Positions 1 through 64,000 of a stretch of 64,000 nucleotides of DNA are shown piece after piece. How positions within the stretch are numbered: the stretch's first letter is position 1; each line of letters begins with the position of its first letter. The notes beneath the pieces are model-generated. The model saw only the letters and a program-made list of their open reading frames with translations. It did no database searches and had not been told where the DNA came from. Position numbers and translations under genes: made by a program. The stretch lies in the NCBI GenBank assembly GCA_002897115.2, contig BCIH01000007.1, positions 124,001 through 188,000 of the forward strand. The letters run 5' to 3'. The stretch comes from Prototheca cutis (Eukaryota > Chlorophyta > Trebouxiophyceae > Chlorellales > Chlorellaceae).

Positions 1-1078
1 GCGTGTGTGCTTTTGGTTGTGGGTCCATGCCCAACCAGAGCTGCTTGGTCAAGAGTCAATGCCGTCTCCTCTCTTTAACCACATGACAGTGAGAATCTTT
101 GGGCACCAATCCAACTCCGGGCCCTCTAAACCGCTCACCCGCCGATGATGTGCAGGAGGGCGCCCATGAATCCCGCATGGAGCAGAGTCCACGTCAACCT
201 AACAATGGCAGCATGGGCGAGCTGTTTCCGTTCGAGGGGACGCACAGGAACACCGTCACCCAGTTGACCTGTGCAGCAACTGCCACCATCGCTGGAATCT
301 GCCGGGAAGCACTCCATTGNCCCCCTCCAAAAAGCCCTGAAACTCCGGCCTCTCACTTGTAATGGTAGCCCTCACACTCCTGAACCTCGGGCTCCTGGTC
401 TCCGCTCGGCAGCAGGCCCATTGGGAGCGAGGCCCCTGCTGGTCCTTGCTGCCTACCCAGTGAGAAGCGGGCAAGCTCGGCAACTGCTTCGCCAGGCATG
501 CACTCCTCGCTGGCTCGACTCGAGACAAAACTCAGGAGTGTTGTCCTCCAGTTGACCAGTCATCAAGGATCTGCACTGCCCAAGAGTCTGTCTGCAACAT
601 CACCGTCAGACGTGTGTGAACGACGCTCGCTCCTCCGAGATGCCTAGCCCGACGGGCAGCCACGTTCAGAGAGCACAGCAGGGTCCTCAGAGCCCGACAA
701 GCACAGAGCTTGTCGTTGGAAATTTAATCGGTGCCTTGACATAGACATCCGACAGTCAGTGGACAGGTTTCAAAGGCTTGGCAGCGACAAAGACTTTTGT
801 TTCCCGCTTGGCGGTGAAACCCCTGTGGCGTCGTCCAGCAATGATGCATGTCTGTGTTTGAACCCTCCATGGGGGGCCCCAGCCTGCCCAAAACCGCGCC
901 ATTTCATGGATTTCAACAAAAAGAACGCGAGCTTCTACATCATCTTTGCCATGGGGACAACAGCGGCCTATAGTACAAACAAAAGGGGAACCAAAGCATG
1001 GAGGGTTTTGGCAAATTGCCCTAGAAGAGTTTTCAGATTTGCTAAGGGACAGTCAAAGCAACAAAGCACAATCACTCT
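1..1078. other. No supported gene; intergenic
   Basis: Only short overlapping open frames on both strands, none with recognisable motifs. One ambiguous base lies at 320. It may be the 3' flank of the minus-strand 2H phosphoesterase gene plus the edge of an unseen neighbour. Confidence 0.4.
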
Positions 1079-2320
1079 TCAGTTTTGTTGTCCATTTGTC
1101 TGAAATGGAAGGAACACGGTGGGCCCTTCCACTGTGGTGAAGATGTTCTCCTGCACGTGGGTCACCCCCGCCGCAGACCACGTCCTGCCGGCCAGCCGTG
1201 TCGTCCAATTGTCGCAGACTTTCGCGACAGATTTCACAGCCACAGGGTCCAGCTGCCGTGGCGTCAGCACCCGCCCGATGCTCATGTGGATGATGGTGCT
1301 CTGCGTCTGTGGCGCACCAGGGAAGGAAGAGCGCAGCCGGGAACGAAGCGCCGTCAGCGTCCTCCCTTCACGCTCCACGCTGGTGAGCAGCAGCGTCCCC
1401 GAATCGGCCAGCAGCAGGCGGTGCACGGAAAACCGCGGCGCCGGCAGTTCTGCCACGGCCGCACGCATGGCTTCCACCTCGCGCTGCACCGTGGCCGCAC
1501 CAGGTGATGCCCATTCGGCGGGCGGGACATCGGGCTGGATCCACTCACGATCAAACGGATCTGGCCGCAGCGTGTGTGGCTGGCTGGTCATGAACACGGT
1601 CACGTGAAAGTGCTCGGCATCGTTCCGGTGGAACGCAGTGCCTGCGATCGGGGGGGGAGATTGTGGCGGATTCATAGTCTATGCAAGATCATGGGCTGAA
1701 GCAGCGCAGACGCTCGTGGGCAGATCCGCATGCCAGATGGGGCAACGAACTAGGCATAAACGGCAATGTTATTCAACTAAAACACCAGCGATATACCGTG
1801 TCAATTAGAAACACAACTACAACCGCACCCTCTGGCAGCGCGGCGGCGACGTCTTGCCCCGCGGCCTTGAGGAGCTGGGCCAGTTCCGGGCAGCATTCTC
1901 GGATGAAGAGCACTCCCAAGCGCACGGCGCCGCGTGGTAGGGGAGAGGGAAACTCGAGGTAGTCCAGGGGTGAAGGGTCTGGGCATCATGGGCCAAGGGA
2001 GGCAGCAGGGCGGAAGTTGAGATGCGCCTGCAGCGTGCCGGCCTCCCAATCCGGTTAAACAAACTCCCACCTACTATGGAGAGGGTGCCCCCCCCCGGCG
2101 ATCTGCTCCACGCACACGCACCGGATTCATCCAGATTCTTAAAGTACTGTCTTGTGGCCTCCACGGCCGCCAGATTGAGCCCATTGGCAAGAAAGCGGGC
2201 GTGCATCGTGTCGTACACGGAGGCTAGCTGTGCCGGGTCGGACTGCTGGTCCTCGCTCACTGCGGCTTCCAGGGCATGGACGCGTTGATCTCGGTCCGGT
2301 GTGTGATCAATGACACGCAC
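1079..2320 (-). CDS. 2H phosphoesterase superfamily protein (LigT-like), three or more exons
   Basis: The last exon (about 1650-1079) carries the two His-x-Thr/Ser signatures of the 2H superfamily: HVTVF near the exon start and HMSIG near its end. Both histidines form the active site in RNA-ligase-like and cyclic nucleotide phosphodiesterases. A middle exon (about 1970-1815, reading LDYLEFPSPLPRGAVRLG) and a first exon starting MRVIDHTPDRDQRV at 2320 are joined by inference; exact splice sites were not resolved. The spacing and flanking residues resemble the plant RNA ligase/cyclic phosphodiesterase family. The substrate is unknown: it could act on 2',3'-cyclic phosphate RNA ends or on cyclic nucleotides. 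It lies downstream of URB1 on the same strand, about 360 bp away. Confidence 0.65.
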
Positions 2321-2685
2321 TTCTCACGTCATTATTCATGCTACGGACCTTTGACCTTGGCCTGCAGACTGGCACTCATGTCAGGGATGTTCACCGAACT
2401 GCCCACAAAGTGGACGCCATTGGCTCGCTGTTCACCCATGGCTCTAGGGCGGTCGAAGTCCTGCAGAAAGCTAAACTACAAATAAAATATATGCGTATCA
2501 GGATCTGGTGGTTTAAGCCGCGGCTGTTTTTGTTCAGGCAATCCTGGGATGGCACATGCCGAGGCCGCGCTGCCGGAGATTGGGGCATGACAAAGGCTCG
2601 GGCTCCTGGCCGCTGGAATTTGTTGGGGCAAGGGGCGCGCCCCCAGGCTGAAGAAGAACTTGCCAACGTTCCACGCGCCGGCCCA
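2321..2685. other. Intergenic spacer
   Basis: Between the 3' end of URB1 and the 5' end of the 2H phosphoesterase gene, both on the minus strand. It should hold the URB1 3' UTR and the promoter of the downstream gene; no specific site was recognised. Confidence 0.4.
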
Positions 2686-10437
<7,752 letters not shown>

Positions 10438-11008
10438 TCGTCGCATGGCTGGTGGGTGGAGGCCCTGGCGGCTATGCCGTCGCGTCGAGGCTCCCCCTCT
10501 TCACTCTATGCGTTATTCATGAATACATTATTACAATTGCATAAAAATATAATACATGCAAGTTTATGAGCATGTTGGATGCGGTTTTCCCCCAGAGGAC
10601 AGGAAGGGCGCTCCCGGAGTTGTTGCCACAGCCATTTGGCCGTGGGCCATTGCAAGCGGCGAGGACCAACCTGTCGGAATTTCAGGTCCAGACTAGCTCC
10701 GACACGGTGGCTTCCCTCGATACCTTGCATGATCTGTGTTGTATACCTGTGTTAACCACATACCATTTGTCTATACTCATCTAAGGAATTCTTGTTGGAC
10801 GAGCGTGGCGTGAGGGCGAGGCCGATCGGGGCACGGTGGGCGGTGAGCGGGCTATGCTGCACTCTGGTGCCGGGAACCTCACCACCGAAACCAGCGGGTA
10901 GCTTGAGCGTATTTTCCATTGCAAGAGCTCGATGAACTTGAACGAGACGCCTTGCGATGATTGTGTCGACGTGGCGTCCCTGTTGCAGGGGCGCTTGGAG
11001 CGTTCAAA
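10438..11008. other. Divergent intergenic region (URB1 / GH127)
   Basis: Lies between the 5' ends of URB1 (minus) and GH127 (plus), so it should carry both promoters. The part near 10.5-10.6 kb is locally AT-rich. No defined element was recognised. Confidence 0.4.
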
Positions 11009-13507
11009 ATGGCTGGTCTCGTGACTCTGGCGCTGATGAGCCTCTGCCTCCTCTTGCCAGGCAGGCTTGCAGCGCCCGCCAGCATCCGACCCTTTTCCCT
11101 TTCTGAAGTGGCCCTTCACGGTGATAATTCTTAGTTGTTGGTGAAGAATACAGGACATGCTGCAGAGCATTTGCTGCGTGGACGAAAAACATGCAGTTGG
11201 TACTGGAAGATCATGCAGTCCCCTCCCCCCATGAACGCCCCCATTCCATAGATGGCCCTGACTTCAAAGAGGGATTTGAGTTGAACAACCGTTACCTGTT
11301 GATGCTGGACCCGGACAATCTGCTCTATAACTTCCGGTGAGTCAGAGACATAATCAATTGAGAGGACAGCTGAGGAGGTGTGACACTTGACAGCGTGCTC
11401 ACCCTTGCATTGGCTTATCAGAGCTGTGCAGCAAAGGGTGCATGGAATTACCTTCTCAACAAACACTGCTTGTCCGGAGGAATATGCTCCATTAGCCCAA
11501 CAAGGAATATTGCATCATTGAATGCTCAGGGTGGTTGCGAATCTGTCGACCCCCGGAGCTTCTTATGGCGGCTGGGAGAGCTCCACAGTGGAGGTCCGGG
11601 GTCAATTCATCGGCCATTACCTCTCTGCACTGGCTTTTGCGGGCCAGAACACTGGTGTGTGTGCTGTTCGTGGTTGGGGAAGGGGTTCTGTTGGCAGCTG
11701 CCTGTTGGAGGGCAAGCGTGGTACCCTTTGTCTTCCCAAGTCCCCTTGGTCCTGTTGCTCTGATGGCCTCCGAATCACCCACCCACACCTAGGGAGGGCG
11801 GAGCTGAAGGAGCGGAGCCGGCTGATGGTGCAGGAGCTGAAAAGAGCGCAGGATGCCAATGGCGATGGCTATTTGTCTGCCTTTCCCCGAGAACATTTCG
11901 ACAGGCTCGAGTCCCGAGTGCAAGTTTGGGCACCTTACTACGTCGTACGTTTGACTTGGGAAGGGGCTTTGAGGCTGTTGTGTGCTGGCGGTGCCAAGCG
12001 CCTGACATTTCGGAGCATCATGTTTTTATGGGAAACAACGGACTATCGCCGCGTCGCTTTACTCCTGTGAACACAATCTTACCCGCATTCTTTGCCTGCA
12101 GATCCACAAGATCATGGCAGGTCTGCTCGACCAACACACCATGCTGGCAGACCCTGACGCCCTCGGCATGGCAGAGCGAATGGCCAATTACTTTTGTAAC
12201 AGGTGCGCGCATGGTGTGGTGTTGGAGCTTTAATTCCTGTGCTGTCAATGACCTGCCGGTGTGGTTTCGTGGAGGATTATGTCGCTTCTGCACCGGCATC
12301 CGTCCAGCGCCTGATGCCAAACTTTCCTGCATGCAGAGTGGAGAGCGTCATCCAGAATCACGATCTTGCATACTGGCATGCCATTCTGGAGATTGAGTTT
12401 GGCGGAATGAACGAGGTGTCACAGTGGATCCTGTTGGGACACGATTGTCAAAATGGGGGGCCCAGGTCTGTGGGAGCATCGATTGATCCGTGTCAATGAA
12501 TGGGTGACCATCCACTCCAAAAGGATGTTCACCTCCTTGCACACATGTGGTGCTGCCGCTTTGTTTGCGTGTTGAAATAATGGTGGAATACTTCCAGCGC
12601 CGCTCCCAATCTCAAACCACATGGCACCACCACCTTCCTCGCAGGTGCTCTACAACATGTACGTGGTGACTGGCAACTCAAAGTATGCCAAATGCGCCGA
12701 GCGCTTTGACAAGCCCGCTTTCTTCGAGCCGCTGGTCAACAACGCCGATGTGCTTCCTGGCCGACACGCCAACACCCACCTTGCCCAGGTCCGATTCTGG
12801 CTTTCTTTTCTTCCCCTCGTGATGTTGGATGTTGTGTGACCATGGGAGAAGGGGGGGGGGGCTTCCTGCTCAGAGTTGGGGAATGCGACTGCTGGAGCAC
12901 AGTATCAGATGTGGACGGTACCCATCCCCACGATGACGCAGGTCAATGGCTTTGCTGCACGCTTTGATGCCACGGGTGATAAGCGGGGAAAGACAGCTGT
13001 GAACAACTTTTTTAACATCATTCAAAAGGTGCAAAGGGCCGTTTCTTGTGTGACCGTGCAGGCTTGCAATTGCCTTGAAGTCCTGGCCTTGTTGCTGGTA
13101 CTGCTTGGAATCAAACACCGACGAGCTTGTTGTCCATCCTGATCCTTCCAGCCATGATGACGGCTGCGCACCACATCATCACCACACTTGCGGTTGCCAC
13201 CACCCACCGTGCAGCACCACAGCTATGCAACCGGCGGCAACAACTGGTGGGAGTACTGGCACGATGAAGATACGCTCGCCGATCCCCTCAATGATGTGTG
13301 GAATGGGTTTCGTCATTCATTTTGGGTTCTTTTCCCGCTGTGGTGGATAAACTCATGGAACAGGGTTTTGCTGCTGTTGTGATGAGTCTGGTGAGATGTA
13401 AATTCATGTTCAAAGGAGAAGCAACGATGTGGGTTGCTAGATGTTTCTGCTCTGGAAGGGAGCCTGCGTCTTGTGCCGGACGCCCCGCTGCGAACTCGTT
13501 CTAACAA

Positions 13508-13556
<49 letters not shown>

Positions 13557-16463
13557 TTCTCCCCCCCCACCCCCCCACCCCACACACACACACACAACCC
13601 ACCAGGCTCGGGCTGGGGCGTCGACGGAGGAATCCTGCACGCAGTACAACATGCTGAAAATTGCCCGGCGGATGTTTGCTTGGACAGGCAGCCCAGGTAC
13701 AGTGATGGAGGCATGCTTGCTGTTTCTTGGTGCCTCGCTCACCTAGGGTGGTAAGGCCTGTGCTCAATACTGGGAGTTCTGGGTGTGTGCAGCGGTGACG
13801 AGCCTATGGGTATCAGGGCCCCCCGACTGAAATCCCTCAATGTCTATCTGAATCTCAGCAAGCACAACTTCAACCCCCTCCTTCCCCCCAACCCTCACAG
13901 AGGTTGCGGATTACTACGAAAAGGCAATTCTCAACGGCGTGATTGGCATCCAGCGCAAACCTCACCAGCATGATGAGGACCATGGGATGCACGCACATCG
14001 GCATGGAGGCAACGAGCACCAAGGGTCTGCGATCCCGGCCAACATGCACCACGTTGATGAACATGCCCACAATCATGCCGACAACCAAGCCACAGAGCAT
14101 GGCCAAATTGCCGAGCTGATGCATGTGGCCTACGAGATTCAGCCTCGTCCCTCCAACGCCCAGGTGGGTTGCATGGCCAGGGTGGCACTTTGCAATCAAC
14201 CGCCTGGTTGGATGCCCGGCCCAGCGATGCCTGGGGAATGCCGGGGTCGTGGCCAGGTTGAGTTGCCCATTTTCAACATGCCTCTTTTGCAGCGCAGCAG
14301 TGGGACGGGATGGCTGTGACGCAAGCACACTTCCACCAACTTGTTCCCCTGTGCAGGTCGTCGCATGGCCTGAAGATCCGGGGGCCATGATCCGGAAGGA
14401 GCTGGGTCAAGCAGCAAATGGCCCTGGCCCAGGAGTCATGATCTACTACCTGCCACAATGTGAGGAGGAAACGGGGGTGGGAGCGGCGTTTGTTCTCAAT
14501 AGCACGGGTTTTCTTGGACTGTGAGATGAGATCTTATGTTGTTGGAGCCTCTGTTCGACCGATTGGCGTCGCCTTGTTCCGAACTCGAGGGTCTTGGGCC
14601 TGTCCTGACACCCAATCCCATGAGCACCCCCCCGCCCTGGTTATCATTGGAATCTTCTCCAACCTAAAACCCACAACGTTCTGCCATGCAGTTGCCGGCG
14701 AATGGAAGGGTGACCATGAGCACGTTTGGACGGGGTGGGGCGATCCCTTTAATACCTTTTGGTGCTGTTACGGAAGCGGCGTCGAGTCCTTTTCCAAGCT
14801 TGCAGACTCCATTTACTTTCACAGGTGAGAAAGGAGCGGGGGACGCTCATGATAAAATGTTTGCCCTGGCCTCAAACTTTGGAGATGCTTGCTCCAGCAC
14901 TCCCGCATGCACCTGCAAGCAGGATGAACCCAACCAATGCGATTGCAGGAGTACCAACGAGAGCTACGGTGCTCTGCATGGTGTGGTTCAGGACCCTCCA
15001 CCGGAGCTCTTTGTGAACCAGTTTGTGAGCAGTTCCCTCAACTGGACACAGCAAGGGGTGTACATCATCCAGTCGGCCGGTGCGTGTGGCGGTGATTGGA
15101 AGATGGGTGGGGAGGAAAGCGGAGGGCAATTTATGACGCTTTGCGGTGGATGGGCGGAGCGTGGATGTCAGCACGACAGACGACACCCACCAAGCTTGAA
15201 CCACCCATCGCAACACCGCCACCGCGCAGATTTATATGCGCCCGATAACGTCGCGCGCTCAAAGCTTGCGGTCACGATCCCCGGCGGTTCGCGAAACTCT
15301 GCTCGGTTCACGCTCAAGGTGCGTGTGCCGGCCTGGACCGATGCCGAGAGCGCGAGCATAACAAAGACCGGACATCCTATCGACTGCGCGGCAGCTCCCA
15401 GCACAGCGGCGGCAGCGGCTGACCCCCAAGGCCTTGCTCAGGTCGGCGCAATTTACTGCGACGTCGGGCCGGAATGGACCTCTGGTGACGTCGGTGCGCG
15501 CCCGGATTTGTTCTTTCGTTCCCATGGGGAGGCAGCAGATCTGTATGTACAGATGGTGCGCAGAGTGTTGGCTGGCAGATGCAACGCAGCACGCCCTCCC
15601 CTCCTAAACCCCAAAACAAACAAAATGCAGTGGAGGTGAGCCTGCCGATGGCGGCAAGGACAGAGGCGGTGAACGACTGGCGACCTGGGCATGCCGACCT
15701 GCGTGCGGTGCTGGTGGGTCCATTTGTCATGGCAGGTCTGACCGATGGCCGCCGCGATATAGCCGCCAATCCCAGCGACATCGGCCGCCTGCTTACGGCA
15801 CCATCGGTCGAAGGTCTCGTGTCCGTGGCCGTTGGCAATGAGGGTCACGCCACGAGCATGCTGCTTGGTCGTTCGCCGGGGTCAAACACAGTGCGCCCCA
15901 TCCCGGCGCGCGAGACGTCAAAGTCCCGAGCGACCGCGATGGACGCCACCTTCCGTGCACTTCCGGTGCCGTGCCCTTTGGCGGCTGGCAGGAGCAGGGC
16001 CAGGGCGGCAGGGTCGCTGGCACAGGGTGAGCCCTCTGCCTGTGTCATGCTGGAGAGCATGTCCCGTCCGGGGCAGCTGGTTTCGGCGCCGCAAGGTGCT
16101 GGCGGTCTGACGCTGGATGACGGTGCGGTCAACAGCGCGCCGGCCGCCTTTGCGGTGGGCAGCTGCGCGGCGCCCGACGCCGATGCAGGTTTGCCAGCGG
16201 CCGCGTGCCTCCGCGCCGTGAGCGCAAGCACACAGACAGCGCTACAGACCGCTCTAGGCAGCGACGGTGACGTCCTTGAGCTGCGCCTCAAGCCCCCCGC
16301 TGCACCGCAGTACCCGTTGGGGTCCAGGGTGCTTAAAGGTTCAGACACGCAGTACCTGCTGGTGCCCGTGGGCCAAATCATCGATGAGCATTACACTACA
16401 TACCTGGAGTTCAAGCCTGTGGCCCCGTCCCTTCTGGATGCTGGGCCCATTGCCGTGTATTAA
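11009..16463 (+). CDS. Secreted GH127-family (DUF1680) glycosidase, multi-exon
   Basis: Glycoside hydrolase family 127, whose characterised members are beta-L-arabinofuranosidases acting on hydroxyproline-linked arabinans. The chosen start gives a signal peptide (MAGLVTLALMSLCLLLPGRL) missing from longer frames. Conserved blocks follow in order: DGPDFKEGFELNNRYLLML (11.25 kb), SYGGWESSTVEVRGQFIGHY (11.56), IHKIMAGLLDQHT (12.1), VLYNMYVVTGNSKYAKCAERFDKP (12.65, shown in part), ANTHLAQ, HHSYATGGNNWWEYW (13.2), EESCTQYNMLK (13.63) and NTFWCCYGSGVESF (14.75). The Glu-x-Cys and Cys-Cys residues correspond to the zinc ligands of bacterial HypBA1, and the first Cys of the pair to its nucleophile. 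A His-rich insert lies at 13943-14160. The C-terminal part ends DAGPIAVY at 16463. At least ten short introns; one holds a 45-nt C run beside its acceptor. Substrate unproven. Confidence 0.85.
13512..13556. repeat. 45-nt C homopolymer at a GH127 intron acceptor
   Basis: Uninterrupted C run followed by C-rich and CA-repeat sequence and then the acceptor AG before the exon encoding EESCTQYNMLK. In this orientation it could act as an extended polypyrimidine tract. Confidence 0.9.
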
Positions 16464-16594
16464 CTGCTTGCCGAAGAAAAGCATTCTTGTCACCGTTTTG
16501 AGATGTTTGCATATCACAACAGGGAGTATGAACATTTTCTGTCCACCTTTCAATGGGTGCCTTTTGGATGCAACGCATGAAGAAAGTATCCTTA
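16464..16594. other. GH127 3' flank, host side of the transposon
   Basis: About 130 bp between the GH127 stop and the transposon end. If the Fanzor RNA reads through the terminal repeat, the minus-strand sequence just below 16595 would be its guide segment. Confidence 0.4.
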
Positions 16595-16617
16595 TACCGC
16601 GCAGGGCAAAAATAATG
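16595..16617 (+). repeat. Left terminal inverted repeat of the Fanzor transposon
   Basis: Begins TACCGCGCAGGGCAAAAAT and pairs with the right end at 19936-19958. This end is proximal to the 3' end of the Fanzor ORF. The same sequence starts the short element at 41431. Confidence 0.85.
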
Positions 16618-16907
16618 CAACCAGCTCAGCCAGCAACAGCGTCACATCACCCCGGGGGTCACTGGGCATCACGGATGGCCGAAAATTTTCACACTCTGCA
16701 GGGCAATAGGAAGGTGGACCATTTCAATGATGGATCACCTCCGGGGCTGTTTTTCCTTTCCAGGGCAAGGAGCCCAGTGCTCGTTGCCCCAGGAAGGGAG
16801 GCCCCAGGGCTTCGACCCCCGGGGCTGCTTTCCCTTTCCGGGGAAGAGAAGGAGCCCCGGGAGTTCCCACCCCCAGTTGGGATGGCTGTAAACCCCCAGG
16901 ATGGATT
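16600..16907 (-). ncRNA. Candidate Fanzor guide (omega) RNA scaffold region
   Basis: Segment between the Fanzor stop codon and the transposon end. In TnpB and Fanzor systems the guide RNA scaffold comes from this position and the guide is the adjoining host sequence. Two imperfect copies of a GC-rich hairpin lie at 16741-16775 and 16818-16861; the second has a perfect 9-bp stem CCCGGGGCT/AGCCCCGGG. The terminal part, about 16600-16735, is retained in the MITE-like copy with only scattered changes. Assignment is by position and structure only. Confidence 0.45.
16818..16861. repeat. GC-rich inverted repeat (hairpin) downstream of Fanzor
   Basis: Arms 16818-16826 and 16853-16861 are perfectly complementary (9 bp) around a 26-nt loop that holds a smaller TTCC/GGAA palindrome. 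A degenerate copy with 5-bp GGGCT/AGCCC arms lies at 16744-16775, so the hairpin is tandemly repeated. Confidence 0.7.
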
Positions 16908-19467
16908 TTACTGCGGCGCTGGGCGCTGGAAGCGGTCCGGCCGCTTGCCAGTCTTCCGCAGGCTCTGCACAATGTGCCTCATGTTCAGACACGCCATCAA
17001 GTCTCTGTTCCAGAGACGATGCTCGCCGTTNGGGGGGCGGCACTTCTCGTTGGTGCAGCGCAGCAGCCCGTGGCACACCACCTCGGGCGTCTGCTCCCTG
17101 CGGTAGGGGCGTGGGTTGGGCACGCGGAGGAACGTCTCCACCGTGCACTCCTCGTGTTTGCAGGCCGGGCAGCGCTTGGAGGTGCAGTACTCGTCGATGA
17201 GCACGACGTTGAACCCCGCCTTGACCAGCGCCCGCAGCAGCCCGACGTGTGGCATCGGCTCGTGGTAGCGTGCCGGGCCCGGCNNNNNNNNNNNNNNNNN
17301 NNNNNNNNNNNNNCCAAAGACGGAGCTTCCGGAAGATGGGCTTGGCATAGTGCTTGCTGAGCGTCGGCTCGACCTCAGCAAACACGCGCAGGTACGCCAA
17401 GAAGTCTGCCACAGTGCAGGCCCTGGCCCCGTTGGGTGCCTCGGCGGCCAGGCGCTGCAGGGCCTTGCGCACACCCTTGGTCATGAGCCTCTCGCATACC
17501 CTCCGGAACTTGCGCGACCGTGTGAGGAACGCCCACTCCCTGCTGCTGATCCGCATGGTCAGGCGGCGTCCCTTCTCGTGGCTCGAGTCCTCGTGCATGC
17601 AGTACATCAAGTCCCTGCGGCCGGGGTCAATGAACACACACTTGCCGAGCTGCTCCAGCTCCTCGGGGCTGAGGTCATCGACGTAGCGCAGGCCCTCGAG
17701 GCCTCGGCGCTTCACGACCCTGCGTCGTGCGGCCGGCTGCTGTGCGTCTGTGTGATCTTGCTGAGGGGGGTCAATGCCGTCCGACTCCGCGCTAGCAGCG
17801 GTGCCAGCAGCAATGCTGGCGGCCCTGCCACGAACCACGCGGGAGCCGGTCGCTCCCTCTGCCTCGACTCGCGCGGCGCGGGTGCTGCCGCCGCCGTCCT
17901 CGTTGTCATTGCTGTTGTCCCCGCCATCGCCAGGGAACTTCCGTTTCGCAGGCGGCGCGCGGCTGCTGCCGCCTTCGTCACCCATGTCACCGCGGCCCTT
18001 ACCGCCAGCGCCGCCGCCACCAGCGCGGCGGTGGCCTCTGCCGCGACCGCCTCTGCCGCCGCCGCCACCAGCGCCGCCGCCGTCGCCGCCGCCGTCGCCG
18101 CCGCCACTGCCAGCGCCGTTGCCGCCATCAGCACCGCCAGAATGGCAGGCCCAGCGAGTCTGGCCCGGTGGCTTCTTGATGAAACTGCAGCTGATGCCGT
18201 CAGAGCTTACGACTCCCTGGAACTTGTTTCCACTGACGTCCTTGATCTCGCGGCGACCTGGCATCAGCAGTGTTCCCCAGATCTCCTCCAAGTTGGCCGA
18301 GAACCTGCCAAGCTTGTCGTTCTTCAGGAATTGCTTTGCAACGATGAAGTTGTCCATCTGCACCGCCCCAGGCACATGCGAAGTGTGCATAGGGATGGCC
18401 CGGAACGTGCGCATTCCCTCCTCGACGCGGAAGCGGGACATCGCGATCATCGCGCGAACGTGCTCCCTCGGGTTGGCCTTGGAGTCGTAGTAAAAGGTGC
18501 CCTTTTCGAAGCGGTACCCCGGGGGGTAGGCGTTGCGCAAGAGCTGCAGCAGCCGGTCGTACTTTGCCTGCTGCGTGGCGTCCATTCCCTCCACGGCCGC
18601 CTCCAGGCGCCCGAGCGCCTCCTTGATGCGCCTCGCGGGCCCGTTGACCTCCTGATCGCGCGTCTCGCGGCGCCTCTTGCGATCCCAATGCTCCCTGCGG
18701 GCCCGTGCATCCAGCTCCTTCCGGCGGTCCTTGACGTTGAGGATCAGGTTCATGGTGCCCCGCACGTGCTCGCCAAAGTGCTTGCGAACGTTGGCCTCCA
18801 CCGCCGCGCACTGGGCNTCTCCCCAGTACTTGGCATCCTGCACGTCAAGGGAGCACCCGGCTCGTCTACCACGTGGTCTGGGCCATTGCGTGCCAATCCA
18901 TTATAGACAATCCTGCATTCAGCCCGCGATGCCAGCAACACATGCAACCACAACTCAATCAGTCACCTGGTTCGGTGCGTGGTAGAACTGCCGCCGCTCG
19001 TACGCAGTCGCCTGCTGGAACATGGGCCAGGACCTCTGGAAACGGGCACGGAAGTACGTCGTTTCGGGGTTGCTTGTTTTCAACCTCCTAGGGGAGTAGC
19101 TGACCATGTACAGGAAGGCCTCGGAAAAGAACCTGGGACAGATGAACCGCGTTGCAAAGTCCGCACTGCCCGCCTCGTCCTCCTCCAGCAACACGAGTGC
19201 GGCGAAGAACGAGGCATGCTGCTTCACGGGATGCATCTTTTGGACGTGCTGCTCCAGAGGACGATGGAACCCGCGCTTCCAGGTCGCCAGCACCGACGCC
19301 TTGGCGGCCGTAAAGACGCCCTTGAGCGCCTCCCGCCCGCGGCCCCAAAAGTCGCGGTCCATCGACCTCGCAATCCCGCCTGCTGTAACAATGGGTGGAT
19401 GGATTGGGCAGGCCGGCGTAAAGTCTCCCACCTGCTGCTCTGGTGAAGGGCGCCAGAATGCCACCAC
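16908..19467 (-). CDS. Fanzor (eukaryotic TnpB-like) RNA-guided nuclease, two exons, gap in ORF
   Basis: Fanzors are eukaryotic relatives of TnpB and Cas12 that cut DNA guided by RNA from the transposon end. The N-terminal exon runs from about 19467 to 18964, ending YERRQFYHAPNQ. An intron with GT and AG ends joins it to DAKYWG near 18840. A helical region with KDRRKELDARARREHWDRKR follows, then a long Gly-rich stretch (about 18150-17960), basic possible nuclear signals PPAKRKF and ARRRVVKRR, and the nuclease core: RuvC I FIDPGRRDLMYC (Asp), RuvC II VVLIDEYCTSKRCPAC (Glu, plus first zinc pair), a second CTNEKC pair, and RuvC III NRDLMACLNM (Asp). The stop is TAA at 16908. Frame across the 30-N gap changes, so gap size is wrong or the ORF is broken. 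The first Met is uncertain. Confidence 0.8.
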
Positions 19468-19678
19468 GCAAGGGACAGCACCGTCTTCCAGAACGGGAAC
19501 TCACGAGCTGATGTCGACCTGGCTCTCCTATTCGTTCAGAAGACCATGGAACCTGCGCTGCCAGGTCGCACGCACCGACGCCTTGACGGTCGTCATGGCG
19601 TTTTGGTGCACCTCCCGCCCACTACCCCATAGTTGCGGACCATTCGCTTTGCACCCGTTATTGTTGTAATGGGTGCAT
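19248..19678 (-). repeat. Partial tandem duplication of the Fanzor 5' coding region
   Basis: About 19265-19395 and 19545-19678 are related. The minus-strand products GREALKGVFTAAKASVLATW and GREVHQNAMTTVKASVRATW align, and both are preceded by a similar GTTACA/ATTACA-type stretch. The outer copy ends in a stop soon after FHGLLNE. It suggests an internal duplication inside the element. Confidence 0.65.
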
Positions 19679-19935
19679 GAAATAGATAGGTTCGCGGGGA
19701 ATCCCCGTATGTTGTGCCGAGTTCCCACTGGCCGACCCCCCTCGGGAGACCCCCAGTGCTCTTGCCAGGGAGTCAATTTCCAGGACCTTGTAAAACCTCC
19801 TTGCACGACCTGTCCCATGAAGGAACTAAGCCCATTTTCTGGGCAACGCGGCAAGGGGATGCGGTCCAACAGGCATTTTGTTTGAGAGACATGCCCTTGC
19901 TGTGCAGGTGGGAGTCGATGAATCCCGACAAGGTT

Positions 19936-19958
19936 CATCATTTTTGCCCTGCATGGTA
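19936..19958 (-). repeat. Right terminal inverted repeat of the Fanzor transposon
   Basis: Ends CATTTTTGCCCTGCATGGTA, the reverse complement of the left end apart from two bases. Located 16 bp before the Pol III terminator of the neighbouring tRNA-His gene. Confidence 0.85.
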
Positions 19959-19974
19959 CTCACCGATGGAAACC

Positions 19975-19981
19975 AAAAAAA
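19975..19981 (-). terminator. Pol III T7 terminator of the permuted tRNA-His gene
   Basis: Seven A on the plus strand, so TTTTTTT on the minus strand, 17 nt after the end of the tRNA 5' half. It is the usual RNA polymerase III stop signal. Confidence 0.7.
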
Positions 19982-19998
19982 GCAGAAAGAGATCTCTA

Positions 19999-20079
19999 CC
20001 ACAACGTGCCGTCCTAGCCACTAGACGAAAGTGACTGTGTTGTGATGTCACTTCCGGGAATTGAACCCGGGTTTGCACG
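19999..20079 (-). tRNA. Permuted tRNA-His(GUG): 3' half precedes 5' half
   Basis: On the minus strand the 3' half comes first (20079 to 20046): anticodon-stem strand CGTGC, variable AAAC, T arm CCGGG-TTCAATT-CCCGG, acceptor strand AAGTGAC, discriminator A. Ten intervening bases (20045-20036) follow, then the 5' half (20035 to 19999): acceptor strand GTCACTT, TC, D arm GTCT-AGTGGCTA-GGAC, G, anticodon-stem strand GCACG, loop start TTGTGG. Acceptor stem 7/7, anticodon stem 5/5 and T stem 5/5 all pair between or within halves. The anticodon is GTG, and A73 suits eukaryotic tRNA-His. The halves break in the anticodon loop after position 37, the usual eukaryotic tRNA intron site. Leader AGATC and trailer GATCT can pair to hold the ends together. 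Confidence 0.85.
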
Positions 20080-20479
20080 ATATCGCAGGTCGGATCTGAT
20101 GACCGCTGTGCGAGAACACCTAAAAACACTCTATTTATTTGAGCAAGCCGTCCCATGCATGGCCATTTGCCCATGTTGTCTCGCCTATTGTTGCCTTTTT
20201 TTTGGCAAACGACACGAGCATATGCCGCATCGAATTGTTTGCTTATTGTTGAATGTACGCTAGACGGAGAATTGGACGCTCTTTCCCCGGGCGGCAGGGC
20301 GAGCTGGCCGTGCTCGACCATCCTAGCCGTGCACTTTGTGGAACATTCCACGCCATCATGCACTGAACGATAAGCGAAGCCGTCGTGAATTGGTGTATGA
20401 AGCGGGCATAGGGTATCGGATATCCCCCCAGGAGTGCCCGAATCTTGTCGGTGGGAGTCGGTGGGAGGCCTGAGGCATC
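20080..20479. other. Intergenic region between tRNA-His and LEPA
   Basis: Upstream of both the minus-strand tRNA gene and the plus-strand LEPA gene. No further gene or repeat was seen. Confidence 0.4.
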
Positions 20480-22749
20480 ATGAGGCCCTTCCTGGCTTCC
20501 ACCATCTGCCCGCGGCTGGCTCGGCACCTTTTGACCAAAAGGGATGCCCTGTCGCTGCCCCGATCGTGGCTGGGAGGCACGCTGTTCTCCACTGCAGCGC
20601 AGCAGGACCAGGCTGATGAGCTCCAGACAAAGGGCAGCCCGCTGGCGGACGGCTCATTGACCATGCAGGACTTTCCCCCGGAGCATGTCCGCAACTTTTC
20701 CATCATTGCGCACGTGGACCACGGCAAGTCCACGCTGGCCGACCGGTTGCTGGAGCGCACGGGGGCTATCACCCAGGGCGCCAAGCAGTACCTGGACAAG
20801 CTGCAAGTGGAGAAGGAGCGGGGCATCACGGTCAAGGCCCAGACGGCCAGCCTGGTTTATAGGCACCATGGTGTACCGTACCTGCTCAACCTCATCGACA
20901 CGCCCGGGCATGTGGACTTTTCCTACGAAGTGTCCCGCTCCCTGGCTGCTTGCCAGGGGGCCATCCTCCTCGTCGACGCCAGCCAAGGCATCCAGGTTGG
21001 CGAGGGGGTGGGCGGGTGGGTGGTTCTTGAGAATCAATCACCTTTCTCCTCCCTCACTTCGACAAACTCATCTCATCCTTCTTGAACTTGCAAACTCGAA
21101 CTGAAACAAACGAAGCAAATTTCCTCTCATGTTGCAGGCACAGACGGTGGCTAATTTCTGGTTGGCCTTTGAGCAGAACCTGGCAATTGTGCCTGTGCTG
21201 AACAAGATCGACGCGCCCGGCGCTGAGCCGGAGCGTGTCGCCGAGCAGCTTGCCTCGGCCTTTGACCTGGATAGCAGCGGCATGCTCCGCATCTCTGCTA
21301 AGACGGGTGCAAACTTGGGTGCGGTGCTGCCGGCGATCGTGGAGCATGTTCCGCCGCCGGCCGCCGACCCTGGTGCGCCGTTGCGAGCGCTGCTGTTTGA
21401 CGCATTCCACGACCCGTACCGCGGCGTGGTGTGCCTGCTGGCAATCAAGGATGGCGTTCTGCGTGCTGGGGACCGGGTCACGGCGGCGGCCACGGGCACG
21501 GACTGGGACGTCGGGGAACTGGGTGTGCTGGCCCCCGAACCCGTGCCTACGGGTGAGCTGCGGGCGGGGCAGGTGGGGTATGTGCTGGTGGGGATGAAGG
21601 ATACGCGCCAGGCACGCGTGGGCGACACCTGGCATGCCGTGGGGAAACCAGTGCCTCCGCTCCCCGGGTTTAAACCTGCGAGGTCCATGGTCTATGCCGG
21701 GGTCTACCCCCTGTCGGCCGATGGGCACGAGCGCCTTGCCAGCGCACTGGAGAAGCTGTGTCTCACCGACGCCTCGGTTGCCGTGGCAAAGGAGAACAGC
21801 GCTGCGCTGGGCGCAGGGTTTCGGTGCGGGTTCCTGGGCCTTTTGCACCTTGACGTCTTCCGGCAACGCTTGGAGCAGGAGCACGGCGCCGCGGTGCTGG
21901 TCACCGCGCCCACGGTCCCCTGCGAGGTGATTCTGCAGGGCGGGCGCACCGTCGCGCTGCGCAATCCGGCCGATTTCCCCACCGACGTGCGTGTGGAGGC
22001 GGTGATGGAGCCCACCGTGAGAGCAACCATCGTCACGCCCGAGGAGCACACGGGGGCCATCATGCAGCGGTGCCAGACCGCGCGGGGGGAGCTGCTCGAC
22101 CACGCCGTCCTTGGGCCAGGCCGAACCCTCCTCAAGTCAGCCGGTGGATTGCTCTGTCGTGGGATTGCGCCTGCATGGATTGATTGGTCAGTCGATTGGC
22201 CCATGCGCATCAGCGCCACCGAGAGAAGTAGGAAAGAAGAGGCCTGATGACACCGGCAAACCCGACGCCAAACTGCGCAGGTATACGCTGCCCCTGGCGG
22301 AGCTTGGGGGCGATTTCTACGACGATATCAAATCGGCCTCGAGTGGGTATGCGAGTCTGGACTACGAGGAAGGCCAACCGCGCAGGGCAGACCTGGTCCG
22401 CCTGGACATTCTGCTGAATGGAACACCGGTCGACGCGCTGGCCCGGATCGTGCATCGGGGCCGCGCCGCGGCGGTGGGTCGTGCGCTGTGTGCCGCGCTG
22501 GTGGAGGGCCTGTCGCAGCAGCAGTTCCAGGTGGCCGTGCAGGCGGCCATCGGTGGCCGCATCGTCGCGCGGGAGACGCTGCGCGCGCTTCGGAAGAACG
22601 TGCTGGCGAAATGCTACGGCGGCGATGTCTCACGCAAACGCAAGCTGCTGGAGAAGCAGAAGGAGGGGAAGAAACGCATGCGGCGACTGGGCTCGGTCGA
22701 TGTCCCCACTGACGTGTTTCACGACCTCCTGCGTGTCAAAGCCCGCTGA
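20480..22749 (+). CDS. GUF1: Mitochondrial translation factor LepA/GUF1 (EF4), three exons
   Basis: Exons 20480-20995, 21138-22135 and 22281-22749 keep frame and give 660 residues, the normal LepA length. EF4/LepA is a ribosome-dependent GTPase that back-translocates stalled ribosomes. G1 is AHVDHGKST, the switch region is [16 protein letters not shown]3 is DTPGH, G4 is NKID. The C-terminal LepA-specific domain ends [19 protein letters not shown], a LepA hallmark. The first 40 or so residues ([20 protein letters not shown]) are basic and poor in acids, as in a mitochondrial presequence. The GITVKAQTA and [12 protein letters not shown] versions look more like the mitochondrial GUF1 than the plastid LEPA of plants. 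Second-intron donor is AA|GTCAGC, joining LLK to YTLPLAEL. Confidence 0.92.
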
Positions 22750-23154
22750 ATTGCATTCAGGAATGCTTTCTTCTGTTGCTTTTGGAGAGAGTGAGGTGTT
22801 GGTTGTACGCTGCAGCAGCCCACAGCTGTCGTGCTTATTACAGAAGACAGCTGCTGCTCCAGCATTATCAAACAAACACACAAGAGGGTTGGGTTGATCC
22901 ATCCATCGATCGGTGCAGTCATGAAAGAGTTTTCCCCCCGCCATCCAGCAGGCTGCCCTCCAGGCAAGCGTCTGGCTCTGGTACCGTGTGTGAGCCTGGC
23001 CGTACATGGAGGCTGCCTTTCCAGGGGGCAACCAAGAATATCGACGTGGCTGTTCCTGGGAGCAGCTCTCTCTCTCATTGTGAGTGACCGCACACAGGAG
23101 GCTTGCGTTGCACGACTGGCTCGAGGCCCCTGGAGGACCCGGCTTGTTCTGGCA
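22750..23154. other. Convergent intergenic region
   Basis: Between the LEPA stop and the 3' end of the minus-strand GYF_2 gene. It holds both 3' UTRs; nothing else was recognised. Confidence 0.4.
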
Positions 23155-24089
23155 CTAATACATGTTGCCCACTTGCAGCGACGGTTCGGGCCGAAGCTCT
23201 GCCCGAGCTTTGCGCGCACGCGCAAGCGCAGGCTTTAGCGCCAGGTGCTTCTTCAGGAACGCCCCCACTTGCACTGCACAAGGATCGATTGTGGGGGGAG
23301 GGAGAGGGGGGTGCATTTAACCGATCAAGGCACTGCGTTTGCGGGGCAATTGAAAAGTAGCTGCATGGCCAATCCAATGCGCAGCTCCTTGAGGAAATGG
23401 AGGGTACCTGGCACACACTCCAAATCCCCATTCCGTCACCCCATCTGGCCATGCTCAAGCATCCCAAGGGCAGCACCGCCGCTGCAGCATCCAGACCCAG
23501 CAGCACACACCTTCCACCGTCCTGATTTGGGCTGTGAGTGTCCGGACATTCCTGATGGGCAGCCAGTCTGCCAGACCCTGGCCCCAGATCATCGTGTTCT
23601 CGTCAATCACACCGTGCACCCAAGCCTCACGCAGGACCGGCAGGGAGCAGGGTCCACGTGGCACGCTCATGCGATCCCTGGGGATAAAGGGTGGGGCGAT
23701 TGGAATGAGGTTTTGGCACCAGGGACCTCACAGGCATGCCTACTCGCGCGGCATGAATATGCTGAACCATGCTGGCAGGTCCCCACTCCGCAAGCCCTGC
23801 ACCGTCAATGACAAACGCCAAAGCCCACAAAAATGCACGTCCAAGAGCCAAACATGGCAGACCTGTAGTACCAGACGTTTTCTGCGGTGTGGAACCTGAC
23901 ATAATCGTACACCCGCTTGTCCTCAAGGTCGAGTTTGCCCGGTTGGAAGGGCTCCCGCACAGGTGGCAGGGGAAACGTCGCCTCCACCAGCTTCTCCTTT
24001 TGCTTCTTCGATCCAGAGCGCGAGGGCATGCGGGGCGGCTTCCGGACATCCTCCTCCTCCGTTTTCCTGCCCCACCAGAACATGGCCAA
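23155..24089 (-). CDS. GYF_2-domain protein, three or more exons
   Basis: Exon 1 (24089-23863) starts MAMFWWGRKTEEEDVRKPPR, with a charged, Pro-rich segment and then YDYVRFHTAENVWYY. Exon 2 begins at 23677; the splice gives YRDRMSVPRGPCSLPVLREA, followed by IDENTMIWGQGLADWLPIRN. Together these form a GYF_2 (DUF4339) fold: WYY start, GPxSL, DxxTxxWxxGxxDWxP. The last exon reads VGAFLKKHLALKPALARARK and ends SLQVGNMY with TAG at 23155. A middle exon near 23.3-23.5 kb may be missed. GYF_2 domains usually bind proline-rich peptides or sit in membrane-associated proteins. Specific function unknown. Confidence 0.6.
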
Positions 24090-24579
24090 CCAGCTCGCTG
24101 GGCCGCCGCGGACGCGCCAGCCGCCTCCCTGACACAGATAATTCCAAAGCTCAAACTAAAATATAGTAATTAACAAATACAGCATCCGGGGAGTACGCAC
24201 CAGGTGCCCAGGGAAGCGCATTTTGCTCTGCATGCATCATTGGCGCTGGAGACTTCATTTCCATCTCACGCAGGTTGGTTTCCGAGGGCTCCCTGTGCCC
24301 CCTACTCAGGGATTTGCCCGGAAGTCAGGGGGTTCATGTCGCGGAAGGATTGAGCACCTCCCACAGGGCGCCAGTGCGGTCGCATAGCCGTGTTTGCATA
24401 GTGTATGAGCGCTATTTTCCTGGTCTGATAGCCACATCGAGAACGGCCTCGATCTGCTGCTTCTGGGCGGTCCCCAAAGATCACTTTGGTGTCGAGGTTG
24501 TGGCAGGGTCCCCTGACCCCTCCTGTCAGGACAGTTTGGGTCGTTCACCAGAGTCATTTCTGTGATGTGAGCCAGCAGA
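24090..24579. other. Divergent intergenic region (GYF_2 / lipase)
   Basis: Between two gene starts, so likely holds both promoters. No specific site was recognised. Confidence 0.4.
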
Positions 24580-25991
24580 ATGGCACGAGGCGTGAGCTTG
24601 GGAGTCCTCGTCGCGCTGGGCTTGCTGCTGGTGCTCGAGGCCAGGTTCAAGTGGGTCTACTGGCCCGGCTACGACACCCCGCGTCTGGTTCGGGTGCAGC
24701 CATACTGGTCTGATGGCACGGCAGCAAGCCCCGCGGAGCTCTACCTGAGCCAGCGACAGCTGGATGCGGACCCCAGGCTGCGCCCGGCTGGCCAGCCGGG
24801 CGGGCCCCGGTCTCGCCGGCCGGGCCTTTGGTCGGGCGGCACCCAGGACGAGACGCCCATCTACAGCTACAACGCCAGCGAGATCACGCCCCTGGTGAGC
24901 ATGGACCATGCCTGGATGCTGAACGACACACAGCGCCTGAATCGTGCACAGGGTCTGGACTGGATGGTGGCACGGGAGCTTGCCTCCCTGGTGGCCGCTT
25001 CCTACTGCAACGCCAGCAACATCGCTGGGTGGAACTGCACGCGGTGCATGGTTCCCGCACCGGAGAGCTCGGACAGGCCCGAGCCGGGCATTCTCCAGTT
25101 TGAGATCCAAGCACTGGCCTGGGACCCAGTGTGGGACCTGCTGGGCTTTGTGGGATGGAGCAACAAGCTGCAGGCCACTGTCATTGCCTTTCGTGGCACC
25201 GACTCCCGCAGCATCAACAACTGGTGTGCTGTGTGTGTGGTGGTTTGGGGTTGGTAGTTCTCACCAAGTATGGTGATTGGCGCTGACAATCAAAATCCCT
25301 AATTGCCGGGCACTGACCTGCAGATACTCTCACTGCCCCGCTACCAGCCACCCACACATCACCAACTACACGCACGCTTCCTGAGCAAACATGCGCCATG
25401 TACTGCAGGGTGACCAACATGCGGACCTGGCGGACAGACCTCAACTTGACGACACCTGGGGCGCCTGCGGGTGCATACGTTCACGGCGGCTTCCTGGGCT
25501 CGTGGAACGGCAGCTTGCTGGCGCCCACGGTGACGACGGCGGTGGCCGAGCTGCAGCGCCGCCATGGCCCGCACACCATCTACGCCACGGGGCATTCGTT
25601 AGGAGGTGCGCTGGCCACCATCTGCGCGCTGGAGCTGCGGGCGGTGCAGGGCTGGCCCGATGTGCGGCTGTACAGCTTTGGTTCGCCGCGCGTGGGCAAT
25701 GCGGCGTTTGCGGCGTGGTTTGGAGAGCTGGTGCCGGTGCACTGGCGCTTCACGCACAACCGTGACATCGTGCCCAGCGTCGCGCCGCCGTACATGGGCT
25801 TTTGGCACGTCGCGCGCGAGGTCTGGATCCTGGACGATGCGGGGGAGCACACGCTGGTGGGTGTCTGTGATGGCACCGGGGAGGACATGCACTGCCACAA
25901 CTCCATGTGCCACCTGGGACTCTGCTCCTCTCTGGCAGACCACCTCCTGTACCTGTCCGAGATGTACACCCCGCGGCCCATGGGCTGCTGA
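24580..25991 (+). CDS. Class 3 lipase with N-terminal signal anchor, two exons
   Basis: Exons 24580-25223 and 25409-25991 (splice W|V, giving INNWVTNMRTW) encode 408 residues. The alpha/beta-hydrolase Lipase_3 domain is clear: VIAFRGTDS (oxyanion side), nucleophile elbow ATGHSLGGALA with catalytic Ser, SFGSPRVGN, Asp in THNRDIVPSV, and a His in HCHNSMCHLG or ADHLLYL. The first 20 residues after Met (ARGVSLGVLVALGLLLVLEA) are a signal peptide or signal anchor. Several N-glycosylation sequons (YNASE, LNDTQ, CNASN) and paired cysteines near GWNCTRCM agree with a secretory route. It likely hydrolyses acylglycerols or phospholipids in the ER or vacuolar lumen or outside the cell. Confidence 0.88.
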
Positions 25992-26289
25992 GAGTGGGGG
26001 GTCGGGCCCAGCCCGCCCCAGGGGTCCTACCTCACCATCCTCGACCCAGGGCCCTGCCTGAACACCTCAACTCCTCTTGTACCAATGCGCCTTTTGATTG
26101 GTGCACATTATGCGGAATGCCCATGGCTGTATCTTTTCAGAGAGTCCCGTGCGCGCGCGAATTTTGTTTCGTCGAGTGGGCATCTCCACATGGTTTCGCT
26201 GTCGGACGTCCGTAACAACGGCCATGGCCCGCCCGGGTTGTCCACGTCGACTGCTCTGCCACGCCAACCCCGCTAGGATTTATACTTGC
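25992..26289. other. Lipase 3' flank
   Basis: Short intergenic stretch before the next plus-strand gene; no feature seen. Confidence 0.3.
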
Positions 26290-28410
26290 ACAGTACTTTT
26301 GAACTTGAATGTAAGGACAGACAATGTCATAGATGCGACACCAGTCCCCATGGACGCCCTGCTGGACGCTTTGGGTGTGCTGCTCGGAGCTGGGATCCAG
26401 GCGTGCACACCCGATGTCGAGACGGCGCAGAAAAGCACTGTGCGGATTAAACTGACCGTCTCACAAGATCATAATGTGTTGTTAGCAGGTATTGTGGATT
26501 GAAAGGGGTGCTGGGCGGTTCTGGTCACGTCCACTGGGATGTCGTCCGCCGCCTACTGATGTGAGGAGCTCGACCATCTGCCCACAACGTTCAAGTGCAG
26601 TTGCACACGATGGGCCTGGCATTTCAGAGGAGACGGGTGTGCAGCAGTATATAGAGAGACTCTTAGCATTGCTCAGCACCGTCGCTTGTGTCGAAACGCT
26701 GATCAGGACCACAGGTGAGATGGGTAGGTGGCGTCTGTGATCAGCTGGGTGATCTACCGCTTCAAGAGCACATCACAGTCTGCTGCTAACATTCTGAGGC
26801 CAGGTCCATCCACTACATTCAGATAAAGATGAGCAAGTTCTGCGCATCTACAGCCAATCCTGCAAGAATGGCGGCCTGGCTCCTCTGCTGGGCCCCCGGC
26901 TGGCCGAAAAACACGGAACATTCTCAGGCACAGATTGCGTGGTCCGGATTCAGTTGGCACCAGGCGACCACATAGACACAGGTGGACATGCAAGTGAGGG
27001 TTTCCATTCTGCTGTTTAGGAATGTCATTGCTGAGATTCTCCTGTCTGAGAACGTTTGAGCACTCTTGCATGCGCAGGGCTCCTCCGTCGCAGGGTCCTG
27101 ACCCTGCTCCAGTGCACAGCTTCGTTTGTTCCACATTTGAAGCTCGAGTGCACAGTCCAGATGGAGGAGAATCAGGTGCGAGCAGGGTACCTGTCAGGTC
27201 TGGGTAAGGCTCCATGGCATGCCGTGGTTGTTTGCTGCTGGTCAATTGATTATGATCAACACCGGCCTGGGTTTGCCCTTGCTTGGTGCAGGATACATGG
27301 GCATCACAATGTCCACACTATGTTTCCACGACCTCCCCTCTCAGCCTACTCCAGAAAGGTGTGCCTGGCAAGGTGCTGGGATGTGGTCACTGCACATGCC
27401 TTCTATTCCCTTGAGGCACACCATCAATGCCACTCCATCGGGTCGGTAGAGCAATCCATGACGGCACTGTGCAGGTGTAGCAGATGCCATCCGCTGCATG
27501 CTCGGAGGCACGCCTATGGCAACAGGTTCAGTTCTCATGGGCACAGGCAAAGCTGTGTCCCGGGGCTGCCGCTGGGAGGCACACGCGGCGGTGGTACTGC
27601 ACAGGGTGGACAGCCATCCAGTCACCCAAGGGGGAGACTGCCATCTCCTGCTCTGTCAAAATGGTGTCAGGGCGCCTGGGTCATCAGACACCCTCCGCAC
27701 CATGCTTGCCACCCTGGATTGGCCTGCATTCGGACTTGAGTACGACCGGTTGCTGCCGCCCAATCGACAAACAATCACGGGCCTGGAGACCGGAGGCAGC
27801 AAGCGCAAGCTGCCGGGCGACCAGGTTGTTGTCGGAGACAAGGCCGGGCCTGCTGGGCAGTATCCCTGCCCCATCCACGCCTGTCTCATCATTGTCAATC
27901 TCGCTGCTATCAGTGCCCCTGGCAGTGGATCCCTGGCAGCCTCCTACGAGGTATGTTTTTGTGTGGGTATTGAGGGACTGGATTGAGGTGCTGTCGACCG
28001 GACAACACATCCTCATGCTGCGAATGCGACAGCCGCATGTGGCAACGACAACGGTGCAGGGTTTCCTGGTCCGGAGCGCGGTGCACGGGGCTCTGGAGGA
28101 GATCAAGCGCCGCGACCCTGCTGCGCTTTCCAGCCGGCGCGAGCGGTGCCAGGCCGCTGCCCTGCCCTGCCTGGCCCGGGCCGTGCTGGACCTGGTCCAT
28201 ATGGACCCCGCCGGCACGGGGCTGCAGGCCGACGCCTGCCGCCTCTTAGGAGTGACTGCGCCCGACGAACTCCATGGAGCGTTGCTGGCTAGCCTCCAGA
28301 GAGCTGTGGGGCAGCACATGGAGGCGAAAGGCGCTGCCAGTCATGGACCGGGACCATGGCATGGGAAGGTGGCCAGGATGCCATTGGAGCTCACAAGCTT
28401 TGAGGAATAG
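26290..28410 (+). CDS. Probable meiotic topoisomerase VI B-like subunit (MTOPVIB), multi-exon
   Basis: Exons read by eye: MDALLDALGVLLGAGIQACT (26350), then STVRIKLTV up to about 26490; a block around SEETGVQQYIERLLALL (26.62); DKDEQVLRIYSQSCKNGG followed by KHGTFSGTDCVVRI (26.83-26.98); LKLECTVQMEENQ (27.14); VADAIRCMLGGTPMATG (27.48) through LPPNRQTI and FLVRSAVHGALEEIKRRDPA to the stop at 28408. The FSGT block and the C-terminal helical part (LARAVLDLV, ACRLLGV) resemble plant MTOPVIB, the GHKL-fold partner of SPO11 that forms meiotic double-strand breaks. Sequence conservation in this family is low, so this is a recognition call. The 5' end and several splice sites are unresolved. A generic GHKL or unrelated algal protein is the alternative. 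Confidence 0.45.
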
Positions 28411-28811
28411 GAGGAGCGAGGTTGGCCATTGAACAATGGGCACAAGTGCCATGCAGGTTGTGGCAGAATGCTGTCAAGGCGGGGTTCCATCTGGATGGAG
28501 ACTGTTCATGCTCCCATGATGCCGTTGGCAGATGATGCAGCCTCGTACATGGGTGCATGTATATCACACCGACGCCCTGCTGCTGGTTACAGATCGGGGC
28601 GCGCCGGTCCAGTCGCAGAGCGGCAGGAGGAACGCAGCCGGCACAGGAAGGTGCACGCGAATGCAGGGGCCCGCGGGTGCCGTTTCTTTGTGCACCCCAA
28701 AGCACACAGGTGCAAGGATTTGTGTGTACACTGCCCAACAGGGGTTTGAAAAAAAAAAGGCCATTGCTCACCAGGTGGACCCGGACTCGCTCGAGAGCGA
28801 GTCATTCCGAC
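28411..28811. other. Convergent intergenic region
   Basis: Between the stops of the MTOPVIB-like gene (plus) and the cyclophilin gene (minus). It contains an A10 run near 28749. No gene seen. Confidence 0.4.
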
Positions 28812-31800
28812 TTAATAGTTGTAGGCGGTGGCGTTGGCCGGCAGATCGCGGCGTAGATCCGGCACAATGCTCCCCTTGCGCAGCTGCCCGGCATCTGCGA
28901 TGATCACGCCGGCCGTGGCGTCGGCTGTGTTTTCGGGCAGCCCCTTGGCCACCGCATTGATCGCCTCGTTCACCTGCAAAAAGGCAGGAGGCTCGTGATG
29001 CCAGCGTGGGCTTTGTTGTCGGGTTGACCATGCGTGAATGGCTTGCTGTGGTTGCGTCGGTATATGGGAGAGAAAACGGCAAGAAGCCGGGTCCTTGTGA
29101 GTTTGTTTGCAGAGCACTTTTCTGACAGTCCCGGCACACAGAGACCACCTGCCCCGCCACAAAGAGCACACGTACCTCCCACCCGGCGACGACTTGGCCA
29201 AAGATGGTGTATTGCCCATTCAAGTGTGGGGAGGGGCCCATCATGATGGAGAAGTGCGCGTCGTTCGTGTTGGGACCCGTGTTTGCCGAGCTCAGCAGAC
29301 CCTGGGTAGAAAGGGGGCGCCGGGGGCAGGTTGCTGGGTGGGTTTTGTCGTGAGCGTGAAACAAAGGTGATGGCTGTGCCTGGGCACATGGGCGCTGCCA
29401 CCAGTGCACGATCACAGGAGCACACCCCCACCTTCCTCATCATCACCACCACCCTGCCAAGACCAGCAGCTACAGCAAACATCATCGGCACACACCCGGC
29501 GATCGTGCTCGAGGGCCAGGCCACCTGAATCGTCCGCAAACTGGCCCCCCAGCGCCGAGTCGGTCCAGATGCCCCCCTGGTTTATCCACTCATGCACGAT
29601 GCGGTAAAAGGAGGCACCCTGCAGGTTTGGAAAAAGTGGCTGAGATGGTAATGCATATTTGTCACAATCAGGCTCGATCATATTGGGAGTACATCAGAAG
29701 CCGGAGCGAACGAACCCCCCTCCCCAGCTCTGCACTGCCCCGTCTCTGAAGCCACACCAGACAGGACAAGTACGCGACCTGCAACTGCCCCCTCCCCCAA
29801 ACACACAGCGCTGCTCCTCACCTTGAAGTGGTAGTACTTTGGTGAATCAGGGCTGCCCCCGCTGACCTTGCCGCGCTCCCCTGTGCACAGTCTCCTGTGG
29901 GATGAGATGAGGTGGCTGCAGTCGGTGCATGGGTCTGGCGGGGGATCCTGGGGGGAACCAGGTCCCACTCCACCTCTCGGGGTGTCCCCTGCGTCGACAT
30001 GAGCGACCCAGCGCACGACTCAGCACCCGACCACCACTGGGACTGCCACTCTCGCAATCCGCCGCCCACGCACCTGAAATTCTCGGCGTGGCGGGGTGCG
30101 ACGTCGGAGAAGAGCACCATCTCCATCCTGCCGACCGACACGTTCTTGATGGCAATGTCAAAGTAGACCAGCGGCAACGACTTGTTGTTCCGCAGATCCG
30201 CAAACTCTGGCATGACGACCGCCGTCTGGCCCGGGGCGCTGCTGTCGTCTGCTTTCTCATCTTTGTCCTGCAGCGGCGGCGGGGGCGAGTCTTGTTGCGA
30301 CTGCGCCGCGACTGCGGCCGCCGCAGTTGCATTCCCTGTGGCCTTGGAGTCATGCGCATCAGCACCCGCCGCAGTTGCCTCGGGCACGGCCGGCGGCGGG
30401 AGGCCCAGCGTCAGGTCGGGTTCGATCGTCCCCGCCCGGAGCTGGCCGCTATTGGCAATCACGATGCCGGCTTCGCGCCTGGCGGTGTTTTCAGGTTTGC
30501 CCTTCGCCAGCGCATTGATGGCGTCCACCACACCCAGACCCCGGACCACCTGGCCAAAAATAGTGTAGTGGCCGTTCAGGTGTGGCGAGGGCCCAATCAT
30601 GATTGAGAAGTGACCACTGTTCGTGTTTGGGCCGTGGTTCGCCGAGCTCAACAGGCCCTGCGCGATTGTTTTTGAGGTGGTGACAGGAACGATGGTGAGG
30701 GGACGGGGACTCGTCCAGCATGGCGAGTCAGTCCATGCGCAGCCATGCTGGGGTTGCGTGGCCCTGGCACATGCTCTCCCCACACATCACCACATCCCCT
30801 TTCATGCCTTCTTCGTGTGGTTCAGCGCCAAGCCAGCCGGGTCATCGGCAAAGGAGCCGCCAAAGACAGAGTCCACACCCTCAATGCCAGCTTGGTCGAT
30901 GAAGCCGTGGATGATTCGGTAAAAGTAAGCACCCTGTGGAGTGTGTGTTGAGGGTTCAGGGGCAATGGGGACTTGCTTGTTTGAAGCGGCCAAACCCAAT
31001 CTGTGCCACACGCGGCGTCAGACACCGGAGCCCCAGTTTCACCACAATCCAGACAGAGCAAGGCCCAAAAACAATTGTCGCTTCCTGCTTCCTTCTTTCC
31101 AAACACACCTTGTAGTGGTACTTGCCAGGGTGAGCATCACGCTCGTGCTCACCCGTGCACAGCTGCCTGCATACATGACAAACTGGGCAGTGGTTCCTCG
31201 CCACGATTCTTTTCCCGACAGCTGTCCCCAGTCGCGACCACTGCCCATGTGAAGCAAGCATGGAAGCCAGCAGGCAGCAAGGTCAACGCCGACATCAGCA
31301 GCCCAGTTCAAGGACCATGCTCGTGATGCCAATGCCCGTGACATCCCTGCAGCACCCCTGCCTGACCTGAAGTTTTCAGCATGGCGGGGTGACGTGTCCA
31401 TGAAGAGTTCCATCTCGATGCGGCCCGCGGCCTTGCCCTGAATCTCGATGTCAAAAAAAACGAGGGGAAGACTCTGGTTCCCGGGGAGCTCCACCTCGTC
31501 TTCGTCGGCCATGGTGGCAAGAGATGCGCTGTCCTTGCCATCACCGGTGACTGCCGTGCTGTCCTCGTCAACAGCAACGGATGCAGAGTCCTGCTGGTTG
31601 GCCGTGACAGCTGCAGCTCCACTGTCCTTGTCAGCGGCAACCGTGGCGTCGGCCGCCTCCTTGCCTTCCTCCTTGACAGAGGTGGCTCCGTCAGTTTTGG
31701 CAGCAGCCTCCTCCACCCTTGTGCTTTCGGCTCGCGAGGCCCTAGGTTTCATCAGGCCACTCACCCAGCCGCTGTCTGTCGGGCAGAAAGGCAGGGAGAA

Positions 31801-32608
31801 GCAAGGAACATTCGCAAATGTATCACAAATAAGACCTAGAGCTTTTGTGTGCGTTTTTATAGGGAGTGCAAACAGGCAAGCATTGCGGCATGATCCAGCA
31901 CCCACAGCAACCCCACCTTTGACTTTGCTGCTCTGGAAGGCACTCTGCCCGCCAGTCATCAGCCAGCACTGTACGAATGCCAAGTGTGTTTGTGGTGGGG
32001 GGGAATGAGCACGATTGGCGTGAGCCATTAGACTCGACAGGCAGCTCGCACGGGCACACCAGAGACGCTGCACCTGCACGCCGCCGTATATCTCTCCATT
32101 CAAATGCAACCCGTACGTACACCAACAACAACCGCCACACCTCGCCGTGCGCGCTGCGCCCGCTGCAGCCGCCGTTCGCAGCGCAATACTCGACCCAGTC
32201 ACAGTTGTTTGTTCGCTCACAGGCGGCGGCGCAGTCCTTGGCCGATTTCTGCAGGACCAAGGGCAAGCGGCAGGGCAGGGTGATGGTTATCATAATGATT
32301 GATCAAACCATATCCTAGCCCATATCCCCCAATCCCTTGCAACTCACTGCGTGACGGCTGAGGCCAGAGATCAGGACGCCCATGGCCCGCTGGGTCTTGA
32401 ATCCCTGGTACAATGTTGCCCCCTGGCCCTCCCCCCGGGCCGCCGTCTGGTATACATAGGCAATGCTGTTGTGCTTTTGGGAGGGACTCAGAGCAAAGAG
32501 AGCCAGGCTGAACAGCACCAGCACCGCTGCGATCCCGACGAGAGGGCCCCGAGTAGGCGGTCGCTGCTGCTGCCTCCGCCCGAGCCTCCTCATGGCTACC
32601 TTGGACAC
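28812..32608 (-). CDS. Membrane-anchored protein with two tandem cyclophilin-like domains
   Basis: The N-terminal exon (MSKVAMRRLGRRQQQRPPTR) is followed by a single hydrophobic segment LVGIAAVLVLFSLALFALS, a type II signal anchor. Next is a Cys-rich PAN/apple-like piece, SAKDCAAACERTNNCDWVEY. An acidic Ala/Asp/Ser linker leads to cyclophilin domain 1 (SLPLVFFDIEIQG at 31.47 kb, PRHAENFR, FYRIIHGFIDQAG, GPNTNSGHFSIMIGP, ending near 30.4), a second acidic linker, and domain 2 (LPLVYFDIAIKN at 30.17, PRHAENFR, FYRIVHEWINQGG, GPNTNDAHFSIMMGP), with TAA at 28812. Both domains read HFSI where active cyclophilins have QFFI. Probably a Golgi or ER lumenal chaperone-like protein. Frequent short introns; one lies in each domain after ENFR. 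Confidence 0.8.
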
Positions 32609-33148
32609 GTGATCGACCAGGGTTCAAGTTATCTGTACATCTCAGACCGATGTAAACAAGGATTGCAGTCTCGTTTCATATTGGCAATGGCCTCAGTCCA
32701 TGGCCATCCGTCGCATGCACGCAAACCCCGCAAATCCCGAGAGGGTTCAAAATGTGGTCCGAGATCACGGGCCCGCACCCGCCCCCGATCTACGAGTTTA
32801 TGCAACTGCATGCAATACATCCAATGCCGCACATCTGGTAGAATAACGAAGGTATCAACTGATCTAGCGTGGAGCATGTATCCCTGAGGTTTTAGGGGCG
32901 TGGAGTGATTGGGACGGAATCGGTCGCCTGCCGCGTAGTGCTTGGAGCCCGAGGGCTGGGCACTGCTCGGACATGGGCACCCCTCGGGTGCCAAACTCCA
33001 CACAGCTGGACAAGTTGTAACATGTCCTACACATCAAGGTTTGACGTGGTCAGCATGCCATGTGCATTGGTCGGGGATGCCCATGAGATGCAATGGCATT
33101 GAGATTGGATCGTGTTGCCTGTCCACCCACACAGGGCGCTTGGGAAGC
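32609..33148. other. Divergent intergenic region (cyclophilin / kinase)
   Basis: Should contain promoters for both flanking genes. No specific element recognised. Confidence 0.4.
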
Positions 33149-36100
33149 ATGGGGCTCTGCGCAAGCAAGGCCAGCGTGCAGACCAGAGATCACACTCCCG
33201 GAAGGCTGCCATCGTCATCGTCCGTGTGAGTATTCTGGGCGCAAACTTCGGCCTTGGGGTCATGCCATGCCCGCCGTGATCTTGTTAACTTGGAGCTGCA
33301 CGTTACGGCTGGTGCGTTGGTCCCATTGACCATGGGTTGCTCGGCAGCAGCGGCGACCTTTTGCCTTGACATGTGAAGCAAGCAAGGGAACGGTGTGATT
33401 CTCGAGGGTCCATCCGCCTGACGACATGGCCTTATCCCTCCAATTCTGTAGGCTGACCGACTATCATGAGGGCGGGCAGGAAAGCAGCAGCTCGGAGAGC
33501 GAAGGCTGGGAGCCCTGGGGCGGTGGTGCTGGGTACGGTGGCACTGACCTCTCACAAAATTCCAATGACTCTCTGGTAGAGCACCCCGGTTCCGGGCCAT
33601 GTTCGCTGTTCAATGTCCTACCGCCGAAAAATGGCAGCCAACCGCCGGCCTTGCGGACGGGCACACTGGCAGTGGGGCATGTGGGCGATGCGGTACTGCT
33701 GAACCAGTACCTGGTACTGCGGTACCTAGGTCATGGCATCTCTGGTCGCGTGTTTCTGGTGCTGGATGTCCGCCAGCAGCGCCTGTTTGCGCTCAAGGCG
33801 CTGCGGCGGGCGGGCACGGGCCGGCCGCGGCCGCCGGGTCGCGTCCCGCGCAATCCCGCCGCCGAGCTCGAGCGCGAGATCTGCGTGATGTCTGTACTAC
33901 GTCATCCCCACCTGCCGTACCTGACAGAGGTGATTGACGACCCCACGCACCCAAAGGTGCTGCTGATCATGTCGCTGGCCGAGGGAGGGCCCGTGCTGCC
34001 ACGCAAGGCGCTGGAGCGAGGCCGACGGCTACCCGAGGATCTGGCCCGCGCCGCCATCGCACCCGCCGCGCAGGTGTGTGGCGTGGCTTTGACCGTTGTT
34101 CCTGCCGCTTGTGTGGAGCGGATGCTACTGCTGCTCGTAAGGTGGGCTGACAGGCGGGATTGGTTCCTGCTATTCCACCCAAACGTTACCTCTCTTTTAT
34201 TGCGCATCAACGCTCCGTTGCAGGCTTTGGCTGAGATGCACAGGCTGGGGATCGTGCACGGGGACGTCAAGCCAGAAAACATCCTGCTGGGCCTGCGGAC
34301 GCTGCTGACCGACTTTGGGTCCGTGCAACGGATGCCAGGCCCGCTCGTGGAGGCTTCGCCCCTGGCAAACGTCACCGCGTTCTCGCCGCAGCAGCAGGAC
34401 AGGCCGGAAAGGCCCCGGGGCACGCCGGCATTCCTGGCGCCAGAACTGGCAATCTCCACTGAAACCTCAGCCAGGTGTGTCTGTGGATGGGTCATTTTCC
34501 TTTGTTTTCTGTTTATTTGTGTGTGTGTTTGTGCTGGGGGATGAGAGGGATGGCTGCAGGTCCCATCCGATCGCTCGCGCGAGCAGCCTTCCGCTTGAAA
34601 AAGACAACACCTGCACCCCACCAGCACCCACCGACAATGCAAGCCCTAACTGCCCCAGTGCGTCAACGGACGTCTACTCGCTGGGGGCGAGTTTGTACAC
34701 ACTCATCTACGGGGTGATTCCATTCGGTGCCAGCTCTGTTGCGGAGCTGTTCAATGCGCTGCGGAGCCGGCTGGTCGAGTTGCCTCCTGAGCCGCTCGTG
34801 TCCCCAGAGCTGGCCGACCTGTTGCTTGGTTGCCTTGCCAAGGTGCGATCTGACAGGGTGCCCTGCATCAGCTGAATGTAGTGCAGGCTCATGTGGGCAT
34901 ATAACCTGTGATTTTAAGATGCGTCCCGCACCCAACCCTGCAATCACCACCACTGGGGAGCCCTGGCCTAAGATCCTCGCCCTCTCCAAATCCACCGGCT
35001 AAACCGAGCAGGACCCGGTGCAGCGATGGACACTAGACCAAGTGCTGGGCAGTCCCTGGATCTGCAACGCAAAAAGCGCACCCAACAGCCCCCCCCAAGA
35101 GTCGTGCGCAGTGCAGCCGCTCTCTCACAAGCAGCAGGAACTCTTGTTGGCTCGGGGCGGGCAGGTGTGCAGGCTGGAGCCGGGACGCGGGCTGTCGCTG
35201 GCACGACCCGGCCAGGCCCCTTGCCTTTTCATCGTGATGGAAGGGCACGTGGCCGTCAGTTATGCACGTCCAAACGGCGAAGAACCTGCGCGGGTGAGCC
35301 TGGGCCGTGCCTCCTCCTTCACTGCCGAGACAGGGCTCAGCGTGTCGGCAGTGCAGGGCAGTCCGGTGCCGGCCCAGGGCCTGGGTACTGCAGAGAAAGC
35401 TACTGCCCGCGGCCTTCCAAGACTCTACTCACCGATGGCTTCGGACTGGAGCGGGCTGACGTCGACGACGAGTCCCACCCCATCGTCCATTGCCCGACGG
35501 TGGAGCCCCTCGCCCAGGGGAGCCCCCAGCGAGGATGGACGGCCCCTAGGCGGGAGCCCCGACAGCACCAGCCGTCGCCGCCCATCCAGTCAGGGCAGTC
35601 CCGAACCCAGTTGGCCGGCTTGGGCGAGGGTTCCGGCCCGGACGAGCCAGCTCATTGGTCATCCAGAGCCCTTTTATGCCGAGGAACCGCCCAGACCGCC
35701 GTCCAGGGGCCAGAGCCCCGCCGCCCGACTTCCGGGTGCTATTCAAAGGACACCGCCGACCGGCGACCAGTCCAATTGGCTGCAGCATGGGTCCCTGCAA
35801 GGTTTTGCGCCGGCATCAGATGAATCTATGCATGTGGCGGGTGGTGAGCTCCCGGGCATACCGACCGGCGATTCCGTGCACGCTGCTGGGCCGGGCGAGG
35901 CGGCGACACTGAGAAATGGCTCCCCCGGAGGATCGCAGTCCCAGCAGCCCCCGCCAGCCGTGGTGCACACAAGTCCACACACTGCGGCCAAGAACTGCAC
36001 CAGCACCGCAGTGGCCTACGGCAAGCCCGTCGAGGACCCGGCACAGTCTGTCTACAGCACTCCACCACCTTCACGAGCAGCAACCAATGTGGCCCCGGCT

Positions 36101-36808
36101 GCCGCACAAACGCAAAGCCGTTCACCGAGCAGGGAAGACCAGGCTATCGTCTGCGCAGCACGAGATCTCGCTCGCAGAGCACTGGCGCTGTTGCGTGGAG
36201 ACGTCAGTGGGGTGGAAGAAGACTCGTGGACGCCCGGCCAGCAGCCCATGCTGCTGGCCCTCCGACGAGCCGGACAGACTGTGGGCTGCAGCACCCTGCT
36301 AGAAAGTGAGAATATGGGGCCAGTCTTGGCTGGAGTGTTACCACGGCCGCATGTTGCAGGGAGTGTTGACTGGGTAATGCACATCCTCCCTGCTGTGGAG
36401 CATGCATCCTTTCCAAGAACAGTGAGCACGTACCCGCCCACCTGTGCAGGCAGTGAGCCGGTGGCTCCAAAGCCCGGCGTGCTGGGTTGCTTGTCTGTGG
36501 AAGCCCGCGAGAGTGGCGCCGTGGTGGCACGCGTGAGCCTTGAAGCTGTGCAGCACGTCATGACAGCTTACCCCGAGGTGGATCGGGGGATCTGGGTTGG
36601 AGCACTGGTGCTGGGGGGCAGCGACCCAGGCCGGTCCATTGCATGTGGGCATGATGAGGCACAACTACTACGAATGCCTGATCTGATGGCCCCGCCGCAC
36701 CCACAGGTGGCACTACGTTTGAAGCCGCTGGCATGGCAGGAAGGAGCTGAGCTGGTGACACTCCAAGCGTTGATGCAGTTGGCACAAGCCGAATGCAGCG
36801 GGGACTAG
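33149..36808 (+). CDS. GRIK/CaMKK-like protein kinase with N-myristoylation motif and cNMP-binding-like region
   Basis: Exons 33149-33225, 33452-34073, 34224-34474, 34659-34842 and 35012-36808 keep frame and give 976 residues. Exon 1 supplies MGLCASKAS, a strong N-myristoylation/palmitoylation signal. The kinase domain (about 85-360) has the glycine loop LGHGISGRVFLV, ALKAL lysine, Glu in ELEREICVMSVLRHPHL, catalytic loop HGDVKPEN, DFG in LLTDFGSVQ, and APE in LAPELA. HGD in place of HRD, and the activation segment, are those of SnRK1-activating kinases (GRIK/SnAK) and CaMKK. After the kinase, CLFIVMEGHVAVSY resembles the core of a cyclic-nucleotide-binding domain. It is split by a long disordered Ser/Pro insert, with a second ordered block (ESGAVVARVSLEAVQHVM) near the C terminus. 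It may phosphorylate an SnRK1-type kinase at a membrane. Confidence 0.75.
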
Positions 36809-37237
36809 ATTGCAGGTTTTGGGTGCGCAAGTCCCAAGCCTTGGGCAGCGGTCATTCCCTTGTGTGCTATGCATATGCTGCATGCGCTATGATTCAATCC
36901 ATGCAGAACATTGACTCCGAATTGCCAGTGCACATTGCGATCCCAAGTGCTAGCATTGTTTTACTTGTCACGATTACTGGTCCAGGTTGGATGATGGGGC
37001 CTTGAGGAGGCAGGCAGATGTTCTCGGCGTGGCAAGGGCTGCGATAGCGATGTTTACGCCACGCATGAGCTCCGAGACGAGACACCCCAGATTAGGCAAT
37101 AGACCCGTCGTGCGAGGCTTACATACCGCATGCAGCATTTGCGGATGCCCATGTTTCCTTTGTAGTATACATTGTCGTGTTTGGTTGTCAGGAGCGAGTG
37201 CCCTAGGGCTCCCCGCTCGTGCGGAGAGCGTCCCGAC
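36809..37237. other. Intergenic region
   Basis: Between the kinase stop and the APEM9-like start, same strand. No gene recognised. Confidence 0.35.
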
Positions 37238-38527
37238 ATGGCCCCGGCCGAGGACCTTCCCCTGGAGGAGGCCGTGCACCTGTCGGAGCAGCATCTCATC
37301 CTGAATGAATTTCACGAGGCCGAAATTCTGTCGCGCTCGGTCCTCAAGCGCACCATTTACGATCCAGGTTGGGGATGCCTGGACCCGCGCGGAGTGGTGG
37401 TGGTGGTAGCAGCATGCCCGGGAGGGATGCCGGGCTGCTGCTGCATGTGGGCCTACGTGCATCCGTAATAAATTAACCCATGCCTTTGATCCACGCGCAC
37501 GACAAAAAATCTGGCAGGGCATGGGGAGCTGGAGGACCGTGCGGCGGTGGTGCTCGTTCAGGCGTTGTATGAGACGCAGCGCTTTGGATCGGTGCGCGGC
37601 GAGCTGACGCAGCTGTACGGCAGGCTGGCGGCCTGTCCCGTCAGTGCGCTGCTGCTGTACCTGTCCCTGGCACTGGATTTCGCAGACGCACGGGCCGAGG
37701 CACAGGCTTTGACCCTGGACCTGCTGCAGAGCCGCGCGCCCGAGGGGGGGGCTGGGTGGGGCCGGCGGCAGTACGCCGCGCTGGCGCACCTGTACTTCTT
37801 CGAGCTGCTCGTCCCAGAGCTGCGTGAGCCCGCGCAGGCAGCGCGGTGGCTGGAGGAGACGACGCTGCCGCTGCCGCGGGCGCTGCGAGAGTCCATGGCC
37901 GAAGAGCTGGCCGCCGCCGTCTGCGGTGCCGGGGCGGGGGACGCGAGCGACCCGGACCCACACACGCGGCGCGCTTCCGAAGGCACGCTAGTGGACGACC
38001 TCCGCCGCGCGTCGACGGCGAGGGCTGTGGTGCCGCGGGCGGGATCAGGTGTGGGGGCGCTGGCGGGCGCACTGGGCACGCTGAGCCGCGTGGCCACTGG
38101 CGCCAGCTCAGCCTCGGGGCCACCCTCCAGCGCTGCCAGCACGCCGCTGGCGGGGAGTGAGGCCGGCGGCGACGGCAGTGCGCGGGGGAGCGGGTCTGAC
38201 CAGGCCCTGCAGGGCTGGCTGGCGGCAAGCGCGCGCAGCGTGCACGAAGCCGGCGCGGCGGTGCTCTCCTCTGTCGTTCGCGGCGACGACGAAGGGGGGG
38301 GGGGTGGCGGCGACGACGGCGTCATCCCTGCGCGCGGGCACAGCGCTGCAGCCGACGCGACGCTGCCGGTCGTGGCAGGGGGTGTGCTACTGGCGGCATT
38401 GGCCTGGGCGCTGGCCACCAGGCGCAAGCGTCTGGCGCAGGGGGCGGGCGATGCGCTGCGTGCACTGGGTGACCTGCTGCGCATGGGGCTCCAGTTGTCC
38501 CCAAGCTCCATGCCCCGCACCGCCTGA
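37238..38527 (+). CDS. APEM9-like tail-anchored protein (PEX26 functional homologue), two exons
   Basis: Exons 37238-37367 and 37518-38527 (splice DPG|HGELED) give 379 residues. The N-terminal 180 residues are a TPR-like helical domain: EEAVHLSEQHLILNEFHEAE, then LEDRAAVVLVQALYETQRFG, then YAALAHLYFFELLVPELREP. A low-complexity Ser/Gly/Ala region follows, then a single C-terminal hydrophobic segment VVAGGVLLAALAWALATRRK with basic residues after it. This order matches plant APEM9, which anchors the PEX1-PEX6 ATPases on peroxisomes. The best match is the AVVLVQAL block. The family evolves fast, so the name is provisional. Confidence 0.55.
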
Positions 38528-38834
38528 GAGAGTCAGCGCAGCGTGTCTTCCTCATGCTGTTGGAAAATATGCTGTCCTGATGACGCGATTTTGAGAGCTG
38601 CAGGCATTTCTTTTGATGTGCAAAACCTGATACCTGTCCAGAGAATAAGTCAAGTGAGAAGCAGGGTCGCCAGTACCCGGGAAGGGATGCAGCGCTCGAT
38701 TCCCGGGCGGATGGCAGGTCCCCATGGATCAATCAATCGCGGCGTTTTCAAATTTTGGAGAGCGCAACACCAACTTGTATGTGGCCACCAACTGAAAGTC
38801 ATATTCTGGCCGGTTGCATGATCTGTTTATAGTC

Positions 38835-41010
38835 ATGAAGGCCATCAACAGCACTCAGATCAGGCAGGTTGGCGGGGCGTGCCCCGCCCGAGTGCTGCAA
38901 CCATGGTACCGGGCTGCTCCGGCTAGGCTGTCGGCTTCTCGGTCCGGCAACAGGACTGCCCGAGCTCCGGCCCTTGTTGCTGCCAGGGCGTTGCGACTGA
39001 ATGTCAAGGCGTGGGCCTCGTATGGAGCTGGGGGGTACGGCCCGGTGGGTGGCGACGCCAGGATCAAGGTCATCGGTGTGGGCGGTGGCGGTGGCAACGC
39101 CGTCAATCGCATGATTTCCAGTGGCCTCCAGGTGGGCTATGGCGTTTATTTTGGCGACATGCACCTCGGGGGGCCAGATCGCCGTGCCGGTGTTGATGGA
39201 ATGGGGAGGTAGGGTTGTCGTAGGTCCTGCCAGGTGCTACCCGGGATGGATTGGTCTGGGAGGGAGGACTGGCCCACCAGGGCTCAGGTGGGGACATCTC
39301 AGCTTCAAGCCCGATCCATGATGCCTCAGCATCCTCATCGACACCTTATTCGATTACGAATCACGCAGGGAGTGGAGTTTTGGGCGGTCAACACGGATGC
39401 CCAGGCGCTGGAGAGCCACCAGGCGCTGAACAAGCTGCAGATCGGAACCACCCTGACGCGTGGCCTCGGTGCGTGCTTGTGGTTGGTTGGGGACAGGGGG
39501 GTTGGTACTCGATGATTTGTGTCACATTCGACGTGGTCCTTGATCACCCTACAATGCCCCGTGGTTGCGTGTCATTGACATGCCCAAGAAGCCACGGCTG
39601 TGATCTCAGCTCCAACCTGCCACCACACCCCAACAGGAACGGGCGGCAAGCCCGAGCTCGGGGAGGAAGCTGCACAGGAATCGCACCAGGAGTTGGCCGC
39701 AGCGGTTCAGGGTGCCGACATGGTGTTCATCACGGCGGGCATGGGCGGCGGCACGGGCACGGGCGCCGCACCCGTGGTGGCCCGGCTGAGCAAGGACCTC
39801 GGCATCCTCACCGTCGGCGTCGTCACTTTCCCCTTTACCTTTGAGGGGCGGCGCCGCGCAGGGCAGGTGGGCAGGACGACGTTTTGGAGTAGGGGCTCGT
39901 TTCTGTTCTTGGCCCATGGTGGGAGCACGACAGGAAACCCTTCCCTGCACCCACCCCACGCACCACGCCCTTCCTCCAGGCAACCGACGGCATTGACACG
40001 CTCCGCAAGAATGTGGACACGCTCATCGTCATCCCCAACGACCGCCTGCTGGACGTTGTGGGGGATTCCACGCCGCTGCAGGATGCCTTTCTCCTGGCAG
40101 ACGACGTCCTGCGACAGGTCGGCTGCGTGGCAGTTGGGAGATTGATTGGCTGTGGGACTGTCAACACAGCATGCATGAACATGCATACGATCGTGCATAC
40201 GGCGTGTGATGAATACTGATCATCCTTGACCAAAAAAGTGCCACCAACTGCACAGGGCGTGCAAGGCATCTCCGACATCATCACCATTCCCGGTCTGGTC
40301 AACGTTGACTTTGCCGACGTCAAGGCCATCATGTGCAACTCGGGCACGGCGATGCTCGGCGTGGGCGTGTCCAGCGGCAAGAACCGCGCCGAGGAGGCAG
40401 CCATGGTGAGTTGTTGCAAAGGGGGGAATTCTGGTGGGATTTTTCTGGTAGGATTTGTGTGAATACGGTCCGTCTCCTCCTTCGCCATGGCTGGACCCCC
40501 CCTGCATGCATGCATGCATGCATGCATCTGGCCCGAGCCAGCAGCCGTCGTTCCAAGACACATAGAACCCACTCACACAAACTCTTGCAGGCGGCGACAT
40601 CGGCGCCGTTGATTGAGCGGAGCATCGAGCGTGCGACGGGCATCGTCTACAACATCACCGGTGGCCGGGACCTGACGCTGCAGGAGGTGAACCGCGTGTC
40701 GGAGGTGGTGACGTCGCTGGCCGACCCCAGTGCCAACGTCATCTTTGGCGCCGTGATTGACGACCAGTACGAGGGCGAGGTGCACGTCACCATCATCGCC
40801 ACGGGCTTTAACCAGTCATTTGAGGACGCCCTGCTGTCGGGCAAGTCGACGCTGCCGGCCCGCACAGACCTCAGCCGTGCAGCCGATGCCAAGTCGGGCA
40901 ACGGTGTCCCCGCGGGCGGCCTGAGGGCCGGGAGCGGTGCGGGACCGCAAAATGGCCATGCGCCTCTGGGCACCGTCGGCGGCGGTGGGTTCCTGGGCCG
41001 GTCCTGGTAG
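38835..41010 (+). CDS. FTSZ1: Plastid division GTPase FtsZ1, six exons
   Basis: Exons 38835-39131, 39369-39468, 39637-39866, 39980-40117, 40256-40405 and 40591-41010 encode 444 residues. FtsZ polymerises into the stromal Z ring that starts plastid division. Residues 1-70 ([20 protein letters not shown] onward) are Arg/Ala/Ser-rich, as in a plastid transit peptide. GTPase motifs: [24 protein letters not shown], tubulin signature [10 protein letters not shown], and [22 protein letters not shown] and [13 protein letters not shown] are FtsZ1 versions, not FtsZ2. The C-terminal tail is Gly/Ala-rich and ends GGGFLGRSW without a clear ARC6-binding core motif, as expected for FtsZ1. A longer start at 38814 is possible. 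If the host is non-photosynthetic, this still implies a dividing plastid. Confidence 0.93.
40503..40527. repeat. TGCA microsatellite in FtsZ1 intron 5
   Basis: About six TGCA units in tandem. Self-complementary, so it could form a small hairpin. Otherwise unremarkable. Confidence 0.8.
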
Positions 41011-41430
41011 ACAAAGATGAGGTCGGAAGTGGCGGAGCCATGTTGCAAGGTGTAGACGGCAAGGTGGTGTGGCCATTTTTAACAGGCCCTGCAACCCCAA
41101 CTCGTCTTCTGGCCCACCGCTCCTTCCCCATCGTGTCCTTACTACTCCCCGTTGCACATCAAGAAACAAACATCCCTGGCTGCATGCATGAGCTTTCCTT
41201 CTTTCTTTCTTTTCCGTGTGGCGTTGACATTCTGGCTTGCACCCCTGTATACTCATTGTGAACCCTCGCCTGGGTGTGGTGTTGTGCTGAGGGGCCGTTG
41301 TCCGCTGGGCAGGGCCGACGATGGCCCATGCCGCCGGTCAGCGGACAAGCCGGTCGTCGGTTGGCCCAATCGCCTCCCAGCCACCCCACCCAGCTTGCCA
41401 CTCAGCACTGTGACACGAGTATGTCCATCC
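41011..41430. other. FtsZ1 3' flank
   Basis: Intergenic sequence up to the MITE-like element. No gene recognised. Confidence 0.35.
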
Positions 41431-41796
41431 TACCATGCAGGGCAAAAATAATGCAACCAGCTCAGCCAGCACCAGCGTCACATCACCCCGGGGGTTGCTG
41501 GGCATCACGGATGGCCTGAAAATTTTCACACTCTGCAGGGCAATAGGAAGGTCGACCACCTCAATGATGGGCCACCAAGGTGTGACAATTGCCGTGCCAG
41601 GGTCAATGTCCAGGACTTTCTAAACCTCCTCGCACGCACGACCTGCCCTGCCTTTCAAAAAGGAACCCAACCCATCTCTGAGCAATGTGGCCAGGGAATG
41701 CGGTCCAACAGGCATTTTGTCTGAAAAACATGCCCTTGCTGTGCAGGTGGGAGTCGACGAATCTCGAAGGTTTCATCATTTTTGCCCTGCATGGTA
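41431..41796. mobile_element. MITE-like, non-autonomous derivative of the Fanzor transposon
   Basis: Begins TACCATGCAGGGCAAAAAT and ends with its reverse complement, ATTTTTGCCCTGCATGGTA, a perfect inverted repeat flanked by TA. Bases 41431-41577 align with 16595-16740, and about 41600-41796 with 19767-19958 of the full element, each with scattered differences. The whole Fanzor ORF and the hairpin pair are missing. It looks like an internal deletion copy that would need the transposition machinery in trans. It carries no coding capacity. Confidence 0.85.
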
Positions 41797-42265
41797 GTTG
41801 GGAGAGGGGAAAGGGAGCAAACCATGTAGAAGCATGCAATCCAGGGGTGAAAGAGCTTTGAGTCCATGGGGCCACGACACAGGCCTGTCGTCATGCACGC
41901 AGATCTCGTTCACATGATGCATGCTGAGCGGGAGAGCCACGCCTGTCGACCTCGGCTGTGGAATCGACCAGGCCAGGAATGGCACAGAAGAATTGGCCAG
42001 CAACAGCTTGAAGAGAGGGGAAACTATTCATCGAAACTGTAAGCGAGGTCCCCACCTACGGATGCGTCATCGCAGTTTATCTCCGGCTGCGGTGGAAATA
42101 CTGCGCCAAGCGCAAATACACCATGTGGCAGAGCGTCAAGAATGCTGCGAGGAGGAGGAGCACGTGTCCCGAGCGCAGCCGCGAGACCCCGGCGAGCAGC
42201 TGGGTCATTCGTGACGCCACAGCCCCGCGCCCGCGTCCATGGCCCCTGGCCTCCCCGCCGCGGCG
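41797..42265. other. Intergenic region
   Basis: Between the MITE-like element and the 3' end of the metallophosphoesterase gene; no feature seen. Confidence 0.35.
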
Positions 42266-43749
42266 TCAGGCGGCCACCCAGGGCGCGGGCGTGAGGTCGT
42301 GGGGTCTTCGTGCCGTGACGGCATAGTGGCTGGACCAGTAGCACGCCCGGGGTGAGGTGAGCGTGCCGCGGCGCCCGTCCCAGAGCAGCGCAGGGCGCCA
42401 TTCTGCCCCGCCGGCGGGCCGGCTACGGCGGCGCTGTTCGGCGGGGTAGCCCAGTGGTGCTTGCACATACCGCACGCCCTGGAGTTCCGCGTCCCATGAG
42501 AAGTGGGTGTGGCCGAAAACGTGAGCGGCAGGGCGCAGTCGCCGAATGCGAGCCGCCAGGTAGTCGCTGCCCACGGCCTTGGCGAGGTTTGGGTAGTGCA
42601 GCATCCTCTTCTCAGGCAACAGCTCCTGTGTGGGTGTTTTGTGTATGATTGCGATTCGTACGTGCATGGCGTATGCACGCCCATCTGTGCATGCGGGCAC
42701 AACCCCAGCAGCAGCCGCGGCAGCAACGATAACAAGAACACAGAAAACCCTGCCATTATGCAACGTGCCTGATGCGGCAGAAAATGTGAAAAGGAGATGA
42801 CGACGGGTCGACTTCCAGTGGCAGCCTCCTGGCGCCCGATGGCCTCCAGCATCTCGCCGAACTGCGGCTCATTGAGCGAGTCCAAGTGTGCCGCGATGCT
42901 CTCGTCCGTGTTGGACAGTCCGGGCACCGAGTTCCAAGTGCAGGCATGGAAATCCATCATGATCTGCGCCCGCAGATTTTTGGGGTCAAGAATGTAGTGT
43001 GGCATTTGCGGGGCGGGGACAAGGAGGACAGGCATAGTGAGTGAGGAAAGAGAGGCAAGGACCACCTCTCAACCCCTTTACTGCTGACGCCGACCAGCCC
43101 CCAACGATCAGTCCCCAAATCACCTTTTCGATGGGTGTGGACCCCGGCAGGTCTGGTTCCCGGTCCCAGGAGGCGTGGTACCAGGACAACAGGGGCACGA
43201 TCCAGACACCTTGCACACAGGCGGGACGGGTGTGCACCCCAATCTCGGCGCAGGCCTCCTCCAGCAGCACTAGCTTGCCCAGAGAATCGCGGACCTCGCG
43301 CTCGGCCTTGCGGCACCAGAGGTCGTGGTTGCCAGGGACAAAGAAGACGTGGGCATACGCGCGCGTCAGTGCCTCCATGGTGCGCCGGAATGTGGGCAAG
43401 TCGTCGCTGACGTCCCCGGCCACAATCAAGCAGTCGCCCTGGGTGTCCTCACACTCTGCCAGCCGCTCCGCCCTGGGTCACATCCGCGTTTGTGAGTTGG
43501 AGTGTCATTGCAGCAGCGGGACCAGGCCCGGGCGGCCGTGCACATGGCGCAGATCTGGGCCATAGCAGAAGAGGAACAAACAAATTGACCAGCTTTGGTG
43601 TAGGGCTTCCTTCCCCGCTACCACCAGATACTATGCACAAAACACGTCGCGACTTCCAGGAGCCGAGCCGCGACCCCGAACTACTGCTCTCACCAGGCCA
43701 TGTTATCCTTATAGTCGGTATGCAGGTCGCTGGCCGCCCAGACCCTCAT
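42266..43749 (-). CDS. Calcineurin-like metallophosphoesterase, four or more exons
   Basis: Exon 1 (43749 to about 43694) gives MRVWAASDLHTDYKDNMAW with the first metal motif DxH. The next exon (about 43475-43125) continues AERLAECEDTQGDCLIVAGD, then DDLPTF, the VPGNHDLW motif and WIVPLLSWYHASW. A further exon holds DFHACTWNSVPGLSNTDE, and VVISFSHFLP with a metal-binding His. The last exon has HVFGHTHFSWDAEL and ends at 42266. All five metallophosphoesterase blocks (DxH, GDxxD-like, GNHD, H, GHTH) are present, so it should be catalytically active with a dinuclear metal centre. It belongs to the cytosolic-looking plant/algal group; no signal peptide seen. The substrate is unknown. Confidence 0.82.
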
Positions 43750-44267
43750 GGCGGCCTGTTCTTCCTTGCAGTAACGCGGCTTGTGCGCGGGGGTCGACGA
43801 CCAGAGCAGGGGACGCGCCAACTGCGTCCAAAGGACTCCTCAAGCCGATATTTGCCGGCAAGTATATTTTACTTCCACTTTACAGATACTGTAAACAGTG
43901 TGAGAGACTAGAGCAGGGTGCGCACACGTCAAATGACCAGCGGTCATTTAGGCGAAGGCTGGATTAGGTTCCCACATGAGCTTCAAACCCAGCTCGCCAG
44001 CCGGCGCCACGTCCTTCGGAGTTGCCGGGCGAACGCCCTCGGGCGATCGCACAGATTCCTGAATGTGCCGCGACGGAAAAAGCATGGAATTGAAAACTAG
44101 ATTGTTTGTTCTTTGGGTGCGCAGGAGTATGCCTCGAGGCTTTCTCCTACTGACAAGGGCGTCCTCGGGGGCCCTGGTGTGCGCCCGCGCCGTGCTGGTG
44201 TGACCGCACGAGGCTGCGCGAGTTCTGACCGCGTTCATAGCACATTTGTACTTCCATCACCATTATA
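43750..44267. other. Divergent intergenic region (metallophosphoesterase / PTP)
   Basis: Between two divergent starts and moderately AT-rich near 43.86 and 44.25 kb. No defined site. Confidence 0.4.
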
Positions 44268-45858
44268 ATGCCATACACATATTCCGATGGCGGCCTTCCG
44301 AGCCTGCCGACGGTGCCCGGCCTGGAATACCGAGGGCCGACGCCCTGGAGCAACTGGGTCATCCAGCCCCGACTAATTGCCGGCGAGACATGGGGCCTTG
44401 AGGTGGCGTCGCACCCTGAACCATTCGGGGATTTGAGTGGGTTGAATTATGTTGCGACAGTCACTATGTTCTGCCTGCCATGTTGGAAGACCACACTCTC
44501 GTGCTTCCGTCCGCAGGTGCATATCCGGCTGGACCGGACGATGCGGAGACGGACCGTATCCTGTCCAACCTGCTTGAACTTGGCATCACCACGTTTGTCT
44601 GCCTTCAGGCCGAGTTTTCACTGCACGTCTCAGAGTCTCTGTGGCGCTCTGGCCAGGTAGGACCTCCAACGAGCAGTCCCGCTGGGCGGAATTGGTGTTC
44701 GCGAGGTGCACGGGAACCAAACCCCGGCATACCCCTCTACGTGCCGCAGGGCCTGCGGCCGTACATCAAGGACGCTCAGCGCCTCATAACCCATGCTCGG
44801 GCGACGAACTCGACACGAATCAAACAGGTTCGATTTGTGTTTGCCTGTGACCTCGACGGGATGGATCACAATGAGAAGAGAGCAGCGGGGCGCAGCGAGC
44901 TTGGGGCGCCGCGCATGCTGGTGCGAAGGCCGACTTCCTTACTTCCCCTCCCCGTTGAAAACAGGAAAAACTGGATTTTTTACACTTGCCAATCTTGGAT
45001 GGAAACGTGACTTCTGATACTGCGATGAGCAGACTGGTCGACGACTGCTGCGCTCGCCTGCTCAGAGGTTTGTGTCGGGCCAGGGACGTTAAGGGCGGAC
45101 CAGACCGCGAGGGTTCGTGTCCGCAGAATCACTGCCGCGTGTCATGCACATCGAGATTTCCGGCATGTCACGGTGCATCAGGCGTATTCGTTACCCCTCC
45201 CATGCAGGGGAACGTCTCTATGTCCACTGCTGGGGCGGGCATGGCAGGACAGGAACCCTCATTGCCACGATGCTCGGCCGACTTTACTGCCTTCCCAGCA
45301 ACGCGGCCCTGAGGTATACGCAGCTCTTCCATGACACCCGTCGATTCCCCCAGGGTGTGCGCTCACCCCAGACGCCCATGCAGGTTGCCCAGGTGAGACA
45401 CAGTTCGATTGGAGATTGGCCGTGGTGATCGGCAGCTGTCACGGCATTGGTGCACCAGAACACCCTCCAGTTCCCATGGTCCCCCTCCCAAACAGGTCCG
45501 GCGTCTGCTGCCAGACCCACCCAGCGCCCGGGCATCAGCGTTTTTCTACCAAATGGCTCCGGGTATCATTCCCTGCGGCTCGCCGGCCCACAAACCGGAG
45601 AGCTCTATGGCCAATGTCCAAGGGGCAGTCTCGGCAGAACCTGGGATTGATGCTCGGGCCTGTGGCGCTGACTGTGCCGCTGACGTCAAGAGCCACCATG
45701 CGCGCCCGAGGGTCCAAATCCCGGCAGAAGGCACGGCGCAACCGCCAGTCGCGTACAGCCCCGCCTCTGCCAACGGCCTGGCCAGTGGTGCTGGCGACTT
45801 GAACAGCCCGGAAGGCGCCAGGCACCTTCAGGAACGGCTGTCGAAATACTTGCGCTAG
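44268..45858 (+). CDS. Tyrosine/dual-specificity protein phosphatase, multi-exon
   Basis: Exon 1 (44268-44382) encodes MPYTYSDGGLPSLPTVPGLE up to WSNWVIQPRLIAG. Exon 2 (44517-44656) continues AYPAGPDDAETDRILSNLLE, GITTFVCLQAE and up to SLWRSGQ. A later exon carries LRPYIKDAQRLI, followed by HLPILDGNVTSDTAMSRLVD, then the P loop LYVHCWGGHGRTGTLIATML, which is the CX5R(T/S) signature with catalytic Cys and Arg. The C-terminal part includes QVRRLLPD and ends HLQERLSKYLR. The general acid is probably the Asp of LPILDG. The phosphatase core is intact; the C-terminal 80 residues look disordered. The first intron needs a GC donor (44383) to give the conserved LIAGAYPAG. Confidence 0.82.
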
Positions 45859-46235
45859 CACGTGTGTCAAGTGCTTTGTGAGCCGCGGGATCTCTGGGTG
45901 CTCCTGCTGCTACGCTGACCCTCTGCATTCGAGACGAGTCCTGAAGTAATTTTTGTGCCGCTTGACAGACTGGGCCGGTCCCCACATGCTCGGCACCGAG
46001 GTGTCCGCCGGAACCTGGGCGGCCCCAAATCCCCGTTCACCCGGGAAGAAACATTTGATTAGTGGCGGTGCGAGATCACAAAAATGAAATGAAAACACGG
46101 GAGAACAAGTCGGGGCTGCGCGTGGGGTCCAAGTGCTTGTCCATTGAACAGTTAGGTGCAAGTCAGCGATGAGCAGGGGCGATGACGGAATAAAACTTGC
46201 AGCCCAACAGCAGCAAAGCTTGCAGCACTATGCTG
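45859..46235. other. Convergent intergenic region
   Basis: Holds the 3' flanks of the phosphatase and SRR1-like genes; nothing else recognised. Confidence 0.35.
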
Positions 46236-47237
46236 CTAACAGTCTGCACAAAAAGTGTGTAGGGCGAGGTCATTAAATGCAGATGTTACTGGAAACTCCA
46301 GTTCGTGGATGGGCACCAGGGTCATCTCTGATTCCGCCTGGACCAGCCGGGCAATGGTCTCTGGTGCGTGGTTGCCATCTGGATCGTCGGCGTCCCGGCC
46401 GTGGTGGCACCAGCTGTCCCACAGCCTCTCCAGACTGTTGCCCAGGAGCACCACGTTGTGCAGTGTCCCAGCCGTGGAATTGGTAGCCAGCAGGGCCTCC
46501 GTCACAGAAATACCACAGTGCGCTAGAAAATAAAACGTCGGCACTTTCGCGATGGGGGGCCGGATGTCCTTCACCTTTTTTGTTGTTGTTAAGGGAGGGG
46601 GCGGGGGTGAGTGCTGTCAATGTGCATTTTTCTGCTTGTCTAGCAGGGACAACTACAATGATGAGAATCAGTCATGCAAGGCAGAGGGAAGGCTGGCAGG
46701 CTTGGGGGACAGACCATGAGGGTCTCGGGCCATACAACCGGACATGGCCCCCCCAAAAAAATGTACAATGATAACATGCGCCAAGCTCTTCCCAGCAGAC
46801 CGTCCGCTCACTTGTATGTCTAGTGTGTCGAGAAACTCGATGTCTGCCGGGGTAAAGGCCGGGTCAATGGCGCACACGCGCTCCGCGAGCTTGGGAAACA
46901 CCAGCCCCCTCAGGAGGCACATCAGACCCAGTTGGGCCCGGATGTGCGTGGCACGAGGCTGTCGCAGGGATCCCAGACCCCAGAGCTCCACGTGCCGCAG
47001 GGAAGCCACCAGCTGGCCCTGCCTGTCCAGTGCCCTGTGGAGGCCAGCGTAAAAGGCCGAGTCCAGCACTCGGGCCCTGCTCGCATCCAGCTGCGCGCTC
47101 CACTGCTCTCGTTCGCTTTCTGCAAGAGGCCCAGAGTCCATATCGATCCCTTGGCTTGAGTGACTCGGGCCCCTGGCTCGCCTGTTGGCCTTTTTGCCCT
47201 TGACGACCACCCAGTCCTGCCACCGGGGTCCCGTCAT
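46236..47237 (-). CDS. SRR1-like protein, two exons
   Basis: Exon 1 (47237-46812) starts MTGPRWQDWVVVKGKKANRR. It contains HVELWGLGSLRQPRATHIRA, the SRR1-domain glycine motif, and CAIDPAFTPADIEFLDTL. Exon 2 (from about 46576) has KVPTFYFLAHCGISVTEALL and NVVLLGNSLERLW, matching the PHC and NSF/NSL motifs of the family. Arabidopsis SRR1 acts in phytochrome B and clock signalling, and yeast BER1 in microtubule-linked functions; the biochemical role is not settled. The start was chosen at the Met before the conserved tryptophan. About 250 residues, normal for the family. Confidence 0.8.
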
Positions 47238-47971
47238 GGCGGCTGCCACAAGCTGCAGCTCAATTCCAAGCACCGAGCGACGTTGTAGGTTCTTTTATAC
47301 GACGCATAGTTTTCATGCGTTTGTCGTGCTGAGTACTTGGGGGCACACGCGAGCGCGGTCCAGAAATTTTGTGGTCGGTTGCGTTGTGCGTCGGGGTTGG
47401 CTCATGAGAAATACGGTTCGTCAGAAAAGGGACGCGAATCTGTTCAAATTGGCACTCGCGGGCGTGAACTAGCACAACATTCGACAATCCCCTCCGGTGC
47501 ACCACCCGTGCAGCACCCCCCTGTATGACTGCACGATGATGTTTATTCCGCACCAAAGATCACAGTCTGAGAACAGGGCGGGGCCAGGAAGGAGCGCGTT
47601 CGTGGGCAACCGCCCTTCAACCTTCGTGGGCTGCGCAGCTCCGGGGGACGGGGCCACCAAGCCGCGCGTGTAGGCCCCTTGCAACGCCTGTTACCCCATA
47701 AATCNAGATAATGAAAGGATTGAGGNNNNAANNGGNNNTNNNNTNNNNNCGGTTTCTCGCTCGGCGGCCCTTGGCATTCTTCNAACGCGCCGCCAGCAAG
47801 CGCGATCGGGATTGGCAAGGACCTGGCTCATGCACTGTTTGGGTCCCAGAGTAGGTGCTTGTGTGGGTTGATTTCAGAAGAAAATCTCGTCTTACACCTC
47901 CATATCATGATTCAATTGTCCACTATTTTGTCAAATCAAGGGGAGTACTGCGCAGACAAAGACAGGTCAAT
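47238..47971. other. Low-quality intergenic stretch with N runs
   Basis: Contains clusters of N between 47705 and 47783. No gene can be supported; open frames across it include unknown residues. Confidence 0.5.
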
Positions 47972-48397
47972 CTAGGGATCAGAATCAAGTTCAGCAACAG
48001 GCAATGTCATGGCCACCGTTTTCTGGGCCTCTGCACCTGCATCTGGCCTCACTGTGGCCCTCTGCTTGTACTTCTGGCAGCTGCGTTCCCGCCACCCGAT
48101 CTTCCGCTTCTTGGATCCAGAGCCTGAGTTGGGAGGCATTTTAGCCCAGAGCCCTTCTTCTTCCAGCTCTGCTGCCCACTTGTTGACGGATTCCGGGGAG
48201 CGGGTGCTTAGCACTCCTCGAGTGAATCGAAGAAGGTAATCCTTCGGTGCGTGTGGGCCCTTCAGCATAAAACGCTGCACCAGGCCGTTGATGACAGAGT
48301 CTTCCGTAGAGTGCCGAAAAACCGGGGTTGAAGGTCCAGCATCGTCCCTACTTTGGGATGCCACGTTCGGGGTCAGCGAGACCAGCTGGCTGTCCAC
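47972..48397 (-). CDS. Hypothetical protein (141 aa)
   Basis: An uninterrupted frame starting MDSQLVSLTPNVASQSRDD. It has a Lys/Arg cluster GSKKRKIGWRERSCQKYKQR near residues 95-115 that could be a nuclear or nucleic-acid-binding segment. No family recognised. It lies about 600 bp from the Fanzor relic and may be part of the same degraded element. Confidence 0.3.
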   Translation of the reverse strand: MDSQLVSLTPNVASQSRDDAGPSTPVFRHSTEDSVINGLVQRFMLKGPHAPKDYLLRFTRGVLSTRSPESVNKWAAELEEEGLWAKMPPNSGSGSKKRKIGWRERSCQKYKQRATVRPDAGAEAQKTVAMTLPVAELDSDP

Positions 48398-48996
48398 AGC
48401 AGCCTGTTGGGATCTGGCACCGCGGATATCTCATGATGAGTCCTGCTCGGCACAGCGGGGTTTGGGCCGGCGCTGGCGGATGCTGATCTGGCAGCCATCC
48501 GGCTGCTGGCTCAGATCATGCCAGTCGTCCATGTGCTGGGCGTCATCGTCAGGCTGAGGAGCTGTGGTGGCTGGTGCCGGTTGATGTCCGCAGCCAAAAC
48601 ACCTTCTAATCCTCCTACATTGAAGCCGGACCACGGGAATGGATAATGCAGCCACTGCATCGGGCTGGTCGATGCACCAGCTGTCACAGGGCCGGGGACA
48701 GCTTTCCAGTTGGCACCGAGCCGCCCCGGCACAATGCACTGCTGCCGCGTGAGCACGACCTCGAAGGGAGGGCTGCACCGGCGGCTGTCCTGGGACATGC
48801 ACACCGCAGGGGTGGTATTGAGGTTGTCAAGCATGCACAAGAGGCACGCCTTCACGATGCGGCGGGGGTCGGAAGAGAAGACACCACCCAGACGGTACGC
48901 CGACATCAAGCGCAACAGGTGCTCCAGGCCGGGACGAGGCCGGTGGACATGATGCCCCGCGGTTGACAGTGGCCCATCCTGCAGCACTGTGCAACC

Positions 48997-49208
48997 CAAA
49001 CAGCAGCACCGCCCGGAACAAGTACGCCATCCTCAAATGTCAGAGCTGTGGTGTGGTGTGGAACCACGACGTCAACGCCGCGCGCAACATCCGCCACCTG
49101 GGGGAGAGACTGGTCCTGACCGGCAAAAGGCCGCCGCCTTTTGATCGCAAAACCAAGCTCCCCCCCTTGCACGTCCCCCTCCCAGGCACTCCACCTGACG
49201 TGATCTGA
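48997..49208 (+). pseudogene. Fanzor/TnpB C-terminal relic
   Basis: The frame reads ARNKYAILKCQSCGVVWNHD then VNAARNIRHLGERLVLTGKR, ending PPPFDR and a short tail with TGA at about 49206. The second zinc pair CQSC and the RuvC III motif NHDVNAARNI are typical of Fanzor and TnpB. The GERLVLTGKRP end parallels RKTGKRP in the complete protein at 16.9 kb. No RuvC I or II or first zinc pair is seen upstream in frame, so it is a truncated copy. Its sequence differs from the 16.9 kb protein, so it comes from another Fanzor lineage. Confidence 0.65.
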
Positions 49209-49713
49209 TCACCAGGATTTGCTGCAGGCCCTGTGCCGCGGATCAGCACCATTGAACGCGGGCTGTGAGGCAATGCCCACTTACTTTGTCGCTCAGTAAC
49301 CTCGTGGGGCGCCTCCTCTCCGGGTGGCGGAGAGCGGGCACTGTCGTGGGGTGCCCCCCAGTTTGTCTGGAATCGTACCCCACCCCTCGCGGGCACCCAG
49401 CCTTTTAGGGACAGGGAAGCACCTGCAACACCAGATCCAGTCACACTGTGAAAGAAGCGCAAATTCTTTCTCATCCCAAAATGGAAGTACAAGCCAAGCA
49501 GGTGAACAGTATGCCAAGTTCCTAGACCAACACGCAAGCCGACTGTGCATGCCTGTGTTGCGCGATCAAGCAGCATTTGCAAGAGGAAGTTTGATGAAGG
49601 AGGGGAATCGCTGTCGATGGACTTGCCTGAGCCGGGAAAGTCTCCAAAGAAAAAAGCGATCAAGCACCCTGTGCTGCTGCAATGCAACGCCAAGACTGTC
49701 ATCACCGCAGTCC
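49209..49713. other. Intergenic region
   Basis: Between the Fanzor relic and the 3' end of the U-box gene. No gene recognised. Confidence 0.35.
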
Positions 49714-52700
49714 TCAGGGTTGGGGAAAGACGTCTCGCCCCTTTGGCGGGGCAACCTCGACACAAAGTATCGGGCGAGAGGCGTGCGCCGCCCGGCCTTC
49801 GGCGTCCATGAGAAGGCGCCGGGCTGCCTCGCGTGGCCCCGAGGGGATGCCGCCGTCGCCCAGCACGCTGCGCAGCATCTCAAACAGCAGCGGTCCCGCG
49901 CCGGGGTCCTTTCCCCGCGCTCGCACGGCCCGGGCGACGCCTGGCGCGGCGGCCAAGTTGCAGGCTGCCGTCATCGCCGCAAGCAACAGCGCCAGTTGAT
50001 GAGTCGCTGCAGCTTGGAGTGTGCCTATGGCGGCGGTTAAAATCGACCGCGGTTGCCGTGCTCCTGCAGTGCCTGGCGGCAGTGCGACAGCGCCATATGC
50101 CGACGTCGAGGAAGGGGCGCGCTCCGCGGCGTGGAGCTCTTGCGCCAAGGCACCATTTGTCGCGTCCAATGCAGTCTTGGCAGCGACGGCCGCGTCACAC
50201 AGCGCAAGGCACAGCAGCTGCCGTGCACGTTCCTCGTCCCGCCCGCCATCGGTCCTCGGCGACGAGAAGGATGTCGGTGTTGAGGCGGCAGAAGTCGACG
50301 ACACCCGCAGAGCGGCCAGCCGGTCCTGCAGCCGCGCGGCCCAACCACTCGTAGTGCTGTTGCCACGCTGGTGCAGGGCTACCGGATCGAGCGGCGGCCC
50401 CAGGCCTGCACCGGATTTACTTGCCGCCAGATTAGCCACCATAGCGGTGGCCAGCTCCGCCTGCCGTGTGATACTGGATGGTGACCCACCGGCACCTGGT
50501 AGGATATCCGGTGGTTCCTGCTGCTGTCGCTGCTCGGCGGCCGCCCGAATGGCATGCAGTGCAGCCGCACAGAGCTCTGGAAGAGCTGGCTCCAGTGCAG
50601 CCCGGCAGGCCTCCACGGCCGCGGCCAGCGGGCCGTTGGGCGACCGAGGCTCGTAGCACAGCACCGCCACAAAGCCGCACAGCGCGCACAGCAGTGAACT
50701 ACACAATGCTGTGCCGCCGCTGGTGGCAGTTGCCGTGCTGGCACTGGGCATGCTGGCGGCCGATACTTCGGCGACCGGCGGGGATGCCGCCTCATCCAAA
50801 TCCGCGCAGTGGGCCGCCGCCCATCGGACCACGGGAATCAAGTCGGGGCTGCGCAGGCACGCCTGGGAAGAAAAAGGGGACGAGCAAGGGGGGGGGATGA
50901 GGGGTCATGTGTGGCGCTTGTTCAATGGCTGGCTGCTGGTTCAGGCGCACGACACTCCCCTGCATCCCCCATGCTCCCAAGGATGAGACAGGGCCAGGCC
51001 TCATCACTGCAACCTTGTCAGCATGAACCAATACCCCGCCCCACACACAACCAACAAAGGCCACCGGCAAACCTGGTGCCAGGTGACGGCACCATGCTTT
51101 CCCGCCACGCCACCAACCGACCACAGCATGTGCAGCACAGAGGCGACGGCATGCCGTGCCTCCGCCCGGATTCCGTCCGAGGCGCCAACCAGTTCCGCGG
51201 CGCACACGGCCCGACCCGCGATTGCCAAGAGTTGTCCGATCAATGGCGCTGCATTGGTTGGGTTGTGCTGACATAGGCAGGCTGCCGCGGCGCCGGCGGC
51301 AGCGAGTGCTTCGGGCCGGGCTGAGCCCCCCGAGACCACGACCCGTGCCAGTACACCGGGGACCGCAGTGTCCTGGACAGCCACGGCACCGGGGTCAAGC
51401 GATTGCGCCCCCACGGGCACCAGCGCATGCAGCAGGCACGCCAGCCGTGCGTCTGCCTCGACGGCAGAGGGTGATGTGGCCAGGAGTGTTTGGGATGTTG
51501 TCGCGCCGCCGCCGCAGGTGTCGCTGCTTGCCGGGCTCTCAGTCTTGCCTGTGCTGCGGCAATCGGGCAGTGGTGCTGCTGCATCGGAGGGAGACACAGT
51601 GCCTTGCCCACCGCAGTCGTCGCTGGCGTGAAAGACAGTCCCGCCTTCCGCGGCAGCTCCCGTTGACGACAAGGGCACCGCCGTCGCAGTACCTACGCCA
51701 CTCCCAGACCCCTCGTCCGCATCATTCCAGCGCCAAAATGCGAGGAACGGCTGCTCGCGGAGCCCCTGCGCCCGTGCGGCACCCGCCAGCGCGTCCAGTG
51801 TCGCAGGGCGGGCTGTGTCTGGTGCTTGCTGAACCAAGAAATAGAGCAGCAATGCCGCTGCACCTCTCGTAACGGCGCTGTCGTCGGCGAGCAACATCGT
51901 CGCAGTAAGCACGCCGCCGGCGGCCACCAGCTCGCGCGCCACATCAGCACGCCAAGCCGCCAGGCGCCACAGCATGCGCAGCAGGTGCGGCGCGGCGTCG
52001 GCCGGCGCCAGCCGCCGCCCCAGCAGCACCAGTGCCAGCGGGATGGCATTGCCCTCCAGCATCGCCTCCCTGGCCAGACCCTGCCCAGCCAGCGCACCCA
52101 GCGTGCGCGCTGCATATGCGGCCCGTGCCAGGGTTGCGGGCCCGGCGCCCGCCAGCACCCGCGGGTGCAGCGCCGCCAGCGCCTGCTCGGGTGTGTCGCA
52201 GCCACGTACATCGTCTGGGGATGTCGGGTACAGTTTCTGCTGTTGTTGGTGCTGCTGCTGCTGCTGCAGTCGTGACTGGTGTTGAGGTGGAGGAGGGTGG
52301 GCCGGCGACAGAACAGTCACTGGTTGTGGAGAGGGGTTGCCTGTTCCAGATGATGTGGCAGACGGCTTCACTGGGCCCTGTGCTGAAGCACTTGGCCCAG
52401 GCGAAGACTGCTCCAACGATTGCCGCAAAGGGCCCAGAGGTGGGAACTCCAGCAGGATTGGTTCATCTTCCTCACGTGTCGTCAGCGTGGGCCTTGGCAC
52501 GTGGGGCCTGCTGCCATGCTGGCGTGGCGACGGCGCCGATGAAGGGGACGTGGGTGGCCACCCATCGTCGAGCAGGTGGTGGGAAGGCTTACTCGCAGTG
52601 TCTGCACTGGGTGCCTGAGCATCGGTGTCGCCCATGGCACCTGGCGCAGCACCGATGCCGGGCGCAAACTCTGGCGAGCCGCTGCCGTCAGGCGACTTTC

Positions 52701-53297
52701 GATGCCGACGCCGGGCCATGCTGAAGCAGTGGATGTCCACGATGTGGTTTGTCGCCGCCCAGCTGCTGATCAAGCTCTTCAGCGTGTGGTTGGGAATGAG
52801 CTGCAGGGAGGACGGGAAGGCTGGGTGCGTGACTGTGATGGCAGACATTGACTGGGTCGGCGGGCACTGCACAACCCAAACAGCAAATGAAACACGCGGG
52901 CCCCCTGGGATCCATTGGCTGAGCCAAGGATGTGCACTGCCAGCGCCGACAAGAACCATCGTGTTTCCATCGTATTTATTCAGCAATTCCCGCTCCTGCA
53001 AGCACGCATCGAACAAGATGACCTCCAGACAGTGGGACACCAGCACCACTCCCCTGTCGAGGACAGACCCACCTGGACATCAGTCTCCCCATGCAGCTCC
53101 ACCCCCGTCAGCGGGTCTGTGGGCACTCTGCCCTCTCGAGCACAGCGCTCCAGCCAGGTAGTGATGCTGGATCGCTCGTAGGTCTGGCCTGTGGGGCCCA
53201 GGATGACCGGGTCCTGCATGACGTCATTGGAAATGGGGTCGAGGTACTCCTCCGGCGGTCGCAAGTCCGCCGGGGAGGCTGGTCCATCCCGCATTGA
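49714..53297 (-). CDS. U-box E3 ubiquitin ligase with ARM-like repeats, multi-exon
   Basis: The start MRDGPASPADLRPPEEYLDP leads directly into a U-box: PPEEYLDPISNDVMQDPVIL, GQTYERSSITTWLE, PLTG. The next exon (about 53000-52900) continues LIPNHTLKSLISSWAATN, the usual end of the box. A long Ser/Pro/Gln-rich linker with a Gln run follows (about 52.7-52.2 kb). The rest is Ala/Leu-rich helical sequence of ARM type (LARAAYAARTLGALAGQG; ELVAAGGVLTATMLLADD), continuing in a last exon (about 50841-49714) that starts IPVVRWAAAHCADLDEAA. The U-box recruits the E2 and the ARM part binds the substrate. This order is that of plant PUB-ARM ligases. C-terminal repeats are degenerate. Confidence 0.78.
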
Positions 53298-54157
53298 ATG
53301 CAGAATGCATGCAAAATACAAGTTTGTTTACGAAGGCCGGGGGAATGAGCGATCCTCTCAGCAGTTCAAAACGCGCAACGCGCTTCCCACCCGTATTTTC
53401 CGGATCACTTTTTTGGCTGACCCGGGCAGCCAGCCAGAAGCTCCCTCCCATCCTGGACTGCGTATCTCTCGCGACTTACCAGTGCATTGTGGACATGCGC
53501 ATGTTTACTACAGTGCCACATGGTGTGCCACTGGTGAAGCCATAGTGCCAAGACTGCTCCCACCCCCCACAAGCGGCATGGGTGCCAGGACGTAGGCCCC
53601 TCCTGTGCGCATGGATCATTGACATGCCGGGGAACTGCGTTGCTGCTCGGATCGAGCAACATTATTTGTAATGGCTGGATGCGAACCGATCATTTTGCAT
53701 CAGGGCACGCATCTCAGTGCTACATGCTGCAACAGGCCATGGGAACCCAGCATGGGGCCTTCTGCATCATGGAACAAGCACAGGATGGACTGCTTTGTAC
53801 AGGGACATCCCACATCACGTTAGGATATTTTGAAATGTGGAACTGATCAAAACATAGGCCTGCCTTGGATGGGGGTGAAAGAAGAGGGAAGAGGGGACAG
53901 AAGGCCCTCGGAAAGAGGGCTCGACGATGGGCCGTCGACGAGACGGGTTTGAACTCCCAGCATATCCTGGTGGGAAGAAAGCGGGCCCCCAATATGTGTC
54001 GTGCATCGGCAGTCCTGTGCGCGGTTATTAATAGTCTCCACGCCACGTCCAGGATACTAGTACCAAAATTGGACATGCCTGACCACATTATTTGACTTTT
54101 TCGTTCACACGTTTGAGCCCCTGTTCAGGCCCTCGCTCGGGCCAGCCGTTCCCAGCC
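53298..54157. other. Divergent intergenic region (U-box / FAD2)
   Basis: 860 bp holding the promoters of both genes. No known element recognised. A tRNA-like GGGTTTGAACTCCC near 53945 lacks the rest of a tRNA. Confidence 0.4.
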
Positions 54158-55641
54158 ATGACGGCAGTCAAGCGCCAGGAGGTGGCCAAGCCCCCCTTCA
54201 CCATTGGCACCCTGCGCAAGGCCATCCCCGCCCATTGCTTCGAGAGGTCGGCGCTCAAGTCGTTTGCCTACCTCGCGGTGGATGTCGCCCTGGTCGGACT
54301 GCTGTACGTCGCCTCCACCTACATCGATCCCGCCCCGGTGCCCACCTGGGTCAAGTACGGCCTGCTCTGGCCCCTGTACTGGTTCTTCCAGGCAAGTACT
54401 GCAGTGCTGGATGTGGTACTGGGCATGCATGGCATGGTGGCATTGGCGCGGAGACCGCGGGTGTCGCGTGGCCTGGCTGGACTGGAGGGTTTTTCCGTGT
54501 GTCAGCGCACCCACGTGCCCCACTGTGCCACGGCTGCTGCAGGGTGCGGTGGGCACCGGCATCTGGGTTGTCGCCCATGAGTGTGGCCACCAGGTAGGAG
54601 GGTTGGGTTTGAGATTTCTCTGGGTTTTGTTTCCTTGCACGAGGACGTCGCAGGACGGTGGAGTATTCGTACTTGGCTGGTCGCGCGGCATGGGTGGCTG
54701 GTCCAGACCTAGGCAGGGTGCGCTGAGGTCTGCCCATGGGTCCGCCCATGTTCCGCCCTCGCATCCCTTGCCAAATCCCCCCATCCCCCCAACGCACACA
54801 CACGCCTTCCCCACAACAACAGGCTTTCTCGAGCAGCCAGGCGCTGAACGATGCCGTTGGCCTTGTGATGCACTCTGTGCTGCTTGTCCCCTACTACTCG
54901 TGGAAGCACTCCCACCGCCGCCATCACAGCAACACGGGGTGCCTGGACAAGGACGAGGTGTTTGTGCCCAAGCACCGCTCTGAACCGCATGAGGGCTACG
55001 AGCTGGAGCAGATGTTTGCCTTCCGCTTGATCAAGATCATCATCACGCTGACCCTGGGCTGGCCGCTGTACCTGGCCTTCAACGTCGCGTCGCGCCCCTA
55101 CCCGCGTTTTGCCAACCACTTTGACCCATGGTCGCCGATTTTCAGCAAGCGTGAGCGCGTCGAGGTGGCCATCAGCGATGCCGCGCTGGTCGGCATGGTG
55201 TCGGTCCTCGGCTACCTGGGCCGGACCTTTGGTGGCGCCTGGCTGGTCAAGACGTACGTCGTTCCCTACCTGATCGTCAACATGTGGCTGGTCATCATCA
55301 CCCTGCTCCAGCACACGCACCCTGCGCTGCCGCACTACTTTGAAAAGGACTGGGACTGGCTGCGCGGCGCAATGGCCACTGTCGACCGCTCCATGGGCCC
55401 GCCCTTCCTGGACGTCTTCTTCCACCACATCTCTGACACCCACGTGCTGCACCACCTGTTCAGCCAGATCCCGCACTACCACGCCGAGGAGGCCAGCGAG
55501 GCCATCAAGCCGATCCTCAAGCAGTACTACCAGCACGATGACCGCTGGGTCGGCAAGGCCCTGTGGCAGGACTGGTCCTCATGCCGCTACGTCGCGCCCG
55601 ACGACCCGGCCGACGATTCGGCCCTCTGGTTCCGCAAGTGA
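54158..55641 (+). CDS. FAD2: ER omega-6 (delta-12) fatty acid desaturase FAD2, three exons
   Basis: Exons 54158-54391, 54543-54593 and 54823-55641 give 367 residues, normal for FAD2. The enzyme inserts the second double bond, converting oleoyl- to linoleoyl-phosphatidylcholine in the ER. The three His boxes are intact: HECGH (spans the second splice), HRRHH, and HVLHH. Four membrane-spanning stretches flank them, such as YLAVDVALVGLLYVAS and YLIVNMWLVIITLL. The start MTAVKRQEVAKPPFTIGTLR and most of the protein closely match remembered Prototheca and Auxenochlorella FAD2. The first intron begins CAG|GCAAGT, a GC donor. No plastid transit peptide is present, in keeping with the ER form. A TGTAA, the usual green-algal poly(A) signal, occurs at 55861. 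Confidence 0.95.
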
Positions 55642-55958
55642 GGGAATTTATAAGTGCGAGGGCCAGCGCGCGTCACGCACATGAGCGCTCGAAGATCAGT
55701 GCGTCCATGCGTGCATCCACGTTACGCTCCCGCACTCAACCACAACTATTATTTTGTACAAGCAGTAGAATGACGGGGTTGTCCCTTAGAAACAATACGT
55801 ACTGTGAGTTGTTTTGTAGGGTAGCTTCCTTCCTGCTCCCTTCTCCATACTCGCTTGTCTTGTAACGCCCCGTTCCTAGGCTTGCCTGCCCAGGGACCCC
55901 GGTTGAGACTCGCAGGAACGCTTGGTGCATTTGCGTCCGAAAAGCATTTCATCCACCG

Positions 55959-56927
55959 TTGGCTGTGGGGTGCAAAGCCATAATTTTCTGTAATCCCTCG
56001 ACCTCCAAGACTGGTATGTTCCAAGGGGCCACAGGGGACTTGACGGGCACCACCAGGGTTGACCATTATCATCCAGACCAAACGCAACCCCCGGCCCCGG
56101 CGTGGTCCGCGCCCGGGTCACGACGAATGATCGGCACAGGGGGCGGGGAACGGGATGCTCTGCGGTCAGCGCGGGGCGCACAAGACGCCACCATCCCGAC
56201 GCCACCACTGGCCAACAGCGGACAGGCCGGGCGGACCAGGCGACGCCGAAAAACCAAACTGGGCGCAGTCGGGAGGAAGATCCAGGAGACCATCGTGGTC
56301 CTGCTGGTGCAGCTCCTGTCGCTGCCGCGCACAGTCTGCCCTGACATGCTCGAGGACATCTGCAAACCGGAAATCACCGCTCGCAAGGGCAGCACGCAGG
56401 ACCTCTACTTTCACGGCTCCCTGGGCTTGGCGCTGAGGGCGGGCGCGCTGCGACTCGCAAAGCCGCTGGTCCCGCATGCGGTGTTCATGCTTGCGCAGCG
56501 GTGTGAGCTAGGCGACCCTGTTGTCTGCGCAAACGTGGGCAGGCCGGTGGAGCAGCCCGCAATTGGACGCGGGGGCCCCGGGGATGCGCTGCTGGACGCG
56601 TGGCGAAAAGTAGCAGCCGAGGTGTCTCCAGCGAGCAGTGCCACCGAGACTGGCTCCACACGGCACGACGCCCCAATAGCTCCCAGAGGCCGACCACGTG
56701 TGCCACCACCTCCCAGGCCGGCTGAGGCCATGCCCACCTTGCAAGCCGGCGCAGCTGCATCCCGGTACTCTGGGAGCGTGCTGGACCTATCAATGTCGGA
56801 GGACGGTGGGAGTCAGGGGAGCCTGTCAATGGCCCGAGGATATCGAGGTCATCGATGTGGATCTGCACGTCGACGGCGAAGGCGGGCCTGCATTCGGCCA
56901 CTAGGACGCGCCTGGCCCTTCGTCTGA
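55959..56927 (+). CDS. Hypothetical open frame, possible gene
   Basis: A 322-codon frame with no stop. A plausible coding core lies near residues 90-220: GRKIQETIVVLLVQLLSLPR, DLYFHGSLGLALRAGALRLA, PHAVFMLAQRCELGDPVV. The first 60 and last 60 residues look non-coding. No family was recognised. In this GC-rich DNA long frames occur by chance, so support is weak. Confidence 0.35.
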   Translation: MAVGCKAIIFCNPSTSKTGMFQGATGDLTGTTRVDHYHPDQTQPPAPAWSAPGSRRMIGTGGGERDALRSARGAQDATIPTPPLANSGQAGRTRRRRKTKLGAVGRKIQETIVVLLVQLLSLPRTVCPDMLEDICKPEITARKGSTQDLYFHGSLGLALRAGALRLAKPLVPHAVFMLAQRCELGDPVVCANVGRPVEQPAIGRGGPGDALLDAWRKVAAEVSPASSATETGSTRHDAPIAPRGRPRVPPPPRPAEAMPTLQAGAAASRYSGSVLDLSMSEDGGSQGSLSMARGYRGHRCGSARRRRRRACIRPLGRAWPFV

Positions 56928-57510
56928 TACGGCGGCACTGCGAACCTGGTTTGCAGTCATGCTCAAGGGTCAGTAGCGGGCGTTCGTGAAACCACCTCAA
57001 TCGCAAATGCAAGGTGTGCTCTTTCCATCCCTGATCCCCAAAATTTCTAATATGAGTAATTCGGAAAGGAAAGGGCGCTGCAAATGCCTATCCACGCGTT
57101 TCAAAGTGCCCGATCCCTGGCACCGCGCTCCGGGGGTGCTTTGGGAGGGTACTGCGTACAGACAAGCCAACCTCCTTCCCATAGGTGTCCGCCCATTGCG
57201 TCAGTGCCTTGGGATGAAATTATCGTGCAGCAGGCGAGGTTGGTGGGCATAGCAGGGCCCATAACACCATTTGTTAAATTAGTGGGCTGCCCGGACTCCC
57301 AAACCCCCGGCCGTGACGGAAATCGCGAGCGAGATCCACACGCCGAGAAAGCAAGCGTCTCGGGGCTCACACCGCACGACGATGGAAACGCATGGAATGC
57401 GACGCACTCAAATGAACGTGTTCTTTTGTTCACGACTGCTCAAGGGGCTGCCAAGCTGAGCAGGCCCATGTAGCCAGACACGTCACCTCCAGCGAAGCCG
57501 GGTCCTGCCC
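56928..57510. other. Intergenic region upstream of the DAG-lipase-like gene
   Basis: No gene recognised. Confidence 0.35.
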
Positions 57511-60500
57511 ATGTCGGTAACCGCTGTTGCTGCTGCCGGCACAGCGCTGGCTCTCTGGCTCTACAGCAGGCGTCAGAATGAGCTGGACTGGGAAGAGAGG
57601 GAGGTAGCGACCCACAGGGGAGCGCACAAGGCGCCCCAGACCTTTGTCGAAGACCTCTACTACTTCGCGGAGGGCCTCAGGTGTGGGCAGGGGAAGCTGG
57701 GCCCTGGGGTGACGGGCGAGGGTTTGCCGGCGCCATGTGCTCTACCATGAATGGTTGTATTTGTGGGCAATTGCGAGCGGGGCCCATGACGTCTGCATGC
57801 TTGCCAGCGGGCACATCCCGGGCTTTTCCATGAGCATGGGTCTTGACTTCCGGGCCCATGGAGGGCACATCTCTTGTTGTGCCCGTCATGGACAGAGGCC
57901 CGTGGGTTTTCACCATGGCCACCGATGCAGCTCCGTGCTGTGCTGTGCCATTGCAGATGATAGTGATGCAGGAGCTTTGGTGCGACAATGTGTCATTTAA
58001 CAACAACCCCCCCCCCCCCCCCCCCCCCCCCCACACACACACATGCGCGACAGGTACACGTATGCGGAGACGCTGGGGCGCTGGGCGACGGCGGACTTGC
58101 TGATCGGGCTCGCGTACCTGAGCCGAAAGGACCCCCCCGAACACGTGACGACAGAGATTGCGCGGGCAGGCGTGCCGCTGTCAAAGCGGCTGGCGGTGGC
58201 AGATGAGGCATCGCTGGCGGAAGCAGCTCGAGAGCTGCGCGAGATCCGTCGCGTGTTCCAGTACTGCATGGGCATGCGTGAGCGCCGGGCGGATCGCCAG
58301 CGTGCGTATTTCATCGATGTGCTGGGTTTCTCCCCCAGCGCGGTGCTGATGCAGGAGGCTCGCGCGGGCGTGCTCAAACCCAGTTTTGTCCTGTTGCGCG
58401 ACGACTCATTGGGCACGGTGGCGCTGGTCATCCGTGGCACACATTCGTTCAAGGACTTGTTCACCAGCCTGACGGGTGCCAGCAAGCCGCACCATCTTGC
58501 TGATTCCAATGGAGTGGTCCTGGGGTATAGCCACTTTGGCATGCTGGCCGCGGCACGGTGGGTGCTGGCACAGGCGGCGGGACCCATGGCCGCCGCGTTG
58601 GCCGCATGCCCCGGCCACGCCCCGCGCGTGGTCGGCCACTCCCTGGGTGCGGGCACCGCGGCGCTGCTGACCATGATGCTCCGCGAGCGCGGCGGCGCAT
58701 TTGCCGAGACGCGGTGCGTGGCCGTGGCGTGCCCGGCATGTATGACTGTGGAGCTAGCCCGCGGCTGCGCGGGCTATGTCACCTCCATCGTCAACTCTGC
58801 TGACATCATCCCCTCGGTTTCCCCCGGTGCGGCCGACGCCCTCCGTGCCGAAGTCAACGCCCGCGCCTGGGGCGGCGAACTGCGTGCCGAGCTCCGTGCC
58901 ACGGGCGTCGTGCGGGCCCTCGAGTCGGGCGTCCGGGGGGTCGGAGATGTCGCCCGGAGCGCGGGGTCCTGGACGGGCGGCGCCCTCGTCGCGGCCTGCG
59001 CCCCGCCGGGCCGGTTTCTCGCCCGCAGGCTCAGTTCGTCGGGAAGAAGGGCTGGTGGAGGGAATGATGGTGGGGATGTCGGCGACGGAAGACCGGGAGG
59101 TGCCGATGCCAGGAACGGGAGCGCAGCGGCATCGACGTCGCGGCCATCTGCCGCGCATGTGCACAAGCGCCGCAAGTCGGATGCCGACGAGCCCCTGGCT
59201 GGCGACAGCGCTGGCGGTGGCGGAGCTGCGACGACAGGGTCGTCGTCTGCGGCAAACGCCCCTGCTCTGGCGCGCAGCGGCAATGCAACCGAGGACCCTG
59301 CCATCGGAGTGTCGTCATCGATCCCCGCTTCGCCGCTGGTGGGACGGCTCAACTCGCTGCGAGTTGCAGCAGCACGTGCCCCCGCCGCGCTGTCGTCCTC
59401 GCTGCCCAGCGCCACGGCGGTGGCAGGGTGGTGGGCCGCCCGGCGCCGTGGCGTCGCCGGTGCCGCCGAGTTTGCCGCAAGCTGTCTGCCCTCAGGCCGT
59501 CGCTCTGGGCAAAGGCGGCCCGAGGCATTTGATGCCGAGCTCGGAGGGTTGCTCGAGGCGGAGGGGCAGGGCAGGGTTGGCGACGGCGAAACTGGGGGCA
59601 CGATCGTGACGACCCCGGCGTCACGCCCGCTGGCCCGGTCGCCCGACCATCGCCCCGAGGGCCTGCAGCGCCGGTCGAGCGACGTACTCCTCTCGCCGCG
59701 GCGACTTTCCATGGGCAAAGACGATGAAGAGGATGACGACGACGATGACCGGGAGGATTGCGAAGACCAGGGGGTTGGGATTGGAGGCAGCGCACGAAGC
59801 TCTTTGTTCGGCCGGAGCCACAAGCCCAGCGATGGCAGCCGGTCCGACGGCTCGACGGGGCTGGTGCACAGCCGCCACCGGCGCCGCCGGCGGCCGGGCT
59901 CAGCCCTTTTCTCCTCTGACGATTCGGCCGGGAGCAGCGACTCGGATGGCAACGATGAGGTGAGCGAGGAGCTCCAGCGAGGGGCCGCGGCTCGCCTGTC
60001 GGAGGTAGAAGCCGCTGTGCGCGACGCGCGCAGCGCGCCTTGGTGCGCCGAAGGCGGTGGCACTGGGGCTGGCGCCGGTTCTGAGCCGGCCGTGCCTGCC
60101 GTGTTTGCGCCGGGGGATTACGGCGCCGGGGGTTTAGGTGGCACAGGACAGCCCGCTGGCGCTGCACGCCCTGCACCCGCACGGAGGAACAGCAAGCAGG
60201 AGCTGGTGTGGCGACGTGCGCTGTACCCGGCGGGCCGCATCATGCACCTGGTGCCTGCAGATCTGGTGCCGGTGATGGACGAGGAGAACGAGTTTGAGCT
60301 GGTCCTGCCCCGGAGCAGCGGTGGCGGTGGTGATGCTCCTGGGATGCCAGGAGGAGTTGGCAGGAACGGCGATGCCGCCACAACCCCCGGAGCAGAACCC
60401 GGTGCAGCCAACAACGGCAACAGCACAGACTCGCCCAGCCCCGGGCGCCGGCCCGAGCGGATGGCGCTGGTGGATGAGGTCCCGCACACGATGTACGGCC

Positions 60501-60715
60501 GCATCCGGCTGTGCCGCAGCGTGCTGAGCGACCACATCATCCCCAACTATGTGGCTTCGCTGGACAGCGCGCTGGAGGACCTGCCGTTTGACCCCGCCGA
60601 CATCAAGATCCCGGAAGCCCAGTCGGTTGTCCCTGGTCGCGGAGCAAGCGGGGAGGCGACAACGCAGGCTGCCCCGAGCCCGGGCCCGGACGCCGCGGAC
60701 ATCATGTCTGCCTGA
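57511..60715 (+). CDS. sn-1 DAG-lipase-like class 3 lipase with long disordered tail, two exons
   Basis: Exons 57511-57680 and 58054-60715 (splice EGLR|YTYAETLG) give 943 residues. The N terminus has a membrane segment VTAVAAAGTALALWLYSRR. The lipase domain (about residues 100-300) has VALVIRGTHSFKDLFT, the nucleophile elbow VVGHSLGAGTAALLTMML with catalytic Ser, and NSADIIPSVSPGAAD with the likely Asp. GHSLGAG and IRGTHS are the forms found in diacylglycerol lipases. About 450 residues of Ser/Gly/Asp-rich disordered sequence follow, with an acidic run (DDEEDDDDDDREDCED). A conserved-looking C-terminal block includes MHLVPADLVPVMDEENEFEL and VPHTMYGRIRLCRSVLSDHI, as in plant and algal DAGL-like proteins. 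The catalytic His is probably the DHI at the end. Confidence 0.8.
58007..58032. repeat. 26-nt C homopolymer at the DAG-lipase-like intron acceptor
   Basis: C run followed by a CA repeat and the acceptor AG at 58052-58053. Same arrangement as at 13512-13556 in GH127. Confidence 0.9.
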
Positions 60716-61589
60716 TGGTTGTCGAGGGGTGGCCGGCGATAGGGAGAGAGTGATGGCGGACGTCGACACCGTTCCAACCCAAGTCGAGGTCCATGACGGG
60801 ATCAACGATGCAACATGTACCATAGCAACAGCCATCCACCGTGTGGGATGGTCTGCACAGCGATTCAGTTGAACGCTTGTTGGTGGTGAATCCCTGTACA
60901 CCAAGTGCTCGTGCCTGCAGTTTCTGGCGCATTTGCATTAGGACATTGCCTTTTTTGGCATTACATTGAGCCCCTGTAAAGACCCGGTCTTTGATGAGTT
61001 CTGGATTGGCAGCACGGTGCCATTGTGAGGGCTGGTCTGTGTCCAGTCACGACGGCTTCCTGCCTGGGCAAGACTGTGCGGCTGATGTCCAGCGATAAAC
61101 CTCCACAACATAAAATGCCATCAGTAGGCTTCGCATTGCCGAATGCGTCCTCCTGTGGCCTAGGCTGTTGGAGATGGGAGCTGTCTTGTGGGCATGAGCA
61201 GACCCGGCCTCCAAACAGTTGCCTGCCTGGGTGCTTCCCGTTGCGAGATCGGGAAAGGGGAGCCCTTTCGCAACAGCACTCGCCACCCAGGCAGATGGGG
61301 TCCCGCATCCCATCGCAGGCAGGAGCCCTCCCAGGGACGCAACACTTTGAATCAGCATTCCCTGTTCATTATTTTGAGATTGTGGGATCGAGTTGATCAG
61401 GCCAGGGGCAGCCCAATATCTCTGGCCACCACTTCCGCACCACCCCCCGACAGCAGGCCGGCAGTGGGCTCCAGTCCCTGGAGCCGGTGACAATGGCATC
61501 GCAAGCCACCTGCATGTGACGTGAAGGAAATCACGAGGCGTGGATAGCTGGTGGCGGAAGGCCCGGGCAAGCACGAGCCCGGGCTGGCG
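60716..61589. other. Intergenic region upstream of PP4R3
   Basis: Between two plus-strand genes. It holds the 3' UTR of the DAG-lipase-like gene and the PP4R3 promoter. No other gene recognised. Confidence 0.4.
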
Positions 61590-64000
61590 ATGCAGCGTGT
61601 CAAGGTCTACCATCTGAACGATGAGGGCCTCTGGGACGACAAGGGCACGGGAACCATCAAGGTTGAGACTGCTGAGGTGCGCATCGGCATGCCTGGGGCG
61701 TGTCATGCCTCGAAATGAGGCAGGGATGGGCTGGGAGCACCGCCACCCTGCCGCAGGCATGGGTGTTGCCTCGGCGCCCTTGGCAGACCGTGCACCATCC
61801 CTGGCCGCCATGGTTGCCCACGTCCTGTGATCTCACTACCACTCCGTGCAGCACCCCACCTCGGATGTGCACCTTATCATCGAGGGCGACGCGGATGCCT
61901 CCCGCCTGCTCAACCACACCGTCTCGGCGACGACATCCTACCAGCGCCAAGGAGGTGGGGTGCAGGGTTGCTGTGGACGGGTAGTGGGGGGGGGGGCTTC
62001 CGGTGTGTGGATGTTGGTGAGTGCTGCTGTGGTTGTGGAGCAGCGACGGGTCACTGGTATGGAAAAGGGTGGTGTTCCCTCCAGCGGTGATGCATGGAGA
62101 CCAGCGAGACCTAAGAGGTGTCTTCAGCTTGGAAGCGGCTGTGGCTCCCTGGACCGTGCGGCGCCTCCCTGGCCCCCTCGGCACTCCAACAGACACGATT
62201 GCATCGAGACCGATCGTCCTGCGCCATTGCCAAAATGCAGATGACACCATCATCACATGGCCGGAGCCGTCGTTGCACACGGATGTAGCGCTGTCCTTTC
62301 AGGAGGCATTCACGTGCAGCCAGGTGTGGACGGAGATTCAGCGTGTCCAGGAGGCAGGACTCAGTCCCCGCTCCCAGGCCGCCCGCACACAAGGTAAGTT
62401 GGGTAGTCGCTGAGGCAAGGGATGATGTGGATGGTGGGTGGGACCCCAGACTGCGATGGAACGTGTGCACTGGGTCCCAGGGTCTGCCGCATTTGATGCA
62501 ACGGCTTTACAGCGGTCCAGCAGTGCACTTGAGATTTTGGCCTCGTCCCAACCATGCCCTGACTGCAGACCGGCAGTGGCGAGCGTCTGGCGTCGATGGC
62601 ATGGACTCGGTGGCTGCACACCACACCTATGAGGGTGAGTGAGTGGCTATTTGTTTGTATGAGGTTGCAAGCAAACCATCAACTCTTTGTGTGCAACCAC
62701 ATTGTAAACCCCCCCCCCCCCCCCAAAAAAAAAAGATCTCTCTCTTTTCATTCTCACTGCAGAGGGTCTGATGCACGGGCCGCACTTGCCGATGGGCGCT
62801 GCGCCTGGCAGCCCCGGCCGAGAGGCCGGCGATGGCGAGCCCGGCAGCGGGGCCCTGGGGGCGGGCCCTCGTACCACGGAGCTGCCGCTGCCAGAGCTGG
62901 GCAACCTGAGTGAGATTGCGCGGCGGCTGGCCGAGGCGAGCCTGTTCCAGCGAGAGCGCCTGGCGCAGCGTGTGGCCGAGCCCGCTTTCTTGGACGCGCT
63001 GGGCGAAGCCTTTCGGACGGCCGAGGACCTGGAGGCGGAGGAGGCGCTGGCCGAGTTGCACGCCCTGGTCCGTGGGGCCATTGCCCTGAACGACGCGGGG
63101 CTGATTGAGGCGCTGCTGAGCGAGGGACGCTGGCGTGAGACGATCGGAGCCCTCGAGTACGAGCCGGGGGTGAGTCCCGCAGCGCGTGTGCCCCACCGCT
63201 CCCTCCTGGAAGGCCGCGGACGGGGGGATTCGATGGTGGATGTTGGAAGTGGCATGAACGATGGACAAGGCGCCCCAGCGACTGAACCTGGACCGACTGC
63301 CGGAGACGAAGGCACTCCTGGTGCCAGCGCCAAGAGTGATGGCGACACAGCGCCGGAGAGCAAGGCCAGCCGCACCGATGCCCGGCATTCTCCTGCTCCA
63401 CGGGGGCTGGAAACAAACTCGCCATCAACCCACGGGTCGCTGCTGCCGCTGCCGCTGCCCAGTGCGGCGCTCGCCGGGCAGGTGGCGACGGCGCGGCGGC
63501 TGGCGTACGTTCGCGATTTCCTCGCGCCCCGGTGGCTGGACGAGGCTGTCAGCGCCACGGTGCGCTCGCTGGCGCTGTTTGACAGCGTGGAAGTGGCGCT
63601 GGCGCTGGCGGCGGACCCCGACGCACTGCCCGCGCTCTTTGCCGGCTTGCGTGGAGGAGTGAGTGGGAGTGCGGGAACAGCCACCGGTGCTGCCGTTCGG
63701 GATTCTGCCGCCAGCATTGCCTCTCGGCGGGACAGTGTTGCTTTCCTGCAGGAGCTGACGGGCTTGGCCAAGCACCTGCAGGCCAGCCAGCGTGGAGCGC
63801 TGTTCGACAAGCTCGTGGCGCTCGGCCTGTTTGATGTGCTAGGAGACGTGCTGCACGAGGAAGAAAGCGTGGCGGGGTCATCGGGCCTCAAGGCCGCCGA
63901 GACGTTACTCCTGGCAGCCATGCATGACCCTGCGCCGCTGCGGGCCCACTTGAACTCTGAAGACGGTGCAGGGCTCTTTGAGTTGCTGGTGTCCCTGCTC
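61590..64000 (+). CDS. PP4 regulatory subunit 3 (SMEK/PP4R3), 5' part, cut by window end
   Basis: The start MQRVKVYHLNDEGLWDDKGT is the EVH1/PH-like domain of SMEK proteins. It continues through exons with SDVHLIIEGDADASRLL, TTSYQRQG, DTIITWPEPSLHTDVALSFQ and VWTEIQRVQEAGLSP. The exon from about 62762 starts the DUF625/SMEK domain: ELPLPELGNLSEIARRLAEA, ALNDAGLIEALLSEGRWRET, GALEYEPG. Later blocks are RLAYVRDFLAPRWLDEAV and FLQELTGLAKHLQASQRGAL. PP4R3 directs the PP4 phosphatase to targets in DNA-damage and growth control. A Gly/Ser-rich insert follows GALEYEPG. The 3' end lies outside the window. One intron carries a C16A10 run and another a G run near 61.99 kb. Confidence 0.9.
62709..62734. 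repeat. C16-A10 homopolymer pair in a PP4R3 intron
   Basis: Sixteen C then ten A, about 25 bp before the acceptor AG preceding the SMEK-domain exon. It is the same C-then-A order as the long run in URB1. Confidence 0.9.

Follow-up and report, generated by a model that had tools for sequence, protein, structure and literature searches.

Among described Fanzor-bearing elements, Spu-1 of Spizellomyces punctatus is accompanied by 134 ghost loci, and its published account places no transposase within the inverted repeats (IRs) (PMC10432273). For SpuFz1, the same source describes a right-end scaffold of 75 nt, a CA that is conserved ahead of the 5′ IR, in keeping with the target-adjacent motif (TAM) CATA, and the catalytic roles of residues D383, E541, and D606. 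Fanzor1 has further been reported in Mariner elements with TA duplications, several of which encode a Mariner transposase, in a study which also records Fanzor-bearing Helitrons in Chlamydomonas and which is the source of the Fanzor1 motif D-X(125-275)-[TS][TS]-XX-C4 finger-X(5-50)-RD (PMC3627910). In Auxenochlorella UTEX 250-A, the most abundant repeat is an uncharacterized Fanzor-encoding element (PMC12633428).

The window analyzed here, a 64,000-nt stretch of the Prototheca cutis genome, harbors a terminal inverted repeat (TIR) element which encodes a Fanzor1 (Table 1). The original prediction of an element of approximately 3.36 kb with inverted repeats of approximately 20 bp was borne out, as the inverted ends (16595-16617 and 19936-19958) span 23 nt including the TA, with 20 of 23 positions (87%) complementary, and the TIR element proper occupies positions 16597-19956 with a TA dinucleotide on either side (16595-16596 and 19957-19958). 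Prototheca is a colourless trebouxiophyte genus. The reading of this locus as a trebouxiophyte TIR element carrying a Fanzor1 is supported. TIRs coupled with a TA target are typical of DDE transposases. With regard to the features of Tc1/mariner-type elements, the window element possesses TIRs and a TA on both sides, as judged from the sequence of inserted copies, and encodes no recognised DDE/D transposase.

Table 1. Features of the Fanzor1 element and of a second family member within the window
Feature	Position	Strand	Basis or remark
Fanzor1 element including flanking TA	16595..19958	-	Ends, TA flanks, family motif
5′ terminal inverted repeat, GATG type	19936..19956	-	End comparison
3′ terminal inverted repeat, AATG type	16597..16617	-	End comparison
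Predicted exon 1, 132 aa, N-terminal part	18967..19362	-	Gene model; stop-free in window copy
Predicted intron, 129 nt, GTGACT...GTGCAG	18838..18966	-	Gene model, splicing inferred
Predicted exon 2, first part; Gly-rich linker ~18150-17725, RuvC I Asp 17628-17626	17314..18837	-	
Assembly gap, 30 N	17284..17313	.	92 nt here in 14/14 compared relatives
C-terminal part: Glu 17192-17190, CPAC 17171-17160, CTNEKC 17057-17040, Asp 17003-17001	16908..17283	-	
Stop codon of Fanzor gene	16910-16908	-	
Predicted omegaRNA scaffold: conserved last ~83 nt of 3′ end	16597..16679	-	Constraint
Predicted guide: host bases just beyond 3′ end, 14-15 nt	16580..16594	-	SpuFz1 analogy (PMC10432273)
Second family member: gene-less, 366 bp, same ends and TA flanks	41431..41796	-	

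The Fanzor gene, whose strand had not been given in the original prediction, lies on the minus strand and is predicted to encode a protein of approximately 795 residues, in which a Gly-rich linker of approximately 145 residues is located upstream of RuvC I. The apparent frame change at positions 17284-17313 fits a placeholder length of the assembly gap, since relatives carry 92 nt at this position; this length was found in all 14 of the 14 relatives possessing both flanking pieces (loci L010-L025, with L014 and L023, each lacking one flanking piece, left out). These 92 nt, together with one leftover base, make up 31 codons and keep the frame across the gap, and in the C7 copy (L031) a single frame continues through this region. 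Frameshifts throughout the gene, on which the initial reading was to have foundered, are not what the relatives indicate.

All of the motifs listed for the window Fanzor (IDPGRRD, LIDEYCTSK, LWNRDLMACL, CPAC, and CTNEKC) were present, and the catalytic residues, initially described as intact-looking, align as Asp, Glu, and Asp with D383, E541, and D606 of SpuFz1, the Glu of the RuvC triad occupying the alternative (IDE) position, as in Fanzor1. The Fanzor1 motif given above is also present, with a D-to-TS spacing of approximately 168 residues if the gap is taken as 92 nt. Comparison with solved structures matched the last 124 residues to PpFz1 (9cf0; 5.6e-28) and SpuFz1 (8gkh; 8.1e-16), and the same two proteins ranked first for exon 2 (1.2e-27 and 4.1e-6, respectively), the further structure matches of which were unrelated chains with E values of 0.01 or more on the Gly-rich linker. 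A profile built from eight relatives, the window protein itself not being among its rows, recovered at E ≤ 1e-3 only PpFz1 (1.9e-279), SpuFz1 (5.8e-96), and GtFz1 (1.5e-27). The window protein scored 21.6 bits against the Pfam Cas12f1-like TNB domain, below the cutoff of 26.3, and 15.8 bits against NCBIfam guided_TnpB, far under the cutoff of 100. The HMM comparison did not place the protein outside the TnpB/Fanzor clade. By sequence likeness, the window gene is a Fanzor1, nearest to the solved Fanzor1 proteins rather than to TnpB or Cas12, and its product is a predicted RNA-guided nuclease.

A homology search restricted to the RuvC part retrieved 57 to 58 proteins, an earlier search, swamped by the Gly-rich linker, having returned 2. 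The best matches were two ENA proteins (72% and 47%), and the named relatives belonged to fungi (Mucoromycota and zoopagomycete/Coemansia types), mostly at 32 to 48%. The same genome carries a second, divergent Fanzor lineage (C4 and C2) with long open frames, of which loci L041 and L042 possess all three coding parts, complete and stop-free; the ends of this lineage were sought and were not found. In a tree computed by a quick method from 40 of the 57 to 58 proteins and six copies of this genome, and containing several long branches, both algal lineages grouped together with P0001 (SH-aLRT 100), next to the fungal proteins. Horizontal transfer from fungi was considered and set aside, the algal families lying beside rather than inside the fungal group and the direction not being given by the tree. 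Two scans of viral contigs revealed no viral relatives.

The window copy is not unique. The 16-base end motif occurs exactly 235 times in the genome searched (19.89 Mb in 23 contigs), 116 times on the plus strand and 119 times on the minus strand, while the reversed control gave 0 occurrences. The other copies for which the original prediction had proposed a search do exist, more than 100 relatives sharing these ends and many of them being without a Fanzor gene. Matches to the C-terminal 124 residues were located at at least 151 places in the genome (150 of 308 candidates scored), and matches to the middle 520 residues at 73. Neighboring opposite ends less than 16 kb apart formed 37 pairs, drawn from 198 of the 235 ends, with sizes of 102-118 bp (n=4), 353-369 bp (n=15), 587-678 bp (n=8), and larger (n=10); one end was counted under both end types, which affects none of these pairs. 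The three smaller classes resemble ghost loci in having the same ends and no Fanzor gene; the 587-678-bp class retains a C-terminal remnant of approximately 64 codons, and the four elements of 102-118 bp consist of little more than two 3′ ends in inverted orientation, three of them flanked by TA on both sides. Deletion classes recur with shared junctions, the segments lost (in element coordinates) being 1720-2862, ~1250-2204, 164-2860, and 201-3222.

Among 41 loci whose coding parts were checked, some of which overlap and many of which are only partial in length, the window copy and L032 (C20) are the only members of the family in which all three parts are complete and stop-free. The dS between the window copy and 10 family copies was 0.03-0.19 by segment, and the “recent-looking” terminal structure claimed for the element is, on these values, not well supported. 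The dN/dS of exon 2 was 0.42-0.53 (window copy versus L031, L032, and L033), with values elsewhere, which rest on few changes, of 0.20-1.16 for exon 1 and 0.65-2.12 for the C-terminal piece.

The two ends of the element differ in how closely they are kept. Identity at 21-81 nt from the end was 0.790 among 38 5′ ends and 0.918 among 45 3′ ends, ends with six or more N and, on the 3′ side, the four palindromes having been left out. Among the 26 elements for which both ends were available, the segment at 23-83 nt diverged by 0.167 on the 5′ side versus 0.081 on the 3′ side (bootstrap difference, 0.058-0.115), the 83-nt border having been chosen after the identity profile of all ends was seen, whereas at 83-143 nt no difference was apparent (0.144 versus 0.151). 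The constraint holds in copies without the gene: in 22 short gene-less elements (357-682 bp, TA included), divergence was 0.156 (5′) versus 0.085 (3′) (difference, 0.042-0.101), with every window from 23-53 to 23-93 excluding zero and the sign reversing at 83-113. An earlier comparison of separately aligned 23-90-nt windows gave intervals which touched zero and was not significant.

The gene-strand folds of three 3′ ends were not unusual relative to dinucleotide-shuffled sequences (z of -1.06, -1.30, and -0.13), and the two strands of the window 5′ end gave z values of -2.0 and -2.3. Covariation on the gene strand (9 pairs; 3 compensatory, 32 one-sided, and 14 broken cells) lent no support to an RNA; the antisense strand gave 12 pairs with 16 compensatory, 14 one-sided, and 21 broken cells. 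An RNAalifold structure of the 3′ end (z -5.1 versus column shuffles) was dropped, because column shuffling breaks the inverted end, and its covariation term was unfavourable. An Rfam search of the window yielded no match. The last ~80 nt of the 3′ end, which are well conserved, likely encode a guide RNA; by analogy with SpuFz1, we infer that this constrained end may be transcribed as an omegaRNA scaffold, the adjoining host bases serving as the putative guide.

Of the unique ends, 70 of 74 on the 5′ side and 85 of 96 on the 3′ side adjoin an outer TA, the flank patterns skipping ends with G as the outermost base. TGTA, which accounts for 9.2% of NNTA in the window, preceded 33 of the 70 TA-flanked 5′ ends versus 23 of the 85 3′ ends (Fisher p 0.012). 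At the third position before TA, T stood at 3 of 70 5′ ends versus 24 of 85 3′ ends (p 0.0007 by chi-square over four bases, uncorrected for the 8 positions examined), and the two bases nearest TA, taken singly, did not differ significantly between 5′ and 3′ ends (p 0.08 and 0.14). The window copy itself occupies an AGTA rather than a TGTA site. Since TG is enriched at 3′ ends too, part of the TG before TA represents an insertion preference, and we read the flank bias as such a preference on both sides with an extra 5′ signal which fits a TAM, for which TGTA (or T-G/C-TA) would be the candidate.

As originally predicted, no separate DDE transposase is visible in the window element, the three Fanzor pieces and the ten other reading frames matching no transposase family and the latter ten matching no Pfam family at all. 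Across the genome, PF13358 gave no match (3 of 14 control genomes were positive), and the absence of matches to PF03184 and PF01359 is uninformative because the controls were equally silent. Two of the ten TIR pairs larger than 2 kb were examined as possible autonomous partners and rejected: the 6.4-kb pair L079 proved to be a Fanzor copy interrupted by a large assembly gap, and the 2.8-kb pair L093, in whose reading frames no transposase was recognised by eye, is a chance pairing with short family copies at both ends.

To account for these findings we propose a two-part system, which we hold to be slightly better than an even prospect. A transposase, acting from elsewhere or since lost, would move all copies of the large family of TIR transposons at TA targets to which the Fanzor1-carrying element belongs, and Fanzor would be loaded with RNAs transcribed from the conserved 3′ ends, whether of full or of gene-less copies. 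Fanzor might then cut the unoccupied site, whereupon repair would copy the element back. A further step, which we advance tentatively and think rather doubtful, is to regard the gene-less elements as trans-acting guide-RNA genes, such that few intact Fanzors would serve dozens or more of ghosts, each site would be a guide, and homing would hold the TA family; because ghosts would carry their own site as guide, selection would keep the last 80 nt without any protein being encoded. The 3′ constraint might instead reflect a need at the level of DNA, namely, a transposase which binds a longer, asymmetric 3′ site, the short copies then being ordinary MITEs without a guide RNA. This explanation is possible, albeit somewhat improbable: the 102-118-bp elements, as inverted 3′ ends of which three of four are TA-flanked on both sides, suggest that an element can be mobile with two 3′ ends, neither RNA folding nor covariation lends support to an RNA, and TGTA is enriched at 3′ ends as well (23/85), but the length and side of the constrained segment match those of the SpuFz1 omegaRNA and the extra 5′ bias fits a TAM, neither of which is decisive.

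That the family is a fossil, in which Fanzor was formerly useful, the transposase has been lost, and present copies merely decay, appears unlikely. It would accord with the scarcity of complete stop-free copies (the window copy and L032 among 41 loci), with the dS of 0.03-0.19 to the window copy, and with the absence of a PF13358 match in the genome, the silent-control searches with PF03184 and PF01359 carrying no weight; the exon 2 dN/dS of 0.42-0.53 against three copies and the persistence of the 3′ constraint in gene-less copies, however, show selection during spread. Finally, Fanzor itself might be the transposase and move the element alone, a notion prompted by the lack of any other recognised protein between the ends and of a transposase in the places examined. 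We judge it very improbable, the TA target and TIRs being generally associated with DDE transposases. Moreover, the Fanzors assayed to date are described as RNA-guided nucleases (PMC10432273), and transposons of several superfamilies carry related Fanzor1s (PMC3627910).

Fanzor elements in green algae are already in print, and the part worth testing is the 3′ constraint in gene-less copies. The family bears on what Fanzors do for the transposons which carry them, constraint at the 3′ end of gene-less copies and a candidate target motif at the 5′ end being measurable traces. In the literature searched, Fanzor was encountered together with Prototheca only in the Auxenochlorella preprint (PMC12633428). 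Homologous recombination allows ready modification of Auxenochlorella, in which a Fanzor element is the most abundant repeat (PMC12633428), so that removal experiments are feasible in that alga.

The present family is most closely paralleled by Spu-1 and the accompanying ghost loci of Spizellomyces. As described for Spu-1/SpuFz1, a Fanzor1 lies between inverted repeats with no transposase inside, gene-less copies are present (in Spu-1, ghosts outnumber gene-bearing loci), the 3′ end is conserved over a similar place and size (approximately 75 nt there), and a conserved dinucleotide precedes the 5′ repeat (PMC10432273). In contrast, the Prototheca ends and host differ and TGTA stands in place of CATA (PMC10432273), the Prototheca family comprises several deletion classes that range from full length down to 102 bp, and, unlike SpuFz1, the algal protein contains a long Gly-rich linker and the guide RNA is here a prediction. 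PpFz1 of Parasitella parasitica (PDB 9cf0) is the best solved match for both main parts of the protein; unlike the algal protein, it possesses a RuvC insertion (FRI) domain and uses the TAM ATN (PMC11423790), whereas the algal protein has its ~145-aa Gly-rich linker ahead of RuvC I. The ATN of this closest solved relative counts against TGTA as a TAM (PMC11423790). TIRs and a TA target are shared with the Fanzor1 Mariner elements, several of which differ in encoding a transposase, none having been found in the Prototheca element (PMC3627910). The cut-and-paste elements of Chloropicon primus are likewise green-algal TIR elements with a Fanzor, but carry Fanzor2 rather than Fanzor1 (PMC10711439), while the element of Auxenochlorella UTEX 250-A, whose host is a close relative of Prototheca, similarly represents a repeat family which encodes a Fanzor (PMC12633428).

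The start of exon 1 of the window Fanzor1 gene has a second copy upstream, within the 5' leader, and the same leader duplicate is also present in further long copies of the family (Table). The family also includes a gene-less member, which lies within the window, and four elements of 102 to 118 bp (L063, L066, L090, and L091), each of which is built from two 3' ends in inverted arrangement. Several short N runs are clustered at window positions 47705 to 47783, representing a weak spot of the assembly.

Features of the window
Feature	Window position	Remarks
Exon 1-start duplicate pair	19537-19629 and 19255-19347	78% identical
Gene-less family member, 366 bp	41431-41796	TA on both flanks
Gene adjoining the insertion, EF-Tu-type GTPase domains	20483-22244	PF00009 and PF03144 matches
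ORF on the opposite side of the insertion	14668-15636	Weak GH127 match

Another Fanzor1 lineage was apparent in the same genome, comprising three clustered copies on contig C4 (loci L059 and L060, C4:1442000-1456000) and locus L061 (C2:1186000-1194000). Its open frames span 680 to 770 aa and share approximately 50% identity across the middle exon; a search for its element ends gave no result.

The nearest relative is the database protein P0001 (72% identity), in which the LWNRD motif of the window copy corresponds to IWGRN, with Asn replacing the third catalytic Asp. Asn is likewise reported at this position in GtFz1.
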